NCBI RefSeq assembly: GCF_011758745.1
Contig: NZ_JAANOV010000001.1
Location: 5,394,001 to 5,458,000, forward strand
DNA: 64,000 nucleotides
Source of the DNA: Amycolatopsis granulosa
Lineage (GTDB): Bacteria > Actinomycetota > Actinomycetes > Mycobacteriales > Pseudonocardiaceae
Direction of reading: 5' to 3'
Made by a program: the position numbers and the translations under genes. This document shows positions 1 to 64,000 of this stretch, piece after piece; the first letter of the stretch is position 1; every line of letters begins with the position of its first letter. A model generated the notes under the pieces. The model did no database searches. It was not told the DNA's origin and saw only the letters and a list, made by a program, of their open reading frames with translations.

Positions 1-377
1 AGGCCGGCCGCGATCTCCCGCGGCGGGCCGGCGATCCGGGCCAGCCCGCCCACGTCGAGGAACGCCTCGTCGATCGAGAGCCCCTCCACCAGCGGCGTCG
101 TCTGCTCGAACACGGCGAACACCGCCTTGCTCGCCTCGCTGTAGGCCCCCATCCGGGGCGGCACCACCACCGCCGACGGGCACAGCCGCAGCGCCTGCGT
201 GCAGCCCATGGCCGTGCGGACGCCACGCGCCTTGGCCTCGTAGCTCGCCGCCAGCACCACGCCGCCGCCGACGATGACCGGACGCCCCCGCAGCGAGGGA
301 TCGTCACGCTGCTCGACCGACGCGTAGAACGCGTCGAGGTCGGCGTGCAGGATCGGGCCCTCGTTCGTCACGAACAC
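1..377 (-). CDS. dinB: DNA polymerase IV (Y-family), N-terminal part
   Basis: Translesion DNA polymerase that copies damaged templates. The visible product is the palm/finger N-terminus, about 125 residues, and the rest lies outside the window. It reads [10 protein letters not shown] (first catalytic Asp and steric-gate region), then Y-E-A-K-A-R-G-V, then S-I-D-E-A-F-L-D, which carries the second catalytic acidic pair. GTG at 377 or GTG at 371 could be the start; both are in frame and neither has a clear Shine-Dalgarno. It is divergent from the MerR gene and shares about 100 bases with it. Confidence in the family is high; the exact start is uncertain. Confidence 0.93.
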
Positions 378-438
378 ATGTTCGCACCGGCCACCGACAG
401 TTTCCCGTTTCCGCAGCTGGGCGCGGTCCGCGCGGCAA

Positions 439-467
439 TGTTTGCCTTGACGTGGACGGCAACCTTT
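439..467 (+). promoter_or_regulatory. Candidate MerR operator dyad in its own promoter
   Basis: TTGCC at 443-447 and GGCAA at 458-462 are exact inverted repeats, and matches continue outward in part (A-G-TTGCC type). TTGACG at 447-452 sits inside the dyad like a -35 element, and the MerR start codon is at 480. MerR proteins typically bind such dyads between -35 and -10. No good -10 at the usual long spacing could be picked, so this is a candidate only. Confidence 0.45.
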
Positions 468-479
468 ACGCTCGATCCC

Positions 480-878
480 ATGCGGATCGGGGAGCTGGCG
501 CAACGGGCCGGGACGACAACGCGGGCACTGCGGTTCTACGAGACGCAGGGCCTGCTGTCGGCGAAACGGGCGTCCAACGGCTACCGCGAGTACGGCGAGG
601 AGGACTTCCGCCTCGTCAAGGAGATCCAGACACTGCAGGCGGTGGGGTTCAGTCTCGACGACACCCGGCCGTTCGTGGAGTGCCTGCGCGCCGGGCACGA
701 GACCGGCGACTCGTGCGCCGACTCGATCGAGGTCTACGAGCGCAAGCTGGCCGAGGTCGAGGCGTTCCTGGACCGGCTGCACGCCGTGCGCGACGACCTG
801 CGCGCCAAGCTCGCCGAGGCGCTGGACCGAGAACCCGGCCCCTGCCGGGTCACCACCACCTTCGAGGAGTCCCGATGA
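480..878 (+). CDS. MerR-family transcriptional regulator
   Basis: 132-residue DNA-binding regulator. The N-terminus has the MerR helix-turn-helix and wing (I-G-E-L-A-Q-R-A-G, then [11 protein letters not shown], residues 3-26), and residues 80-115 look like the dimerising coiled coil. Three cysteines (68, 79, 122) could sense redox state or a metal, but there is no clear SoxR-type iron-sulfur cluster motif. An in-frame extension back to 345 was rejected because the family starts at M-R-I-G. The stop overlaps the thioredoxin start (ATGA), so the two are probably co-translated. The pairing suggests thiol-stress control; the inducer is unknown. Confidence 0.88.
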
Positions 879-1222
879 CCTCCACCGGCCTTTCCGGCGC
901 CGTGCGCGCCGTCACCGACGCCAGCTTCGAAGCGGAGGTGCTGCGTCACGACGGGCCCGTGCTGGTCGACTTCTGGGCGCAGTGGTGCCCGCCGTGCCAC
1001 ATGATCGCGCCCGTCCTCGACGAGATCGCCGCCGAGCGCGCCGGCACGCTGGCCATCCGCAAGATCAACGCCGACGAGAACCCCGGCGTCGCGCGGGACC
1101 ACCAGGTGATGTCGCTGCCGACGCTGATCCTCTTCCGCGACGGCGAGCCCGTGGCGCAGTGGGTGGGCGCCCGGCCGAAGTCCCGGTTGCTCGCCGAGAT
1201 CGACGCCGCACTGGAGGCATGA
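875..1222 (+). CDS. Thioredoxin with WCPPC active site
   Basis: 115-residue cytoplasmic thiol-disulfide oxidoreductase of the usual thioredoxin size. The active site reads W-C-P-P-C at residues 37-41 (Cys38, Cys41) instead of W-C-G-P-C, and the conserved cis-proline loop (M-S-L-P-T) follows. A proline in the second position usually shifts redox potential or partner choice, so the target set may differ from the housekeeping thioredoxin. It is translationally coupled to the upstream MerR gene, and a GC-rich hairpin follows the stop. Confidence 0.93.
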
Positions 1223-1232
1223 GCCGCCGCCT

Positions 1233-1253
1233 GCCCGTCCGCCCCGGGCGGGC
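1233..1253. terminator. Hairpin between convergent genes
   Basis: Nine-base stem 1233-1241 with 1245-1253 (one U-G pair in RNA), loop 1242-1244. It lies between the thioredoxin stop and the stop of the convergent epoxide-hydrolase-like gene. There is no T-run, as is common for high-GC terminators. Confidence 0.45.
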
Positions 1254-1262
1254 GTGCCGGGA

Positions 1263-1697
1263 TCAGTCCCGCAGCCGGGCGCGGGCGAGCAGCGTGGACA
1301 CGCGGGTGACCACGGCCCGGCCCGCGCCGCGCGCGCCGGAGGCGAGCACGGTGGCCCAGTCGAAGTAGTCCCGCCACAGCACGATCCGGTCGTCCCGCAC
1401 CTCGAACGTGCCGCACACCCAGAACCGCGCCTCCCACGCCCCGGCGCGCAGCACGTCCGTCCGCTCGGTCAGCACGACCGGCCCGTCGGCGGCGATGTGG
1501 TGCATCCGCGCCTCGAACCCGATGCGGTACCGGCTGAGCAGGTGCAACTGCTTCTCCACGGCCGCGACGCCGCGCGCCGGGGGCAACGGGACGTTCTGGT
1601 ACACGACATCGGGGGCGGCGAAGGTCAGGGCGCCTTCGACGTCGTCCCGTTCGAGGGCGGTCAGGAACGAGGTCACCGTGCTCTTCGGGTCCGCCAT
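1263..1697 (-). CDS. Limonene-1,2-epoxide hydrolase-family protein
   Basis: 144-residue cone-fold (SnoaL/NTF2-like) protein. It carries E-R-T-D at residues 78-81 and W-R-D-Y-F-D near 108-113. These match the Arg-x-Asp and second Asp elements of the catalytic set of limonene-epoxide hydrolases, which open epoxides with water. The Rossmann-type alpha/beta hydrolases use a different mechanism. A TAGCCT box lies 6 bases before the ATG, so the mRNA may be leaderless. It is monocistronic and convergent with thioredoxin. The true substrate is unknown, and many relatives are only annotated as nuclear transport factor 2-like. Confidence 0.75.
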   Translation of the reverse strand: MADPKSTVTSFLTALERDDVEGALTFAAPDVVYQNVPLPPARGVAAVEKQLHLLSRYRIGFEARMHHIAADGPVVLTERTDVLRAGAWEARFWVCGTFEVRDDRIVLWRDYFDWATVLASGARGAGRAVVTRVSTLLARARLRD

Positions 1698-2087
1698 GTC
1701 CCCAGGCTAGCGGCCTGCGGGGACGATCACGGTGGTGCGGGCGCGAACGCGCCCCGCCGGGTGTGAGCTGGCTCGGGGCGGTTGGCGCGGTCCACGCCGG
1801 TCACCGTTTCGCCCGGCGCGAGTTGCGCACCTCACAGGCCCGTGACCGTGCCTCTTCGCGCCGTGGCCACCGGTGCCGGGCGCGCCGGGACCTCCCGGCC
1901 CGGGCACGCCGGTGGTGGCGGAGCCCCGGCAGGTCGAGGGGCCTTTTCGGCGGACTCCGCGGCCGGTCCGGAACCGGTCCCGGTGATCGTCACGGGCGGC
2001 CGGCGGCAGCAGGACGAGACCACGACGTGGCTGTCTCGTGGGGAAAGTCCTGACCCCGGTCCCCGGCGAGGTCGTAGGGTTTGCAGC
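1698..2087. other. 390-base intergenic stretch
   Basis: Separates two divergent genes. A frame open from 1782 into the next gene encodes low-complexity Gly/Arg/Pro-rich sequence with no domain, so I do not treat it as coding. Only the promoter close to 2088 is recognisable. Confidence 0.5.
2050..2080 (+). promoter_or_regulatory. Promoter for the regulator-flavoprotein gene
   Basis: CTGACC at 2050-2055 and TAGGGT at 2075-2080 form a plausible -35/-10 pair. The -10 ends 7 bases before GTG 2088, so transcription would begin at or near the start codon (leaderless). This supports choosing GTG 2088. Confidence 0.55.
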
Positions 2088-3746
2088 GTGAGCATGCCCA
2101 TCCTCCTGACCGTCGACGACGACCCGGCCGTGTCCCGGTCCGTCGCCCGTGACCTGCGCCGCCGCTACGGCCAGGACTACCGCGTCGTGCGCGCCGCCTC
2201 GGGTGCGGACGCGCTCGACGCGCTGCGCGAGATCAAGCTGCGCGGCGACGCCGTCGCGGCGATCCTCGCCGACTACCGCATGCCCCAGATGGACGGCATC
2301 ACGTTCCTGGAGCAGGCGATGGACCTGTTCCCGTCCGCGCGGCGCGCCCTGCTCACCGCCTACGCCGACACCGACGCGGCCATCCAGGCGATCAACGTCG
2401 TCGACGTCGACCACTACCTGCTCAAGCCGTGGGATCCGCCGGAGGAGAAGCTGTACCCGGTGGTCGACGCGCTGGTCGAAGCATGGCGCGCGGCCGGCGA
2501 ACGGCCGGTGGCGGAGACGAAGGTGATCGGGCACCGGTGGTCCTCGCCGTCGTACAAGGTGCGGGACTTCCTCGCCCGCAACTCCGTGCCCTACCGGTGG
2601 TACTCGGTCGACGAGCCGGAGGCGAGCCGCCTGCTCGAGGCCGCCGACCGGGCCGCGGAGGACATCCCGGTGCTGATCACCCCGGACGGCACGGTGCTGT
2701 GCAAACCCGACGGTGAGCAGATCGCCGACGCGGTCGGGCTGTCCACCCGGCCTGCGGCGGAGTTCTACGACCTGGTCGTGATCGGTGGCGGTCCGGCCGG
2801 CCTCGGCGCGGCCGTCTACGGCGCCTCCGAGGGGCTGCGCACCGTCCTGGTCGAGCGCCGGGCCACCGGCGGGCAGGCCGGGCAGAGCTCCCGCATCGAG
2901 AACTACCTTGGCTTCCCGGACGGCGTGTCCGGAGCCCAGCTGACCGACCGGGCCCGCCGCCAGGCCCAGAAGTTCGGCGCCGAGGTGCTCACCGCGCGGG
3001 ACGTGACCGGCCTGGAGGCCCGCGGTTCGGCGCGGGTGGTCAGGTTCGGCGACGGGAGTGAGATCGCGGCGCACGCCGTCGTCCTCGCCACCGGGGTGTC
3101 CTACCGCGCCCTGCAGGCCGAGGGCGTCGCCGAGCTCACCGGCCGCGGTGTGTTCTACGGTTCCGCGTCCACCGAGGCGCCGGAGTGCGCGGGCGAGCAC
3201 GTCTACATCGTCGGTGGCGCCAACTCCGCCGGGCAGGCCGCGGTGTTCTTCTCCCGGTACGCCAAGGACGTCTCGATCCTGGTCCGCGGCCCGTCGCTGC
3301 ACGCGTCCATGTCGCACTACCTCATCGAACAGATCGAGGCGATCGGCAACATCCACGTCCGACCCCGTACCACGGTGCTGCGGGCGCACGGGACCGATCA
3401 CCTCGAAGCGCTGACGCTGTGCGACGAGGAGCAGGGCATCACCGAAACCGTGCCGACCGGGCACCTGTTCGTGTTCATCGGGGCGGCCCCGCGCACCGAG
3501 TGGCTCGGTGACGAGATGCTGCGCGACGAGCACGGCTTCGTCCGCACCGGCCCCGATCTCGTGGTCGAGGGCACGCGACCGCCGGGCTGGACCCTGGACC
3601 GGGACCCGCACCACCTGGAGTCGTCGATCCCCGGGGTGTTCGTGGCCGGCGACGTCCGGTCGCAGTCGGTCAAGCGGGTGGCCTCCGCCGTCGGCGAGGG
3701 CGCGATGGCCGTCTCGCTCGTGCACCGCTATCTGGAGGCACGATGA
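2088..3746 (+). CDS. Response regulator fused to thioredoxin-reductase-like flavoprotein
   Basis: 552-residue three-part protein. Residues 1-125 are a receiver domain with acidic pocket D10-D12, phosphorylatable D62, T90 and K113. Residues 150-215 look like a degenerate thioredoxin/glutaredoxin fold. Residues 226-552 are an FAD/NAD(P) oxidoreductase with G-G-G-P-A-G at 233-238, a second dinucleotide motif G-G-A-N-S-A-G-Q at 376-383, and a C-terminal V-A-G-D FAD motif. The classical redox C-x-x-C of thioredoxin reductase is absent; only Cys367 remains at that place. It is ATGA-coupled to a histidine kinase, the likely phosphodonor. Inference: phosphorylation gates a redox enzyme rather than DNA binding. 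The electron acceptor is unknown. Confidence 0.88.
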   Translation: MSMPILLTVDDDPAVSRSVARDLRRRYGQDYRVVRAASGADALDALREIKLRGDAVAAILADYRMPQMDGITFLEQAMDLFPSARRALLTAYADTDAAIQAINVVDVDHYLLKPWDPPEEKLYPVVDALVEAWRAAGERPVAETKVIGHRWSSPSYKVRDFLARNSVPYRWYSVDEPEASRLLEAADRAAEDIPVLITPDGTVLCKPDGEQIADAVGLSTRPAAEFYDLVVIGGGPAGLGAAVYGASEGLRTVLVERRATGGQAGQSSRIENYLGFPDGVSGAQLTDRARRQAQKFGAEVLTARDVTGLEARGSARVVRFGDGSEIAAHAVVLATGVSYRALQAEGVAELTGRGVFYGSASTEAPECAGEHVYIVGGANSAGQAAVFFSRYAKDVSILVRGPSLHASMSHYLIEQIEAIGNIHVRPRTTVLRAHGTDHLEALTLCDEEQGITETVPTGHLFVFIGAAPRTEWLGDEMLRDEHGFVRTGPDLVVEGTRPPGWTLDRDPHHLESSIPGVFVAGDVRSQSVKRVASAVGEGAMAVSLVHRYLEAR

Positions 3747-5167
3747 CCGAGCCGCAGCTGACCCGCGAGTTCCTGCGGGAGTTGTTCCTGTTCACGAGTC
3801 TGACCGACGACCAGCTCGACTGGATCCTCGCTCACGTCACGCTCGAGCACTACCCGGCCGGGACCGCCATCATCACCGAGGGCGAACCGGCGACCTGCTT
3901 CTACGTCCTGCTGTCCGGAGCGCTGCGGATGACCCGGCTGGTCGGCGGCAGCGAGGTGGAGACGATCCGCTCCGACCAGCGCGGCTCCTACTGCGGCGCG
4001 ACGCAGTTCTTCTACGGGCAGCACGAGCAGCGCTACGCCACGTCGGTGTACGCGATCACCGACCTGACGTTCCTGACGCTGCCCGCGCGGGAGTTCGCCG
4101 ACCAGTTCCGCAGCTGGTTCCCGATGGCCACGCACCTGCTCGAGGGGACCTACCTCGGCTGGCGCAACAGCGACGCGCTGATCGGGCAGCGGCGCCGCCT
4201 GCTCGCGCTCGGCGAGATGTCGGCCGGGCTGACCCATGAGCTCAACAACCCGGCGGCCGCCGCGGTGCGGGCCACGGCCGCGCTGCGGGAACGGGTCGCC
4301 GGGATGCGTCACAAACTCGCGATACTGGCGAAACGGGACATCGAGCCCGATCTGCTGGAACAGCTGATCGACGTCCAGGAGCGGCTGGTCAAACAGGTGG
4401 CCGACGCGCCCCCGCTGACGGCGATGCAGCAGGCCGACCGCGAGGACGAGATCGGTGACTGGCTCGCCGACCGCGACATCGAGCAGGGCTGGGACCTCGC
4501 CCCGATCTTCGTCGCGGCCGGGTTGACGGCGGAAAGCCTGGACCACGTGCTGGAGTCCGTGGGCGATGCCCTGCTCGACGGTGCCCTGCGCTGGCTGGCG
4601 TACGCCCTGGAGACCGAGATGCTGATGGGGGAGATCGAGGACTCCACCACGCGCATCTCGGCGCTGGTGGGTGCGGCCAAGCAGTATTCGCAGATGGACC
4701 GGGCGCCGCACCAGTGGATCGACGTGCACGACGGCCTGGACTCCACGCTGGTGATGCTCGCGGGCAAGCTCGGCACCGGGATCGAGGTCGTGAAGGACTA
4801 CGACCGGGACCTGCCGACCGTGCCGGCCTACGGCGCCGAGCTGAACCAGGTGTGGACGAACATCATCGACAACGCGGTGAGCGCGATGGAGGGCGAGGGC
4901 ACCCTGACCCTGCGCACGGCTCGTGAGGGTGACCGCGTCCTGATCGAGATCGGCGACACCGGCCCGGGCATCGCGGCGGAGACCAAGCAGCGGATCTTCG
5001 AACCGTTCTTCACCACCAAGCCGGTGGGAGAGGGGACGGGCCTGGGGCTGGACATCTCGTGGCGCATCGTGGTGGACCGCCACCGCGGCGATCTGCAGGT
5101 CGAGTCGGAGCCGGGCAACACCCGGTTCCAGGTGTACCTGCCGACCACGGAGCAAGCTTCGGAGTGA
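3743..5167 (+). CDS. Histidine kinase with cyclic-nucleotide-binding domain
   Basis: 474-residue soluble sensor kinase with no membrane segment. Residues 15-130 resemble a CAP/cNMP-binding domain (R-E-L-F-L-F, then G-T-A-I-I-T-E-G-E-P-A). Residues 150-180 carry the dimerisation/phosphoacceptor motif L-T-H-E-L-N-N-P with His165. The C-terminus has an ATPase domain: N-I-I-D-N-A (N box), G-D-T-G-P-G-I (G1), F-E-P-F-F-T-T-K (F box) and G-T-G-L-G-L (G2). The start overlaps the preceding stop (ATGA), so it is most likely the cognate kinase of the receiver-flavoprotein. The ligand of the sensor domain could be cAMP or something else. Confidence 0.9.
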   Translation: MTEPQLTREFLRELFLFTSLTDDQLDWILAHVTLEHYPAGTAIITEGEPATCFYVLLSGALRMTRLVGGSEVETIRSDQRGSYCGATQFFYGQHEQRYATSVYAITDLTFLTLPAREFADQFRSWFPMATHLLEGTYLGWRNSDALIGQRRRLLALGEMSAGLTHELNNPAAAAVRATAALRERVAGMRHKLAILAKRDIEPDLLEQLIDVQERLVKQVADAPPLTAMQQADREDEIGDWLADRDIEQGWDLAPIFVAAGLTAESLDHVLESVGDALLDGALRWLAYALETEMLMGEIEDSTTRISALVGAAKQYSQMDRAPHQWIDVHDGLDSTLVMLAGKLGTGIEVVKDYDRDLPTVPAYGAELNQVWTNIIDNAVSAMEGEGTLTLRTAREGDRVLIEIGDTGPGIAAETKQRIFEPFFTTKPVGEGTGLGLDISWRIVVDRHRGDLQVESEPGNTRFQVYLPTTEQASE

Positions 5168-5191
5168 GGCCCTCGCTCCCGCCCGGTCCTG

Positions 5192-5213
5192 GCGCCGCGT
5201 CGTGCCGCGGCGC
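5192..5213. terminator. Hairpin between convergent genes
   Basis: Eight-base perfect stem GCGCCGCG (5192-5199) with CGCGGCGC (5206-5213), loop of six. It lies just after the kinase gene and before the end of the convergent RsbW-like gene. Confidence 0.4.
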
Positions 5214-5302
5214 GCCCGCCGACATCAGCGCGCTTCCACCGCGTCGCGATGGCTGCACCGCACGACGATGGGCTCAGCGGGCGGGACGGCCGGCCCTGGT
5301 CG

Positions 5303-5743
5303 TCAGTGGCCGGCGGCGGTGGCCAGGTCGAAGTGGGAGGTGCTCCTCGCCGGAACGGGCCAGCGCATCCGCACCGTGGTGCCGCCCGCGCCGGGGCTGA
5401 TGTCCGCCCGCTCGGACAGTGCGCGGATCAGCGGGAGCCCCCGGCCGTGCAGCGGGCCCGGGTCCGGCGCGGGCGGCCGCCAGCGGCCCCGGTCGCTCAC
5501 GGTCACGTCCACCGTGGCGCCACGCAGTTCCACCGACAGCTCCATCGGGCCGTCCGCCCCGGCGGGATAGGCGTGCGTGACGACGTTGATCATGGCCTCG
5601 TACGCCGCCAGCGTGATCGCGTCGGTGGTGTCCTCGGGCAGATCCACCGCGTTCGCCCAGCGGGTGAGGAGGTGCCTGAGCATCGTCGCGTTGCGCGACC
5701 GGGCCGGCACCTTCCGGTGCAGGCATTGATCTCCGGCGTGCAT
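5303..5743 (-). CDS. RsbW-like anti-sigma/HATPase protein
   Basis: 146-residue GHKL ATPase of the RsbW/SpoIIAB type. A-A-Y-E-A-M-I-N-V-V-T-H-A is the N box, D-R-G-R-W the G1-like motif, and G-R-G-L-P-L-I-R the G2 motif. Such proteins phosphorylate anti-sigma antagonists or sequester alternative sigma factors. The gene lies downstream of, and on the same strand as, a SpoIIE phosphatase gene, so they may act on the same antagonist. A good Shine-Dalgarno (GAGGGGAT) precedes the ATG, and a GGGTAA-type promoter box lies upstream. No antagonist (STAS) gene is visible in the window. Confidence 0.82.
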   Translation of the reverse strand: MHAGDQCLHRKVPARSRNATMLRHLLTRWANAVDLPEDTTDAITLAAYEAMINVVTHAYPAGADGPMELSVELRGATVDVTVSDRGRWRPPAPDPGPLHGRGLPLIRALSERADISPGAGGTTVRMRWPVPARSTSHFDLATAAGH

Positions 5744-5779
5744 CGAAATCCCCTCGGTGTGTGTCTCGTCGCGCGGGGA

Positions 5780-5803
5780 TTACCCACCGTGCACGGAATA
5801 CAC
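5780..5803 (-). promoter_or_regulatory. Sigma-B/F-like promoter for RsbW-like gene
   Basis: On the minus strand, GTGT (5803-5800), 14 bases, then GGGTAA (5785-5780), about 37 bases before the start codon. This fits the GNNT-N14 to 16-GGGTA pattern described for stress sigma factors of actinomycetes. Confidence 0.45.
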
Positions 5804-5811
5804 ACCCGGAT

Positions 5812-7980
<2,169 letters not shown>

Positions 7981-8122
7981 CAATCGCGCTCCCCTTCGTC
8001 GGCGGCTGTCAGCCTAACCCGGTGAGCGCGACGGTGACACGGTTGCGACCGGATGTGGGATCGATCCGGTGGTCCGGAGCGGGCGGGAGGTCCGCGACCT
8101 GCCGGAATTGCCGGGTATCCCG

Positions 8123-8368
8123 TTACGCCACAGGGATTTTCGCCCGGGTGGTGGCGACGGCCGGGCACCATCCGGAGCCGGTGGTGCTGCCCTGGCGGGT
8201 ACCTGGCGGGGCGAGGTGCCCGTGCAGCTGCCAGCGCTGGCCGTCGAAGGCCCAGTGCAGGTGGTCCTCCTCCCAGGGGCGGTTCAGCAGGTCGTGCCGC
8301 TGGGCGAGCTCGGCCTGTGTCGTGAGGAATTCGCGCAGTCCGGTGCGGACTCGGTTCAGCCATCGCAT
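8123..8368 (-). CDS. Small conserved hypothetical protein, 81 aa
   Basis: 81 residues beginning M-R-W-L-N-R-V-R-T-G-L-R-E-F-L-T-T-Q-A-E-L. The first half is a helix rich in Arg/Leu/Glu with L-L-N-R-P-W-E-E-D, then an H-W-x-x-D-G-x-x-W-x-L-H-G stretch, and the last 25 residues look disordered. I recall similar short proteins in actinomycetes but know no function. There is no signal peptide or membrane segment. The upstream Shine-Dalgarno is weak. It is divergent from the CO-dehydrogenase-like operon, with a 10-base inverted repeat between them. Confidence 0.6.
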   Translation of the reverse strand: MRWLNRVRTGLREFLTTQAELAQRHDLLNRPWEEDHLHWAFDGQRWQLHGHLAPPGTRQGSTTGSGWCPAVATTRAKIPVA

Positions 8369-8404
8369 ATCCGGAAAGGATGCTGTGATCGACTGGCCGA
8401 GACG

Positions 8405-8443
8405 AGTGGCAGAACAGACCACGGCCGACAAAATTCTGCCACT
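8405..8443. promoter_or_regulatory. Inverted repeat between divergent genes
   Basis: AGTGGCAGAA (8405-8414) and TTCTGCCACT (8434-8443) are perfect 10-base inverted repeats 19 bases apart, 70 bases before the CoxL-like start. They could be half-sites for a dimeric regulator or an RNA hairpin. Confidence 0.45.
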
Positions 8444-8513
8444 GCCGTTCGGAGGGTGACTTCCGCCGCGCGGCGAGGCATAGTCGCGCAGTATCCGTAG
8501 TGGGAGGCCAGTT

Positions 8514-10754
8514 TTGAGCATCGTCGGCACCAGGGTGGTCCGGATCGAGGACCAGCAGCTGATCACGCAGGGCGGAACCTACGTCGAGGACCTCCGGGCG
8601 GAGGCGCTCACCGGGGCGGTGCACGCGATGTTCGTGCGCAGCCCGATCGCGCACGCGCGTATCGCCTCGATCGACACCTCCGCCGCGCTGGCGGCGCCCG
8701 GCGTCGTCGCGGTGTACACGGCCGCCGACCTCGACCTCGCACCGCGCCGGACGGGACCGGTCGTCGAACCGTGGCTCGCCGGCGAAGTCGTCCGGTACGT
8801 CGGCGAGCCCGTCGCGCTCGTGCTGACCGCGGAGCGCTACCAGCTCGCCGACGCCGCCGAACTCGTCGACGTCGACTACGAACCGCTCCAGGTGGTGGCG
8901 AGCATCGACGGCGCGCTCGCCGGCGAGACCTTGCTGTTCCCCGAGCCGGGCACCAACGTGTTGCAGACCACCGGCGGCGAGTTCGACGACCGGGCGTTCG
9001 ACGACTGCGAGGTCGTCCTCACGCGCACGATCGTCAACCAGCGCGTCGCCCCGGCGCCGCTGGAGGTGCGCGGCGCGGCGTGCGCCTGGGGTGCGGACGG
9101 CCGCCTGACGCTGTGGCTGTCCACCCAGAACGCGCAGATCGCCCGCTCCACCGTGGCGAAGGGGCTCGGCGTCCGGTCGGCGGACGTGCGGGTGATCACC
9201 CCGGACGTCGGCGGCGGGTTCGGCGCGAAGATCGGCGCCGACCCGGAGCCGGTGGTGCTGGGCTGGGCGGCGAAACGGGCCGGGCGGCCGGTGCGGTGGA
9301 CGGAGACCCGGAGCGAGAACCTGGTCGCGATGACCCACGGCCGGGCGCAGCAGAACACGGTCACCATCGGCGGCCGCCGCGACGGTACCGTGCTCGCCTT
9401 CCGCCTGGAGGTGGTGCAGGACGCCGGCGCCTACCCGCGCGCGCTGTTCCTGCCGACGCTGACCGAGCTGATGGCCACCGGCGTCTACCACTTCCCGAAG
9501 GTGGAGACGAGCAGCCGCGCCGTCGTCACCAACACCACGCCGGTCGCGGCCTACCGGGGGGCGGGCCGTCCCGAGGCGACCGCGGCGATCGAGCGCGCGA
9601 TGGACCTGTTCGCGGCCGAGATCGGCATGGACCCGGCGCAGGTGCGGCGCGTCAACTTCATCCGGCCCGAGGAGTTCCCGTACACCTCCCCGACCGGTGC
9701 CAGCTACGACACCGGCGAGTACGTCCAGGCCCTGGACCGGGTCCTGGCGGCAGGCGGATACGCCGGGCTGCGCGCGGAGCAGGCCCGCCGCCGCGAAACG
9801 GGCGACCCGGTGGCGCTCGGGCTCGGGATCGCCGCCTACGTCGAGATCACCGGCGGCGACTCCGGCGGGGAGAGCGGGCGGGTGCTGATCAACCCCGACG
9901 GCTCGGTCACCGCGTGGACCGGCTCTTCACCGCACGGGCAGGGTCTGGACAGCACGCTCGCCATGCTGCTGTCCGACCAGCTCGGCGTGCCGATGGACAA
10001 GATCACCATCCGGCACGGCGACACCGACGAGGTGCCCAGGGCCGTCGGCACGTTCGGGTCGCGGTCGCTGCAGCTGGGCGGGTCCGCGCTGCGTCAGGCC
10101 GCCGACGAGGTCATCGAGCAGGCCCGCGCGCTGGCCGCGGACCTGCTGGAGGCGTCCGCCGACGACGTCGAGCTGGCCGACGGTGGCTTCCGGGTGCGTG
10201 GCGCGCCGGCCAGCGGGCCGGTGACCTGGGCGCAGGTGGCCGGGCAGGCGGAGCTGACCGCGGACGTGTGGTTCGGCGAGGGCACGCCGACGTTCCCGTT
10301 CGGTGCGCACCTCGCCGTGGTCGAGGTCGACACGCTCACCGGGAAGGTCGTGCTGAAGCGGATCATCGCCTGCGACGACGCCGGTCCGGTCGTCAACCCG
10401 CTCACCTTCCAGGGTCAGCGGCACGGCGGCCTCGGCCAGGGTGTCGCGCAGGCGCTGCTGGAGGTCATGAACTACGACGCCGACGGCAACCCGACCACGG
10501 CCACCCTGGCCGACTACTCGTTCATCACCGCCCCCGAGCTGCCCGACTTCGAGCTGGTCGAATCCGAGACGCCCACGACCCGGAACCTGCTGGGGGTCAA
10601 GGGAATCGGTGAGGCCGCCACGATCGGTTCCACGCCGGCGGTGCACAACGCGGTGGTCGACGCGCTGTCCCACCTGGGGGTGCGCCATCTCGACATGCCT
10701 GCCACCCCGCTACGGGTCTGGCAGGCGATCACCGACGCGAGGAAGGCGAACTGA
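8514..10754 (+). CDS. Form II CO-dehydrogenase-like molybdenum hydroxylase, large subunit
   Basis: 746-residue molybdopterin-binding subunit of the xanthine-oxidase family. The active-site loop reads A-Y-R-G-A-G-R at about 346-352, the signature of form II enzymes. True aerobic CO dehydrogenases (form I) have A-Y-x-C-S-F-R, so CO oxidation should not be assumed. The catalytic Glu is at about 700 in [11 protein letters not shown] 8514 is chosen as start because GGGAGG lies 6 bases upstream. First gene of a large-small-medium operon. The substrate is probably an aldehyde, an aromatic heterocycle or a similar compound and cannot be read from sequence. Confidence 0.9.
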
Positions 10755-10755
10755 G

Positions 10756-11226
10756 GTGAAGGTCTCGATCGAGATCAACGGCAGGACGGTCACCGGGGAG
10801 GTCGAGGACCGGACGCTGCTGGTGCACTTCGTGCGGGAACGGGCCGGGCTGACCGCGACGAACGTGGGGTGCGACACCACGTCCTGCGGCGCGTGCACCG
10901 TGCTCCTCGACGGCGAGTCGGTCAAGTCGTGCACCGTGCTGGCCGCCCAGGCCGACGGGCACGCGGTCACCACGCTGGAGGGACTGCGCGGCGACGACGG
11001 CGGGCTGCACCCGCTGCAGCGCGCGTTCCGCGAGGAACACGGCCTGCAGTGCGGGTTCTGCACCCCGGGCATGATCATGGCTTCGGTCTCGCTGCTGGCG
11101 CACAACCCGAGGCCGACGCGGCAGCAGGTCCGCGACGGCCTGGAGGGGAACCTGTGCCGCTGCACGGGTTACCACAACATCGTCAACGCGGTGATGAACG
11201 CCTCCGGACAGGAGGTGCAGCGGTGA
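10756..11226 (+). CDS. Molybdenum hydroxylase small subunit, [2Fe-2S] protein
   Basis: 156-residue electron-transfer subunit with two [2Fe-2S] clusters. The plant-ferredoxin-type cluster uses C39, C44, C47 and C59; the second uses C99, C102, C134 and C136 (C-G-F-C and C-R-C). It relays electrons from the Mo site in the large subunit to FAD in the medium subunit. GTG 10756 lies one base after the large-subunit stop, and the next gene overlaps by GTGA, so all three are translated as a set. Confidence 0.93.
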
Positions 11227-12035
11227 TCCCGGCCGCGTTCACCTACCGCCGGGTGTCCTCTGTGGACGAAGCGCTCGCGGTGGTCGCCGAGCACGGTGAC
11301 GACGCCAAGCTGCTGGCCGGCGGGCAGTCACTGCTGCCGCTGATGAAGCTGCGGTTCGCCGTGCCGGAGGTGGTCGTCGACATCGCACCGCTGGACGAGC
11401 TGCGGTACGTGCGTGCCGAGGGCGGCGAGATCGCCATCGGTGCCCTGACCCGCCACCACGACCTGCACCACGACCCGGTCCTCGCCGAGCACGCGCCGGT
11501 GCTCGCGCGGGTCGCCGGGTCGGTGGGGGACCAGCAGATCCGGCACCGCGGGACGATCGGCGGCTCGCTCGTCCACGCCGACCCGGCGGCCGACCTGCCG
11601 GCCGCGATCCTCGCGCTGGACGGGGTGCTCGTGGCGCGCGGCCCGGACGGGGAGCGCCGCATCCGGGCGGCGGAGTTCTTCCAGGGCCCGTTCGAAACCC
11701 CGCTCGCGGCCGAGGAGCTGCTGACCGAGGTGCGGGTGCCGGTGCAGGACGGCGCCGGGTGGGGGTTCGAGAAGTTCACCCGGCGGGCGCTGGACTGGGC
11801 CATCGCCGGTGTGGTGGTCGCGGGCGGCGCGGTCGCGCTGATCAACATGGGCGGTACGCCGTTGCGTGCGCCGGCCACCGAGGCGGCGCTGGCCTCCGGT
11901 GCGTCGGCGGCGGAGGCGGCGGCACTGGCCGCGGAGGGCACCTCCCCGGCCGACGAGGCGCACGCGACCGCGGAGTACCGGCAGCACCTTGCCCGCGTGC
12001 TGACCGAGCGGGCGCTGGTGGCCGCCGGGCGGTGA
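11223..12035 (+). CDS. Molybdenum hydroxylase medium subunit, FAD protein
   Basis: 270-residue FAD-binding subunit. [12 protein letters not shown] near residues 30-41 and R-G-T-I-G-G-S-L near residue 110 are the FAD pyrophosphate-binding signatures of CoxM/xanthine-dehydrogenase medium chains. It passes electrons to an external acceptor. GTG overlaps the small-subunit stop (GTGA). The C-terminal 40 residues are Ala-rich. The gene order is large-small-medium, unlike the medium-small-large order of the classical cox operon. Confidence 0.92.
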
Positions 12036-12046
12036 GGGCCGCCTGC

Positions 12047-12547
12047 TCAGCCGGCCAGCAGGACGACGCCGTCGTCGTCGGCGTAGAGCAGGTCACCCGG
12101 GTGGAAGGTGATGCCGCCGAAGCCGACCGGCACGTCCAGCTGGCCGGTGCCCGCCTTGGCGCTCTTCCTCGGGGTCGTGCCCAGCGCCTTGATGCCGATC
12201 GGCAGTCCGGCGAGCACCGCGCTGTCCCGCACGGCGCCGTTGATCACGAGGCCGGCCCACCCGTTGTCGGCCGCGGACCGGGCGATGAGGTCGCCGCTGA
12301 GCGCGGTGTGCAGCGAGCCGCGCCCGTCGATCACCAGCACCGCGCCCTCACCCGGCGTGGCGAGCACCTGCTTGACCAGACCGTTGTCCTGGTGGCAGGC
12401 CACGGTCCGGACCCGGCCGGAGAACACCCGCTCGCCGCCGAACTGGCGGAACTGCGTGTCGCACACCCGGAGCTCGTCGCCGTGCTCGTCGACCAGGTCG
12501 GCAGTGGAGAAGGACACCGAGGAGGACCCGGCGGAGGATGCCGTCAC
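12047..12547 (-). CDS. rraA: RraA-type 4-hydroxy-4-methyl-2-oxoglutarate aldolase-like protein
   Basis: 166 residues. It matches the RraA/HMG-aldolase fold with [13 protein letters not shown], then [14 protein letters not shown], then G-T-x-P-R-K-S and a C-terminal Y-A-D-D-D-G-V-V. The G-D-x(n)-G-x-R-D elements bind metal and substrate in the aldolases. In enterobacteria RraA inhibits RNase E, while most actinobacterial members are annotated as aldolases, so the role is undecided. GTG 12547 is preceded by AAAGGCGAG. It ends 12 bases from the convergent medium-subunit gene. Confidence 0.85.
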
Positions 12548-12676
12548 GCTGTCTCGCCTTTCGTCGTGGTCGCCCGCGGGCCGAGCACGGCCTGCGCAGG
12601 CGAACGTACCTTGCCCGGGGTGGGCGGGGCCTCGCCGGTGACCAGGCCGACACGGGCCGGGTGGCAGGATCGGGGG

Positions 12677-13375
12677 GTGACGATCTCTCCTTCGGTGGCG
12701 CGGGCCCTGGCCGGGGCCGGGCTCGCCGGCTGGCTGGTGTGGTCGATCGTCGTGGAGTCGGCGATGCCGTCCTGGTTCGATCTGGACGACTCCTGCCCGG
12801 GCGCCCGGTCGGCCGAGCGCAGGTACTTCCCGCCGAGCGCGACGTGCATCTCCGAGGAGGGGCCGGTCGAGTACCTGCCGCGGTCCACCACGCTGCTGCT
12901 GACCGTCGCCGCGGTGGTCCTGGCGGTGCTGACCGTGACCGGGCTGGCGGTGCTCGGGTCCGGGCTGCGGCGGCCCGCGCCGCCGTCGGCGCCGGGCGCC
13001 CGGCGGCCCGTGCGGCACGTGCTGGGCGCGGCTGCGCTGGGGGCGGCCGGGTGCGCGATCGCGCGTGTCGTGCTGGTCCTCGCGGTGTTCACCGGTGGCC
13101 CGCCGGGGGTGATCACCGTCGCGGTGATCCTCGTGCTGGCCGCCATCGGCGCCGCGGCCGCGCTGCACCGGGGGTGCGGGCCGGGTGGCGATCCGCGCCG
13201 GCGGGCGACCGTCCTCGTGGTGACCGGGACCGCCGTGGTGGCCGGCGTGGTGGTCACCGCCTGGCAGGACTACGGTCCGGACCGGACCGTCCTGGGTCCG
13301 GCCTGGACGTTCGCGCTGGGCGGGGCGGTGTTCGCGGCGGTGGCGGGCCTGCAATGGTGGCCCGCGCGCGCCTAA
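12677..13375 (+). CDS. Four-helix membrane protein of unknown function
   Basis: 232 residues with about six hydrophobic segments: one near residues 8-25, one near 67-90, then four between about 105 and 232. A 40-residue polar loop after the first segment contains two Cys (D-D-S-C-P-G and S-A-T-C-I-S) that could form an extracytoplasmic disulfide. There is no transporter or enzyme motif. CAGGAT lies 7 bases before GTG 12677, so the mRNA may be leaderless. Convergent with DUF6510, overlapping it by four bases. I do not recognise a family. The helix count is by eye. Confidence 0.65.
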
Positions 13376-13641
13376 CCCTCCGGCAGCGGGATGCGCAGGC
13401 TGGACGTGCCGGTGAGATCCAGCCACGCCGCGTCGCGGCCGCGCACCAGCTTCAGCACGACCGCGTCGCAGCCGGGGCACCGGGCGACCAGACCGGGGGC
13501 GTGCCGGTAGACACGCAGGGCCGCGACCGCGTCGGCGCGGCCGCAGCTCACGCACCGGGTCGTGGCGCCGGTGATGTCCACGGCGAAGATCTCGCCGACC
13601 GGTCCGGCGAGGGCGTTGCCGTCTTCGAAGAGCTCGCTCAT
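13372..13641 (-). CDS. DUF6510-type zinc-ribbon protein
   Basis: 89 residues. [11 protein letters not shown] at the start, then C-V-S-C near 30-33 and C-P-G-C near 56-59, suggest a four-Cys zinc-ribbon. The family (DUF6510) has no known biochemical role. It is the last gene of a three-gene operon after a sulfite-oxidase-like protein and a flavin reductase, with only one base between the reductase stop and this start. It may mature or couple that redox pair. Confidence 0.8.
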
Positions 13642-13642
13642 G

Positions 13643-14374
13643 TCAGCTCCCGCTGGGCCCGAAACGTTCGGTTTTGACGCGCCGCGGATCGTGTCCCAGC
13701 GCGACGAGGACGTCCGCGATCGTCTCGACGAACCCGGTCGGGCCGCACACGAAGCACTGCGGCGCGAACTCCGCGGGCCAGCCCGCCGTGTTGACGTCGG
13801 CGATGCCGATCCGGTGCGGCTCGCCCGGCCAGTCCGCCGGTGCCTTCCGGGTGTAGACGACGGTGACGTCCAGACCGGGCTCGGGGCGGCGCAGCTCGCC
13901 GGCGTAGTACACGTCGGCCGGGGTGCGTACCGAGTACAGCAGCTTGACGGGTGCGCGGCTGCCCGCCGCGCGGCGGGCGCGGATCATCGCCATCAGCGGC
14001 ACGATGCCCGCCCCGCCCGCGATGAGCAGCACCGGATCGGGTGAGGTGGGCCGCCACACGAACCACCCGCCCACGGGGCCGCGCAGCTCGACCGGGTCGC
14101 CGACGGCGAACACCTCGGTCAGGTACGGCGACACCTCGCCGCCGGGGACGCGCTGCACGGTGATCGCGACGCGGTCGCCGGCGGCGGGCGCGGCCAGCGA
14201 GTAGGTGCGGGTGGTGCGGTAGCCGTCCTCGGCGGTGAGGCGCAGGTCGACGTGCTGCCCGGCGAGGTGACCCGGCCAGCCGGGCACGTCGAGCACGAGG
14301 GTGCGCGCGGTGGGCGTCTCGTCGCGGACCTCGGCGAGGCGCCCGACCCGCCACGCCAGCCGGCCCTGGACCAC
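13643..14374 (-). CDS. Ferredoxin-NADP reductase-like FAD/NAD oxidoreductase
   Basis: 243 residues of the FNR superfamily. R-T-Y-S-L-A near residue 59 is the FAD-binding R-x-Y-S motif. G-G-A-G-I-V-P-L near 118-125 is the NAD(P)-binding glycine loop, and C-G-P-T-G-F near the end is the C-G-P motif facing the flavin. There is no [2Fe-2S] domain, so it should pass electrons to a separate partner. GTG 14374 begins one base after the stop of the molybdopterin gene and has an AGGGGGA Shine-Dalgarno inside that gene. The pair is probably a two-component redox enzyme. Confidence 0.88.
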   Translation of the reverse strand: MVQGRLAWRVGRLAEVRDETPTARTLVLDVPGWPGHLAGQHVDLRLTAEDGYRTTRTYSLAAPAAGDRVAITVQRVPGGEVSPYLTEVFAVGDPVELRGPVGGWFVWRPTSPDPVLLIAGGAGIVPLMAMIRARRAAGSRAPVKLLYSVRTPADVYYAGELRRPEPGLDVTVVYTRKAPADWPGEPHRIGIADVNTAGWPAEFAPQCFVCGPTGFVETIADVLVALGHDPRRVKTERFGPSGS

Positions 14375-14375
14375 G

Positions 14376-14975
14376 TCAGTCCCCCTGGTAGCGCTGTTCG
14401 CGCCACGGGTCGCCGTAGGTGTGGTACCCGGCGGCCTCCCAGAAGCCGAGGTCCTCGTCGAGGGTGAGCCGCAGGCCCTCGATCCACTTGGCGGACTTCC
14501 AGAAGTACAGGTGCGGCACCAGCAGCCGCGCCGGGCCACCGTGCTCCGGAGCGAGCTCCTCGCCCTCGAACTCGTAGGCGATCCAGGCCTGGCCGTCGAG
14601 CAGGTCCTCCAGCGGCAGGTTCGTGGTGTAGCCGCCGTGACACTCGGCCAGCACGTAGTCGGCGGCGGTGTCCACATCGGCCAGCAGGGTGTCCAGCGAC
14701 ATGCCCCGCCAGCTGGTGCCGAGCTTCGACCACCGCGTCACGCAGTGGATGTCCACGGTCGGTGTCTCCGACGGCAGCGCCAGCAGGTCGGCCCACGACC
14801 ACTCGTGCGTCCGTCCGGTTTCCGTGGTGACCGTGAAGCGCCAGTTCTCCGTCCGCACCCGCGGAGTCGGTCCGGCGGACAGGACGGGGAAGTCCTCGAC
14901 CAGGTACTGCCCGGGCGGCAGTTTCTCGTCCGCGGTTCGCGCCCGGCCCCGGAACCCGGGAGTCACGATGCCCAT
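14376..14975 (-). CDS. Sulfite-oxidase-family molybdopterin protein (YedY/MsrP-like)
   Basis: 199-residue single-domain Mo-cofactor protein. D-I-H-C-V-T-R-W-S near residues 95-103 carries the Cys expected to ligate Mo. A-E-C-H-G-G-Y-T-T, then L-V-P-H-L-Y-F-W-K-S-A-K-W, are further family motifs. There is no Tat signal peptide, unlike MsrP, so it is likely cytoplasmic. The C-terminal dimer domain of true sulfite oxidases is missing. ATG 14975 follows GAAAGGGGAC. It is first in an operon with an FNR-like reductase, so it may act as a reductase on S- or N-oxides. The substrate is unknown. Confidence 0.87.
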   Translation of the reverse strand: MGIVTPGFRGRARTADEKLPPGQYLVEDFPVLSAGPTPRVRTENWRFTVTTETGRTHEWSWADLLALPSETPTVDIHCVTRWSKLGTSWRGMSLDTLLADVDTAADYVLAECHGGYTTNLPLEDLLDGQAWIAYEFEGEELAPEHGGPARLLVPHLYFWKSAKWIEGLRLTLDEDLGFWEAAGYHTYGDPWREQRYQGD

Positions 14976-15109
14976 CCACGTCCCCTTTCCGAGGTGTCGA
15001 CCGCGAGTCTAGGCGGCCGTGCGCGACGGGGCGCCGGCCGAACCGGGTCGCCGGCGACGCGCGGGTCACGGTCTCCCGGCGTAGCTGGGGAGCGGCCGCG
15101 CCCGGCTGA

Positions 15110-15619
15110 TCAGCGGCGGGCGCGGTAGGTGCGCATCTTGTGCCGCGCGCCGCAGATGTCCATGCTGCACCACACGCCGTTGCCGGCCGGGGAGCGGTCG
15201 TAGAACAGCCACCGGCACTCCGGCGCGCGGCACGGTTTGAGCCGCCGCGCCCGGCCGGTCACCTCGGCCCGGAACAGGACGTCCAGCAGCCGGGCGATCA
15301 GGCCGTCCACCCCGCCGCCCGCCGGGGCCAGCGCGGGGCCCGGCCAGCGCGGTCCGCTCACCGCCACGGCGGCGAACTCGTTCAGCTCGGCGGTCACGTC
15401 GGCGCCGCCCAGGTGTTCCCGCAGCGTCTCCCGGAACCGCACCAGCCGCGCCCGCCCGGGCTCGTCCAGGGTGAGGTCGGCCAGCGCGTGCCCGGCCAGC
15501 CACCGCGCGGCGGCGCCGGGCTCGCTCAGGTGGTCCTCGTCGTAGAGGAACCGCGCCGAGTTGCCGAACACCTCGAGCGGCCGCAGCTCGTCCGGTGCGG
15601 CGGGGCGCGCGTAGGCCAT
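15110..15619 (-). CDS. ABATE/CGNR zinc-finger regulator
   Basis: 169 residues. The N-terminal ABATE-type helical domain contains a stress-sensor-like region of unknown ligand, and the C-terminal 40 residues form the CGNR zinc finger: C-R-A-P-E-C-R-W-L-F-Y-D, then W-C-S-M-D-I-C-G-A-R. The family tetrad C-G-N-R is C-G-A-R here. These proteins are presumed DNA-binding regulators in actinomycetes. TAACCT lies 6 bases before the ATG (leaderless). It is divergent from a methyltransferase gene with only 44 bases between, which may be its target. Confidence 0.88.
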   Translation of the reverse strand: MAYARPAAPDELRPLEVFGNSARFLYDEDHLSEPGAAARWLAGHALADLTLDEPGRARLVRFRETLREHLGGADVTAELNEFAAVAVSGPRWPGPALAPAGGGVDGLIARLLDVLFRAEVTGRARRLKPCRAPECRWLFYDRSPAGNGVWCSMDICGARHKMRTYRARR

Positions 15620-15663
15620 GTTCGCAGGTTACCCATGCGGCGTCCCGGCGTTACCGTGACGGG

Positions 15664-16485
15664 ATGGTCAACGAGGACGAGGCACGGGACTGGAACGGCG
15701 AGACGGGGCGCTACTGGGCCACCCACGCCGGGCACTACGACGCGATGCTGGCCCGCCTGACGCCCCACCTGCTCGACGCCGCCGGCATCCGGCCGGGGGA
15801 GCGGGTCCTCGACATCGGCTGCGGGTGCGGCACCACCGCGTTGCTGGCGGCCGGGCGCGGTGCGCGGGTGCTCGGCGCGGACCTGTCCGGTCCGATGCTC
15901 GCCGTGGCCCGCGAGCGTGCCGCGGGCCGCGACGGTATCCGGTTCGACCAGGCCGACGTGCAGGTCCACGACTTCGGCGCGGGTGTGTTCGACCTGGCCC
16001 TGAGCCGGTTCGGGGTGATGTTCTTCGACGATCCGCTCGCCGCGTTCACCAACGTCACGCGGGCACTGCGGCCCGGTGGCCGGGTGGCGTTCCTGTGCTG
16101 GCGGGACCTGCGCGAGAACCAGCACCGGGCGCTCCCGCTGGACGTGATCGGGCGGTACGCCGACACCAGCGGCGTGACGTCGCCCGGGCCGGGGATGTTC
16201 TCCTTCGCGCGGCCGGAGTACCTGCGCGAGGTGCTGGCCGGGGCGGGGCTGACCGGTGCCGGGGTGGCGGAGCTCCGGGAGCCGGTCCGGCTCGGCGCGG
16301 ATGCCGCGTCGGCGGCGGATTTCCTGCGCCACGGCGCCATGTTCCGGGCGATCCTCGCCCGGTGCCCGGCGGACACCGTGGCGCGGGCGACCGCCGCCCT
16401 GACCGAGGCGCTGGTGCCCTACCAGACGCCCGGCGGGGTCTGGCTGGAATCGGCCGCGTGGCTCGTCACCGCCCGCAAGCCGTGA
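15664..16485 (+). CDS. SAM-dependent class I methyltransferase
   Basis: 273 residues. Motif I V-L-D-I-G-C-G-C-G-T-T near 45-55 binds SAM. Motif II is G-A-D-L-S-G-P-M-L, then the Q-A-D-V and L-R-P-G-G-R-V-A-F motifs of small-molecule methyltransferases (UbiE-like, Methyltransf_11/25). An earlier in-frame start at 15595 was rejected because TACCGT ends 7 bases before ATG 15664 and that start would overlap the divergent regulator. It shares a TGATG junction with the next gene. The substrate is unknown. Confidence 0.88.
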   Translation: MVNEDEARDWNGETGRYWATHAGHYDAMLARLTPHLLDAAGIRPGERVLDIGCGCGTTALLAAGRGARVLGADLSGPMLAVARERAAGRDGIRFDQADVQVHDFGAGVFDLALSRFGVMFFDDPLAAFTNVTRALRPGGRVAFLCWRDLRENQHRALPLDVIGRYADTSGVTSPGPGMFSFARPEYLREVLAGAGLTGAGVAELREPVRLGADAASAADFLRHGAMFRAILARCPADTVARATAALTEALVPYQTPGGVWLESAAWLVTARKP

Positions 16486-17087
16486 TGGTGCCGACGCGCC
16501 GGTCGCTGCACGGCATCGCGGAGCTGCTGCTGGCCGGTCCCCAGTTCCGGGCCGGTCACGGCATCCGCCTGCGGATCACGCCGGGCGGGTTCGCCACCAC
16601 CGGCGAGCCGGACCTGCGCCTCGACGGCGATCTGCTCGTGGCCGGTGCGCAGCGGATCCCGGTCGCCGGGCGGCGTTACGCCGATCTCGGCGCCGAGGCC
16701 GGTGTGCAGGCGGGCGCACCGGCCGGGGCCTATGCCGGTGGTTCCGGCGTTCGGCCGGACGAGGAGGTCCGCCTCGATCCGGAGCCGGCGCGGCTGATCC
16801 TGCATGCGTTCGCCGAGGGCGAGGAGGCGTTGCGCGCGTTCGCACCCGCGGTGCCGCCGGTGCTGTGGCCGGAGCACTTCGACCTGGCGGTCGTGGTGGA
16901 CGAGGCGACTTACGGGATCTGCGCGGGGGACGCCCACCTGCCGGAGCCCTACGCCTACGTCCGACCGCACCGGCCGCGGACGGGTCCGTTCTGGACCGCG
17001 CCCTTCGGGGCCGCCCGCCCCCTGCGGGAACTCGGTGGTACCGCGGAGATCCACCGCTTCTTCGCCGACGGCCGCGCGGCGTTGTAG
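16485..17087 (+). CDS. Hypothetical protein, 200 aa
   Basis: 200 residues starting with ATG in the TGATG stop-start junction of the methyltransferase gene, so co-translated. It is acidic, with L-R-I-T-P-G-G-F-A-T-T, an Ala/Gly-rich insert near 65-90 and W-P-E-H-F-D-L-A-V-V-V-D-E-A-T-Y-G near 127-143, suggesting an alpha/beta cytoplasmic protein. There is no signal peptide or known catalytic motif. I do not recognise a family. A perfect 13-base palindrome (17088-17100) follows the stop. Confidence 0.7.
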   Translation: MVPTRRSLHGIAELLLAGPQFRAGHGIRLRITPGGFATTGEPDLRLDGDLLVAGAQRIPVAGRRYADLGAEAGVQAGAPAGAYAGGSGVRPDEEVRLDPEPARLILHAFAEGEEALRAFAPAVPPVLWPEHFDLAVVVDEATYGICAGDAHLPEPYAYVRPHRPRTGPFWTAPFGAARPLRELGGTAEIHRFFADGRAAL

Positions 17088-17213
17088 CTCCACAGTGGAG
17101 GACCCCGGTACGTCCCGGGCGGTGAGCGTGGTGACGCCTATCCTCGGCGTGCCCGCGTTCGCCGCCGTCCCCCCGGGCGTCCACTGCGGACGATGCGGAC
17201 GGTGCGGTGAGCG

Positions 17214-17447
17214 TCAGCGCAGGGCTTCGCGGCCGGCGTCGGTGAGCTTGGCGGGAATGCGCGCGCCGGTACCGGGCACGCGGCGGACGAGGCCGGCGTG
17301 GATCAGCATCCGTGCGCCGAACTGGTCGCAGCAGGACATTCCGTCCACGTAGACGTGCGGCTCGCTGCTCGCGGTCAGTTCCACGCGGCCTTCGGCAACC
17401 GCTTTCAGGAACTCGGCGTCACGGTGGGTCAGGGTGGACGCGGTCAT
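17214..17447 (-). CDS. Small winged-helix-like protein, 77 aa
   Basis: 77 residues. The C-terminal half resembles a winged helix: G-A-R-M-L-I-H-A-G-L-V-R-R-V, then I-P-A-K-L-T-D-A-G-R-E-A-L. A C-C pair sits in the middle (M-S-C-C-D-Q-F). A DNA- or RNA-binding role is plausible but unproven. ATG 17447 is preceded by AAAGGTG. Its promoter region contains a 14-base palindrome and a TTGTTCAACAA-type operator, so it is probably tightly controlled or autoregulated. Confidence 0.6.
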   Translation of the reverse strand: MTASTLTHRDAEFLKAVAEGRVELTASSEPHVYVDGMSCCDQFGARMLIHAGLVRRVPGTGARIPAKLTDAGREALR

Positions 17448-17472
17448 CGCTGGAGCACCTTTCGCAGAGAGG

Positions 17473-17541
17473 TGTGGTGCACCACAGACTAGAGGATTGT
17501 TCAACAATGTGGCAACTGTGTTGACGGATCGTTCAACAATC
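17473..17541. promoter_or_regulatory. Operator cluster in a divergent promoter
   Basis: Three palindromes occur in 69 bases. TGTGGTGCACCACA (17473-17486) is perfect. ATTGTTCAACAAT (17496-17508) is perfect around a central C. GATCGTTCAACAATC (17527-17541) has one mismatch. The last two share TTCAACAAT and their centres are 32 bases apart, three helical turns. A leftward promoter (TTGCCA-N18-TAGTCT) brackets the first TTCAACAAT site. Confidence 0.6.
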
Positions 17542-17549
17542 AGTACGGT
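17521..17549 (+). promoter_or_regulatory. Rightward promoter with operator in its spacer
   Basis: TTGACG (17521-17526), 17-base spacer, TACGGT (17544-17549). The spacer is almost entirely the second TTCAACAAT palindrome, so a bound repressor would block RNA polymerase. The start site is expected near 17557. Confidence 0.55.
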
Positions 17550-17557
17550 TGCGGAGT

Positions 17558-17632
17558 ATGCGACCCAGCTCACACAATTCCCGGCAGAATCACGGTGGCG
17601 GCGACCCGGACGACATCTCCTGGATCCCCTGA
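17558..17632 (+). CDS. Candidate leaderless 24-residue peptide
   Basis: ATG 17558 begins at the expected transcription start of the 17521 promoter, and the frame stops at 17632. The peptide is hydrophilic: M-R-P-S-S-H, then N-H-G-G-G-D-P-D-D-I-S-W-I-P. There is no signal peptide, and too few residues for family assignment. The only support is the precise promoter-to-ATG spacing. It could equally be the 5' end of an untranslated transcript. Confidence 0.3.
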   Translation: MRPSSHNSRQNHGGGDPDDISWIP

Positions 17633-17775
17633 ACTGGTGAGGACCGGCCGGTAACACGCCCCGGTTTCGCCTCGATTCATGGGTTAAGGCCCGCGCGGAG
17701 GGTGGGCACGAAACCTCCGGCCCCGCCGTCTTGCCCGGCGCTCGAACTCCCCCTCGGAGCGGCGTGGCAGGCGAG

Positions 17776-17818
17776 TGGCCCCCGAGTGCGGACTCCCAAC
17801 TGCCCCGTACTCGGGGGC
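17776..17818. terminator. Hairpin at end of lipoprotein gene
   Basis: Eleven-base perfect stem 17776-17786 with 17808-17818 (GGCCCCCGAGT and its complement), loop of 21. It begins directly after the minus-strand lipoprotein stop at 17820. The stretch 17633-17775 shows nothing recognisable. Confidence 0.5.
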
Positions 17819-17819
17819 C

Positions 17820-18785
17820 CTATTCGTAGACCACGTAGACCGGCTTGGGCTGCAGTGCCAGCACCTGCTCGGGCGTCATCAGCGGCTTCCCGCCGCGGGT
17901 GTCCTCCTCGTAGAAGAGCTTGAACCCCGCCTGCACGTGGTCGGGCCGGTGTTGCATCACCAGGTCCCAGGTCGTCTTCTTCGCGTCGGCGCTGCCGATG
18001 CCGTCCACCACGTTGACCACCGCGACCCCGTTGTGCCGCGTCAGGCCGGCCGGCTCCTGCACCACCGACACCGCCACCTGGTGGTACACCATGATCTTCT
18101 CCGGCAACCGGTGGCGCGCCACGATCGAGGACAGGTACGCCGCCACCCCGTCCAGTTCCGTGCCCGTGGTGCGGCCGAACTTCTGGCCCGGCACGACCCC
18201 GGGTTCGACGGCCCACTCGGGGTCGAGCGCGACGCCGACGTCCGGCTCGGCCAGCCAGCGCTCGAACGCCTGGACCTCCGGCAGGAAGTCCGCCCGACCG
18301 GGCTGGATGTTGAGCAGCAGCTGCCCGCCGAGCGCTCGCGCCGCCTCCAGGTAGCGTCCGATCGTGCCGTCGCCGGTGCGGCTGCGGTACATCCCGTCCG
18401 GCCCGGGTGACGGGTTCACCGTGGTCGCGATCAGCTCGACCACCGGCACGATCGGCCGGTCCCGCGGATAGGTGGCGATCAGCTCGCGCAACTGGGCGGA
18501 GGCCGTGCGCAGATCGCCGGTCATCCGGCCCAGCGCGGGGCTGCCCGGCGCTCCGCAGTAGCCGATCAGCAGATGACCGTCGAGGACGCTGTGGGCCGCG
18601 ACCTGGACGTCCGGGATGCGGCGCAGCCCGGCGGCCGGGGATTCCAGGGGCGGCGGGCCGCCCGGGGACAGCCGCGACAACGCCGGCATCGACAAGAAAC
18701 CATCACCGCTGCTGCAGGCCGTGGTCGCCGCACCCGCGAGTACCGCGGTGAGGAACGCCCGCCTGCCGACCCTGCTCCCCGCCAT
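17820..18785 (-). CDS. Predicted lipoprotein, 321 aa, unknown function
   Basis: 321 residues. The N-terminus G-R-R-A-F-L-T-A-V-L-A-G-A-A-T-T-A-C is a twin-arginine-like signal with a lipobox Cys at about 24, so export and lipid anchoring outside the membrane are expected. The mature part looks like a beta/alpha barrel, with L-L-I-G-Y-C-G near 75, an N-I-Q-P-G-R-A-D-F-L strand, and V-A-L-D-P-E-W near 200 whose D and E could be catalytic. This is reminiscent of glycoside-hydrolase-like extracellular proteins, but I cannot name a family. ATG 18785 fits the signal peptide better than 18821. Confidence 0.72.
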   Translation of the reverse strand: MAGSRVGRRAFLTAVLAGAATTACSSGDGFLSMPALSRLSPGGPPPLESPAAGLRRIPDVQVAAHSVLDGHLLIGYCGAPGSPALGRMTGDLRTASAQLRELIATYPRDRPIVPVVELIATTVNPSPGPDGMYRSRTGDGTIGRYLEAARALGGQLLLNIQPGRADFLPEVQAFERWLAEPDVGVALDPEWAVEPGVVPGQKFGRTTGTELDGVAAYLSSIVARHRLPEKIMVYHQVAVSVVQEPAGLTRHNGVAVVNVVDGIGSADAKKTTWDLVMQHRPDHVQAGFKLFYEEDTRGGKPLMTPEQVLALQPKPVYVVYE

Positions 18786-18861
18786 GCCTGCGGGATGCCC
18801 TGGTCTGCACCACTTACACACCGCAGCAGGAAAATCACTCCGCGGAGACGACCGGGGATCG

Positions 18862-20247
18862 TCAGCCGGGCAGCAGCTCGGTCACCAGACGGGTGAGCTG
18901 CCGCAGGTTGCGGCACTCGTGCATGGGCACCACCCGCGCGTACTCCAGCGCGGCGGAATCCCCGGTGCCCCAGGACGTTCGCGCCTCCGGGTTGAGCCAG
19001 TGCACGTGCTTGGCCCGCGCGGCGATCCGGCGCACCGCGTCCAGGTTGGGGTCGCCGCCATTGGTCCGGCCGTCCCCGAGGATGAGCACCGATGTGCGCG
19101 GGCCGACCGCGTCCGGCCACCCGTCCGCGAAGCTCGCGAGCGAGCCGCCGTAGTCGCTGCTCATGCCCCAGCGGGTGAGCTTCGCCTGGGTCAGGATCCG
19201 CCGTGCCAGTCCCTCCGGATCCGCCGACCCCGCAGCGATCAGGCCGGTGATCTCGTCGGTCAGCTCGACGAAGGCGAACGAGCGGATCTTGCTGAACTGG
19301 TCCGACAACGCCTGCACCAGCAGCAGCGTGAACTGCGCGAACCCGGCCACCGACCCGGACATGTCGCACAGCAGCACCAGTTCCGGCCGGCCGGGACGGC
19401 GGTCCCGCAGCGCCGGGCGCATCGGCACCCCGCCGGTCGCCAGCGACCGCCGCAACGTGCGGCGCAGGTCGATCTGCCCGCGCCGGGCCCGCCGCCGCCG
19501 CGAAGCCAGCCGGGTGGCCAGCTTGCGTGACAGCGGCTGGATCGTGCGGCGCAGCTCGGCCAGCTGGGCGCGGGAGGCGGTGGTGAAGCCGACCAGGTCG
19601 GTCTGCGGCGGCACCGCGTACCGGGCGATCCGCTCCCGCCCGCGCAGCTCCGCCGTGCGGCGGCGGGCCTCGGCCTGCACGGCCTCCCGGTACCGGGTGA
19701 TCCGGGACTGCGCCTCGGTGCGCGCGATCGCCTCGCCGAAGGCGCTTTCGTCCGTGCGGATCGCGGCGAGCACCCGGTTCAGCAGCGCCTCCGGCCGTAC
19801 CCGGTCCAGCGCCTGGTAGGCCGACCAGCCGCGCATCCCGTTCGCCCCGCCGCCGGAGCCGCCCTCGCCGAACGAGCCGTAGCGCCCGAACTGCTCGATC
19901 GCCCCCGAGGCCAGCGCGCGCAACTGGTCCTCGTCGCCCGCGGCGAGCGCCGCCACCAGGGCGTCCCGCAGCTCGGTGACGTCGCGCGGCTGGTCGGCAG
20001 CCGGCCCGGCGGCGCCCACCGCGACCGGGAAGTACAGGTCGAACAGCGCGTCGAAGGCGGCCCGCTGACCGGCGCGGCGCAACACGGTCGCCGCCAGCGC
20101 GGCCCGCAGCTGCTCGCGGTCGGCCAGCCCCAGCGCGGCCACCGCCGCGGCCGCGTCCACCGTCTCACCGGGACCGACGGGGATGCCGTGGTCGCGCAAT
20201 GCGCCGACGAACTCAACCAGCCGCCGCGGCAGCGCGGACCCGGTCAT
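18862..20247 (-). CDS. CoxE-like VWA-domain protein
   Basis: 461 residues. The N-terminal half is helical and Arg/Ala rich. The C-terminal half is a von Willebrand factor A domain with the MIDAS motif D-M-S-G-S and a later L-I-L-G-D-G-R-T-N-G. VWA proteins of the CoxE group work with MoxR/CoxD AAA ATPases to insert or rearrange metal cofactors in partner enzymes. The upstream ATPase gene overlaps by ATGA. A plausible client is the molybdenum hydroxylase 7 kb away, although the two operons are separate and this is inference. Confidence 0.85.
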   Translation of the reverse strand: MTGSALPRRLVEFVGALRDHGIPVGPGETVDAAAAVAALGLADREQLRAALAATVLRRAGQRAAFDALFDLYFPVAVGAAGPAADQPRDVTELRDALVAALAAGDEDQLRALASGAIEQFGRYGSFGEGGSGGGANGMRGWSAYQALDRVRPEALLNRVLAAIRTDESAFGEAIARTEAQSRITRYREAVQAEARRRTAELRGRERIARYAVPPQTDLVGFTTASRAQLAELRRTIQPLSRKLATRLASRRRRARRGQIDLRRTLRRSLATGGVPMRPALRDRRPGRPELVLLCDMSGSVAGFAQFTLLLVQALSDQFSKIRSFAFVELTDEITGLIAAGSADPEGLARRILTQAKLTRWGMSSDYGGSLASFADGWPDAVGPRTSVLILGDGRTNGGDPNLDAVRRIAARAKHVHWLNPEARTSWGTGDSAALEYARVVPMHECRNLRQLTRLVTELLPG

Positions 20248-21119
20248 GACAGCAGCGTGTCCAGCCGCAGCTCGGCCGCGGCCTTCGAGTGGTCGCTCCG
20301 GTATTTCAGGATCACCCCGAGACTGGTCTCGACCACCTGCTCGTCCAGGGTGTCGGCGCCGAGCGCGAGCAGGGTGCGGGCCCAGTCCACGGTTTCCGCG
20401 ATCGAGGGCGCCTTGCGCAGCTCCATGGTGCGCAGCGCACCGACCACCCGGATCACCGAGTCGGCCAGGCGTGCGTCCAGTCCGGGCACCTTGAGGGTGA
20501 CGATGTCGCGTTCCAGCTCCGGCGACGGGAAGTCCAGGTGCAGGAACAGGCAGCGCCGCTTGAGCGCTTCCGACAGCTCACGCGTCGCGTTCGACGTGAG
20601 CAGCACGAACGGGCGGCGCTTCGCGGTGATCGTGCCCAGCTCGGGGACGGTCACCTGGAAGTCGCCGAGCACCTCCAGCAGCAGGCCCTCCATCTCGACG
20701 TCGGCCTTGTCGGTCTCGTCGATCAGCAGGACCGTGGGATCGGGGTTGCGGATCGCTTTCAGCAGCGGGCGGGGGAGCAGGAACTCCTCGCTGAACACCT
20801 CGTCGCGGGCCTGCTTCCAGCCCTCCTCGCGGCCGGCGGTGATGCGCAGCAGCTGCTTGGCGTGGTTCCACTCGTACAGCGCGCGGGCCTCGTCGATGCC
20901 CTCGTAGCACTGCAGCCGGACCAGCTCGCTGCCGGTGGCTCCGGCGAGTGCGCGGGCCAGCTCCGTCTTGCCGACCCCGGCCGGACCCTCGACCAGCAGC
21001 GGCTTACCGAGCCGGTCGGCGAGGAAGACGGTGGTGGCGACGGCGGTGGACGCCAGGTAACCCGCGCCGGCCAGGCGCTCGACGACCTCGTCCACCGAGC
21101 CGAACAACGGCTCCTGCAT
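20244..21119 (-). CDS. MoxR-family AAA+ ATPase (CoxD-like)
   Basis: 291 residues. Walker A G-P-A-G-V-G-K-T-E near 45-53, Walker B V-L-L-I-D-E-T-D near 128-135, sensor 1 L-T-S-N-A-T-R-E, and a C-terminal helical lid. It is a chaperone-like ATPase that typically remodels metalloenzymes together with a VWA partner, here the coupled downstream gene. ATG 21119 has a strong GGAGGGG Shine-Dalgarno. Confidence 0.92.
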   Translation of the reverse strand: MQEPLFGSVDEVVERLAGAGYLASTAVATTVFLADRLGKPLLVEGPAGVGKTELARALAGATGSELVRLQCYEGIDEARALYEWNHAKQLLRITAGREEGWKQARDEVFSEEFLLPRPLLKAIRNPDPTVLLIDETDKADVEMEGLLLEVLGDFQVTVPELGTITAKRRPFVLLTSNATRELSEALKRRCLFLHLDFPSPELERDIVTLKVPGLDARLADSVIRVVGALRTMELRKAPSIAETVDWARTLLALGADTLDEQVVETSLGVILKYRSDHSKAAAELRLDTLLS

Positions 21120-21236
21120 CGGCCCCTCCTGCGGTTGGTGCGCAATCCCACCATTCTGGGCCTGCCCGCCGCGATGGCGTGCGGCGTCGTGCGCAAACTC
21201 ACGGACCCGCCGGACGCCGGCGCCGCGGGCGCGAGG

Positions 21237-22178
21237 TCACACCCGGTCGTCGTGCAGTCGCAGGCGGACCTGGATCGTCGTCCCGTCCAGCCCGCGGTAC
21301 ATCCGGACCAGGTCGGCCATGTCGTTGACGAGCAGCAGGCCGCGCCCGGACAGCTGACCGTCCTGGGGGGGACGCCGGCCGGCCAGCGGGTCGCCCAGGT
21401 GACCGCCGTCCGCGGCGGAGCAGACCAGTTCGTCAGCGTCGCGCCACAGGTTCAGCTCGCACGGCGTCCCGGCGTGCATCAGGCTGTTGCTGGCCAGCTC
21501 GGTGACGATCAGCTTGAGATCGTCGGCGCGGTTCTCGCTCAGCCCGTACTCCCGCGCGGAAGCGGCCAGCGTGTGCCGCGCTCCGGCCAGCTGACCGGGT
21601 TCGCGCACGAGATAGCGCACCGCGCCGACGGCCGGTTCCAGCTTGTCGTTGTACCGGGCGACGAGGTCGTCCCACGCGTAGGTCTCGCTGCCGCGCAGCA
21701 GGCCGCTCTGCCGGATCAGCGGGTGCGTCACGTACGCGTCGGCGATCGCGACCGGGTCCAGCGCGCTCGTGTCGTAGGGGCAGACGATCGTCACGTCCCG
21801 GCCCTCGAACGCGGGGTTGATCAGCGCCTCGTGCTGCGCGCAGGCCGGGTACTCGGCCGCGCTGCGCCCGGCCCAGATCGGTTCGCCGATGATGCGCACC
21901 CGCGCCGCGTCCGGGTGCCGGTCGGCGAACCCGCGCAGCACCTGCGGAATGATCCGGCCCGGATTGCGGCCCTCCTCGCTCATGTCGAGCAGGTGCACGC
22001 GGTCCGCGTCGTCGCCGAGCGCCTCGCGCAGCAGCGCCAGGTTCGGGCCCGGCACCGCGGCGGCCACCGGGTCGCCCGCTGCCAGGCCGTCGGTCAGGAA
22101 CGGGACCAGCCCGGACACGTACTCCTGCGGCGAGGAGTAGAAGAGGGCTTCGTGCACGAAGCCCTGCTGCGTGGTCAT
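21237..22178 (-). CDS. RsbA-like MEDS-HATPase sensor protein
   Basis: 313 residues. Residues 8-165 resemble the MEDS sensory domain (H-E-A-L-F-Y-S-S-P-Q-E-Y, then I-I-G-E-P-I-W). Residues 205-310 form an RsbW-type ATPase: V-T-E-L-A-S-N-S-L-M-H as the N box and S-G-R-G-L-L-L-V-N as the G2 motif. The combination is that of RsbA-type anti-sigma regulators of sigma-B-like factors. It follows a GGGGAGG Shine-Dalgarno with a perfect 18-base palindrome just upstream. With the two other HATPase genes near 5-8 kb it implies partner-switching stress control. Confidence 0.85.
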   Translation of the reverse strand: MTTQQGFVHEALFYSSPQEYVSGLVPFLTDGLAAGDPVAAAVPGPNLALLREALGDDADRVHLLDMSEEGRNPGRIIPQVLRGFADRHPDAARVRIIGEPIWAGRSAAEYPACAQHEALINPAFEGRDVTIVCPYDTSALDPVAIADAYVTHPLIRQSGLLRGSETYAWDDLVARYNDKLEPAVGAVRYLVREPGQLAGARHTLAASAREYGLSENRADDLKLIVTELASNSLMHAGTPCELNLWRDADELVCSAADGGHLGDPLAGRRPPQDGQLSGRGLLLVNDMADLVRMYRGLDGTTIQVRLRLHDDRV

Positions 22179-22189
22179 CGCGCCGCCTC

Positions 22190-22207
22190 CCCGCGGACGT
22201 CCGCGGG
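22190..22207. promoter_or_regulatory. Perfect palindrome beside a ribosome-binding site
   Basis: CCCGCGGACGTCCGCGGG is a perfect 18-base palindrome ending about 11 bases before the RsbA-like start and abutting its Shine-Dalgarno. A second palindrome, GCGCGAG-T-CTCGCGC, lies at 22268-22282. They may be operators or RNA hairpins. The rest of 22208-22417 shows nothing clear. Confidence 0.4.
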
Positions 22208-22417
22208 CTTGCCGACCTCCGCGGCCCCCGGTCCGGTGCCGCCGCCCCAGCGCAAGAGTCCGTGCGGGCGCGAGTCTCGCGCACGCACCACGACTCCGGA
22301 CCGTCTCATCGTCCCGTAGGGTACCGGGCCGCGCGGGCGAGGGCAGATTTCACCGGTCCCGGCGCTGCGCGGGGGAGGACCGGGCGGGTCCGGTTCGCGA
22401 ACCGGGGTCGCCGCGGT

Positions 22418-23128
22418 TCAGCCGCGCAGGGCCGCCTCGATCCCGGTGAGCAGGCACTCCAGGCCGAACTCGAAGCGGCTGGCCGGATCGGGATCATCGG
22501 CTTCCAGCACCCGGCGGGTGAAGTGCGGGTACCGGCCCGACTCGACGACCTGGCGGACGTAGCCGCCGACCCAGTCCCGCCACTCGTCCTCGGTCATCCC
22601 GGTGCGGCGCTGCACCTCCAGCTCGGCGAGCTCGGCGGACACCGCGCCGAGCACGTGGGTGTTGAGGGTGGTCACCACCATCGCGGCGACGGTCGGGTCG
22701 CCGGTCACGCGGGAGACGAGGCCGAGCTGGTGGTCGGCCCGCGCGATCACGTTCGGCCCGAGTGCCGGGTACCGGGCGGCCTGCTGGGCGAGCCAGGGGT
22801 GCCGCAGCAGCACGGCCCGCTGGCGGCGGGCGAGCTGGGCCAGCTCCGCGCGCCAGTCGTCCGACGGCGGGGGCAGCGGCTCCTCGCCGATGATCGTGTC
22901 GACCATCAGCTCGAACAGCTCGTCCTTGCTCGCGACGTGCCGGTAGAGGGAGGTGGTGCCGGAGCCCATTTCCGCCGCGAGGCGGCGCATCGACAACGCT
23001 TCCAGCCCCTCGGCGTCCGCGATCTCGATGGCCGCGCGGACGATCTTCTCCTCGGTGACCACCGGCCGCGTCCGGGTGGTCCGGTCCCGCATCCAGATCA
23101 TCGTGGGCGGGTTCTTCGCGCTCGGCAT
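22418..23128 (-). CDS. TetR-family repressor
   Basis: 236 residues. The N-terminal helix-turn-helix spans about 25-72 (I-V-R-A-A-I-E-I-A-D-A-E-G, then G-S-G-T-T-S-L-Y-R-H-V). The C-terminus resembles the TetR_C ligand-binding domain of drug-responsive repressors. ATG 23128 abuts operator copy 1 with no Shine-Dalgarno, and TACACT lies 6 bases upstream, so the mRNA may be leaderless; later Met codons at residues 10 and 13 are alternatives. It is divergent from a flavin monooxygenase and most likely represses both through three operators. Confidence 0.9.
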   Translation of the reverse strand: MPSAKNPPTMIWMRDRTTRTRPVVTEEKIVRAAIEIADAEGLEALSMRRLAAEMGSGTTSLYRHVASKDELFELMVDTIIGEEPLPPPSDDWRAELAQLARRQRAVLLRHPWLAQQAARYPALGPNVIARADHQLGLVSRVTGDPTVAAMVVTTLNTHVLGAVSAELAELEVQRRTGMTEDEWRDWVGGYVRQVVESGRYPHFTRRVLEADDPDPASRFEFGLECLLTGIEAALRG

Positions 23129-23182
23129 GGGAACAGTGTACGAATCGGGTACAGTGTTCCCATAGAGGGAACACTGTTCCCA
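23129..23182. promoter_or_regulatory. Three tandem TetR operators
   Basis: Consensus GGGAACAnTGTTCCC. Site 1 (23129-23143) is GGGAACAGTGTACGA, with three mismatches. Site 2 (23147-23161) is GGGTACAGTGTTCCC, with one mismatch. Site 3 (23168-23182) is perfect. Centres are 18 and 21 bases apart. The array fills the 80-base gap between TetR and the monooxygenase. Confidence 0.8.
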
Positions 23183-23208
23183 AAAGTCCCAATGAGAGGG
23201 GAAACCCC

Positions 23209-24711
23209 ATGTCGGACGTGGTGATCGCCGGTGGTGGTTCGGTCGGTCTGGCCACCGCCGTGTTCCTCGCGCACCACGGGGTGCGCGCGCACGTGGTGGA
23301 GCGCCGCGGGGCGCTGTCGGAGCACCCGCGGGCGCTCGGTCTCAGCCCGCGCACCCTGGAGTTCTTCCGCGAGGCCGGGCTGTCCGCGGCGCTGGACGCC
23401 GTCGCCGTGCGGTCGGCCGAGCTGTGGAAGGCGGACGCGCGCACGGTGGCGGAGATCGATCGCGAGCACACGCCGAGCGGGCCGCCGTTCGCGCAGTCGG
23501 ACCTCTCGCCGGAGACGCCGCGTGGTCACTACCCGCAGGACCGGCTGGACGCGGCCCTGCTGCCCGCCGCGCGCGAGCGGGGCGTGAGGGTGGACTTCGG
23601 GGTCGCGGTGACGGCGGTGGCCCAGGACACCGACGGGGTGTCGGTGACCCTGTCCGACGGCCGGGCGCTGCGGACGCGGTACCTCGTCGGTGCGGACGGG
23701 GTCGGCACCGTGGTGCGGCCGGCGGCCGGGATCGGCACCACCGGCCCCGGTGAGGTGGGCGAGCCGGTGCGCAACATCCTGTTCGAGGCCGACCTGGTCG
23801 GCTTCTTCGGCGCGATGCCGGTGATGACCGAGATCCGGCACCCGGGTGTGCGCGGCATGCTGCTCAGCGTCGGCGAGCGGCGGTGGGTGCTGCACACCGG
23901 GGCGCCGGCGGCGCCGGCGGAGCTGGTGCGCACGGCGCTGGGCGCGGACGTGCCGGTACGGGTGATCGCGGCGAAGTGGTGGCGGCCGACGCTGCGGATG
24001 GCCCGGCAGTTCCGGGCCGGGCGGGTGTTCCTGGCCGGTGACGCGGCCCGGGCCATTCCCCCGCTGGGCGCCTTCGGTCTCAACAGTGGCCTGGCCGACG
24101 GGCACAACCTGGCGTGGAAACTGGCGATGGTGCTGGCGGGGCAGGCGGGGGAGAGCCTGCTGGACACCTACCACGACGAGCGCCACGCGGTGTCCGAGCT
24201 GGTGACGCGGCAGGCCGTGCTGCGGTGGGAGAACCCGCGCCTGCACTGGGACCCGCGCGCGGTGGCCGAGCGGGCGGCGGCCGGCGCCTGGAACGCCCCG
24301 ATGGTGACCATGGGCTACCGGTACGACTCGTCGGCCGTGATCGGCGCCGTGGCCGAGCCACCGTCCACGGAGGACGTCGCGGCGAGCCGGGACGGTGCGC
24401 CGGGCTCGCTCCTGCCGCACCACTGGGCCGCGCCGGGAGTGTCCACACTGGACCTCGTGCGGTCGGGGTTCACGGTGTTCGCCGCCGGCCCGGAGTGGGC
24501 GGAGGCCGCGGCGAAGGCCGGAGCGCGGCTCGGCCTGCCCGTGGGGGCGGCGACGGTCCCCAGCCGAGCGTGGCTGTCGACGGTGGGCATCGCGGCCGGC
24601 GGGGCGCTGCTGGTGCGCCCGGACGGTTTCGTCGCCTGGCGGTCGCCGGTGGCGGTGCCGGATCCGGATGCCGTGCTGGAGCGGGTGCTGACCCGGGTGA
24701 CCGGCCGCTGA
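23209..24711 (+). CDS. FAD-dependent aromatic monooxygenase
   Basis: 500-residue class A flavoprotein hydroxylase. G-G-G-S-V-G-L-A near 8-15 binds the FAD ADP moiety. D-G-V-G near 165 is the central D-G motif. G-R-V-F-L-A-G-D-A-A-R near 270-280 is the G-D motif that binds the flavin ribityl. The C-terminal 80 residues form a thioredoxin-like domain typical of PheA/TfdB and polyketide or rifampicin hydroxylases. ATG 23209 follows GAGAGGGG. Regulated by the divergent TetR, so an inducible detoxification or resistance role is likely. The substrate is not readable. Confidence 0.88.
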   Translation: MSDVVIAGGGSVGLATAVFLAHHGVRAHVVERRGALSEHPRALGLSPRTLEFFREAGLSAALDAVAVRSAELWKADARTVAEIDREHTPSGPPFAQSDLSPETPRGHYPQDRLDAALLPAARERGVRVDFGVAVTAVAQDTDGVSVTLSDGRALRTRYLVGADGVGTVVRPAAGIGTTGPGEVGEPVRNILFEADLVGFFGAMPVMTEIRHPGVRGMLLSVGERRWVLHTGAPAAPAELVRTALGADVPVRVIAAKWWRPTLRMARQFRAGRVFLAGDAARAIPPLGAFGLNSGLADGHNLAWKLAMVLAGQAGESLLDTYHDERHAVSELVTRQAVLRWENPRLHWDPRAVAERAAAGAWNAPMVTMGYRYDSSAVIGAVAEPPSTEDVAASRDGAPGSLLPHHWAAPGVSTLDLVRSGFTVFAAGPEWAEAAAKAGARLGLPVGAATVPSRAWLSTVGIAAGGALLVRPDGFVAWRSPVAVPDPDAVLERVLTRVTGR

Positions 24712-24791
24712 CGGCGCGTCCGGCGGCGCGCCGGGGTGGTCGCTCGCCTCGGTGACCGCCCGCGCCGCCGGGTACGGGCTCGCCCGCCGGG

Positions 24792-24998
24792 ATGCCGGAC
24801 CGCGGGCAGGGGCGGCTGTATCGGATCGGGCTGCGGGTTGCCGCACCGGATCCGCGCGCTGCGCGATGCGTCCCAGCGCCGCCGCGGGACGTCTTCAACC
24901 ACCGGGTCCGGCGGCTCACGGAGCTGGGCCCGCTCGACAGCCTCGAGGTGGGCTACCGGCTCTCCCCGCGGGGCCGCGCCTTCCCCGGCGGCGGGTGA
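24792..24998 (+). CDS. Possible winged-helix remnant or small protein, 68 aa
   Basis: The last 35 residues (V-F-N-H-R-V-R-R-L-T-E-L-G-P-L, then G-Y-R-L-S-P-R-G-R) resemble the recognition helix and wing of a small helix-turn-helix protein. The first half is Arg/Pro rich and shows no fold. It overlaps the end of the convergent M20 gene by 46 bases. It may be a chance frame or a decayed regulator. Confidence 0.25.
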   Translation: MPDRGQGRLYRIGLRVAAPDPRAARCVPAPPRDVFNHRVRRLTELGPLDSLEVGYRLSPRGRAFPGGG

Positions 24999-26155
24999 GC
25001 ACCGGCCGGTCCGTCCAGTTCGGTCAGCACGGCCGCCGCCAGTGCGGTCCGCTCCAGCATCCCGGCCACGCTGATGTGCTCGTGCCGTGCGTGGGCTCCG
25101 TCGCCGACGGCGCCCACGCCGTCGAGCACCGGAACGCCCAGCGCGGCCACGAAGTTGCCGTCGCTGGCGCCGCCGACCGCGCACTCCCGCAGCGGGACCC
25201 CCAGCTGCGCCGCCAGCCCGCGCGCCAGCGCGAACAGCCCGGCGATCCCCGCGGACCGCTCCATCGGCGGACGGTTCCACCCGCCCGCCACGGTCACGGT
25301 CGCGCGCGGGTCGGCGGCTGTCAGCGCGGCCAGCGCCGCCTCGATCCGCCCGGCCTCCGCGGCGGTGGACACCCGCACGTCGACCTCGGCGGAGGCCGAC
25401 CCGGCGATCACGTTGCCCCGGGTGCCGCCGGAGATCACGCCCACGTTCACCGTCGTCCCGGCCGCCGGATCGGTCAGGCCGTGCAGCGCGAGCACCACGC
25501 GGGCGATCTCGTCCACCGCGCTCGCGCCCTTGGCCGGGTCGAGCCCGGCGTGCGCCGCCACGCCCGTCGTGGTGACCCGGTAGATCCCGACGCCCTTGCG
25601 TGCCGTCTTCACCCCGCCGCCCGCCGCCGCCTCGAACACCAGCGCCGCCCGCACCCCGGCCGCCGCCGACTCGATCACCGGCCGCGACACCGGGCTGCCG
25701 ATCTCCTCGTCGCCGTTGAGCAGCAGCCGCACCGGCGGACGCGGCAGGCCCGCCGCATCCAGCGCCCGCAGTGCCCACACCGCCTGGACCAGCCCGGCCT
25801 TCATGTCGAACACGCCCGGCCCGGTCGCCCGGTCACCGTCCACTGTGAACGGCCAGTGCGCGAGGGTCCCTGGCGGCCACACGGTGTCGTAGTGGCACAG
25901 CAACAGCACCGGCGCCGCGTCCGAGCCCGCGTAGTCGTACACCCGGACGTCGCCGAACCGGCCGCCCCCGGTGACCTGCACCGACGACGGCTCGCCCAGC
26001 CGCGCGCGCACCCAGCCGTCCAGCCAGGACAGGCCGGCCTCCAGCAGCAGCCGGTCGGTGCTCGGCGTCTCCAGACCGGTGCAGGCGGCCAGGTCGCCGA
26101 TCATCTGCGCGCGGTGTCCCCGCACCCACTCGTGCAACGCCCGCACATCGGTCAC
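24953..26155 (-). CDS. M20-family metallopeptidase
   Basis: 400-residue zinc aminoacylase/carboxypeptidase of the glutamate-carboxypeptidase (CPG2) type. Metal ligands are seen in L-L-C-H-Y-D-T-V, then D-M-K-A-G, N-G-D-E-E-I-G-S (catalytic Glu pair), F-E-A-A and A-R-H-E-H-I. The dimerisation domain lies between about residues 180 and 290. There is no signal peptide, so it is cytoplasmic. GTG 26155 has GGAG about 10 bases upstream; the extended frame to 26275 has no support. Substrate could be a peptide or an N-acyl amino acid. Confidence 0.9.
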   Translation of the reverse strand: MTDVRALHEWVRGHRAQMIGDLAACTGLETPSTDRLLLEAGLSWLDGWVRARLGEPSSVQVTGGGRFGDVRVYDYAGSDAAPVLLLCHYDTVWPPGTLAHWPFTVDGDRATGPGVFDMKAGLVQAVWALRALDAAGLPRPPVRLLLNGDEEIGSPVSRPVIESAAAGVRAALVFEAAAGGGVKTARKGVGIYRVTTTGVAAHAGLDPAKGASAVDEIARVVLALHGLTDPAAGTTVNVGVISGGTRGNVIAGSASAEVDVRVSTAAEAGRIEAALAALTAADPRATVTVAGGWNRPPMERSAGIAGLFALARGLAAQLGVPLRECAVGGASDGNFVAALGVPVLDGVGAVGDGAHARHEHISVAGMLERTALAAAVLTELDGPAGAHPPPGKARPRGESR

Positions 26156-26316
26156 GGCACCGGCTCCAGTTCCCTCGGGTGATCCTCCCGGCACGAGCCT
26201 GCGGCCGGCCTGCGCGTCCCGCAAGAGGCCAGGCGGCGGCCGGGACGGCGCTTTCACGCCGCGGAGGCGAAGCACTACGCTATGTCGACCCGCCCGCTCG
26301 CGAGAAGGTGTACGTG

Positions 26317-27156
26317 ATGGCTTCTTCGCCCAGCCAGGTGCCCGTCGGTGTCGACCCGACCCGGCCCAGCATCGCCCGCATCTATGACGGCTTCCTCGGT
26401 GGCAAGGACCACTACGAGGTCGACCGCGCGGTCATGCGGAAGATCAACGAGGCGGTCCCGGAAGCGGTCGACATCGCCCGCGGCAACCGCGGCTTCCTCA
26501 ACCGGGCCTGCCGGTTCCTGGCCAACCAGACCACGCTGGGCCAGTACCTCGACTGCGGTTCCGGGCTGCCCACCGCGGAGAACACCCACCAGATCGTGCA
26601 GCGCGCGAACCCCGAGGCGACCGTGGTCTACGTGGACAACGATCCGGTCGTCCTCGCCCACGGCCGCGCGCTGCTCGAGGAGAACGAGTTCGTCCACATG
26701 ACCGAGGCGGACATCTTCGATCCGTCGAAGGTCCTGGACAACGAGGTCGTGCGGCGCCACATCGATTTCGCCGAGCCGCTGGTGCTGCTGCACGTCGGCA
26801 CCATGCACCACTTCGAGGGCGACGGTGCGGCCGCCGTCATGCGCCGCTACATCGATGCGCTGCCGTCGGGTTCCTACGTGGTGTTCTCGCACTTCTTCGA
26901 CCCCGAGGTGCCGGAACTGACCGAGGTGGCCAAGCGGATCGAGAACATCCTGGTCCACGGGCCGATGGGTGCCGGGCGGTTCCGCACCCGCGCGGAGATC
27001 CTGGAGATGCTGTCCGGGCTCGAGCTGGTCAAGCCGAACGCGGTGTCCGAGCCGGGCCTGGCGGCGTGCGACGAGTGGTGGCCGGACGGCCCGCGCCTGG
27101 CGCCGCTCAGCCTTGCCGCGCAGTGCATCGTCGGGGCGGTCGGCCGCAAACCGTAA
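26317..27156 (+). CDS. S-adenosyl methyltransferase, DUF574 family
   Basis: 279 residues. P-S-I-A-R-I-Y-D-G-F-L-G-G-K-D-H-Y near 19-35 and Y-L-D-C-G-S-G-L-P-T near 72-81 are hallmarks of the actinobacterial DUF574 methyltransferases, followed by V-V-Y-V-D-N-D-P-V-V-L. The family is large in actinomycetes and its substrates are unknown. ATG 26317 follows AGAAGG. It is divergent from M20 and ends upstream of a strong hairpin. Confidence 0.9.
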   Translation: MASSPSQVPVGVDPTRPSIARIYDGFLGGKDHYEVDRAVMRKINEAVPEAVDIARGNRGFLNRACRFLANQTTLGQYLDCGSGLPTAENTHQIVQRANPEATVVYVDNDPVVLAHGRALLEENEFVHMTEADIFDPSKVLDNEVVRRHIDFAEPLVLLHVGTMHHFEGDGAAAVMRRYIDALPSGSYVVFSHFFDPEVPELTEVAKRIENILVHGPMGAGRFRTRAEILEMLSGLELVKPNAVSEPGLAACDEWWPDGPRLAPLSLAAQCIVGAVGRKP

Positions 27157-27188
27157 GCGCTGCCTTCTGCCGGAGGTGTGCCGCACGG

Positions 27189-27222
27189 GGCGGATCAGGA
27201 GTCCTCGCGCTCCTGATCCGCC
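27189..27222. terminator. Bidirectional 13-bp hairpin
   Basis: GGCGGATCAGGAG (27189-27201) and its exact complement (27210-27222) form a 13-base stem with an 8-base loop between the DUF574 gene and the convergent 56-residue gene. It also covers the last codons of the latter. There is no T-run. Confidence 0.65.
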
Positions 27223-27365
27223 GCGTCCGTGCGGTGTTCGTCGTCGGCGGTGGCCCCGCGCGGCCCGAACCCCGGCGCCGGTTCCGGCGCGCCGGGGCCG
27301 GCGTCCGCGGCCGCGATGCGCTCCTCGCTCAGGTAGGGGTCGGGTTCGAACGGTGAGGTCGTCAT
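27195..27365 (-). CDS. Small acidic protein, 56 aa
   Basis: 56 residues: M-T-T-S-P-F-E-P-D-P-Y-L-S-E-E-R-I-A-A-A, a Pro/Gly/Ala linker, then a strongly acidic tail ending in E-R-E-D-S. It has no Cys and no membrane segment and is probably disordered. There is no Shine-Dalgarno, but GGGTAC lies 9 bases before the ATG, fitting a nearly leaderless stress-type promoter. It lies 28 bases downstream of the IclR gene on the same strand. Frame use is codon-biased and uninterrupted. Function unknown. Confidence 0.55.
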   Translation of the reverse strand: MTTSPFEPDPYLSEERIAAADAGPGAPEPAPGFGPRGATADDEHRTDAADQEREDS

Positions 27366-27374
27366 GCCCGCGGG

Positions 27375-27399
27375 GTACCCGTGCGGGTCCCGGTCATGC
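27375..27399 (-). promoter_or_regulatory. Sigma-B/F-like promoter for the 56-aa gene
   Basis: Minus strand GCAT (27399-27396), 15 bases, GGGTAC (27380-27375), 9 bases to the ATG. It matches GNNT-N14 to 16-GGGTAC. The box overlaps the IclR stop region. Confidence 0.45.
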
Positions 27400-28134
27400 C
27401 CGTCCCGGCCAGCCCGGCGCGCCCAGTTCCCGGGAGATCGCCCGGGCGGCCTCGCGCACCGCGCCGTCGACGGCCGGTCCGGGCGGCCAGTCGGTCATCG
27501 GCACCACGACGCCGATCGCGCCGGCCACGTCCTGTCCGGCGTCGAAGATCGGCGCGGCCACGCCGCACTCGCCGATCACCGCCTCCTCCACCTCGGTCGC
27601 GAGCGCCTCGCCGCGGATCCGCTCCAGGTGCCCGGCCAGTTCGTCCGGGTCGGTGATGGTGTCCCGGGTCATGCTGCGCAACGGCTCCGGCGCGAGATCG
27701 GGGGACCAGGCCAGCATCGCCTTGCCGAGCGCGCTCGCGTGGGCCGGGATGACGATCCCGACCTCGGGCATCTGGCGGGAACCGTCCGGGCGCGGTTCGT
27801 GGTGCACGATCATCACCTCGCCCGGCAGCAGGACCCCGGTCCGCACCGCGCACCCGGTGGTGCGCGCCAGCTCCGCGGCCCAGGTCAGCGCGCGGGAGCG
27901 GAGTTCGAGGGTGTCGAGGTAGACGTTGCCCAGCTTGAGCACCGCGGGCCCGAGCCGGTAGCGGGCCGAGTCGCGGTCCTGTAGCACCAGGCCGTGCGCC
28001 TGGAGCGTCTTGATGATCCCGTGCACGGTGGACGGCGCGAGCCCGAGCCGGGCCGCGATCTCGGACAGGCTCAACCGCCGTTCCGCCTGCAGCACGGCGA
28101 GCACGCGGACCGCCCGGTCGACGGACTGGATCAT
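27394..28134 (-). CDS. IclR-family regulator of dihydroxyacetone kinase
   Basis: 246 residues. The N-terminal winged helix spans residues 1-60 (L-S-E-I-A-A-R-L-G-L-A-P-S-T-V-H). The effector domain follows, with G-E-V-M-I-V-H-H, G-I-V-I-P-A-H-A-S-A-L-G-K-A near 130-142 and E-E-A-V-I-G-E-C-G-V-A-A-P-I-F near 195, all typical of IclR. It is divergent from dhaK with a perfect palindrome between them, so it probably controls dhaKL in response to a small carbon metabolite. Confidence 0.9.
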   Translation of the reverse strand: MIQSVDRAVRVLAVLQAERRLSLSEIAARLGLAPSTVHGIIKTLQAHGLVLQDRDSARYRLGPAVLKLGNVYLDTLELRSRALTWAAELARTTGCAVRTGVLLPGEVMIVHHEPRPDGSRQMPEVGIVIPAHASALGKAMLAWSPDLAPEPLRSMTRDTITDPDELAGHLERIRGEALATEVEEAVIGECGVAAPIFDAGQDVAGAIGVVVPMTDWPPGPAVDGAVREAARAISRELGAPGWPGRA

Positions 28135-28197
28135 CGGTGCACCCTTCTGACCGCACGCACTTTACAACAGTGAGCCACCGCTCTATCTTCGTACGCA

Positions 28198-28214
28198 ATT
28201 CGACGATGTCGAAT
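28198..28214. promoter_or_regulatory. Candidate IclR operator
   Basis: ATTCGAC-GAT-GTCGAAT is a perfect 7-base inverted repeat with a 3-base spacer, 27 bases before dhaK and 63 before iclR. It is AT-richer than its surroundings, as expected of an operator. Confidence 0.6.
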
Positions 28215-28241
28215 GTAGGTCGATGATGACGGAGGGGTGGC

Positions 28242-29240
28242 ATGGCAGTACGCCAACTCGTGAATGATCCGGACGACTTCGTGCGGGAGGCGCTGGAGGG
28301 GCTCCAGCGGGTCCATCCAGACCTGATCCGGTACCACGAGGACCCGGCGTACGTGGTCCGGGCGCAGCAGTCGGACAAGGTCGCGCTGGTCTCCGGCGGT
28401 GGCTCCGGGCACGAGCCGCTGCACACCGGGTTCGTCGGCACGGGCATGCTCGACGCCGCGGTCCCCGGGGCGGTCTTCGCCAGCCCGACCGCGTACCAGA
28501 TCCGGGCGGCGATCGGCGCGGCCGACCGCGGCCGCGGTGTGCTGCTGATCGTCAAGAACTACACCGGGGACGTGCTGAACTTCCGGATAGCAGCCGAACT
28601 CGCCGCGGAGGACGGCATCCAGGTGCGGACCGTCCTCGTGGACGACGACCTCGCCACCGACGGCCAGGAGGACGGCGCACCCGGGCGGCGTGGCACGGCC
28701 GCGGTGGTCGCGGTGGAGAAGATCTGCGGTGCGGCAGCCGAGAACGGCGCCTCGCTCGACGAGGTCGCGGCGCTCGGGGAGCGGATCGTGAGCTCGGCCC
28801 GCACGATGGCGCTGGCGCTGGCCGCGTGCACCCAGCCGGGCCAGGACAAGCCCTCGTTCGACCTGCCGGACGGCGAGATCGAGTTCGGCGTCGGCATCCA
28901 CGGCGAGCACGGTATCGGCCGCCGTCCCTACGCGCCGGTGCGCGAACTGGTGGCGGACCTGACGAAACCGATCGTGGCCGCGCTCGGGCTGGACCGCGGC
29001 GACCGGGTGATCGCGATCGTCAACGGGCTCGGCTCCACGCACGGGCTGGAGCTGTCGGTGGTGCACCGCGAGCTGTCGGTGTTCCTGGACGGGCTCGGTG
29101 TCCGCATCGGACGCGCGCTGGTCGGGTCCTACGTGACCGCGCTGGACATGCGGGGCTGCTCGATCACGCTGCTGCGTGCCGACGACGAGCTGCTCGCCCT
29201 GTGGGACTCGCCGGTGGCCACCCCGGCCCTGACGTGGTGA
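28242..29240 (+). CDS. dhaK: Dihydroxyacetone kinase substrate-binding subunit
   Basis: 332 residues, full length for DhaK. S-G-G-G-S-G-H-E-P near 51-59 and the covalent substrate-binding His in G-I-H-G-E-H-G-I near 216-223 bind dihydroxyacetone as a hemiaminal. It supplies substrate to DhaL, yielding dihydroxyacetone phosphate for glycolysis. ATG 28242 follows GGAGGGG. Coupled to dhaL. A relative acting on another triose or on ketotetroses is possible. Confidence 0.94.
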   Translation: MAVRQLVNDPDDFVREALEGLQRVHPDLIRYHEDPAYVVRAQQSDKVALVSGGGSGHEPLHTGFVGTGMLDAAVPGAVFASPTAYQIRAAIGAADRGRGVLLIVKNYTGDVLNFRIAAELAAEDGIQVRTVLVDDDLATDGQEDGAPGRRGTAAVVAVEKICGAAAENGASLDEVAALGERIVSSARTMALALAACTQPGQDKPSFDLPDGEIEFGVGIHGEHGIGRRPYAPVRELVADLTKPIVAALGLDRGDRVIAIVNGLGSTHGLELSVVHRELSVFLDGLGVRIGRALVGSYVTALDMRGCSITLLRADDELLALWDSPVATPALTW

Positions 29241-29251
29241 AGGAGACGATT

Positions 29252-29854
29252 GTGGACACTCGGGCGTGGATCGAGCGGTTCGCCGCGGTGATCGACGAGC
29301 GCGGCACGCAACTGACCGAACTGGACCGTCTCGCCGGTGACGGCGACTACGGGACCAACCTGCGGCTCGCCCTGGCGAAGGTGCGCGCGAACCTGTACCT
29401 GGACGACCCGCGGACGCCCGGCGCGGTGTTCACCTCGGTGTCCAACGCGTTCCTCCACACCGGCGGCACCAGCGGGCCGTTGTTCGGCATGTGGTTCCGC
29501 GAGTTCGCCAAGGGCCTGGGCGACGAGGAGCTGTCGGCGCGCAGCCTGAGCGTCGCGGCGACCGAGGCGGAGGCCACCGTCCGCCGTCTCGGCGGTGCCG
29601 AGGTGGGTCACAAGACGATGGTCGACGCGATGGTGCCGGCGGCGCGGGCCCTGACCGCCGCGGCCGAGCGGAACGCCGACGTGGAGACCGCCCTGAAGGA
29701 CGCCGCGCAAGCGGCGCAGGTCGGCGCCCTCTCCACGGAGGAGATGCTGGCCAAACGCGGCCGGGCCAGCTACGTCGGCGAGCACGCCCGCGGCGTCGTG
29801 GACCCGGGCGCGCTGACCGTGGCGTGGTTCTTCGAGGCCGCCACCGCCGCGTGA
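29252..29854 (+). CDS. dhaL: Dihydroxyacetone kinase nucleotide-binding subunit
   Basis: 200 residues, all-helical DhaL. L-D-R-L-A-G-D-G-D-Y-G-T-N near residues 24-36 carries the Asp cluster that holds Mg and ADP/ATP, and G-G-T-S-G-P-L-F-G and V-G-H-K-T-M-V-D-A complete the site. GTG 29252 is chosen because AAGGAG lies 6 bases before it; the upstream GTG 29237 (overlapping the dhaK stop) has none. No dhaM is visible downstream, so the phosphoryl donor may be ATP or an unlinked PTS protein. Confidence 0.93.
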   Translation: MDTRAWIERFAAVIDERGTQLTELDRLAGDGDYGTNLRLALAKVRANLYLDDPRTPGAVFTSVSNAFLHTGGTSGPLFGMWFREFAKGLGDEELSARSLSVAATEAEATVRRLGGAEVGHKTMVDAMVPAARALTAAAERNADVETALKDAAQAAQVGALSTEEMLAKRGRASYVGEHARGVVDPGALTVAWFFEAATAA

Positions 29855-29859
29855 CACCC

Positions 29860-29898
29860 GGGGCGGCGCGGCCCCCTGGGGGTGGGCCGCGCCGCCCC
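29860..29898. terminator. GC-rich hairpin after dhaL
   Basis: Perfect 14-base stem 29860-29873 with 29885-29898, loop of 11, followed by GTTTCTCC. A likely terminator of the dhaKL operon. Confidence 0.7.
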
Positions 29899-29900
29899 GT

Positions 29901-29936
29901 TTCTCCCCGCTCCGCCGATCGGCGGAGCGGGGAGAA
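29901..29936. terminator. 36-base perfect palindrome
   Basis: Left arm begins TTCTCCCCGCTCC at 29901 and mirrors exactly around 29918/29919 with no loop. It ends 5 bases before the stop of the convergent MpaB-type gene. Most simply a bidirectional terminator or transcription barrier. Confidence 0.6.
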
Positions 29937-29941
29937 GCCGC

Positions 29942-30829
29942 TCAGCGGGACCGGCGGCGCAGCAGGGCCGGATCGATGTCCGCCGCCGGCCCGGCGGCAC
30001 CGAGGTCCGACGGCGAGTACCCGGTGGGGTAGCCGGGGTAGCTGCGCACCTTCGAGTGCAGCAGCTTGGACTTGCGGCGTCGCGGCAGCGGCCGCACCAG
30101 CGCAGCCCGGGCGCGCAGCCCGGCCCGCACCGCGCGGCCGGCCCAGGCCGGGGCCGGACCGAATCCGAACGCCGCGAGCATCCGCTCGTCCAGCAGGCTG
30201 CGCACCCCCAGCGCCACGGCGGGGCGGACCGGCTTCGGGAACCAGGAGCAGAACAGGTCCACCGTGTACCGGCCGATCCGGTGGTTGTCCGGCGAGTGGA
30301 CGAAGTTCGCCTCCTCGTAGGCGTCCTTGAACTCGCGGAACGCGTCGAAGTCGCCGGGAATGTCCTTGATCCCCATGCGCCGGCCGACCTCGCGGAAGTA
30401 GAAGTACGCGGCCAGCCGTTCGTTCTCGTGCAGCCGCCGCCACCCGAACTGGTCGATCCAGTCGACCGGGTCGTAGACGAACGTCGACAGCACGTACCGC
30501 ATGTCGTCGTTGCCGATGCGGTACCGGCCGTGCATCCGGTTGATCGTGCTCAGCGCTTCCCGGCCCCGTGGTGAGTCGTACCCGTGCTCGGCCAGTTCCG
30601 CCATCAGCACGGCGGTGTCGTCGTAGCGCTTCTGCGGCCGCTTCTCGAACTCGCCGGTCGCGGCGAGCAGGTGCGAGATGCTCGGCACGCAGTAGGTCCG
30701 GAACAGGGCGAACTCCAGCGCCCGCTGGTAGTCCCAGGGGAACTCGAAGCCGATGGAGATCCGGTAGATCTCCTGGTGGTCCCGCTCCGGGTCGCACCGC
30801 GCGATCCGGCGCAACCAGTACCCGCTCAT
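29942..30829 (-). CDS. MpaB-type oxygenase (DUF2236)
   Basis: 295 residues. I-N-R-M-H-G-R-Y-R-I near 92-101 contains the conserved His expected to ligate heme b in the latex-clearing-protein/MpaB family. F-V-Y-D-P-V-D-W-I and F-Y-F-R-E-V-G-R-R are further conserved. Relatives cleave C=C bonds or do other oxygenations on hydrophobic substrates. The C-terminus is basic. It lies downstream of a TetR gene on the same strand. A second, distinct family member lies on the other side of that TetR. Confidence 0.85.
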   Translation of the reverse strand: MSGYWLRRIARCDPERDHQEIYRISIGFEFPWDYQRALEFALFRTYCVPSISHLLAATGEFEKRPQKRYDDTAVLMAELAEHGYDSPRGREALSTINRMHGRYRIGNDDMRYVLSTFVYDPVDWIDQFGWRRLHENERLAAYFYFREVGRRMGIKDIPGDFDAFREFKDAYEEANFVHSPDNHRIGRYTVDLFCSWFPKPVRPAVALGVRSLLDERMLAAFGFGPAPAWAGRAVRAGLRARAALVRPLPRRRKSKLLHSKVRSYPGYPTGYSPSDLGAAGPAADIDPALLRRRSR

Positions 30830-30877
30830 CCCCAGCCTCCTCGTGATCGCTGTCCGACGGTGCTTCCCCGGCGCCCG

Positions 30878-31510
30878 CTACCCAGCCGTGTCCGCGATCC
30901 GCGACACGGCCAGGAAAACCTCGGTGCAGTGCGCCACGAGGTCCTCTTCGGACAGTGGGAGGGTGCCGGCCAGCCACGAGGTCAGCGCCTGCGACAGCCC
31001 GCCGACCAGCATCTCGGCGAACAGGTCCAGCCGCGCGGTGGAGGGCATTCCGTAGAACTCGCGTGCCTGCAGGCCCAGCAGCACGGCGAACCAGCGCGCG
31101 GCGGCGGCCCGCCGCTCGGCCAGGACGGTGTCGTGCAGCGCCGGGGAGAACAGCAGGAAGCCCGTGCGCGGGTCCTCGGCGATCGAGCGGACCAGCCGGC
31201 TCAGCCCGGCGTGGATCTTGGCCCGGGCGTCGCCGGGCGCGTTCCGGACGGCGTCGAGGGTCGTCGCGGCGATGCTCTCGACCACCCGGTCGTGGACCGC
31301 CACGGCGAGCGCGTCCCGGTCGGCGAAGTTCTCGTAGAAGTACCGCGCGGCCAGTCCGGCCCGCCGGCACACACCCCGCACGGTGAGGTTCCGGTCGCCC
31401 TCGCGCGTGCCGAGCAGCTCCAGGCCGGCTTCGAGGAGCTGCGCGCGGCGCTCGGCCCGCCGGTCCTCGCCCGCGACGCCGCCGTAGGTGCGCAGCGATG
31501 TCGGTTCCAC
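30878..31510 (-). CDS. TetR-family regulator
   Basis: 210 residues. HTH near 25-70 (G-L-E-L-L-G-T-R-E-G, then A-A-R-Y-F-Y-E-N-F-A-D-R-D). A divergent C-terminal domain probably binds a hydrophobic effector. GTG 31510 is preceded by GAGGA. It is flanked by two MpaB-type oxygenase genes, one likely co-transcribed (48 bases downstream) and one divergent, so it is the probable regulator of both. Confidence 0.88.
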   Translation of the reverse strand: MEPTSLRTYGGVAGEDRRAERRAQLLEAGLELLGTREGDRNLTVRGVCRRAGLAARYFYENFADRDALAVAVHDRVVESIAATTLDAVRNAPGDARAKIHAGLSRLVRSIAEDPRTGFLLFSPALHDTVLAERRAAAARWFAVLLGLQAREFYGMPSTARLDLFAEMLVGGLSQALTSWLAGTLPLSEEDLVAHCTEVFLAVSRIADTAG

Positions 31511-31519
31511 GTCCTCATC

Positions 31520-31549
31520 TTGACAGGGCGGATCCAGGCGCGCTGCAAT
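31520..31549 (+). promoter_or_regulatory. Promoter for the divergent MpaB-type gene
   Basis: A perfect -35 TTGACA (31520-31525), 18-base spacer, weak -10 TGCAAT (31544-31549). It lies only 10 bases from the TetR start codon, so TetR binding here would affect both genes. No clear palindrome was found. Confidence 0.4.
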
Positions 31550-31585
31550 ATCTGCGAACAGGCGTGAGCACATCGGAGGCCGACG

Positions 31586-32401
31586 ATGCCCCGGGCCGCC
31601 ACCACCCGCCTCGGCGACGCCGTGCTCGGCGCCGGCCTCCTGGCCGGTTCCGCGAACGTGATCATGCAGCTCGCGCACCCGTCGGTCGGCCAGGGTGTGG
31701 TGGAGAGCCGCGTGGCCGGCGGGAACCTGTACCGGCACCCGGTCAGGCGGAGCCGGACCACGGTGACCTACCTGGCCGTCGCCGCGCTCGGCACCGAGGA
31801 GGAGCGCCGGGCCTACCGCAGGGCGGTCAACGCCGCACATGCCCGTGTCCGCTCCACCGCGGCCAGCCCGGTGTCCTACCACGCCTTCGACCCGAAGCTG
31901 CAACTGTGGGTCGCCGCGTGCCTGTACCGGGGGCTCGAGGACGTCCACGAGGCGTTCCTCGGCCCGCTGGCGGACCCGGACGGCGAGCTCTACCGGAGTT
32001 CGGCCGTCCTGGGCACGACGCTGCAGGTCCGGCAGGACATGTGGCCGCCGGACCGGGCGGCGTTCGAGGAGTACTGGCGCACGGCGGTCGAGCGGATCTC
32101 GATCGGCCCCGAGGTGCGCGAGTACCTGATGGGGATCGCGGAGCTGAAGTTCCTGCCCGGGGTCGTCAGCCGGGCGCTCGGGCCGTTCCACCGGTTCGTC
32201 ACCACCGGGTTCCTGCCCGCCCGCTTCCGGGACGAGATGCAGCTCGGCTGGACATCCCGTGACCAGCGCCGGTTCGACCGGCTGTGCCGGGCGGTCGCGG
32301 TCGCGGTGCGGTCCTCGCCCCGGCCGGTGCGGGCGTTCCCGTTCAACGCCTGCCTGTGGGACCTGCGGCGCCGTCTGCGCACCGGCCGCTCGCTGGTCTG
32401 A
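31586..32401 (+). CDS. MpaB-type oxygenase (DUF2236), second copy
   Basis: 271 residues. M-Q-L-A-H-P-S-V-G-Q-G-V near 27-38 contains the conserved His of the longer DUF2236 branch. R-R-A-V-N-A-A-H-A-R-V near 77-87 and S-P-V-S-Y-H-A-F-D-P-K-L-Q-L-W-V near 94-110 follow the family pattern. It is a different subfamily from 29942-30829 and not a recent duplicate. ATG 31586 has CGGAGG upstream. It may be a heme oxygenase for lipids or isoprenoids; unproven. Confidence 0.85.
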   Translation: MPRAATTRLGDAVLGAGLLAGSANVIMQLAHPSVGQGVVESRVAGGNLYRHPVRRSRTTVTYLAVAALGTEEERRAYRRAVNAAHARVRSTAASPVSYHAFDPKLQLWVAACLYRGLEDVHEAFLGPLADPDGELYRSSAVLGTTLQVRQDMWPPDRAAFEEYWRTAVERISIGPEVREYLMGIAELKFLPGVVSRALGPFHRFVTTGFLPARFRDEMQLGWTSRDQRRFDRLCRAVAVAVRSSPRPVRAFPFNACLWDLRRRLRTGRSLV

Positions 32402-32419
32402 CTGCCCCGCGGCGGGCCG

Positions 32420-33541
32420 CTACCGCTGACGTTGCGGCTCCTGGCGGAACGCCCGCACCAGCGGGGAGTCCCAGTGCTCGGCGAGGGTGAGGGCGAAGGC
32501 GACCTCGTCGGCCCACTCCGTGCCCGACTCGTTCGTCGCGGCCGCGGCCGCCCGGGGTGCCTCCCCGCGTGCCTTCGCCGCCTGGGCGAGCGGTAGCCAG
32601 CAGGCGGCGGCGAGGGCTTCCGCGCCGCGCCGGCCGCGCACGTGCGCACGGGCCGCCTCGATCGTGTCCGCGCCCGCGTAGTCGGCCAGGACCAGGATCG
32701 CGTCCCGGATCTCGATGATCCGCCGGTACAGCCGCAGGTCGCTCGCCCAGTGACCGCTCTCCGGCAGGTGGACGTGCGGCACCGAGGTGACCAGCCGCCG
32801 CCACACCGGTTCCAGCCGCCGCGCCGTCCGGCGGTCGCCGGCGGCGCGGTGCATCCGCAGCAGCTGCGGCAACGCCACACCGAGCGCCATGATCCACGCG
32901 GTGAGGCCGGCGTTGAGGGAGAACGCCGCGCCCAGCCACGGGGACAGGGTCACCAGGTAGGCGGGCACGACCACGCCCCAGAACACCGTGGACGAGGCGA
33001 ACCCCGCGGTGAGCATGGACAACCCGGCGCGCAGCGGCCGCGTCGTGGCGCGCCGCGCGTACCGGGCGCACAGCACGGCGGCCGGGCCGGTGCCCAGGAC
33101 GTGCGCCAGGCACAGCAGCCACCAGAACAGGCCGAACCAGGGCGCATCGGCCGGGGTGACGCAGCCCGTCGTGGCGGCGCCGGTGGTGAGCAGCACCAAG
33201 GTGGTGCCGGCTACGGCCGCGCCGCCGTAGACGAGCAGCGGGCGGCGGCGGGAGGTGGCGGCCAGGACGAAGTCGAGGATGAGGGCGGAGCTGATGACGC
33301 CCCAGACGTTCGTCACGATCCCGCAGCTGGTGCCGGGCCGGAAGGCGCGCTCGAGCAGCCCGGCCACCGGATCGAGGGCGATGGTGATCGACGTGGCGAG
33401 GCTCGCGAGCGCGATCAGCATGCGCCGCCGCGGCGGCGAGCGCAGGGCGGCCGGGGCGCGCACGACCAGCGCCGCCCACAGCACGAGGGTGCCGGCAACG
33501 AGCACGTCCGTGCCGGCGGTCGCCAGGTCCGCCGGGCTCAC
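32420..33541 (-). CDS. Multi-pass membrane protein, MAB_1171c-like
   Basis: 373 residues. About seven hydrophobic helices occupy residues 10-235 (first A-G-T-D-V-L-V-A-G-T-L-V-L-W-A). A 130-residue cytoplasmic-type tail follows (R-L-E-P-V-W-R-R-L-V, then R-R-I-I-E-I-R-D-A-I-L). This matches what I recall of MAB_1171c-type 'putative transporters', which occur next to XRE and ImmA/IrrE genes in actinobacteria. No transport function has been shown as far as I know. GTG 33541 lies 33 bases after the protease gene. Third gene of the triad. Confidence 0.75.
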   Translation of the reverse strand: MSPADLATAGTDVLVAGTLVLWAALVVRAPAALRSPPRRRMLIALASLATSITIALDPVAGLLERAFRPGTSCGIVTNVWGVISSALILDFVLAATSRRRPLLVYGGAAVAGTTLVLLTTGAATTGCVTPADAPWFGLFWWLLCLAHVLGTGPAAVLCARYARRATTRPLRAGLSMLTAGFASSTVFWGVVVPAYLVTLSPWLGAAFSLNAGLTAWIMALGVALPQLLRMHRAAGDRRTARRLEPVWRRLVTSVPHVHLPESGHWASDLRLYRRIIEIRDAILVLADYAGADTIEAARAHVRGRRGAEALAAACWLPLAQAAKARGEAPRAAAAATNESGTEWADEVAFALTLAEHWDSPLVRAFRQEPQRQR

Positions 33542-33573
33542 CGCGCACCCCGGCAGCGGCCGCTCGCCGCCAC

Positions 33574-34068
33574 CTACGTTCCCCGCAGACCGAGCGCCGT
33601 TTCGAACTCGGCGAGCGCTCCGGTTGTCGTCCAGCTCGCGCGGGCCCGTGCGGCGGTCCGGATCAGGCTCGCCACCAGCTCGGCCTCCTGCTCGTCCGCC
33701 GTGGTGTACCCGGTGCGGGCCAGCAGCCGCTGGATCAGCTCGGGGGACAGGTCCGGCAGCACCCGGGCCAGCGGGTGCGCACCGTCGCCGGGGTGGTCGC
33801 ACAGCAGGTGCCCGATCTCGTGCAGCACGATGTGGTCCCGGTGTACCCGGCTGGTCCTGTCCTCGACGTAGATGACGTCCGCGGAGGCCAGCCGGATCCA
33901 CGCCCCGCACGCGCCGGTGCCCGCGCCCGGTGGCAGGGCGCGCACGTGGATCGGCCGCCCGCGCCGCCGGGCCAGGGCGTCCACCAGTGCCGGCACGGAG
34001 AACGGTGCGGGCAGCGGCAGCTCCGCCACCAGGGCCTGGCACCGCCGCAGCCCGCGTCGGGTGATCAT
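33574..34068 (-). CDS. ImmA/IrrE-type zinc metallopeptidase
   Basis: 164 residues with the zinc motif H-E-I-G-H near residues 84-88 preceded by a hydrophobic strand, and a later E-A-E-L-V-A (third ligand region). ImmA/IrrE proteases typically cleave an XRE-type repressor to derepress genes, and an XRE gene lies directly upstream. ATG 34068 has GGAGG 13 bases upstream; an alternative GTG at 34110 would sit 3 bases after the XRE stop. Confidence 0.87.
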   Translation of the reverse strand: MITRRGLRRCQALVAELPLPAPFSVPALVDALARRRGRPIHVRALPPGAGTGACGAWIRLASADVIYVEDRTSRVHRDHIVLHEIGHLLCDHPGDGAHPLARVLPDLSPELIQRLLARTGYTTADEQEAELVASLIRTAARARASWTTTGALAEFETALGLRGT

Positions 34069-34113
34069 GTCGCCGCCGTCACCTCCGCCCGGACCCGCAG
34101 GCACCTGCACGGC

Positions 34114-34560
34114 CTACGCGCCCGGCTCGTCGTCCGGCTGCCCGGCCGGCGGTCCGAGCCGCTCGATCTTGCGGGCCTCGGTGACCATGGCCAGCAGCGC
34201 GTCCAGCGTATCGTCGGACAGCCCCTCCGCGCGCAGCGCGATCGACCGCACCTTGTGGTTGCGCAGCGCCCGCGCCAGCTCGAGCTGGGCGTCGACGCGC
34301 GAGGTCACCGCGTCGTCCAGGAAGTACTCCGGCGGCACCCCGAAGAAGGCGGCGAGCGTGCCCAGCGTCTCCTGCGTCAGGTTGCGCTTGCGGCCGCTGG
34401 CCAGCTCCCACAGGTAGGTGCTCGACAGCGTCGATCCGGTGCGTTCCCGGATCTGCGCCGCGAGCTTCGCGTACCCGGGCCTGCCCCCCGGGTAGAGGGT
34501 GCCGATCAGGTGCGTGATCTTGGCGGCGAGGGAGCCGCCCTCGTGCCCGCCGTCGTCCAT
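34114..34560 (-). CDS. XRE-family HTH regulator
   Basis: 148 residues. HTH spans about 28-75: Y-A-K-L-A-A-Q-I-R-E-R-T-G, S-S-T-Y-L-W-E-L-A-S-G-R-K-R, then L-G-T-L-A-A-F-F-G-V-P-P-E-Y-F. The C-terminal 65 residues are helical and hydrophilic, a plausible target for the downstream ImmA/IrrE protease. ATG 34560 is preceded by GAGGAA. Two palindromic TCCGCYGCAGCGGA sites lie upstream and may be its operators. Confidence 0.88.
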   Translation of the reverse strand: MDDGGHEGGSLAAKITHLIGTLYPGGRPGYAKLAAQIRERTGSTLSSTYLWELASGRKRNLTQETLGTLAAFFGVPPEYFLDDAVTSRVDAQLELARALRNHKVRSIALRAEGLSDDTLDALLAMVTEARKIERLGPPAGQPDDEPGA

Positions 34561-34585
34561 GGGGTTCCTCGCGCTCGAAGGGTGC

Positions 34586-34603
34586 CGTCCGCCGCAGCGG
34601 ACG
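34586..34603. promoter_or_regulatory. Operator-like palindrome, left copy
   Basis: CGTCCGC-CGCA-GCGGACG, 7-base arms and 4-base spacer, 26 bases before the XRE start. Shares TCCGCYGCAGCGGA with the right copy at 34683. Confidence 0.55.
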
Positions 34604-34642
34604 CCCGGTGGTCGGCTGCCATTCTCAGCCAGCCGCAAGCCG

Positions 34643-34673
34643 TTGACAAACACGCCCGCCGTGCACCTATTCT
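34643..34673 (+). promoter_or_regulatory. Strong promoter between the two operators
   Basis: TTGACA (34643-34648) and TATTCT (34668-34673), spacer 19. The expected start near 34680 lies just before the right operator. Confidence 0.6.
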
Positions 34674-34682
34674 GACCGACGT

Positions 34683-34700
34683 CATCCGCTGCAGCGGATG
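34683..34700. promoter_or_regulatory. Operator-like palindrome, right copy
   Basis: CATCCGCTGCAGCGGATG is a perfect 18-base palindrome just downstream of the expected transcription start, a repressing position. Its core matches the copy at 34586, with centres 97 bases apart. Confidence 0.6.
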
Positions 34701-34818
34701 CGCGGCCGGCGGGACCTGGGGGCTCGCCGGCCTGTTTCGTGCCCGAAGCCGTTCAGCGTGCGCGTGCGCCGGAGAAACGGCTATGATGGTGGAGGCGTCG
34801 TTCTCCCAGTGACCCCCA

Positions 34819-34847
34819 GGCTGGTCGAGGACGACGCCCCTTTTTTT
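34819..34847 (+). terminator. Rho-independent-type terminator with seven Ts
   Basis: GGC and GTCG pair with CGAC and GCC (34819-34838) around an AGGA loop with a two-base bulge, followed by CC and T7 (34841-34847). A T-run of this length is exceptional in this GC-rich window. Confidence 0.5.
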
Positions 34848-34851
34848 CGCC

Positions 34852-34880
34852 TTGACTTTTGTTCAATTTGTGCATTAGAT
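34852..34880 (+). promoter_or_regulatory. AT-rich promoter of Gfo/Idh gene
   Basis: TTGACT (34852-34857), 17-base spacer, TTAGAT (34875-34880), 43 bases before GTG 34923. It lies immediately after the terminator. Confidence 0.6.
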
Positions 34881-34922
34881 GATTTCAGTAGTGCAGAAGA
34901 TCTGCCAACAGGGGGAGAAGTG

Positions 34923-35999
34923 GTGAGCGAGCCGTTGCGCGCCGGGATCATCGGTGCGGGCTTCATCGGAGCCGTGCACGCCCGTGCGGTGCGCACCCTG
35001 GGCCAGGACCTGGTCGCGGTCGCCGCCTCCACCCCCGCGCGGTCCCGGCAGGCCGCGGCGGAACTGGGCGCCCGCACGGCCGTCGACAGCGCCGCGGAGC
35101 TCGCGGCCGCGCCGGAGGTCGACGTGGTGCACATCTGCACCCCGAACGCGCTGCACGCCCCGCTCACCCGCATCGCGCTCGCCGCAGGCAAGCACGTGGT
35201 GCTGGAGAAGCCGGTGGGCATGAGCACCGCCGAGGTGGCCGACCTCCGGCAGCGCTGGCGCGACACCGACCGGGTGGTGGCCGTCCCGTTCGCCTACCGC
35301 TTCTACCCGGTCGTGCGTGAGATGCGGCAGCGGCTGGGCGGGGCGCGGATCCGCCTCGTCCACGGCGGCTACCTGCAGGACTGGCTCTCCCGCGACACCG
35401 ATACGAACTGGCGCGTGCGGTCGGAGCTGGGCGGCCCGTCCCGCGCGTTCGGCGACATCGGCGTGCACTGGTGCGATCTGGCGGAGTTCGTCACCGGGCA
35501 GCGGATCGCGCGGGTGCACGCCGTCCTGCCGCGTGCCGTGCCGGTGCGCGCCGGGTCCGAAGTGGACACCGAGGACGCGGCGCTGGTGCAGTTCGAGACC
35601 GGCCAGGGCGTATTCGGCTCCGCCGTGATCAGCCAGATCTCCCCGGGCCGCCGCAACGAGCTCCAGCTGCGCGTCGACACGCCGGACGCCGAGTACGCCT
35701 TCGACCAGCAGGATCCGGAAATCCTGTGGATGGGCCGCCGGGACGGCACGCGCATCCTGCACCGCGGCGACCCCGCGCTCGGCCCGGACGCCACGGCCCG
35801 CAACCTCGTCCCCGCCGGTCACCCGCAGGGTTACCTCGACTCCTTCACCGGTTTCGTCGCCGACGCCTACGCCGCGATGCGCGGCGAGAAGCCCGACGGG
35901 CTGCCGACGCTGGCGGACGGGGCGCGCGCCGCGGCGATCACCGAGGCGGTCCTGGCGTCCGCGGCCCGTCGCGACTGGGTGGACGTCACGCCCGGCTGA
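34923..35999 (+). CDS. Gfo/Idh/MocA-family oxidoreductase
   Basis: 358 residues. G-I-I-G-A-G-F-I-G near 8-16 is the NAD(P)-binding loop. V-H-I-C-T-P-N-A-L-H near 75-84 and E-K-P-V-G near 98-102 are the signature of the family (E-K-P contains the catalytic Lys), and G-D-I-G-V-H-W-C-D near 179-187 provides the active-site D and H. It oxidises or reduces a sugar or cyclitol. GTG 34923 follows GGGGGAG. The neighbouring ROK protein suggests a carbohydrate regulon. A signal peptide is absent. Confidence 0.9.
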   Translation: MSEPLRAGIIGAGFIGAVHARAVRTLGQDLVAVAASTPARSRQAAAELGARTAVDSAAELAAAPEVDVVHICTPNALHAPLTRIALAAGKHVVLEKPVGMSTAEVADLRQRWRDTDRVVAVPFAYRFYPVVREMRQRLGGARIRLVHGGYLQDWLSRDTDTNWRVRSELGGPSRAFGDIGVHWCDLAEFVTGQRIARVHAVLPRAVPVRAGSEVDTEDAALVQFETGQGVFGSAVISQISPGRRNELQLRVDTPDAEYAFDQQDPEILWMGRRDGTRILHRGDPALGPDATARNLVPAGHPQGYLDSFTGFVADAYAAMRGEKPDGLPTLADGARAAAITEAVLASAARRDWVDVTPG

Positions 36000-36046
36000 C
36001 CCCGGGTTTGGTACGAATCTCCGGTAGTGCGAGCGAAGGGACCGCC

Positions 36047-37312
36047 GTGACCGCAACCATCCCGTCCGACCAGCTCGACGATCTGGTCCAGGTGCTCGAC
36101 CTGGTGCGCTCCGGCGCCGCCCGGACCCGTCCCGAACTGGGCCGCCGGTCCGGGCTGGGACGCACGGTCATCAGCCAGCGGGTCGGCCACCTGATGCGCG
36201 CCGGGCTGCTCGAGGACGGCGAGCTCGGCCCCTCCAGCGGTGGCCGTGCGCCGCGCGAACTGCGGTTCCGCTCCGGTGCCGGGGTGATCCTCACCGCCGA
36301 ACTGGGCGCGACCAGCATCAACGCCGGGCTCACCGACCTGGCCGGGAGCCTGCTCGCCCAGCGCACCGAGCCCGCCGACGTCGCGCGCGGACCCGAACCG
36401 GTACTGGCCCAGGTCGGCGCGTTGTTCGACGAGCTGCTGGCCGCCCGCCCGGACGCGGTCGTGTGGGGCGTCGGCATCGGGCTGCCCGGGCCGGTGGAGT
36501 TCGCCACCGGCCGTCCGAGCGCACCGCCGATCATGCCGGGCTGGGACGGCTACCCGGTCCGGGACCACTTCGCGCGGCGGCACCACGCGCCGGTGTGGGT
36601 GGACAACGAGGTCAACACGATGACGCTGGGCGAGTTCCGGGCGGGCGTGGCGGCCGGGGCCCGCGACTACCTCTACGTGAAGATCGGCACCGGGATCGGC
36701 GCCGGGCTGATCTCCGGCGGCCGCCTGCACCGCGGCAGCCAGGGCTGCGCCGGGGACATCGGGCACACCGCCGCCCGCGCCGACACCACGGTCGTGTGCC
36801 GGTGCGGCAACATCGGCTGCCTGGAAGCACTCGCGGGTGGCGCGGCCCTGGCCCGCGACGGTGAGGCGGCGGCGAAGGAGGGCCGCAGCCCGGTCCTGGC
36901 CGAGCGGCTCGCTGCCGGTGGCGTGGTGACCGCGGAGGACGTGGCGTGGGCCGCGCAGAACGGCGACCGGGCGGCGCTGGAGCTGGTCCAGCGCGCCGGG
37001 CGGCTGATCGGCGACCAGCTGGCGATGCTGATCAGCTTCTTCAACCCGTCGCTGCTGCTGATCGGCGGCGGGGTGGCCGGCGCGGGCGACCACCTGCTCG
37101 CCACGATCCGCGAGGTGATCTACGGCCGGTCGCTGCCCCTGGCGACGCGGGACCTGCGGATCGTGCGCTCGTCGCTGGGCGAGAAGGCCGGCGTGGTGGG
37201 CGCGGCGTTCATGGTGCTGGACGAGCTGTTCACCCGCGACCGGCTGGCGCGCTGGATCGACGCGGGCAGTCCGGCGGGGCTGCCCGAGCTGGCCGGGGCC
37301 GACGGGGCCTGA
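36047..37312 (+). CDS. ROK-family transcriptional regulator
   Basis: 421 residues. The N-terminal winged helix spans residues 10-70 (T-R-P-E-L-G-R-R-S-G-L-G-R-T-V-I). The ROK sugar-kinase fold follows with V-G-I-G-L-P-G-P near 143-150, I-G-T-G-I-G-A-G-L near 213-221, and the zinc motif C-R-C-G-N-I-G-C-L-E near 251-260. HTH plus ROK makes it a repressor of the NagC/XylR type rather than a kinase. GTG 36047 follows GAAGGGA. 47 bases after the Gfo/Idh gene, so the two are probably one sugar regulon. Confidence 0.9.
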   Translation: MTATIPSDQLDDLVQVLDLVRSGAARTRPELGRRSGLGRTVISQRVGHLMRAGLLEDGELGPSSGGRAPRELRFRSGAGVILTAELGATSINAGLTDLAGSLLAQRTEPADVARGPEPVLAQVGALFDELLAARPDAVVWGVGIGLPGPVEFATGRPSAPPIMPGWDGYPVRDHFARRHHAPVWVDNEVNTMTLGEFRAGVAAGARDYLYVKIGTGIGAGLISGGRLHRGSQGCAGDIGHTAARADTTVVCRCGNIGCLEALAGGAALARDGEAAAKEGRSPVLAERLAAGGVVTAEDVAWAAQNGDRAALELVQRAGRLIGDQLAMLISFFNPSLLLIGGGVAGAGDHLLATIREVIYGRSLPLATRDLRIVRSSLGEKAGVVGAAFMVLDELFTRDRLARWIDAGSPAGLPELAGADGA

Positions 37313-37327
37313 CCGGGCCGGGAATGC

Positions 37328-37365
37328 CGACGGGCCGGCCCCCCGCGAGGGGAACCGGCCCGTCG
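37328..37365. terminator. Hairpin between ROK and cold-shock genes
   Basis: CGACGGGCCGG (37328-37338) pairs with CCGGCCCGTCG (37355-37365), 11 perfect base pairs, loop of 16. It serves convergent genes; AAAA follows on the plus strand. Confidence 0.65.
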
Positions 37366-37383
37366 AAAACTGTGAGCGGGAGG

Positions 37384-37584
37384 TCAGACGATGCTGACCC
37401 GGCTCGCCTGGGGGCCCTTGGCGCCCTGGGTGATCTCGAAGGTCACCTGCTGGTTCTCTTCAAGGCTGCGGAAGCCGTTGCCGTCGATCTCCGAGTAGTG
37501 GACGAAGACGTCGGGGCCGCTCTCCTGCGCGATGAAGCCGAAGCCCTTTTCGGCGTTGAACCATTTGACGGTGCCCTGTGCCAT
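37384..37584 (-). CDS. Cold-shock protein (CspA family)
   Basis: 66-residue OB-fold RNA chaperone. G-T-V-K-W-F-N near 4-10, K-G-F-G-F-I at 13-18 (RNP1) and V-F-V-H-Y at 26-30 (RNP2) bind single-stranded RNA. ATG 37584 follows AAGGAG and an unusual purine- and A-rich leader (37590-37612). It lies 33 bases after a 67-residue gene and the desaturase, all on the same strand, suggesting a cold-response operon. Low confidence only in whether it has its own promoter. Confidence 0.95.
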
Positions 37585-37616
37585 GTGTTTCTCCTTGATT
37601 TTCTTTCTTCTTGTGA

Positions 37617-37820
37617 TCAGAGCGCGGAAACCGCGCCCTTCGTGCTCAGCCCGAGCATGTCCAGCAGCTCGCGGCAGTCGTGTGCGTCCAGCGCGTGGTC
37701 GGCGACCGTACGCGCGGCGCGGTGGTGGGCGATCGCCTCGTCCTGTGCCATCCGGGCGCGCGCCTGCGCGATCGGACCGGTCTCGGGTTGCGGCTGGGAA
37801 GCATGGCGAGCCCAGGTCAT
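37617..37820 (-). CDS. Small hypothetical protein, 67 aa, in desaturase operon
   Basis: 67 residues: [11 protein letters not shown], a helical middle [18 protein letters not shown], then [11 protein letters not shown]. Amphipathic, with no membrane segment; one Cys. ATG 37820 overlaps the desaturase stop by ATGA, so it must be translated from the desaturase mRNA. It lies between desaturase and csp. I know no family. Its position suggests a role in membrane fluidity or cold adaptation, which is inference. Confidence 0.6.
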
Positions 37821-38794
37821 GACGATCCCTTCGACGGTGCGGTTGACGCGGTTGACTTCACGGCCAGCCGGGCCAGCCGCTGCTCGGTGGGCCAGCGCAC
37901 CTGCCAGGCCCAGCCGAGACGTTCGAACGCCCAGATCACCCGGGCGGACACGTCGATCTGCCCACGGCGCACGCCGTGCCGGGCGCAGGTCGGATCGGCG
38001 TGGTGGGAGTTGTGCCACGACTCGCCCATGGACAGGATCGCCAGCGGCCAGAAGTTGGCCGAGCGGTCCCGGCTGGCGAACGGGCGGTCGCCGATCATGT
38101 GGCAGATCGAGTTGACCGACCAGGTCACGTGGTGCTGGAAGGACACCCGCGCGAGCCCCGCCCACAGGAAGCCGGTCAGGGCACCCCACCAGGACAGGGT
38201 GGCCAGCCCGCCGATCAGCGCCGGCAGCAGCACGGACAACGACACCCACAGCGGGAACAACCGGTCCACCGCACGGATGTCGGCGTCCGCGGCCAGGTCC
38301 GGGGCGAACCGGTCCACATTGGTCCGGTCGCGGCCGAACAGCCAGCCCATGTGCGCGTGCCAGAAACCCTTGGCCAGCGCGACCGGGGAGGTGCCGAACA
38401 GCCACGGCGAGTGCGGATCACCCGCGCGGTCGGAGAAGGCGTGGTGCCGCCGGTGGTCGGCGACCCAGCCGAGCACCGGTCCCTGCGCGGCCATGCTCCC
38501 CGCGATCGCCAGCGCGATCCGGAGTGGACGGTTGGCGCGGAACGCACCGTGCGTGAAATACCGGTGGTAGCCGATGGTGATGCCCAAAGTGGACACGGTG
38601 AAGAAGGCGGCGGCGACCGCGAGGTCGAGCCAGCTCACCCCCCAGCCCCAGAACACGGGAACGGCCACGATCAGCGCGACGAACGGGATGATCAGGAACG
38701 CACGGATGACCACCATCTCGGTCATCGAGGCCTGGTCCGACAGCAGCGGCTTGGGACTCTTCCGGTCCGGAACGACGGAAGTCGAAGAGGTCAA
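37817..38794 (-). CDS. Acyl-CoA/fatty-acid desaturase
   Basis: 325-residue integral membrane di-iron desaturase (delta-9 type). Three His boxes are visible: H-R-Y-F-T-H (first), H-R-R-H-H (second) and H-N-S-H-H (third). Four hydrophobic helices lie in two pairs. It introduces a double bond in long acyl chains using O2 and a reductase partner. TTG 38794 is chosen, preceded by GAGAAG at 6 bases; the longer frame to 39025 has no support. A promoter about 100 bases upstream leaves a long untranslated leader. Confidence 0.9.
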
Positions 38795-38891
38795 AAAGGA
38801 ACTTCTCTCGTGGAGGATCAACCACGACGGGCCAACCGAAGGGAACGAAACCGGCCCGGTGCCAGCCTGCGAGAAACTCCCGACGACATCA

Positions 38892-38920
38892 ACAGTACCG
38901 CACGCGGCCCGGTCCGTCAC
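38892..38920 (-). promoter_or_regulatory. Promoter of desaturase-csp operon
   Basis: Minus strand GTGACG (38920-38915), 17-base spacer, TACTGT (38897-38892). It predicts a leader of about 90 bases before TTG 38794. Confidence 0.55.
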
Positions 38921-38957
38921 GACTCCGGTCCGGCTCGCGGGGTGGCAGGCTGGTCGG

Positions 38958-40064
38958 GTGATCATCCTGGCGGTCGTCGCGCTGCTGGCCTGGCTGTGGC
39001 TGGCCGCGACCGGCTTCTGGCGCACCGACCAGCGTCTCCCGCCCCGTCACCGGCCCGCGAACTGGCCCTCGGTGGTGGTCGTCGTGCCCGCCCGGGACGA
39101 GGCCGCCGTCCTGCCGGAAACCCTGCCCACGCTGCTCGCCCAGCGCTACCCCGGGCCCCTGCGCGTGGTGCTGGTGGACGACGGCAGCGGCGACGACACG
39201 GCCGCCGTCGCCCGCAGGATCGGGGGCGACCGGCTCACGATCACCGCATCGGGTGATCGGCCGCCCGGGTGGGCCGGCAAGCCGTGGGCGCTCGCCCGCG
39301 GCACGGGGGAGGCGGGGGACGCCGAGTTCCTGCTGTTCACCGACGCCGACATCGCGCACGGACCGGACTCGGTGACCGCCCTGGTCGAGGCCGCCGGGGA
39401 GCGCGACCTCGTGTCGCAGATGGCCCGCCTGCGCACCCGCACCGCCTGGGAACGGCTCGTCGTTCCCGCGTTCGTGTACTTCTTCGCGATGCTCTACCCG
39501 TTCCGCCGCGTCAACGGCCCCGGCCGCACCGCCGCGGCCGCCGGCGGTTGCTGCCTGGTGCGGCGCACGGCGCTGGAGCGGGCCGGGGGAGTGGCGGCGA
39601 TCCGGGACGCGGTGATCGACGACGTCGCCCTCGGCCGGGCGATCAAGCGCGCCGGTGGCCGTATCTGGCTCGGTCTCGCCGGGGACGTGCGCAGCGTCCG
39701 CCCGTACCCGACCCTGCGCTCGCTGTGGCGGATGGTCGCCCGCAGCGCCTACACCCAGCTGCGGGACTCGGTCGTGCTGCTCGCGGGCACCGTGCTCGGC
39801 CTGGCCGTGGTGTTCCTCGCCCCGCCGGTGCTGACCTTCGCGAGCACCGGTGTCCCGCGCTTCCTCGCTCTCGCGGCGTGGCTGCTGATGACGCTGACCT
39901 TCGTCCCGATGCTGCGTTACCACGGCCGGCCCTGGCCGGCCGCGGTGCTGCTGCCGGTGACCGCGGCCCTGTACCTGGTGATGACCGTCGACTCGGCGAT
40001 CCAGCACTGGCGCGGCCGCGGCGCTGCGTGGAAGGGCCGCAGCTACCCGCGTGCGCGGTCGTGA
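38958..40064 (+). CDS. Glycosyltransferase family 2, HpnB-like
   Basis: 368 residues. One N-terminal helix (residues 2-18), a GT-A domain with V-V-V-V-P-A-R-D-E, V-L-V-D-D-G-S and F-T-D-A-D-I metal/nucleotide motifs, an acceptor loop, then three to four C-terminal membrane helices. The layout resembles the hopanoid-associated glycosyltransferase HpnB, but no other hopanoid genes are nearby. CAGGCT lies 6 bases before GTG 38958 (possibly leaderless). Acts at the inner membrane face. Substrate unknown. Confidence 0.85.
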   Translation: MIILAVVALLAWLWLAATGFWRTDQRLPPRHRPANWPSVVVVVPARDEAAVLPETLPTLLAQRYPGPLRVVLVDDGSGDDTAAVARRIGGDRLTITASGDRPPGWAGKPWALARGTGEAGDAEFLLFTDADIAHGPDSVTALVEAAGERDLVSQMARLRTRTAWERLVVPAFVYFFAMLYPFRRVNGPGRTAAAAGGCCLVRRTALERAGGVAAIRDAVIDDVALGRAIKRAGGRIWLGLAGDVRSVRPYPTLRSLWRMVARSAYTQLRDSVVLLAGTVLGLAVVFLAPPVLTFASTGVPRFLALAAWLLMTLTFVPMLRYHGRPWPAAVLLPVTAALYLVMTVDSAIQHWRGRGAAWKGRSYPRARS

Positions 40065-40074
40065 TCGCGGGTAC
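40049..40074 (+). promoter_or_regulatory. Sigma-B/F-like promoter of DUF2630 gene
   Basis: GCGT (40049-40052), 16 bases, GGGTAC (40069-40074), 35 bases before ATG 40109. The -35 part lies inside the glycosyltransferase 3' end. Confidence 0.45.
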
Positions 40075-40108
40075 GGTCGGACCCGGACCCCGGAACGAGG
40101 AGAAGACC

Positions 40109-40351
40109 ATGGCCGACCAGGAGATCATCGCCGACATCGACAGGCTGATCGCCGAGGAGCACGAGCTGCGGTCCCGGTCGATTGGCGGCGGCCTGAGCGA
40201 CGACGACCGCGCCCGGATGCGCCGGGTCGAGGAGCAGCTGGACCAGTGCTGGGACCTGCTCCGCCGGCGCCGGGCGGCACGCGAGTTCGGGGAGAACCCG
40301 GACCAGGCGCAGGCCCGCCCGGCCGGCGAGGTCGAGTCCTACCAGCAGTGA
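40109..40351 (+). CDS. DUF2630 protein, 80 aa
   Basis: 80 residues. I-I-A-D-I-D-R-L-I-A-E-E-H-E-L-R-S near 5-22 and V-E-E-Q-L-D-Q-C-W-D-L-L-R-R-R-R-A near 39-56 are the family signature; it is all-helical and acidic. Function is unknown. ATG 40109 follows GAGGAGAAG. The GGGTAC promoter would make it a stress-induced gene. Confidence 0.85.
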   Translation: MADQEIIADIDRLIAEEHELRSRSIGGGLSDDDRARMRRVEEQLDQCWDLLRRRRAAREFGENPDQAQARPAGEVESYQQ

Positions 40352-40388
40352 GCCGCGGGCGGCCGGAATACCGGCGCCGCCGCGCCGG

Positions 40389-40417
40389 TTGACCCTGCAT
40401 AGTTGAACGCACAACTA
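40389..40417 (+). promoter_or_regulatory. Promoter and MarR-type operator of FMN reductase
   Basis: TTGACC (40389-40394) serves as -35. TAGTTG (40400-40405), 6 bases, CAACTA (40412-40417) is a perfect inverted repeat with the TTG-N6-CAA layout common for MarR-type operators and lies over the expected -10. Confidence 0.5.
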
Positions 40418-40436
40418 GTTGAGCAGGGTGAGGTTC

Positions 40437-41048
40437 ATGTCCCGCACACTCGCGGTCGTCTCGGCCGGCCTGAGCAGCCCCTCGTCGACGCGGCTGCTGG
40501 GCGACCGGCTCGCGCAGGCCACCGCCAGGGAGATCGGCGCCGCCGTGACGGTGGTCGAGCTGCGCGACCTCGCCGGTGACATCGCCAACAACCTCGTCAC
40601 CGGATTCCCCAGCCCCAAGCTGGGCGACGCGATCGACGCCGTCACCCGCGCGGACGGGCTCATCGTCGTCACGCCGATCTTCAACGCCTCCTACAGTGGC
40701 CTGTTCAAGTCGTTCTTCGACGTGATCGAGGCTGGTTCGCTGCAGGGCAAGCCCGTCCTCATCGCCGCGACCGCGGGCACCGCCCGGCACTCGCTCGCGC
40801 TGGAGTTCGCCCTGCGGCCCCTGTTCGCCTACCTGCGTGCCGACGTGGTGCCCACCGCGGTGTTCGCCGCCTCGGCGGACTGGGGCGCGTCCGACGGCCC
40901 GGACGGTGACCTCACCGCCCGCATCGACCGCGCCGCCGGTGAGCTGGCCGCGGTGATGGCCGGCCGGCCGGCCGCCGCGCCGGAAACCGATGCGGACGAG
41001 TTCGTCCCGTTCGAGGCGCAGCTGGCCCGCCTGGGCATCACGTCATAG
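40437..41048 (+). CDS. FMN reductase, CE1759-type
   Basis: 203 residues, flavodoxin-like fold. V-S-A-G-L-S-S-P-S-S-T near 8-18 binds the FMN phosphate, and P-I-F-N-A-S-Y-S-G-L-F-K near 80-91 forms the flavin loop of NADPH-dependent FMN reductases. It supplies reduced FMN to partner monooxygenases or acts as a quinone/azo reductase. ATG 40437 follows GTGAGG. Ends overlapping the convergent acyl-CoA dehydrogenase by 11 bases. Confidence 0.87.
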   Translation: MSRTLAVVSAGLSSPSSTRLLGDRLAQATAREIGAAVTVVELRDLAGDIANNLVTGFPSPKLGDAIDAVTRADGLIVVTPIFNASYSGLFKSFFDVIEAGSLQGKPVLIAATAGTARHSLALEFALRPLFAYLRADVVPTAVFAASADWGASDGPDGDLTARIDRAAGELAAVMAGRPAAAPETDADEFVPFEAQLARLGITS

Positions 41049-42198
41049 CGTCCACGCCGGTCAGGTCCCGGCCGATGATCAGCTTCTGCACCTGGCTGGT
41101 GCCCTCGTAGAGGGTGAGCACGCGCGCGTCCCGGACGTACTTGCCGACGGGGTACTCGTCGATGAACCCGTACCCGCCGAACACCTGCAGGCAGTTGTTC
41201 GTCACGCGCACGGCGGTCTCGCTCGCGTGGTACTTCGCCGCCGAGGCGTCCGTGGCGTACTCCTTCGGCGTCATCCCCGCGTCGGCCATGCGGGCGACCT
41301 GGTGGGTGAGCAGCCGCGACGCCTGCACGTCCACCGCGGCGTCCGCGAGCAGCTCCTGCACCAGCTGGAACGAGGCGATCGGCCGGCCGAACTGCTCGCG
41401 CCCGGTGGCATAGCCGGTGGCCGCGTCGAGAGCGGCCTGGGCCACGCCGACGGCTCCCGCCGCCACCGAGATCCGGCCGCGGGACAGCGTGCCGAGCGCG
41501 ATGCCCAGGCCCCGGCCGACCTCGCCCAGCCGGGCGGAGTCCGGTACGCGCACGGCGTCGTAGGTCAGCTCCGCCGTCGCCTGGCCGCGCAGGCCGAGCT
41601 TGCCCTTGATCTCCCGCGCGGTGAAGCCGGGCGCATCGGTGGGCACCAGGAACGCGGTGATGCCGGTGTCGCCGGTGCGGGCGAACGTCAGCGCGACCTG
41701 GGCCCAGGTGCCGTTGGTGATGAACATCTTGCTGCCGTCGATCACCCAGTCGGAGCCGTCCCGCCTCGCGCGGGTGCGCAGCGAGCCGGCGTCGGAGCCG
41801 GTGCCCGGCTCGGTGAGGCCGAAGCAGCCCAGCGCCGCGCCGCTGCTCAGCCGCGGCAGCCACTCCTGTTTCTGCTCCTCGGTGCCGTGCGCGGCGATTG
41901 TCTTCGCGACCAGGCCGAGCGACACCGACACGATGCCCCGCACCGCCGAGTCACCGCGGCCCAGCTCCTCGGTGACCAGCACGTAGGACAGCACGTCGGC
42001 GTCCACGCCGCCGTAGCGCTCGCCCAGCGTCAGGCCGAGGAACCCGAGCTCGCCCAGCCGCCGCACCACGGCCCGGTCGACCTGCTCGGCGCGGTCCCAC
42101 TCGCGGGCGTGCGGGACGATCTCGGCGTCCACGAACTCCGCCGCCATCCGGCGGAAGTCGCGCTGGGTCTCGGTGAGCCCGAAGTCCCGTGCCAGCAT
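41038..42198 (-). CDS. Acyl-CoA dehydrogenase
   Basis: 386-residue FAD enzyme that forms the alpha-beta double bond of acyl-CoA. G-C-F-G-L-T-E-P-G-T-G-S-D near 122-134 and the F-I-T-N-G FAD loop are seen. The catalytic Glu lies in L-T-L-Y-E-G-T-S near 358-365, and Y-A-T-G-R-E-Q-F-G-R-P is the conserved C-terminal signature. ATG 42198 has GGAGGAA upstream. Last gene of the CoA-transferase operon. Confidence 0.93.
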   Translation of the reverse strand: MLARDFGLTETQRDFRRMAAEFVDAEIVPHAREWDRAEQVDRAVVRRLGELGFLGLTLGERYGGVDADVLSYVLVTEELGRGDSAVRGIVSVSLGLVAKTIAAHGTEEQKQEWLPRLSSGAALGCFGLTEPGTGSDAGSLRTRARRDGSDWVIDGSKMFITNGTWAQVALTFARTGDTGITAFLVPTDAPGFTAREIKGKLGLRGQATAELTYDAVRVPDSARLGEVGRGLGIALGTLSRGRISVAAGAVGVAQAALDAATGYATGREQFGRPIASFQLVQELLADAAVDVQASRLLTHQVARMADAGMTPKEYATDASAAKYHASETAVRVTNNCLQVFGGYGFIDEYPVGKYVRDARVLTLYEGTSQVQKLIIGRDLTGVDAMT

Positions 42199-42212
42199 CG
42201 CGCCGTTCCTCC

Positions 42213-43700
42213 TCAGACGTCCGCGGGTGCGGTTCCGGTGGCGGTGAGCGGCAGGCCGAGCTGCGCGCGTTCGGTCAGCCACCGGGTCGGCCGGTACCGA
42301 GGGTCGCCGGTCGCCTCGTGCAGGGCGCGCTGCAGCATGAGCAGCCGGGCGGTCCCGATCTCGTCGCCCCAGGCCAGCGGGCCCTTCGGGTAGCCGAGGC
42401 CGAGCCGCACGCCCAGGTCGATGTCCGCCGGTGCGGCGATGCCCTGCTCGGCGATCGAGGTGGCCACCGAGACGATCGACGACACCAGCCGCTGCGCGAC
42501 GCCGCCCTCGATGTCGCGCACCACCGACACCGCGCTGCCGCCACGGGCCAGCACCGCCCGCGCGTCGCGGGCGTCGGCCGGGTCGGCGGCCGGGGTGATC
42601 GCCAGGACCCGCCGTGCCGTGCGGACCGACAGCGGGTCGACGCCGAAGGTGCGCTCCGGCGGCAGGGCCTGGGCGGCGATCACGGTCGCGACCGTGGTGC
42701 CCCAGGTCGTGACCAGCGCGACCGCTTCCGCGGTCAGGGTGTCGGCCACCTTCGCGCCGGCCTCGGTCAGCGCGGCGCGCAGGTCCGCGTCGTCCGTCCA
42801 CACCGGACGATCGGCGTCCCCGGTGACCGGTTTCTCCGCGGGCTGTTCCGCGCCGGGGGCATAGTCGAACCAGCCCTGGCCGGTCTTGCGCCCGTGCAGC
42901 CCGGCCGCGACCCGGTTGGGCGTGAGGAACGACGCGCGCAGCCGGTCGGAGTAGCGGAACCCGGTCCAGATCGACTCGATCACGGTCGCGGTGACGTCGA
43001 GGCCGGTGAGGTCCATCAGCTCGAACGGGCCCATCCGCAGGCCCAGCACGTCCCGCGCGACGCGGTCCAGCTCGGCCGGCTCGGCGACCTGGCGCTCCAG
43101 CAGTGCGAGCGCCTCGGTGACCAGGCCGCGCCCGGCGTGGTTGATCAGGAAGCCCGGTGTGTCGGACACGACCACCGGGTGGTGACCGGACTCGCGGACC
43201 AGGGCCGACACGGTGTCCACCACGCCGGCGCGGGTGCGCGCGCCCGGGATCACCTCGACGATCTTCATCAGCGGAGCCGGGTTGAAGAAGTGCAGGCCGA
43301 CCAGGCGCGACGGGTCCGCCAGCCGCGCGGCGATCTGCGTGACCGGCAGCGACGAGGTGTTGGTCGCGAACACCGCCGTCGCGGGCAGGTTGTCCGCCAG
43401 CTCGGTGAACAGCGCGGCCTTGGTGTCCAGGTCCTCCCGGATCGCCTCGATCACCAGGTCCACCTCGCCCGGCTCGGCCGGGGCGGCCAGCGGCACCAGC
43501 CGCCCGGCGATCGCCGCGGCCTCCGCGGCGGTGCTGCGGCCCTTCTGCACGGCGCGGTCGAGCATGCCGCGGATGAAGTCCACGGCCTCGCCGACCGACT
43601 CCGGCCGGGCGTCGGCCAGCTCCACGGTGTGGCCCGCGGTGGCGGCCCACTGGGCGATCCCGCGGCCCATCACCCCGGTCCCGACGATCCTGATCCGCAC
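42213..43700 (-). CDS. 3-hydroxyacyl-CoA dehydrogenase, double-domain
   Basis: 495 residues, NAD-dependent. V-G-T-G-V-M-G-R-G-I near the start is the dinucleotide loop. L-V-G-L-H-F-F-N-P-A-P near 135-146 holds the catalytic His. G-F-L-I-N near 182 starts the first C-terminal domain, and a second one follows. It oxidises 3-hydroxyacyl-CoA. GTG 43700 is preceded by AGGAGAGG; ATG 43715 would overlap the upstream gene. The layout resembles PaaH-like enzymes of aromatic or adipate pathways. Confidence 0.9.
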   Translation of the reverse strand: MRIRIVGTGVMGRGIAQWAATAGHTVELADARPESVGEAVDFIRGMLDRAVQKGRSTAAEAAAIAGRLVPLAAPAEPGEVDLVIEAIREDLDTKAALFTELADNLPATAVFATNTSSLPVTQIAARLADPSRLVGLHFFNPAPLMKIVEVIPGARTRAGVVDTVSALVRESGHHPVVVSDTPGFLINHAGRGLVTEALALLERQVAEPAELDRVARDVLGLRMGPFELMDLTGLDVTATVIESIWTGFRYSDRLRASFLTPNRVAAGLHGRKTGQGWFDYAPGAEQPAEKPVTGDADRPVWTDDADLRAALTEAGAKVADTLTAEAVALVTTWGTTVATVIAAQALPPERTFGVDPLSVRTARRVLAITPAADPADARDARAVLARGGSAVSVVRDIEGGVAQRLVSSIVSVATSIAEQGIAAPADIDLGVRLGLGYPKGPLAWGDEIGTARLLMLQRALHEATGDPRYRPTRWLTERAQLGLPLTATGTAPADV

Positions 43701-43711
43701 GGTCCTCTCCT

Positions 43712-44476
43712 TCATCGCAGGTACACCCGTTCCGGGTCGACATCCTCGCGCAGCAACCGTAGTTCCGCCTCGCCCGGCGGTTCGATCACCGGCACGTCCC
43801 CGGCCACCTCGAGCGGCCATCCGGTCGCCGCGCGAACCTGCTCGACGGTGACCCCGGGGTGCCGCGCGACCAGCCGCAGCTCCTCGCCGGGGCCGCCGCG
43901 CGCGAGGATGCCCAGCCCGGTGATCACCCTCGTGACGCCGAGCCCGGACGGTTTCCCACCGTCGGCGAGCGCGCGGTCCGGGCCGGGCGAGGTGCAGAAG
44001 TCCAGTTCGTCCACAAAGGACCGCGGTTCGTGGCGGCGCATCACCACGAACACCTCGCGCGAGTTCGCCATGACCTCCGTCGCGCCGCCGGGGCCGGGCA
44101 GCCGCACCTTCGGGGAGTGCCAGTCGCCGATGACCGACGAGTTCAGGTTGCCCCACCGGTCGATCTGCGCCGCGCCGAGGAACCCGACGTCGATGTGCCC
44201 GCCCTGCAGCACGTACCCGAACAGCGCGGGCATCGGCAGCACCGCCTCGGCGCCGGTGACCAGCACCGCGTCGGCGATGGTCTCCGGCAGGTGCGACGGG
44301 TGCGCCCCGCACACGCCCGACTCGTAGACGATCTCCAGGTCCGGCGCCACGGTCAGGTGCGCCAGCGATGCGGCCAGTGTGGGCAGGCCGATCCCGGCGA
44401 ACACGGTCCGCTTCCCGGCCAGCTCACGCGAGGCGACGACGGACAGGATCTCCGACGCGGTGGGCACGGCGGTCAT
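43712..44476 (-). CDS. CoA-transferase beta subunit
   Basis: 254 residues, class I CoA transferase. I-V-Y-E-S-G-V-C-G near 48-56 contains the Glu that forms the CoA thioester intermediate, followed by F-L-G-A-A-Q-I-D-R-W-G-N-L-N-S. ATG 44476 follows GAAGGA; an alternative GTG 44485 overlaps the alpha-subunit stop. With the alpha subunit it transfers CoA to an organic acid (glutaconate-, 3-oxoacid- or steroid-acid-type). The substrate is not fixed by sequence. Confidence 0.88.
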   Translation of the reverse strand: MTAVPTASEILSVVASRELAGKRTVFAGIGLPTLAASLAHLTVAPDLEIVYESGVCGAHPSHLPETIADAVLVTGAEAVLPMPALFGYVLQGGHIDVGFLGAAQIDRWGNLNSSVIGDWHSPKVRLPGPGGATEVMANSREVFVVMRRHEPRSFVDELDFCTSPGPDRALADGGKPSGLGVTRVITGLGILARGGPGEELRLVARHPGVTVEQVRAATGWPLEVAGDVPVIEPPGEAELRLLREDVDPERVYLR

Positions 44477-44481
44477 GTCCT

Positions 44482-45411
44482 TCACAACCGCCGCCCGTAG
44501 TTCACCGGTTCACTGAGCGCTTCGCCGACCGCGAGCCCCGCCCAATGCTCGTCGCCGAGCCTGGCGACGTACTCGGCGTGGCCGGCCGTGCCGTACACCC
44601 ATTCCGCCATCCACGCGGTCAGGCGCGCGCGATCCTTGCTGATGCCCGACCACGCCCGGTAGAAGGCGTTGTCGCGGTCGTAGTAGCCCTGCGCGAACGA
44701 GGGGTGCGCGCCGCGCGGGCATTCGACGACGGCGTCCACGGCGTGCGCGGGCACCACCGTGCGGTTGGGGTCGGAGCGGACCACCTCGGCGGGCACGATC
44801 TCCTCGACCACCACGATCGCCTTCTCCGCGGCGAAGACCGCCTCGGCCTGGACGCCGGTCAGGCCCCAGATCTGGGTGTTGCCGGAGCGGTCGGCGCGCT
44901 GGGCGTGGATGATCGTCACGTCCGGGTTCAGCGGCGGGACCACGGCGACCTGCTCGCCGTCGTAGGGCGAGGTGACCGTGCGGATCGCCGGGTTGACCCG
45001 CGGCAGGTCCGAGCCGGCGTAGGAGCGCAGCGGGTAGAACGGCAGCCGCTGCGCCCCGGCCAGGTAGCGGCAGATCATGCCGTAGTGGCTGTATTCCTGG
45101 AACTCCAGCGGCTCGGGGTCGGCGTGCTCGATCCGGCGGCGCAGCTCGCCCAGCGATCCGGCCGAGGAGTTCCCCACGAACGACGACACCAGCGTGCGCA
45201 CGCAGCCGCCGGCGAGCAGCTGATCGACCACGATGTCCGCGGTCATCCGGACCACCGTGAGGTCGCGGCGGCCCTGCCGGATGATCTCGTGCCCGGCCGC
45301 GGTGGGGATGAGGTGCGTGAACCCCTCCAGCGCGACCGTGTCGCCGTCGCGCACGAAGGCCGCGACGGCCTCGCGCAGGCTCATCGTCTTGTCCGGGCTC
45401 GGCAGGGGCAT
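44482..45411 (-). CDS. CoA-transferase alpha subunit
   Basis: 309 residues. G-F-T-H-L-I-P-T-A near 29-38 and S-F-V-G-N-S-S-A-G near 75-84 are the CoA-binding glycine loops. A-Q-R-A-D-R-S-G-N-T-Q-I-W-G lies near 166-180. ATG 45411 has CAGGAG upstream. First gene of a four-gene operon (CoA transferase, hydroxyacyl-CoA dehydrogenase, acyl-CoA dehydrogenase), divergent from LysR. The layout suggests activation and beta-oxidation of an imported organic acid. Confidence 0.88.
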   Translation of the reverse strand: MPLPSPDKTMSLREAVAAFVRDGDTVALEGFTHLIPTAAGHEIIRQGRRDLTVVRMTADIVVDQLLAGGCVRTLVSSFVGNSSAGSLGELRRRIEHADPEPLEFQEYSHYGMICRYLAGAQRLPFYPLRSYAGSDLPRVNPAIRTVTSPYDGEQVAVVPPLNPDVTIIHAQRADRSGNTQIWGLTGVQAEAVFAAEKAIVVVEEIVPAEVVRSDPNRTVVPAHAVDAVVECPRGAHPSFAQGYYDRDNAFYRAWSGISKDRARLTAWMAEWVYGTAGHAEYVARLGDEHWAGLAVGEALSEPVNYGRRL

Positions 45412-45515
45412 CGGCGCTCCTGTGCGGGTCGTGGATGGGCGGGTTTCACGGTGCCAGGCCCATTGAGTAGTGTCCAATATCAAATCGAAGTTAGATCAAG
45501 ACGGAGCTGGTCATA

Positions 45516-46415
45516 GTGGAGCTGCGCTACCTGACCTCCTTCCTGGCCGTGGCGGAGGAGCTGCACTTCGGCCGCGCCGCCAAGCGGTTGCGGATGGCGC
45601 AGCCGCCGCTGTCCCAGCAGATCCGGCAGCTGGAGAAGGAGCTCGGCGTCCAGCTGTTCGAGCGCAACACCCGCTCGGTCCGGCTCACCAGCGCCGGTGA
45701 GTCGTTCCTCGGGCCGGTGCGGAAGGTGATGGACGACCTCGACATCGCCACCAGAGCGGCACGCGCCGCCGGGCGCGGCGAATACGGCCGGGTGACGGTG
45801 GGCTTCGCGGGCGCGTCGAGCCACGAGAGCCTGCCGCTGCTCACCCGCGCGGTGCGCGCCGCGCACCCGGGGCTGGAGCTGGTCATGCGCGGCCAGACGT
45901 ACGCGAACGTGGCACTGGCCCGGGTGGCGGACGGCTCGCTGGACCTGGGTTTCGTGCGGCTGCCGGTCACCGCGCCCGGGGTCGAGGCCCGGGTGATCGA
46001 CGAGGAGGAGATGATCTGCGCCCTGCCCTCGGACCACCCGCTGGCCCGGCTGGACGAGGTGCCGGTCTCCGCACTCGCCGACGAGCCGTTCGTGAGCTTC
46101 CCGGACAACGCGGGATCGACGGTGCGGGACGCGACCGTGCGGGTCTGCGTGTCCGCCGGGTTCAACCCGCGCGTGGTCCAGGAGGCACCCGACTCCTACA
46201 CGATCCTCGCCCTGGTGGCGGCCGGCGTCGGGGTCACGCTGACCCTGTCGTCGTGCCGGCACATCCAGCAGACCGGGCTGGCCTACCGGCGGCTGGCCGG
46301 CGAACCGATCCGGCTGCAGGCCGCGCTCGCCTGGCGGAGGGACAACCCGTCGGCCGCGTTGCGGACCGTGCTGGCCATCGCCGAGCAGGCGCTTCCCACT
46401 CCTGCCGCGCCCTGA
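45516..46415 (+). CDS. LysR-family regulator
   Basis: 299 residues. HTH spans 1-60 (F-G-R-A-A-K-R-L-R-M-A-Q-P-P-L-S-Q-Q). The effector domain has G-R-V-T-V-G-F near 89 and a D-L-G-F-V-R-L pattern. Its F-V-R and A-L-P-S-D-H-P elements recall BenM/CatM-type aromatic-responsive regulators. GTG 45516 has GGAG upstream. It likely activates the divergent CoA-transferase operon; the 104-base gap is AT-rich but no unique T-N11-A box was chosen. Confidence 0.9.
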   Translation: MELRYLTSFLAVAEELHFGRAAKRLRMAQPPLSQQIRQLEKELGVQLFERNTRSVRLTSAGESFLGPVRKVMDDLDIATRAARAAGRGEYGRVTVGFAGASSHESLPLLTRAVRAAHPGLELVMRGQTYANVALARVADGSLDLGFVRLPVTAPGVEARVIDEEEMICALPSDHPLARLDEVPVSALADEPFVSFPDNAGSTVRDATVRVCVSAGFNPRVVQEAPDSYTILALVAAGVGVTLTLSSCRHIQQTGLAYRRLAGEPIRLQAALAWRRDNPSAALRTVLAIAEQALPTPAAP

Positions 46416-46464
46416 CCGCTCCCGCGGACCGATCTCCGGTGCGGGCGGGCGGCAGGATGGTCCC

Positions 46465-46992
46465 ATGCCCGAGATCGAGATCCGTCCCGCCGGTCCCGAG
46501 GACCACGAAGCGGTCGCCGGGCTGCGGTGGCGCTGGGTGGCCGAGCGGGACGGGCCGCCCGGCACCGGCCGGGACACCTTCGTCCGCGAGTTCGCCACCT
46601 GGGCGCGCGAGCACGCCGGGACGCACCGCTGCCTGGTGCTCGTCCGGGCGGGCCGGATCGCCGGGATGGGTTTCCTCGCCGTCACCGCGCGCGTGCCGTC
46701 CCCCGGTTCCCTCACCCGCGCGTCCGGTGACATCCAGTGCGTCTACGTCGTGCCGGAGGCCCGGGGTGCCGGTCTCGGTGGCCGCCTGATCGGCGAGCTC
46801 CTCGCCCTGGCGCGCCAACTCGGGCTGGAGCGTGTGACGGTGCACTCCTCGGCCCGCGCCGTGCCCGTCTACGCGCGCACCGGGTTCACGGTCTCGCCGC
46901 GGCTGCGCCAGATCAGCATCGCGGCCGGTCCGCGCGAGTCCACTGTGGAGGGCGGTCCGGCCGGGAGGACGCCGGGACGGCCGGCCCGGTGA
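46465..46992 (+). CDS. GNAT-family N-acetyltransferase
   Basis: 175 residues. I-Q-C-V-Y-V-V-P-E-A-R-G-A-G-L-G-G-R-L-I near 92-111 is motif A that binds acetyl-CoA, followed by Y-A-R-T-G-F near 137. The C-terminal 20 residues look disordered. CAGGAT lies about 8 bases before ATG 46465 (possibly leaderless). Substrate unknown. A 17-base-pair hairpin follows the stop. Confidence 0.87.
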   Translation: MPEIEIRPAGPEDHEAVAGLRWRWVAERDGPPGTGRDTFVREFATWAREHAGTHRCLVLVRAGRIAGMGFLAVTARVPSPGSLTRASGDIQCVYVVPEARGAGLGGRLIGELLALARQLGLERVTVHSSARAVPVYARTGFTVSPRLRQISIAAGPRESTVEGGPAGRTPGRPAR

Positions 46993-46998
46993 CCGCGG

Positions 46999-47043
46999 CC
47001 GGGTTGTCGGAGGCACCCGGCTTGGCTGCCTCCGACAACCCGG
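46999..47043. terminator. 17-bp perfect hairpin after GNAT gene
   Basis: Stem 46999-47015 with 47027-47043, loop of 11. A second palindrome (CGGGCCGG-T-CCGGCCCG, 47041-47057) overlaps its right arm. It separates the GNAT gene from the carboxylase gene and argues against an extended start of the latter. The rest up to 47273 shows no confident motif. Confidence 0.75.
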
Positions 47044-47273
47044 GCCGGTCCGGCCCGAGTGATCAGGCTCTCACGAGCCGCGGGCCGGCGGGGGCGCCCG
47101 GCCCGCCCGGATACTCCCGGGTCGTGGGCACCCTTTGGAGGGTTCCGACAAAAATCGGCCGTCGGCACGGTGAACGGGCGACGATCACACTACCGGTGGG
47201 TACGCGCGATGCTGGACCGGCGGCCAGGGGAGGCCGTGCCGTCCAACCACCACAACTTGTGAGGCTCGATTCG

Positions 47274-50200
47274 GTGTTCAGTCGTGTCGCGATCGTCAAC
47301 CGGGGAGAGGCCGCGATGCGCCTCATCCACGCCGTCGGTGAGCTCAACGCGGAGGGCGGGCCGCGCATCGAGACCGTGGCTCTCTACACCGATGCGGACC
47401 GCACCGCCACCTTCGTGCGGGAAGCCGACCTCGCCTACGACCTGGGTCCGGCGTCCGCCCGCCCCTACCTCGACCTCGCCGTCCTGGAACGCGCGCTGAC
47501 CGAGACCGGGGCGGACGCGGCCTGGGTCGGCTGGGGCTTCGTCGCCGAGGACCCCGCCTTCGCCGAGCTGTGCGAGAAAATCGGCGTCACCTTCGTCGGC
47601 CCGGACCCGGAGGCGATGCGCAAGCTGGGGGACAAGATCGGCGCCAAGCTGATCGCCGAAGAGGTCGGCGTGCCGGTCGCGCCGTGGAGCCGCGGCCCGG
47701 TCGAGGACCTCGACGCCGCCCTGCGCGCGGCCGAGCGGATCGGCTACCCGCTGATGCTCAAGGCGACCGCCGGTGGCGGCGGGCGCGGCATCCGCGTCGT
47801 CAACAACGCGGACGAGCTGCGCGACGCCTACGAGCGCACCAGCCAGGAAGCGGCACGCGCCTTCGGCAGCGGCGTGGTCTTCCTGGAGCGCCTGGTCACC
47901 GGGGCCCGGCACGTCGAGGTCCAGGTCATCGCCGACGGGCAGGGCACCGCGTGGGCGCTCGGCGTGCGCGACTGCTCGGTGCAGCGCCGCAACCAGAAGA
48001 TCATCGAGGAGTCCGCCTCGCCCGTGCTGGCGCCGGAGCAGGTGGCCGAGCTCAAGTCCGCCGCGGAACGGCTCGCCGTGGCCGTGGGCTACCGCGGCGC
48101 CGCGACCGTCGAGTTCCTGTACCACCCGGTGGAGAAGATGTTCGCCTTCCTCGAGGTGAACACCCGCCTGCAGGTCGAGCACCCGATCACCGAGTCGACC
48201 ACCGGCATGGACCTGGTGAAGGCCCAGCTGCACGTCGCCGCGGGCGGCCGGCTCGAGGGCACCCCGCCGGCCGAGCTGGGCCACGCCATCGAGGCCCGGC
48301 TCAACGCCGAGGACCCCGACCGCGACTTCGCGCCCGCACCCGGCCGCATCGCGTTGCTGAACCTCCCGGCCGGCCCGGGCATCCGCGTCGACACCGGGGT
48401 CAGCGAGGGCGACTCGATCCCGGCCGACTTCGACTCGATGATCGCCAAGATCATCGCCTACGGCCGCGACCGCGACGAGGCGCTGTCCCGCCTGCGGCGC
48501 GCGATGCGCGAGACCACCGTCCTCATCGAGGGCGGCACCACCAACAAGAGCTTCGTCCTCGACCTGCTCGACCAGCCCGAGGTGATCGACGGCACCGCCG
48601 ACACCGGCTGGATCGACCGGGTCCGCGGGCAGGGCCGCCTGGTCTCGCACGCCCACTCCGGTGTCGCGCTGGCCACCGCCGCGATCGCGGCCTACCAGGA
48701 CGAGAAGCAGGTCGAGCTGCAACGGCTGCTGTCCACCGCGCACGGCGGCCGCCCGCAGGTGCAGCACGAGGTCGGCCGCCCGATCGACCTCAAGCTGCGC
48801 GGCGCGGGCTACCGGCTCACCGTCGCCGAGACCGGGCCGGGCCGCTACCGCATCGGGTTCCTCACCGGTGACGACGTGGAGACGGTCGACGCCGAGCTGG
48901 AACGGTTCGACGACCACACCGGCCAGATCCACCTCAACGGCCGCCGCTTCCGCCTCGTCACCGGCACCCACGGGCCGATCCACCTGGTCGAGGTCGACGG
49001 GGTGACCCACCGGATCAGCCGCGACGAGGGCGGCGTGGTCCGCTCGCCGGCCCCGGCACTGGTGGTCGCGACCCCGCTCGCCGTGGGCGACGAGGTCGAG
49101 GCCGGCGCCCCGGTGCTGGTGCTGGAGAGCATGAAGATGGAGACCGTCCTGCGCGCGCCGTTCCGGGCGCTGCTCAAGGAGTCGATGGTCTCCGTGGGCA
49201 GCCAGGTGGAGACCGGGGCGGCGCTGCTGCGCCTGGAACCGCTCGCCGACGACGCCGCCGAGGCCGCGCCCGAGGCGGCCGGGGCCGACCTGGACCTGCC
49301 GTCCGAACCGGACGGTGTCTCGGCCGCGCAGCGCGCCGAACGCGGGCTGGCGGACCTGCGCAGCATGCTGCTCGGGTTCGACGTCGACCCGCGCGACGGC
49401 GGCCGCACCCTCGCCCGCTACCTGGCCGCGCGGGCCGAGCTGCCGCTGCGTCCGCTGGCGGCCGAAACCGGCCTGCTGGAGCTCTTCGCCGACCTGTCCG
49501 AGCTGTCCCGCAACAAGCCGGAGGGCGAGGAGACCAAGGCCGAGACGCGGGTGCACAGCCCGCGCGAGCACTTCCACACCTACCTGCAGAGCCTCGACGC
49601 CGAGCGCGCCGGGCTGTCGGAAACCTTCCAGGGCCGGCTGACCCGCGTGCTCGGTCACTACGGGGTGGAGGGCCTGGACCGCACGCCGGAGCTGGAGGAG
49701 GCGGTCTTCCGGATCTTCCTCGCCCAGCAGCGCGCGGCCTCCGACGTCGCCGTGATCACCGCCCTGTTGCAGCAGTGGCTCACCGAGGCGCCGCCGCACA
49801 ACGGCCTGCGCCAGACCGTGGGCCAGGCGCTGGAGCACCTGATCCGCGCCACCCAGCTGCGCTTCCCGGTGGTCGGCGACCTCGCCCGCAGCCTGGTGTT
49901 CCGCTGGTTCGCCCAGCCGCTGCTGCGCCGCACCCGCGCCGAGGTCTACACCCGGGTCCGCCGCCACCTGAGCTACCTGGACGCCAACCCGGACGCGCCG
50001 GACCGCGACGAGCGCATCGCCGCGATGGTCGCCAGCCCCGAGCCACTGGTGCGGCTGCTCGGCCAGCGCATCGGCCGCCCGGGCGCCGATCCCGGCCCGC
50101 TGCTGGAGGTGCTGAGCCGTCGCTACTACCGCGAGCACGGCGTGGCGCGCGTGGAGACCGGCACCGCCGGCGGCCGCGCGTTCGTCACCGCCGGGTACGA

Positions 50201-52757
50201 CCTGGACGGGCAGCGGCAGCGGCTGATCGCCACCGTCGCCGACTTCACCGAGCTGGCCGACGCGGTGCGCACGATCGGCGAGATCGCCGGCAGGACCGAG
50301 CCGGGCGCCCTGGTCGCCGACATCTACCTGACCTGGACCGGTCAGCCCGCCGAGGCCGACCTGATGGCGGCCGAGCTGCGCGAGGTGCTGTCGGCGGTGG
50401 CGCTGCCGGGCAACCTGCGCCGCGTCACCACGACGGTCGCCGGGCGCAGCGGATCGGCGATGCACCACCACTTCACGTTCCGCCCGTCGTCGGCGGGCCT
50501 GACCGAGGACCGGCTGATCCGCGGTCTGCACCCGCTCATCGGGCAGCGGCTCCAGCTGCGCCGCCTGAGCAACTTCGACCTCACCCGGCTGCCGTCGGCC
50601 GATGAGGACGTCTACCTGCTGCGCTGCATCGCGCCGAAGAACCCGTCCGACGAGCGGCTGGTCGCGATGGCCCAGGTGCGCGACCTGACCCCGCTGCGTG
50701 ACGACGAGGGCCGGATCCTCGCGCTGCCCGCGGTCGAGGGCGCGCTCGGCGCGTGCCTGGACGCGATCCGCAAGGTGCAGGCCCAGCGGCCGGCGAAGAA
50801 GCGGCTCGACACCAACCGGATCTTCCTCTACGTGTGGCCTCCGAGCGACCTCTCGCCGGAGGACCTGAACACGGTCGCGCAGCGGGTGGTGCCGACCACC
50901 GCGGGCGCGGGTGTCGAGGAGGTGCTGTTCCTCGGCCGCCAGCGCGACCAGGACACCGGCGAGCTGCAGCCCGTCGCGGTGCGCGTGTCCTACGACGCCA
51001 CCGGAGTGCGGCTGGCCGTCACCGACCCGCCCACGGAGCTGATCCAGCCGCTGGACGACTACGGCCAGAAGGTGCTGCGCGCGCGGCGCCGCGGCACGGT
51101 CTACCCGTACGAGCTGACCGCGATGCTCGCGGGTGAGGGTGGCTCGTTCACCGAGTACGACCTCGACGACGCGGGCGCGCTGGTCCCGGTGGAGCGCGAG
51201 AAGGGGCTCAACAAGGCCGGGATCGTGGCGGGCGTGGCCACCACGCCGACCGAGCGGTACCCGGAGGGCGTCACCCGCGTGGTGCTGCTCGGCGATCCGA
51301 CGAAGGCGCTCGGCGCACTGTCCGAACCGGAATGTTCGCGGATCATCGCCGCGCTGGACCTGGCCGACCGGCTGAAGGTGCCCGTCGAGTGGTACGCGTT
51401 GTCCGCGGGCGCCCGGATCGCGATGGACTCCGGCACCGAGAACATGGACTGGATCGCCGCGGCCCTGCGCCGCATCGTCGGGTTCACCCAGGACGGTGGC
51501 GAGATCAACATCGTGGTCGCCGGCATCAACGTCGGTGCCCAGCCGTACTGGAACGCCGAGGCCACGATGCTCATGCACACCAAGGGTGTTCTCGTGATGA
51601 CGCCGGACTCGGCGATGGTGCTCACCGGCAAGCAGTCGCTGGACTTCTCCGGCGGCGTGTCGGCCGAGGACAACTTCGGCATCGGCGGCTACGACCGGGT
51701 GATGGGGCCGAACGGGCAGGCGCAGTACTGGGCGCCCGACCTCGGCGCCGCACACGGGGTGCTGATGAGCCACTACGACCACACCTACGTGCTGCCGGGC
51801 GAGACCGCGCCGCGGCGGGCCGTCACCACCGACCCGGTCGACCGGGACATCTCGGACTACCCGCACGCGATCGTCGGGTCCGACTTCACCACGGTGGGGC
51901 AGATCTTCTCGCGGGAGACCAACCCGGACCGCAAGAAGCCGTTCGACATCCGGACCGTGATGCGCGCGCTGGCCGATCAGGACCACGCGATCCTGGAGCG
52001 CTGGGCGGGCATGGCGGACGCGGAGACCGCGGTGGTGCAGGACGTGCACCTGGGCGGCTACCCGGTGTGCCTGCTGGGTATCGAGTCACGGTCGGTGCCG
52101 CGGCGCGGCTTCCCGCCCACCGACGGCCCGGACACCTACACCGCGGGCACGCTCTTCCCGCGCTCGTCGAAGAAGGCGGCCCGCGCGATCAACGCGGCCA
52201 GCGGCAACCGGCCGCTGGTGGTGCTGGCGAACCTGTCCGGGTTCGACGGGTCCCCGGAGTCGATGCGCAAGCTCCAGCTGGAGTACGGCGCCGAGATCGG
52301 CCGGGCGATCGTGAACTTCCGCGGGCCGATCGTGTTCTGCGTCATTTCGCGCTACCACGGCGGGGCGTTCGTGGTGTTCTCCAAGACGTTGAACCCGAAC
52401 ATGACGGTGCTGGCCGTGGACGGCTCGTTCGCGTCGGTGCTCGGCGGTGCGCCCGCGGCGGCGGTGGTGTTCGCCCAGGACGTCAACTCCCGCACCGCGA
52501 ACGACCCGCGGGTGACGGAGCTGGAGGCGCGGATCTCCGCCGCCGACAGCGCTTCCCGGGCCGAGCTGGTCACCCAGCTGGCCGACGTCCGTGCTTCGGT
52601 GCGGGCGGAGAAGCTGGGTGAGGTCGCGGCCGAGTTCGACAGCGTGCACTCCATCCAGCGGGCGCAGCGGGTCGGCTCGGTCGACGCGATCATCCGCCCG
52701 GAGGAGCTGCGGCCGCAGATCATCGCCGCCATCGAGCGCGGCCTGGCGCGGGCCTAG
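47274..52757 (+). CDS. Single-chain acyl-CoA carboxylase (biotin carboxylase, BCCP and carboxyltransferase fused)
   Basis: 1827 residues. Residues 1-450 are biotin carboxylase (A-T-A-G-G-G-G-R-G-I ATP loop; E-V-N-T-R-L-Q-V-E-H). Residues 590-660 are the biotin carrier with E-S-M-K-M-E and Lys621. About 690-1260 is a helical central region. About 1270-1800 is the carboxyltransferase with Y-P-Y-E-L, G-A-R-I and S-L-D-F-S-G-G-V-S-A-E-D-N-F-G-I-G. The order and carboxyltransferase motifs resemble eukaryotic acetyl-CoA carboxylase. It carboxylates acetyl-CoA or a longer acyl-CoA for lipid synthesis. GTG 47274 has GTGAGG upstream; the in-frame extension to 46737 crosses a terminator. Confidence 0.92.
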   Translation: MFSRVAIVNRGEAAMRLIHAVGELNAEGGPRIETVALYTDADRTATFVREADLAYDLGPASARPYLDLAVLERALTETGADAAWVGWGFVAEDPAFAELCEKIGVTFVGPDPEAMRKLGDKIGAKLIAEEVGVPVAPWSRGPVEDLDAALRAAERIGYPLMLKATAGGGGRGIRVVNNADELRDAYERTSQEAARAFGSGVVFLERLVTGARHVEVQVIADGQGTAWALGVRDCSVQRRNQKIIEESASPVLAPEQVAELKSAAERLAVAVGYRGAATVEFLYHPVEKMFAFLEVNTRLQVEHPITESTTGMDLVKAQLHVAAGGRLEGTPPAELGHAIEARLNAEDPDRDFAPAPGRIALLNLPAGPGIRVDTGVSEGDSIPADFDSMIAKIIAYGRDRDEALSRLRRAMRETTVLIEGGTTNKSFVLDLLDQPEVIDGTADTGWIDRVRGQGRLVSHAHSGVALATAAIAAYQDEKQVELQRLLSTAHGGRPQVQHEVGRPIDLKLRGAGYRLTVAETGPGRYRIGFLTGDDVETVDAELERFDDHTGQIHLNGRRFRLVTGTHGPIHLVEVDGVTHRISRDEGGVVRSPAPALVVATPLAVGDEVEAGAPVLVLESMKMETVLRAPFRALLKESMVSVGSQVETGAALLRLEPLADDAAEAAPEAAGADLDLPSEPDGVSAAQRAERGLADLRSMLLGFDVDPRDGGRTLARYLAARAELPLRPLAAETGLLELFADLSELSRNKPEGEETKAETRVHSPREHFHTYLQSLDAERAGLSETFQGRLTRVLGHYGVEGLDRTPELEEAVFRIFLAQQRAASDVAVITALLQQWLTEAPPHNGLRQTVGQALEHLIRATQLRFPVVGDLARSLVFRWFAQPLLRRTRAEVYTRVRRHLSYLDANPDAPDRDERIAAMVASPEPLVRLLGQRIGRPGADPGPLLEVLSRRYYREHGVARVETGTAGGRAFVTAGYDLDGQRQRLIATVADFTELADAVRTIGEIAGRTEPGALVADIYLTWTGQPAEADLMAAELREVLSAVALPGNLRRVTTTVAGRSGSAMHHHFTFRPSSAGLTEDRLIRGLHPLIGQRLQLRRLSNFDLTRLPSADEDVYLLRCIAPKNPSDERLVAMAQVRDLTPLRDDEGRILALPAVEGALGACLDAIRKVQAQRPAKKRLDTNRIFLYVWPPSDLSPEDLNTVAQRVVPTTAGAGVEEVLFLGRQRDQDTGELQPVAVRVSYDATGVRLAVTDPPTELIQPLDDYGQKVLRARRRGTVYPYELTAMLAGEGGSFTEYDLDDAGALVPVEREKGLNKAGIVAGVATTPTERYPEGVTRVVLLGDPTKALGALSEPECSRIIAALDLADRLKVPVEWYALSAGARIAMDSGTENMDWIAAALRRIVGFTQDGGEINIVVAGINVGAQPYWNAEATMLMHTKGVLVMTPDSAMVLTGKQSLDFSGGVSAEDNFGIGGYDRVMGPNGQAQYWAPDLGAAHGVLMSHYDHTYVLPGETAPRRAVTTDPVDRDISDYPHAIVGSDFTTVGQIFSRETNPDRKKPFDIRTVMRALADQDHAILERWAGMADAETAVVQDVHLGGYPVCLLGIESRSVPRRGFPPTDGPDTYTAGTLFPRSSKKAARAINAASGNRPLVVLANLSGFDGSPESMRKLQLEYGAEIGRAIVNFRGPIVFCVISRYHGGAFVVFSKTLNPNMTVLAVDGSFASVLGGAPAAAVVFAQDVNSRTANDPRVTELEARISAADSASRAELVTQLADVRASVRAEKLGEVAAEFDSVHSIQRAQRVGSVDAIIRPEELRPQIIAAIERGLARA

Positions 52758-52764
52758 GTGTGGT

Positions 52765-52796
52765 GGCGTCCGGGCGGGTCCGCCCGGCCGGACGCC
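52765..52796. terminator. Hairpin between carboxylase and hydrolase genes
   Basis: Outer arms GGCGTCC and GGACGCC (52765-52771, 52790-52796) and inner GGGCGG/CCGCCC (52772-52777, 52780-52785). Lies between convergent stops. Confidence 0.6.
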
Positions 52797-52797
52797 G

Positions 52798-54021
52798 TCA
52801 CACTCCGGCGTGGCGGGTGCGGGCGACCGCCCGCAGCACCCGCCGCGCGGCCCGGTCGACCGGGCCGTCCCCGGCAACCACCACGCCGAGCCCGGGGAAC
52901 AGCGTCCGCAGGCGGGCGGCCTCGGCCGGGTCGTGCAACACCAGGTGCCCGCCCTCGCCCCGCTCGGCCATCCGCGCGGCGAACTCCCGCGCCCGGCCCT
53001 GGTCGTCCACCACGACGTCGGGAACCTCGTGCCCGTCGGCGCGCACCTCGGCACCGGCCGCCTCGAACGCGGACGTGACCGCCCGCGCGAAGCGGCTCGC
53101 GCCGGTGACGACCACCAGGTGGCCGTCGAAATCCGCGGCCCGGGCACGCCGCAGGTTCCGGCTCTCCGGCGCGCCCTCGACGTGCTCGACCAGCTCGGCC
53201 GCGCACCGCGCGATCACGTCCGGCCGCTCCCGGGGAATCCAGTGCCCGCCGGGCAGCCGCCGCACCCACAGCCGTGGCGCCCACCGGGCCACCTGGGTCT
53301 GCAGGGCGGGCGTCACGTAGGGATCGCCGAGCGGGGCGAGCACCTGCACCGGGATCTCCGCCGGCCGCGGCCGCGGCCGGGACAGCCGGGCCCCGATGTT
53401 GGCCCGGTACAGCTCCAGCCCGTGCACCGCGTCCGCCACCGCCGGGCGGCCCGCGGCGCTGCCGGACAGCTTCTCCAGCAGCCGCCCGCCCAGGCCGGAC
53501 CGCCAGCCCAGCTCGGGCACGAGCGGGATCTGGAAGAACAGGATGTAGGTCGAGTGGAGCAGCTGCCGCAGCGCGGGCGCCCAGCGCGCGGGATTGCGCA
53601 GCCGGCTGCGCAACCAGTCGGCTGCGTGGTCCAGGGACGGGCCGGAGATCGAGGTGAACGACGCGATCCGGCCGCGCAACGCGTCCGAGGTGACGGCGTG
53701 CCAGCTCTGGATCGAGCCCCAGTCGTGGGCGAGCAGGTGCGCCGGCCGGTCCGGGCTGACCGCCGCGAGCACCGCGGTGAGGTCCTCGGTGAGCCGGTCG
53801 AGCCGGTAGTCCGCGCGGCGGGCCGGACGGTCGGACTCGCCGGCGCCGCGCACGTCGTAGGTGACGACGTGGAACCGGGGCGCCAGCTCGGCCACCACGC
53901 CGTCCCACACCGAGCGGTCGTCGGGGTAGCCGTGCACGCACACCACGACCGGGGCGGCCGGGTCCCCGGTTTCGGCCACCGCGATCCGTGTGCCGTCGGG
54001 AGACACCACTCGCCGGACCAC
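52798..54021 (-). CDS. EphD-like alpha/beta hydrolase with truncated SDR tail
   Basis: 407 residues. Residues 1-290 are an alpha/beta hydrolase of the epoxide-hydrolase type: H-G-Y-P-D-D near 30-35 (oxyanion), H-D-W-G near 99-102 with nucleophile D100, and P-G-G-H-W with the catalytic His. From about 297 the sequence resembles the start of a short-chain dehydrogenase (V-V-V-T-G-A-S-R-F-A-R-A), but the Gly-rich loop is altered and only about 110 residues remain, without N-A-G or Y-x-x-x-K. Mycobacterial EphD has both domains complete. GTG 54021 has GAGGAGG. The hydrolase is likely active, the SDR not. Confidence 0.85.
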   Translation of the reverse strand: MVRRVVSPDGTRIAVAETGDPAAPVVVCVHGYPDDRSVWDGVVAELAPRFHVVTYDVRGAGESDRPARRADYRLDRLTEDLTAVLAAVSPDRPAHLLAHDWGSIQSWHAVTSDALRGRIASFTSISGPSLDHAADWLRSRLRNPARWAPALRQLLHSTYILFFQIPLVPELGWRSGLGGRLLEKLSGSAAGRPAVADAVHGLELYRANIGARLSRPRPRPAEIPVQVLAPLGDPYVTPALQTQVARWAPRLWVRRLPGGHWIPRERPDVIARCAAELVEHVEGAPESRNLRRARAADFDGHLVVVTGASRFARAVTSAFEAAGAEVRADGHEVPDVVVDDQGRAREFAARMAERGEGGHLVLHDPAEAARLRTLFPGLGVVVAGDGPVDRAARRVLRAVARTRHAGV

Positions 54022-54367
54022 GCCGCCTCCTCGCTGAAGCTATTACCCGAAGTAACACCTATCGCGGTCGAGCATCGACGGCGGCCGGGGTGTTGTCAAG
54101 GGCGGCAACGGTGATCATTCCACCCGCGTGAGTGACGCACCAAGGGCGGATGTCCTGTGCGGCAACGGAAATCTCCGCGCCGCGGGGCTGATCGTTTTCC
54201 CGGCGCCGAGCAGCGGGGAGCGGCTCCGGCCGTGCCCCGGATCGTGATCACAAGGTGGTCTGTGTCACATTCCTGCCCCGGGTTTGCCGCGGGGCGCGCG
54301 GGCATCCGGTCCGCGGGCCGATCACGGTGCGGCCCGGAATCCGTTGACACGAAGGGAACCCAGGAAC
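54022..54367. other. 346-base regulatory gap between divergent genes
   Basis: Holds a TATTAC-CCGAA-GTAACA operator-like repeat (54041-54057) and a minus-strand TTGACA (54098-54093). Further right are the palindromes GTGATCAC (54244-54251) and TGTGTCACA (54261-54269). I looked for a c-di-AMP riboswitch because a secreted-protein gene follows, but found no convincing conserved core. Confidence 0.5.
54041..54057. promoter_or_regulatory. Operator-like repeat before EphD-like gene
   Basis: TATTAC (54041-54046), 5 bases, GTAACA (54052-54057): inverted repeat with one mismatch, 20 bases before the GTG. Resembles TetR-type operators; no adjacent regulator. Confidence 0.45.
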
Positions 54368-54742
54368 ATGAACGTTCGTCGCTTCGCGATCGCCGGCCTG
54401 CTGGCCGTTCCGTTGTCGTTCGGCGCCGCGGGCATCGCCTCCGCGGACAGCTACGGCTCGTCCACCGCTTCCGCCGGCCCCTACGGCGCCGTGATCACCA
54501 GCACCGGCGCGGTCGCGGGCCACGACAACGACGGCCGGGATCACCATTACGCCGCCTACTACGACTCGGTCCTGTCGGCCGGCCCGTACGGCGCTGGTGG
54601 CGGGTACATCGTGTCCGGCACCGACGGTCACAGCGGCTTCTACGCGGGCAAGTGGGCGTGGGCCGGCCCGGGCGGCGCGCACTCCGGTGAGGTGCACGCG
54701 ACGGCCGGCCACCACCACACCCACGACTGGGACGACAACTGA
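54368..54742 (+). CDS. Small secreted Gly/Tyr/His-rich protein
   Basis: 124 residues. Signal peptide 1-26 (V-R-R-F-A-I-A-G-L-L-A-V-P-L-S-F) with A-S-A cleavage before D-S. The mature part has two copies of S-A-G-P-Y-G-A (near 36 and 74) and a His-rich end, A-G-H-H-H-T-H-D-W-D-D, which could bind metal. No Cys. ATG 54368 follows CAGGAAC. No known family. Possibly a spore- or cell-surface protein; palindromes upstream suggest a cAMP-receptor-like or developmental regulator. Confidence 0.8.
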   Translation: MNVRRFAIAGLLAVPLSFGAAGIASADSYGSSTASAGPYGAVITSTGAVAGHDNDGRDHHYAAYYDSVLSAGPYGAGGGYIVSGTDGHSGFYAGKWAWAGPGGAHSGEVHATAGHHHTHDWDDN

Positions 54743-54768
54743 CGCGGTCCGGCAACGCATCTCGTCCA

Positions 54769-54800
54769 GTGGTGGCCCCCGCTCCGGCAGGGGCCACCAC
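54769..54800 (+). terminator. Hairpin after secreted-protein gene
   Basis: GTGGTGGCCCC (54769-54779) pairs perfectly with GGGGCCACCAC (54790-54800), 11 base pairs and loop of 10. Confidence 0.65.
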
Positions 54801-54859
54801 TTCCGTGCCGCTGGTGGCCCGTCCGGTGTGGACGGAACGAACAGTCCTCCGTGGACAGT

Positions 54860-55156
54860 TCAGCCGCCGGCCATGGCACCCATCACGAGGAACGGTTCGG
54901 TGCCCGCGGCCACCGGTGCGGGCAGCGGGGCGTCCGGCTCCTGGTGCGAGAGGTCCTGCTCGCAGGCGAAGAACCGCACGAACGCCCGTCGCTTGCCGGT
55001 GCCGTGCTCGCGGATCGTGCCGCACAGCGCCGGGTACCGGGCTTCCAGCGCGTCCAGTACGGCGCGCTGCGTCACCGGGCCGTCGAGATCGAGCTCGACC
55101 TCACCGTCGATGTGCGCGATGGTGCGCAGGTGCGCTGGCAGGTGAACGCGGATCAT
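54860..55156 (-). CDS. MoaD/ThiS-family ubiquitin-like protein
   Basis: 98 residues, beta-grasp fold. [11 protein letters not shown], a T-Q-R-A-V-L-D-A-L helix, and the C-terminal Gly-Gly tail (G-A-M-A-G-G) that E1-like enzymes adenylate or thiocarboxylate. ATG 55156 overlaps the stop of the propeller gene (ATGA). It could supply sulfur in molybdopterin synthesis or modify the coupled propeller; no MoaE or E1 gene is adjacent. Confidence 0.88.
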
Positions 55157-56268
55157 GGCAGCGTCTGGACCTCCACGGACAGGACCGCAGGCAGATCCCG
55201 CACGATCGGCGCCCAGGTGTCCCCGGAGTCGGCCGAGGCGTAGACCTGACCGCCGGTGGTGCCGAAGTAGACCCCGCACGACTCCAGCGAGTCCACCGCC
55301 ATCGCGTCCCGCAGCACGTTGACGTAGCAGTTCTCCTGCGGCAGCCCGGCGGTGAGCGGTTCCCACTCGGAACCGCCGGTGCGGCTGCGGTACACGCGCA
55401 GCCGGCCCTCCGGCGGGAAGTGGTGCTCGTCGCTCTTGATCGGCACCACGTACACCGTGTCCGGCTCGTGCGCGTGCACGTCGATGACGAACCCGAAGTC
55501 GGTGGGCAGGTCGCCGCTGATCTCGTACCAGTTGCCGCCACCGTCGTCGCTGCGCATGACGTCCCAGTGCTTCTGCATGAACAGCACGTCCGGGCGCTGC
55601 GGGTGCCGGGCGATGTGGTGCACGCAGTGGCCCACCTCGGCGTCCGGATCCGGGATCTGGCCCGACCGCAGGCCGTGGTTGATCGCCTGCCACGTCTTGC
55701 CGCCGTCGTCGGTGCGGAACGCGCCGGCCGCGGAGATGGCGATGACCAGCCGGTTCGGGTCACGCGGGTCCTGGATGACGGTGTGCAGGCACATGCCGCC
55801 CGCGCCCGGCTGCCAGTGCGGGCCCGAACCGTGCCCGCGCAGGCCCGGCAGCTCCTGCCAGCTCGCGCCCGCGTCGTTCGAGCGGAACAGCGCCGCGTCC
55901 TCGACCCCGGCGTAGACCAGGTCGGGATCGGTCAGCGACGGCTCCAGGTGCCACACCCGGGCGAACTCCCACGGGTGCGGTGTGCCGTCGTACCACTGGT
56001 GCGTGCCCGGCACGCCGTCGTAGGCGAACTCGTTGCCCACCGGCTGCCAGGTCTTCCCGCCGTCGTCGGACCGCTGGATCAGCTGGCCGAACCAGCTGGT
56101 CGACTGGGAGGCGAAGATCCGGTCCGGATCGGCGGGCGAGCCCTTGACGTGGAAGATCTCCCAGCCCGGGAAGTGCGGCCCGCTCACCGCCCAGTCGGTG
56201 CGCCGCTCGTCGGAGGTCAGGACGAACGCACCCTTACGGGTGCCGACCAGCACGCGAACCCCGCCCAT
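55153..56268 (-). CDS. BNR/sialidase-type beta-propeller protein
   Basis: 371 residues with five Asp-box/BNR repeats: [32 protein letters not shown] and S-A-D-S-G-D-T-W. No signal peptide, so cytoplasmic. The Arg triad and Glu/Tyr of true sialidases are not evident, so it is probably not an exosialidase. Coupled to a MoaD-like gene by ATGA. ATG 56268 has AAGGAG. Function unknown. Confidence 0.85.
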
Positions 56269-56408
56269 CGCCGCTCCTTCCCGCATCCGGTCACCAGACC
56301 CTAAGGAGCGCGGCCGGGGCGCGTCTTCTCCAATCTTGCGGTGTGCCGCCGTCACCACCGGTTCCCCGGGCGGCCGGGCGGGTGACCGCGCCCGGGTGCC
56401 CGGGTGCG

Positions 56409-57236
56409 TCAGACCTTGCGCCAGTCGTCGTGGCCGAGGGCCGACGCGCCCTGCGGGCCCATGAGCAGCATGCCGCCGTCCACCACGTACGACGAGCCGG
56501 TCACGTAGCTCGCCGCGGGCGTGGTCAGGAACGCCACCACCGCGGCGACCTCCTGCGCGTGCCCGGTCCGTCCGAGCGGCACCCCCGGGCGCACCTGGTC
56601 GTGCGGGTTCACGTCCGTCTGGCCGGTCATCGGCGTGGAGATCTCGCCCGGCGCGACCGAATTGACCGTGATGCCGTACTCGGCCAGCTCCAGTGCGAGC
56701 ACCTTCGTCAGCATGCCCAGCCCGGCCTTCGCCGCGCAGTAGGGCGCCGCGCCGACCTTCGGGGCGTGCTCGTGCACGCTCGTGATGTTCACGATCCGCC
56801 CGCCCCGGCCGGCTTCGATCATGTGCCGCGCCGCCCGCTGCGCGCACAGGAACGCGCCGTCGAGGTCCACGCTCAGCACGTGCCGCCAGGTGTCGAAGTC
56901 CATGTCCATCGCCCGCTGACCGGTGCCCGTGCCGGCGCAGTTCACCAGCACGTCCACGCCGCCGAGCGCCCCGGCCAGCTCGTCGATCGCCGCCGCGGCC
57001 GTGGGCAGGTCACCCAGGTCCAGGCGGCGCACCTCGGCGCGGGCGCCGGCCTCGCGGACCTGCTCCGCGGTCGACTCCGCGCCCGCGGAGTCGCGGTGCC
57101 AGGTGATGCCGACGTCCACCCCGCCGCCACCGAGCGCGACCGCGATCGCGCGTCCGATGCCGGAATCGGATCCGGTGACGATCGCGGTGCGCGGCCGTCC
57201 GCCCTGTTCTGCGGGGAGGGGAGCTGTCTGCGTCAT
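56409..57236 (-). CDS. Short-chain dehydrogenase/reductase
   Basis: 275 residues, classical [12 protein letters not shown] near 21-29 binds NAD(P), V-N-C-A-G near 97-101, and the catalytic Ser and Y-C-A-A-K near 165-169. C-terminal [13 protein letters not shown] is typical. Oxidises or reduces an alcohol or ketone; substrate unknown. It is 31 bases downstream of the HtrA gene and on its strand. Confidence 0.92.
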
Positions 57237-57266
57237 GCCCCGGCACCTACCCGCCGCCCCGGCGGC

Positions 57267-58442
57267 CTAACCCACCGGACCCTCGACCAGGGTGGTGCTC
57301 GCGCTGTGCTGCTGACCCGCCTGGTCCAGCCAGGTGATGGTGACGTGGTCGCCCGGGTGCAGCGTGTCCATCACCGCGGTCAGATCCGTCGCCGACCCGA
57401 CCGCACGGCCGTTCAGCTGGGTGACGACGTCGCCGGCGACGAGCCCGGCGTCGTCGGCCGGGCCGCCGGAGACGACCTGCTGCACCAGCGCGCCCGGGCC
57501 GCCGGCGTCGCTCACCGACACCCCGAGGAACGCCGACGCTCCGATGTGGACGGTGTCGGACGGGTGGGCCGTCTCGATCTGCCGTGCCAGGGTCAGCGCG
57601 TCGTCGATCGGGATGGCGAACCCGCTCACCCCCTCGGGCGCGCGTCCGGCGCGGCCGAACTGGTATCCGGTCGAGGCGGCGGTGTTCATCCCGATCACCC
57701 GGCCCTGCGCATCGGCCAGCGCGCCACCCGAATCGCCCGACTGGATGTTCGCGTCCACCTGGATCAGCCCGGTCAGCTGTTCCGAGCTGCCCGACGACTC
57801 GTCCGTCGCGGTGATCGACTGGTTCAGCGCCGTCACCTTGCCGGGGGAGACGCTCGGTGCGCCGCCGTCGCCGCCGGCGTTGCCCAGCCCCACCACCGGG
57901 TCGCCGACCGCCACCGGCGAGGAATCACCGGTGGTGACCGTGCCCAGCCCGGAGGCGTCCTGCAGCTGCAGCACCGCCACGTCCCGCGTCCGGCTGTAGC
58001 CGAGCACCTCGGCCCGGTAGCTGCGGCCGGTGTCCACGTCGGTCGCCTTGATGCTCGTGGCCCCCGCCACCACGTGGTTGTTGGTCAGCACCTTGCCGTC
58101 GGCGCTGAGCACCATCCCCGTTCCCGCGGCCTGCTGCCCGGAGTAGCCGAGCGTGGAGTAGACGTCGACCAGCCCGGGCGCGACCTTGTCGGTGACCGCC
58201 TGCACGTCGAGTGTGCTGCTGCTGGTCTGGCGGTTGTGCAGGGTGCGGTCCAGCGGAGCGGAGGTGCCCCCGGTCGGCAGCGCGTCGCGCCCCAGGTCCC
58301 ACGCCACGAAACCCAGCGCGACCAGCACCACCAGGCCGAGCACGCTCAGCAGCGCCCGCGGTCCGCGCCGGCGCCGCCGGGGCGGCTGCGGCGGTGGTGG
58401 CGGCGGAGCCCAGGGATCGTGGTGCGGTGGGTAGTAGGTCAT
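57267..58442 (-). CDS. HtrA/DegP-like membrane serine protease with PDZ
   Basis: 391 residues. Pro-rich cytoplasmic start (residues 4-20), one membrane helix at 29-48, then a trypsin-like protease with His123 (T-N-N-H-V-V), Asp154 (T-R-D-V-A-V) and Ser238 (S-G-D-S-G-G). The C-terminal PDZ domain spans about 295-385 (D-A-G-L-V-A-G-D-V-V). It degrades misfolded envelope proteins outside the membrane. ATG 58442 has GAGGAG. Divergent from a stress-type operon. Confidence 0.92.
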   Translation of the reverse strand: MTYYPPHHDPWAPPPPPPQPPRRRRRGPRALLSVLGLVVLVALGFVAWDLGRDALPTGGTSAPLDRTLHNRQTSSSTLDVQAVTDKVAPGLVDVYSTLGYSGQQAAGTGMVLSADGKVLTNNHVVAGATSIKATDVDTGRSYRAEVLGYSRTRDVAVLQLQDASGLGTVTTGDSSPVAVGDPVVGLGNAGGDGGAPSVSPGKVTALNQSITATDESSGSSEQLTGLIQVDANIQSGDSGGALADAQGRVIGMNTAASTGYQFGRAGRAPEGVSGFAIPIDDALTLARQIETAHPSDTVHIGASAFLGVSVSDAGGPGALVQQVVSGGPADDAGLVAGDVVTQLNGRAVGSATDLTAVMDTLHPGDHVTITWLDQAGQQHSASTTLVEGPVG

Positions 58443-58528
58443 GGGTGCCTCTCCTCCGCCGTCCAGTGAACCCCTCCTCCCTGAGATTCGCCTGCGGCGC
58501 GACCGTGAAACACCTGAGAGGCCCGCGC

Positions 58529-58553
58529 GTTTGTGAAGTTGACCAAGGGGTAC
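58529..58553 (+). promoter_or_regulatory. Sigma-B/F-type stress promoter
   Basis: GTTT (58529-58532), 15 bases, GGGTAC (58548-58553), then 10 bases to ATG 58564. The best match in the window to the GTTT-N15-GGGTA class used by stress sigma factors. Confidence 0.7.
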
Positions 58554-58563
58554 ACCCGATCTG

Positions 58564-59001
58564 ATGCGAAAGGGGACGGCCTGTGCGGGCCTCGCGCTCG
58601 CGGTCACGCTCACCGCCTGTTCTGCCGGCTCGGCGTCGAGCTACACGGACAGCGCGGTCGTCTCCGCGCAGGAGGGACTGGCCGCGGTCGGTACCCTGCA
58701 CCGGATCGTCCAGGCCCACCAGCAGGGCCGCCTGTTCCCGACCTTCACCACCGCCGCGGTGGACGACGTGATGGCAACGGCCACCAAAGCACTGGACGAT
58801 GTGGACAATCAGCAACCGTCCGCGCCCGGCACCCGGCAGGTCTACGACGAGTTGCACCCCCGCCTGCAGGACGCGGTGGCGCGGGCCACCGAAGCGCAGG
58901 AGGCCCTCCAGGCGGGTGATGCCGGCCGGATCGCCGCGGCCGACACCCAGCTGGTGCGGGTGACCGGCGAGCTGACCGCCTTCGTGAAGAGCCACCGATG
59001 A
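58564..59001 (+). CDS. Predicted lipoprotein, 145 aa
   Basis: 145 residues. Signal peptide 1-18 and lipobox L-T-A-C with Cys19. The mature part is helical and Ala/Gln/Thr-rich (A-V-D-D-V-M-A-T-A-T-K-A-L, then A-T-E-A-Q-E-A-L-Q), likely an extracytoplasmic four-helix domain. ATGA overlap with the NRAMP gene downstream, so it may assist metal uptake or sense the envelope. No recognised family. Confidence 0.8.
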   Translation: MRKGTACAGLALAVTLTACSAGSASSYTDSAVVSAQEGLAAVGTLHRIVQAHQQGRLFPTFTTAAVDDVMATATKALDDVDNQQPSAPGTRQVYDELHPRLQDAVARATEAQEALQAGDAGRIAAADTQLVRVTGELTAFVKSHR

Positions 59002-60230
59002 AGAAGGTGCTCGCCGTCACCCTGGGCATCCTCACCGCGATCGGCGGGTTCGTCGACATCGGCGACCTCGTCGCCAACGCCCAGTCCGGCGCCCGGTTCG
59101 GCATGCGGCAGGCCTGGGTCGTCGTCATCGGCGTGGTGGGTATCTGCGTGTTCGCCGAGATGTCCGGCCGGGTCGCCGCGGTCAGCCAGCGCCCGGTGTT
59201 CGACCTGGTGCGCGAGCGGCTCGGCCCGCGCACCGCGATGGCCAACCTCATCGGGTCCTACCTGGTCACCCTGCTGACCCTGACCGCCGAGGTCGGCGGT
59301 GTCGCGCTCACCATCCAGCTCGTCACCGGGCTGCCGCACCTGCTGTGGGTGCCGCTGGCCGCCATCGCCGTGTGGCTGGTGCTGTGGCGGGTGAAGTTCC
59401 AGCTGATGGAGCAGGTGTTCGGCGCGCTCGGGCTGGCGCTCGTGGTGTTCGTCGTCGCGCTGGTCGCGCTCGACCCGCCGTGGGGCGGCTTCGCGCACCA
59501 GGTCACGCACATCGGCCCGCCGCAGGGCGAGAACTGGGCCACGTGGGGCTACCTGGCGGTGTCGCTGTTCGCCTCGGCCCTGACGCCGTACGAGGTGTTC
59601 TTCTTCTCCTCCGGCGGCGTCGAGGAGAAGTGGACGGCGCGGGACCTGATGACCGAGCGCAGCAACACCTTGGTCGGGTTCCCGCTGGGCGGGGTGCTCG
59701 GCCTGGCGATCATGGGTTGTGCCGCCACCGTGTTCGAACCGGCCGGGATCCAGGTCAACCAGCTCAGCCAGACGGCGCTGCCGGTGGCGGTCGCGCTGGG
59801 CAAGTTCGGCCTGGCCGTGGTCATGCTCGGGTTCTTCGCCGCCACCTTCGGCGCCGCGCTGGAGACCGGTCTGTCCACCGGGTACACGATCGCGCAGTAC
59901 TTCGGGTGGCAGTGGGGCAAGATGGTCCGCCCGCGCGAGGCGGCCCGCTTCCACACGGTGATCCTGGTCAGCATCCTGCTCGGCACCGCCGTGCTGCTGA
60001 CCACCGTCGATCCGGTGCAGATCACCGAGCTGTCGCTGTTGTTCAGCGCGGTGGTGCTGCCGCTGACCTACCTGCCGATCCTGGTCGTCGCCAACGACCG
60101 GGACTACCTCGGCGAGAACGCCAACGGGCGGGTGCAGAACTTCCTCGGCGTCGCCTTCCTGGTGATCATCCTGGTCGCCGCGATCGCCGCGGTCCCGCTC
60201 ATGATCGTCACGGGGATGGGGCAATCATGA
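58998..60230 (+). CDS. NRAMP-family metal transporter, variant motifs
   Basis: 410 residues, about eleven helices. The first-helix metal motif D-P-G-N is D-I-G-D here (D20 and D23). The sixth-helix M-P-H-N motif appears as T-P-Y-E (residues 196-199) after A-S-A-L. Loss of the metal-binding Met usually removes preference for Mn/Fe; NRMT Mg transporters also lack it, and this protein also replaces Asn with acidic residues. Substrate may be Mg or another ion; inference. Coupled on both sides by ATGA overlaps. Confidence 0.85.
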   Translation: MKKVLAVTLGILTAIGGFVDIGDLVANAQSGARFGMRQAWVVVIGVVGICVFAEMSGRVAAVSQRPVFDLVRERLGPRTAMANLIGSYLVTLLTLTAEVGGVALTIQLVTGLPHLLWVPLAAIAVWLVLWRVKFQLMEQVFGALGLALVVFVVALVALDPPWGGFAHQVTHIGPPQGENWATWGYLAVSLFASALTPYEVFFFSSGGVEEKWTARDLMTERSNTLVGFPLGGVLGLAIMGCAATVFEPAGIQVNQLSQTALPVAVALGKFGLAVVMLGFFAATFGAALETGLSTGYTIAQYFGWQWGKMVRPREAARFHTVILVSILLGTAVLLTTVDPVQITELSLLFSAVVLPLTYLPILVVANDRDYLGENANGRVQNFLGVAFLVIILVAAIAAVPLMIVTGMGQS

Positions 60231-60622
60231 TCCTCGGCCGGCCGGACCCGCTGCGGGTCGAGTTCCACCTCCTGGACCGCCAGATCGTCGACGTCGACGG
60301 GCATCCGGTGGGCAAGGTCGACGACGTCGAGCTGACCCGCGACGACGACGGCACCTACCGGGTGACCGCGCTGCTGACCGGCCAGTACGTGCTGGGCCGG
60401 CGGGTCGGCGGACTGCTCGGCAGGGTGCTGTGCTGGCTGGGCGCCCGGCTCGGCGGCGGGCGGGTCGAGCCGGTGCGGATCGGCTTCGAGCACGTGCAGC
60501 GGGTGAGCAGCGACGTGACCCTGTCGCTGCGCGCGGAGGTGCTGGCCGAGCAGCCGTTGGAACGCTGGTTGCGCGACAAGTTCATCGCGCGGATCCCGGG
60601 GTCCGGTCATGCCGGCGGATGA
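60227..60622 (+). CDS. PRC-barrel-domain protein, 131 aa
   Basis: 131 residues. The N-terminal part (V-E-F-H-L-L-D-R-Q-I-V-D-V-D-G-H-P-V-G-K-V near 10-30) is PRC-barrel-like. The middle is Gly/Leu-rich (near 50-75) and may lie against the membrane. Starts in the NRAMP stop (ATGA). PRC barrels in transport operons often act as cytoplasmic accessory or sensor units. Function here is unproven. Confidence 0.8.
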   Translation: MILGRPDPLRVEFHLLDRQIVDVDGHPVGKVDDVELTRDDDGTYRVTALLTGQYVLGRRVGGLLGRVLCWLGARLGGGRVEPVRIGFEHVQRVSSDVTLSLRAEVLAEQPLERWLRDKFIARIPGSGHAGG

Positions 60623-60890
60623 GGTCGTGCGGGCCGGCCAGCTGCTCGGCCGCCGGGTCTACGACGCGCGGGGGCGGAAGCTGGGGAAGGTGACGGACCT
60701 GATCACCCGCCCCGACGCGGACGGGCAGGAACGGACCGTCGCGGTGCTGGTCAGCCACGGCCGGCGCGGGCGGCTGCTCGGGTACGAGCGGAGCAGCCAG
60801 CGCGGGCCGTGGCTGCTGGCGTGGCTGGCGAAGGTCGTGCACCGGGGGACGCGGGAAATACCGTGGTCCGAGGTGCACTGGTCGCCGTGA
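60609..60890 (+). CDS. PRC-barrel-domain protein, 93 aa
   Basis: 93 residues. R-R-V-Y-D-A-R-G-R-K-L-G-K-V-T-D-L near 14-31 is the PRC core. The C-terminus has W-L-L-A-W-L-A-K-V-V and an E-I-P-W-S-E-V ending. Overlaps the preceding gene by 14 bases. Last gene of the operon; ends 11 bases from the convergent repeat protein. A second, shorter PRC domain suggests a hetero-oligomer with its neighbour. Confidence 0.78.
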   Translation: MPADEVVRAGQLLGRRVYDARGRKLGKVTDLITRPDADGQERTVAVLVSHGRRGRLLGYERSSQRGPWLLAWLAKVVHRGTREIPWSEVHWSP

Positions 60891-60901
60891 CCGCGCGCGG
60901 G

Positions 60902-61681
60902 TCAGCCGAGCCGGACGTCGGAGCGGGTGCTGCCGCGCCCGACCCGGACCGCCTGCCGAACCGGTGCGTGGCTGGTGGCGACCACCGTGTAGGTGCCCGG
61001 TTCGAGGTCGTGGAAGGCGTAGCGGCCGTCGTCCTCCGCATGCGCCCTGCGGACCACGGTGCCCGCGTCGTCCAGCAGGCTCACCGTGATCCGCGGCCAC
61101 GGCCGCGGCAGATCGCGCACGGTGACCGCACCCCGGACGGTCGCCGCGTCGGACAGCTCGACGTCCTGCCGCACCGTCGCATCGCTCACGGTGACCGCCA
61201 CCGCGGCCGGCCGGTAGGCGGGTGCGTTGACGGCGAGCGTGTAACCCCCGGCCGGCAGCGCGCCGAAGGAGTATTCACCGCCCTGCCCGGACCGGGACGA
61301 GCCGACGACCTCGCCGCGGAAGTCGGCCAGCGTCACCGTCGCCCCCATGACCGGGACCCCGGTCGAGGCCGACCGGACCACGCCACCGAGCCCGGTCGCG
61401 TCCTCCAGCACCAGGTCGACGCCGGCGGGGGAGCCGCCGACCGTCACCGTCGCGGCCGCCGGCCGGTACGCCGGGGCCGAGGCGATCACCACGTACCGGC
61501 CGCGGCCCGGTGCGGGCAGCCGGTAGCCGCCGTCGCCACCGGTGGTGCCCCGCGCGATCTGCTGCCCACCGGAGTCCACCAGGGTGACGGCTGCGCCGGT
61601 CACCGGATCCTGCGTGGCCGAGCGCACCCAGCCGGTCACCTCGGCGCCGCGGCCCCGCGGCGGGATCGGCGTGCCGGTCAT
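60902..61681 (-). CDS. Three-repeat carboxypeptidase-regulatory-like (CnaB-type) protein
   Basis: 259 residues built of three repeats of about 80. Each ends Y-x-x-x-A-x-A-P-x-Y-R-P-A (near 62, 143) or a variant, preceded by G-x-x-x-P-V-x-G-A-x-V-T-L. No signal peptide or membrane segment, so it is predicted cytoplasmic, unusual for the family. ATG 61681 overlaps the upstream MFS stop by ATGA. The related domains in that MFS suggest it extends or binds the transporter tail. Confidence 0.85.
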   Translation of the reverse strand: MTGTPIPPRGRGAEVTGWVRSATQDPVTGAAVTLVDSGGQQIARGTTGGDGGYRLPAPGRGRYVVIASAPAYRPAAATVTVGGSPAGVDLVLEDATGLGGVVRSASTGVPVMGATVTLADFRGEVVGSSRSGQGGEYSFGALPAGGYTLAVNAPAYRPAAVAVTVSDATVRQDVELSDAATVRGAVTVRDLPRPWPRITVSLLDDAGTVVRRAHAEDDGRYAFHDLEPGTYTVVATSHAPVRQAVRVGRGSTRSDVRLG

Positions 61682-64000
61682 GACCGCGCCTGCTCGGGCC
61701 GTCCGGCGTGCAGGGCGTGCAGGGCGTGCAGGGCGTGCAGGTCGATGTCGACGGTCGCCGACTCGCCACCGGTGAGGTCCACCTGCCGCACCGCCGGTTC
61801 GAACAGGCTGGTCACCACGCTGTAGTCGCCGGGCGGGAGGCCGGTCACCTCGTAGCCGCCCAGCTCATCGCTCACCGCGGTCGCGGCGAGCTCGCCCGCG
61901 GCCGTGCTGACCTCGACCCGCGCGCCGGGAACCGGACGGCCGTCCGGGCCGGTGACCGTGCCGTGCAGCGTGCCGGCGGCCTGGACGAGCAGATCGGCCA
62001 CGGCGGGCTCGGTGCCGGACACCACGACGGTGGCGGCCGCCGGCTGGTGCCCGTCCAGGTGCGCGGTCACCGTGACCTCCCCGGTCGGCAGGCCGGTGAG
62101 CTGGAACGTGCCGTCGGCGAGGGTGAGCGTCCGGCCGAGCACCTCCCCGTCACCGCCGGTGGCCACCACGGCGGTGTCCCCGGCGCCGGCGCCGCCGGGG
62201 GAGAGCCGCACGATGCCGGTGACCGTGCCGCCACCGGCGACCACGAAGTCACGCACCGCGCCCGACCCGGTCACGGTCACGGCGGCCGCCTCCGGCCGGA
62301 ACCCGGGTGCGGTCACGATCAGGGTGTAGGTGCCCGGCCGCAGCCCGGACACCGCGTAGCCGCCGTCGGCGCCGGCCCGGGTGCGTCCCGCCTGCCTGCC
62401 GTCCGGGCCCGTCACCGTCACCACCCCGCCGCCCGGCGCGCTGCCGCCGGCGGTGCGCAGGCGGCCGGTGATCCGGCCCGGCCCGGCCGCCCCGGTTTCG
62501 TGGCCGGTCACGTCGACGACCTCCCCCGCGGCGGCGGCCAGCTCGGACCCGGCGGTCTCGTGCGGCTGCCCCGGCGCGGCCTTCCGTGACCGCCCGGTGA
62601 ACCAGGACGCGAGCGCGGCCACCACCGACGCGATGATCGCGAACCAGAACGCCGCGGTCAGGCCGTCGGAGAACGGGCCGGAGATCAGCTGCGGGAAGAA
62701 GCTGCGCCCGGTGAGGTATGCGGCCTGGTCGGGCGGCAGGGTGGGCAGCACACCGCCGAGGAGCTGTTCGATCGGGTTGTAGCCGAGGAAGGCGGCGAAC
62801 AGCACGCCGACCGGCGGCAGCACCGCGATCTGGTTCGCGGCCGCGGTGGGCACGCCGTGCGCGGTCAGGCCCTGCGCCATCGCCGAGGGCAGGTGGTCGG
62901 CGAGCCCGGCGATCATCAGGCTGAAGAAGAAGCCGATCGACAGCACCATCGCCGAGTTCTGGAACGTGGCGGTCATGCCGGCGCCGGCGCCGCGCGCGTT
63001 GTTCGGCAGGCTGTTCATCACCTCGGCCCGGTTGGGTGAGGTGAACAGGCCCATGCCGAGCCCGTTGAGCAGCAGGATCGCGGCGAAACCCCAGTAGTTG
63101 AAGTTCACCGGCAGGACCTCGAGCAGGATGAAGCTGACCGCCGTGAGGAGCATGCCGCCGGTGGACAGCAGCCGCCCGCCGATGCGGTCGGAGACGATGC
63201 CGGACACCGGCGCGGCGATCAGGAAGCCGATCGTCAGCGGCAGCATGTAGATGCCCGCCCACAACGGGGTCTGCTCGAAGCTGTACCCGTGCTGCGGCAG
63301 CCAGATGCCCTGCAGCCAGATGATCAGCACGAACTGCAGGCCACCGCGGCCGAGCGAGGCGAGCAGGTTCGCCAGGTTGCCGAAGGTGAACGCGCGGATC
63401 TTGAACAGCCCCAGGTTGAACAGCGGGTTCGCGACCCGCGTCTCGATGAGGCAGAAGATCACCAGCACCACGACGCCGCCGATGAGGCAGGACAGCACGA
63501 ACGGGCTCGTCCAGCCCATGGTGTGCCCGCCGTAGGGCTGGATGCCGTAGGTGATGCCGACGAGCACGGCGATGAGGCCGACCGCGAAGGTCAGGTTCCC
63601 CCACCAGTCCATCCGGGCGCGGTGCCGCTCGCTGGTGTCCTTCAGCTTCAGGTAGGCCCAGATGGTGCCGAACACGCCGAACGGCACGGACACGAGGAAG
63701 ACCAGCCGCCACTCGACCGGGCCGAGCAGCCCGCCGATCACCAGGCCGAGGAACGAGCCCGCGATGGCGGCGACGCCGTTGATGCCCAGCGCCATGCCGC
63801 GCTGGTGCTTGGGGAAGGCGTCGGTGAGGATCGCGCTGGAGTTCGCCATCAGGAACGCGCCCCCGATGCCCTGCACGATCCGCCAGGCGATCATCCAGAT
63901 CGCCGCGGCGCCCCCGCTCATCCAGGTGACCGCCAGGAAGATCGACGACACCGCGAACACGGCGAAGCCCAGGTTGTACATCCGGACCCGGCCGTACATG
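61678..64000 (-). CDS. DHA2-type MFS transporter fused to CnaB-like repeats (5' end outside window)
   Basis: 774 visible residues; the start is beyond 64000, since the family's first helix and G-D-x-Y-G-R loop are incomplete (visible part begins with its M-Y-G-R-V-R). Residues to about 465 hold the remaining helices of a 14-helix drug-efflux-type transporter with R-I-V-Q-G-I-G-G-A near 38. The C-terminal 290 residues form three repeats of the regulatory-like fold, ending in a four-fold L-H-A repeat. A 14-helix protein should place this tail in the cytoplasm. ATGA-coupled to the next gene. Confidence 0.88.
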   Translation of the reverse strand, partial: MYGRVRMYNLGFAVFAVSSIFLAVTWMSGGAAAIWMIAWRIVQGIGGAFLMANSSAILTDAFPKHQRGMALGINGVAAIAGSFLGLVIGGLLGPVEWRLVFLVSVPFGVFGTIWAYLKLKDTSERHRARMDWWGNLTFAVGLIAVLVGITYGIQPYGGHTMGWTSPFVLSCLIGGVVVLVIFCLIETRVANPLFNLGLFKIRAFTFGNLANLLASLGRGGLQFVLIIWLQGIWLPQHGYSFEQTPLWAGIYMLPLTIGFLIAAPVSGIVSDRIGGRLLSTGGMLLTAVSFILLEVLPVNFNYWGFAAILLLNGLGMGLFTSPNRAEVMNSLPNNARGAGAGMTATFQNSAMVLSIGFFFSLMIAGLADHLPSAMAQGLTAHGVPTAAANQIAVLPPVGVLFAAFLGYNPIEQLLGGVLPTLPPDQAAYLTGRSFFPQLISGPFSDGLTAAFWFAIIASVVAALASWFTGRSRKAAPGQPHETAGSELAAAAGEVVDVTGHETGAAGPGRITGRLRTAGGSAPGGGVVTVTGPDGRQAGRTRAGADGGYAVSGLRPGTYTLIVTAPGFRPEAAAVTVTGSGAVRDFVVAGGGTVTGIVRLSPGGAGAGDTAVVATGGDGEVLGRTLTLADGTFQLTGLPTGEVTVTAHLDGHQPAAATVVVSGTEPAVADLLVQAAGTLHGTVTGPDGRPVPGARVEVSTAAGELAATAVSDELGGYEVTGLPPGDYSVVTSLFEPAVRQVDLTGGESATVDIDLHALHALHALHAGRPEQARS
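61706..61741. repeat. Tandem 9-base repeat, four copies
   Basis: GCGTGCAGG repeated exactly four times inside the MFS gene, encoding L-H-A four times near its C-terminus. In-frame unit, so copy number could vary without frameshift. Confidence 0.9.

Follow-up and report, generated by a model that had tools for sequence, protein, structure and literature searches.

NRAMP carriers serve as a model of ion choice within a single fold. Canonical members, among them MntH, DraNramp and ScaDMT, carry the signature DxxN in TM1 and A/CxxM in TM6. In MgtE, Mg is sensed by the MgtE_N-CBS part. EleNRMT moves Mg2+ without proton coupling; the Met, Asn and proton residues are lost, Asp55 and Glu133 stay, and the NRMT signature is DxxG-TxxA/T (PMC8806188). 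NrmT genes commonly have an MgtE-like partner, which Shin et al. (2014) saw for most members, and the A. capsulatum NrmT, together with its MgtE-like partner, gave better rescue for Mn than for Mg (PMC4072509). In the plant NRAT aluminium transporters, which have the signature DPSN in TM1 and AxxT in TM6, Thr241 and Tyr243 of SiNRAT (PDB 8ont) replace Met and His in TM6, and an acidic residue is gained at the ion site (PMC10115441). Nramp-related groups besides the NRMT-like and MntG groups are called entirely uncharacterised in the accessible part of the 2026 BfraNramp preprint, and that part does not discuss their operon partners or promoters (PMC12873925). As to stress promoters, the SigF consensus of M. 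smegmatis is GTTT-N(14-19)-GGGTA, several of its sites lying 8-11 bases before the start codon (PMC4694148), and the SigB-type promoters of S. coelicolor resemble it (PMC8346170).

The genome of the soil actinobacterium Amycolatopsis granulosa is one contig of 5.62 Mb, of which we analysed a 64-kb stretch (5,394,001-5,458,000), here called the window. A four-gene cassette lies at 58564-60890 on the plus strand of the window. All four genes overlap, as the original prediction had it. The overlaps are 4 bases (lipoprotein/NRAMP), 4 bases (NRAMP/PRC-A) and 14 bases (PRC-A/PRC-B), and the first gene encodes a lipoprotein. The features are as follows.

58529-58553, plus strand: SigB/SigF-class promoter with a -35 element GTTT at 58529-58532, a 15-base spacer and a -10 element GGGTAC at 58548-58553, assigned by motif and orthologue conservation
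58560-58564, plus strand: predicted transcription start, placed by the distance from the -10 element and by the SigB-type promoters listed in PMC8346170
58564-59001, plus strand: lipoprotein gene, 145 aa, lipobox LTAC (Cys19), predicted four-helix mature part, no known family
58998-60230, plus strand: transporter of the NRAMP superfamily (PF01566, LeuT fold) with an acidic site, 410 aa
59055-59066, plus strand: TM1 site D20-I-G-D23 (DPGN in canonical NRAMPs, DAGG in NRMTs)
59583-59594, plus strand: TM6 site T196-P-Y-E199 (MPH in canonical NRAMPs, APWM in NRMTs)
59862-59864, plus strand: clade-specific Glu289 in TM8 (106 of 106 sequences; V/I/A in relatives)
60227-60622, plus strand: PRC-A, 131 aa, PRC-barrel-like of the LLDRQIVD type, no signal peptide
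60609-60890, plus strand: PRC-B, 93 aa, PRC-barrel PF05239, no signal peptide

The transporter is a member of the NRAMP superfamily, scoring 177.1 bits against Pfam PF01566 (cut-off 29.8). Its AF2 model (pLDDT 88.9) has the LeuT fold seen in NRAMP structures, with EleNRMT as the closest fold match (TM 0.87) and DraNramp at TM 0.80. EleNRMT (PDB 7qia), the nearest characterised relative, also has the nearest PDB sequence (E 4e-31), and identity to NRMTs is 26-30%. The NRMTs, among them EleNRMT and CabNRMT, and this transporter have both lost the soft Met, the Asn and the proton-path residues and both keep the TM1 Asp and the TM3 Glu, but the DxxG/APWM site of the NRMTs is here DxxD/TPYE with Glu289 in addition, which departs from the NRMT signature. 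Canonical NRAMPs share with it the superfamily, the fold, the TM1 Asp and the TM3 Glu at an identity of about 22-26%, whereas their DPGN and MPH ligands and their proton path are missing and DIGD/TPYE does not conform to their signature. Judged by signature, the transporter is thus neither a canonical NRAMP nor an NRMT. D20-I-G-D23 and T196-P-Y-E199 align with DPGN and MPH, the motifs found both in DraNramp and in the MntH encoded by this genome, so that the variant motifs of the original prediction stand.

This variant site is conserved in the clade. DIGD/TPYE was found in 96 of 106 distinct clade sequences, and further sampling gave the same picture. Asp20, Glu98 (TM3) and Glu289 are each invariant (106/106), and the clade-specific acids Asp23, Glu199 and Glu344 (TM9) are present in 102, 102 and 101 of the 106 sequences. 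The variants are SPYE (3 sequences), DIGN/VPYQ (3) and the single cases DAGD/TPYA, DMGD, DVGD and DMGS. The DIGN/VPYQ branch has other residues in place of Asp23, Glu199 and Glu344 and retains Glu289; the extra acids are therefore not kept across the whole clade. The clade offers a natural and conserved remodelling of the ion site, with Asn changed to Asp, Met to Thr and Glu gained in TM6 and TM8, and the DIGN/VPYQ paralogue branch, in which two acids have become amides, provides a ready-made selectivity comparison. Three genomes of the same genus have a diverged cassette with this site (loci L021-L023), and genome G016 has a typical copy and a second copy (G016:C6:33030) of 54% identity.

The loss of Met and Asn and the gain of Asp23, Glu199 and Glu289 suggest a preference for a hard ion, either highly charged or partly hydrated, over Mn or Fe. 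The claim that the ion is unlikely to be the usual Mn/Fe is plausible. An importer of Mn2+ or Fe2+ with a rearranged site, supplying Mn to stress enzymes, would agree with membership of PF01566 and with the movement of Mn2+ by EleNRMT and some NrmT proteins (PMC8806188; PMC4072509). It is nevertheless unlikely, because the Met ligand is absent in 106/106 sequences, Asn occurs at position 23 in only 3/106, and the genome also encodes a canonical MntH with DPGN and MPH (G000:C1:1212660-1213790), by which ordinary Mn uptake is already covered.

The added carboxylates and the SiNRAT-like Thr and Tyr of TM6 speak for a hard cation with high charge density. The substrate could be a trivalent or otherwise very hard ion (Al3+, Fe3+, Ga3+ or a lanthanide), as proposed for plant NRATs, since T196 and Y198 match Thr241 and Tyr243 of SiNRAT, NRATs too gain an acidic residue (PMC10115441), and Asp23, Glu199 and Glu289 are additional acids in this clade. 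The TM1 motif here is, however, DIGD and not the DPSN of the NRAT motif DPSN-AxxT, and NRATs belong to a eukaryotic branch that arose from canonical NRAMPs and has none of the PRC or lipoprotein partners found here, while this clade sits with the NRMT side. Actinobacteria normally take up Fe3+ by siderophores, and we know of no bacterial precedent for a trivalent-ion NRAMP relative. Such a substrate is therefore improbable.

Where DraNramp has the proton-path residues D131 and H232, the transporter has L95 and Y198 in the alignment, and Asp20 and Glu98 remain, which is the pattern reported for the uncoupled EleNRMT (PMC8806188). The clade-specific acids in TM8 and TM9 have also to be considered in terms of an exporter or proton-coupled exchanger, in which Glu289 and Glu344 would form a new proton path and excess cation would be shed under stress. 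A Na/Ca exchanger gene of the same genome has a promoter of the same class at leaderless distance, which would fit this explanation. Every characterised NRAMP relative imports, however (general knowledge; PMC8806188), and Glu344 is not universal (101/106), so export or exchange is very unlikely.

The 106 distinct sequences represent a deep actinobacterial clade that is monophyletic in a maximum-likelihood tree (support 100) and lies outside the NRMT clade. It stands apart from NRMT (support 83), the DAGA/APWQ group and canonical MntH, and groups with the NRMT side (support 85) rather than with canonical MntH, a grouping that leans on long branches. Orthologues with at least about 52% identity form a clear group; beyond it, identity of full-length NRAMPs drops to near 30%. 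Of 399 genomes sampled from the order, 74 have an orthologue of this group, and a contig-level scan gave 484 encoding stretches, the best 80 of which are all actinobacterial. The cassette is conserved in many actinobacteria yet, as far as we found, uncharacterised in the literature, and the clade may be one of the uncharacterised Nramp-related groups mentioned in the BfraNramp preprint (PMC12873925). The branch leading to the clade is about 2 changes per site long. Together with the LeuT/APC fold, common to other members of the APC superfamily, and the possibility that PRC proteins relay a signal, this depth could mean a non-metal substrate (an organic cation, polyamine or amino acid) or a transceptor that signals through the PRC proteins. 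Asp20 and Glu98, metal-site residues common to NRMTs and canonical NRAMPs, are nonetheless invariant, and the 26-30% identity to NRMT also argues against such a role, which we regard as quite unlikely. In genome G013 (locus L024, same genus) the NRAMP reading frame is interrupted and the stretch ahead of the -10 element is unlike that of all relatives, and in genome G039 (locus L027, same family) only gene fragments match; judging from these sequences, some lineages seem to be losing the cassette by decay.

The operon is preceded by the GTTT-N15-GGGTAC element, which ends 10 bases before the ATG at 58564 (11 bases from the end of GGGTA). It is the only exact GTTTN14-16GGGTA match in the 64-kb window, where 0.06 are expected, in line with the original prediction of a stress-type promoter at this distance. 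Genome-wide there are 52 such sites compared with 5 for a reversed-pattern control, and two SigB/F/G-type sigma genes score above the NCBIfam cut-off. With the -10 box at this distance from the start codon, the operon message should be leaderless or nearly so, with a predicted leader of 0-4 bases. The same arrangement occurs in orthologues. The exact motif stands directly upstream of the partner gene of the NRAMP in 23 of 106 distinct loci (0 for the reversed motif), and in 39 of 106 when one mismatch is allowed (4 for the reversed control). With a looser -10 element, the distance to the start codon peaks at 10-11 bases and 26 of 96 loci fall within 8-12; peaks at larger distances are at least partly due to further start codons within the same loci. 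A SigB/F-type promoter at 9-11 bases is thus found in about a quarter of the loci and in several families. The loci with a promoter within 8-12 bases include Amycolatopsis, Lentzea, Labedaea, Actinokineospora, Dactylosporangium, Micromonospora and L037, the last from a genome outside the class of the window. About three quarters of the orthologous loci scanned have no recognisable motif, and stress control of the cassette is therefore not universal.

Sequence and near-start placement of the site agree with SigF/SigB regulon promoters of actinobacteria (PMC4694148). Our literature search found no published SigF or SigB regulon that lists this operon. Other sites in the genome precede genes for the Na/Ca exchanger, which begins 11 bases past the -10 element of its own site, an HATPase_c_2 (RsbW-like) protein, a Clp-type ATPase and a PRC-DUF2382 protein. 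High GC content yields long spurious ORFs and consensus scans are weak by themselves, so that the promoter match, the overlaps and the gene order might be accidents of a GC-rich genome. This is extremely improbable: promoter distance, overlaps, partners and fusions are conserved across many families, and these conservation data, with 52 against 5 promoter sites genome-wide, already contradict chance. SpoIIE/STAS stress regulators occur near the cassette in 8 of 80 loci, 3 of them in Kribbella, a count made without a control and given no weight. Behind each of the two sigma genes (G000:C1:1126678-1127349 and 3002799-3003470), at no more than about 35 bases, lies a GTTT-N-GGGTA site (1127372 and 3003501), and the Clp-type ATPase gene lies behind the site at 1127372, after the first sigma gene. 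The divergent neighbour of the operon is a gene for an HtrA-like trypsin/PDZ protease (57267-58442, minus strand). Between the two, the element GTGAAAC[A/C]CCTGAGA (58505-58519) is kept in close Amycolatopsis orthologues (loci L001-L009). It reads TCTCAGG on the opposite strand, and a second TCTCAG lies closer to the protease gene (58481-58486); the element may therefore be a regulator site for the protease.

The two downstream proteins had been described as PRC-barrel proteins and, with the lipoprotein, as dedicated partners. The family assignment held for PRC-B, which scores 28.1 bits against Pfam PRC (PF05239; cut-off 21.2), whereas PRC-A has no Pfam PRC match and is linked to PRC-B by single-sequence tblastn across orthologues (36-44% identity, E 1e-2 to 1e-5) and by profile. 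Iterated PRC profiles merged both types, so single E-values were not used to tell PRC-A from PRC-B. No convincing sequence relatives of either were found in the PDB. Dedication is well supported by the conservation of the cassette and by PRC-PRC fusion: of 111 loci, 108 have exactly two PRC domains downstream of the NRAMP gene, split between two genes in 78 loci and fused into a single gene in 30. The exceptions are a locus at the end of its contig and a Lentzea genome that was counted twice. The PRC-pair profiles also match proteins encoded next to genes of the NRMT side: tandem PRC proteins with no further domain in loci L046, L053, L054 and L056, and PRC proteins joined to MgtE_N, usually with CBS, in L026, L028, L031, L055 and L058, the last being the NRMT closest to EleNRMT in the tree sample. 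Pfam domains were checked in L026, L028, L046, L055 and L056, and the other NRMT neighbours were judged by sequence. The PRC pair therefore looks like the tandem-PRC partner module of the NRMT branch minus MgtE_N and CBS; the lipoprotein is an addition of this clade. Our literature search found no paper that names PRC domains with NRAMP or MgtE. NRAMP relatives may work as complexes, with paired PRC domains beside the carrier here and also beside NRMT genes. The only MgtE_N protein of the A. granulosa genome, of the PRC-MgtE_N-CBS-like type (G000:C1:2392188-2393018), lies far from any NRAMP gene and might in principle act on the carrier in trans. In locus L055, a cyclic di-GMP-II riboswitch (L055:2908-2973) lies about 220 bases after an NRMT-type gene with a PRC-MgtE_N-CBS neighbour.

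The protein upstream of the transporter has a signal peptide and the lipobox LTAC with Cys19. A lipoprotein-type gene precedes the NRAMP gene in 100 of 111 loci (106 distinct), with a 4-base overlap in 88. In a simple scan, 31 of the 100 upstream homologues have no lipobox, and several start with an N-terminal hydrophobic helix instead. The conserved trait thus seems to be a membrane-anchored four-helix bundle on the outer face, and not lipidation. The AF2 model is a four-helix bundle (pLDDT 89.5, core 91-99); its structural relatives were generic four-helix bundles only (best Foldseek E 0.1), and no consistent Pfam family was found. Partners on both membrane faces, as originally proposed, are plausible from the lipobox or N-terminal anchor on one side and the PRC proteins without signal peptide on the other.

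The explanation that we favour, with confidence somewhat short of even, is that the cassette encodes a general-stress, proton-independent importer of a hard cation, Mg2+ in the first place, with the PRC pair inside as a regulatory module and the four-helix partner outside. A SigB/F-family sigma factor released under stress would transcribe the operon. The carrier would then admit a hard cation, probably a divalent one, which would follow its electrochemical gradient into the cell uncoupled from protons, as in EleNRMT. The PRC pair might bind the inner face of the carrier and gate or stabilise it, a binding that we infer from gene order alone, and the lipoprotein might steady or screen the outer face. 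Ion, transport direction and partner roles are all read from sequence. Mg2+ is the first candidate and the most economical guess, and Ca2+ or a trivalent ion may be alternative substrates. Against Mg2+ stand the better rescue of Mn than of Mg by the A. capsulatum NrmT (PMC4072509) and the result that neither an M-box nor any other Mg riboswitch was found in the cassette loci tested. The unlikeness of DxxD to the NRMT signature, the missing promoter in about three quarters of the loci, the DIGN/VPYQ branch and the long branches on the NRMT side also count against the favoured explanation. If it is right, the promoter link would put a hard-cation importer into the actinobacterial stress response. 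A bolder and rather doubtful proposal is that the clade makes up a third class, by function, of prokaryotic NRAMP relatives. Its members would be transporters of several subunits, induced by stress, with an acidic core that selects an ion new to NRAMPs (Ca2+ or a trivalent ion, for instance) and with the PRC pair as gate.

Downstream of the cassette, on the minus strand, an MFS transporter fused to three CarboxypepD_reg (carboxypeptidase regulatory-like) repeats is encoded at 61678-63999 and runs past the window edge. It is followed by a separate gene with three more CarboxypepD_reg repeats (60902-61681, minus strand). The fusion is an unusual architecture for a membrane transporter.
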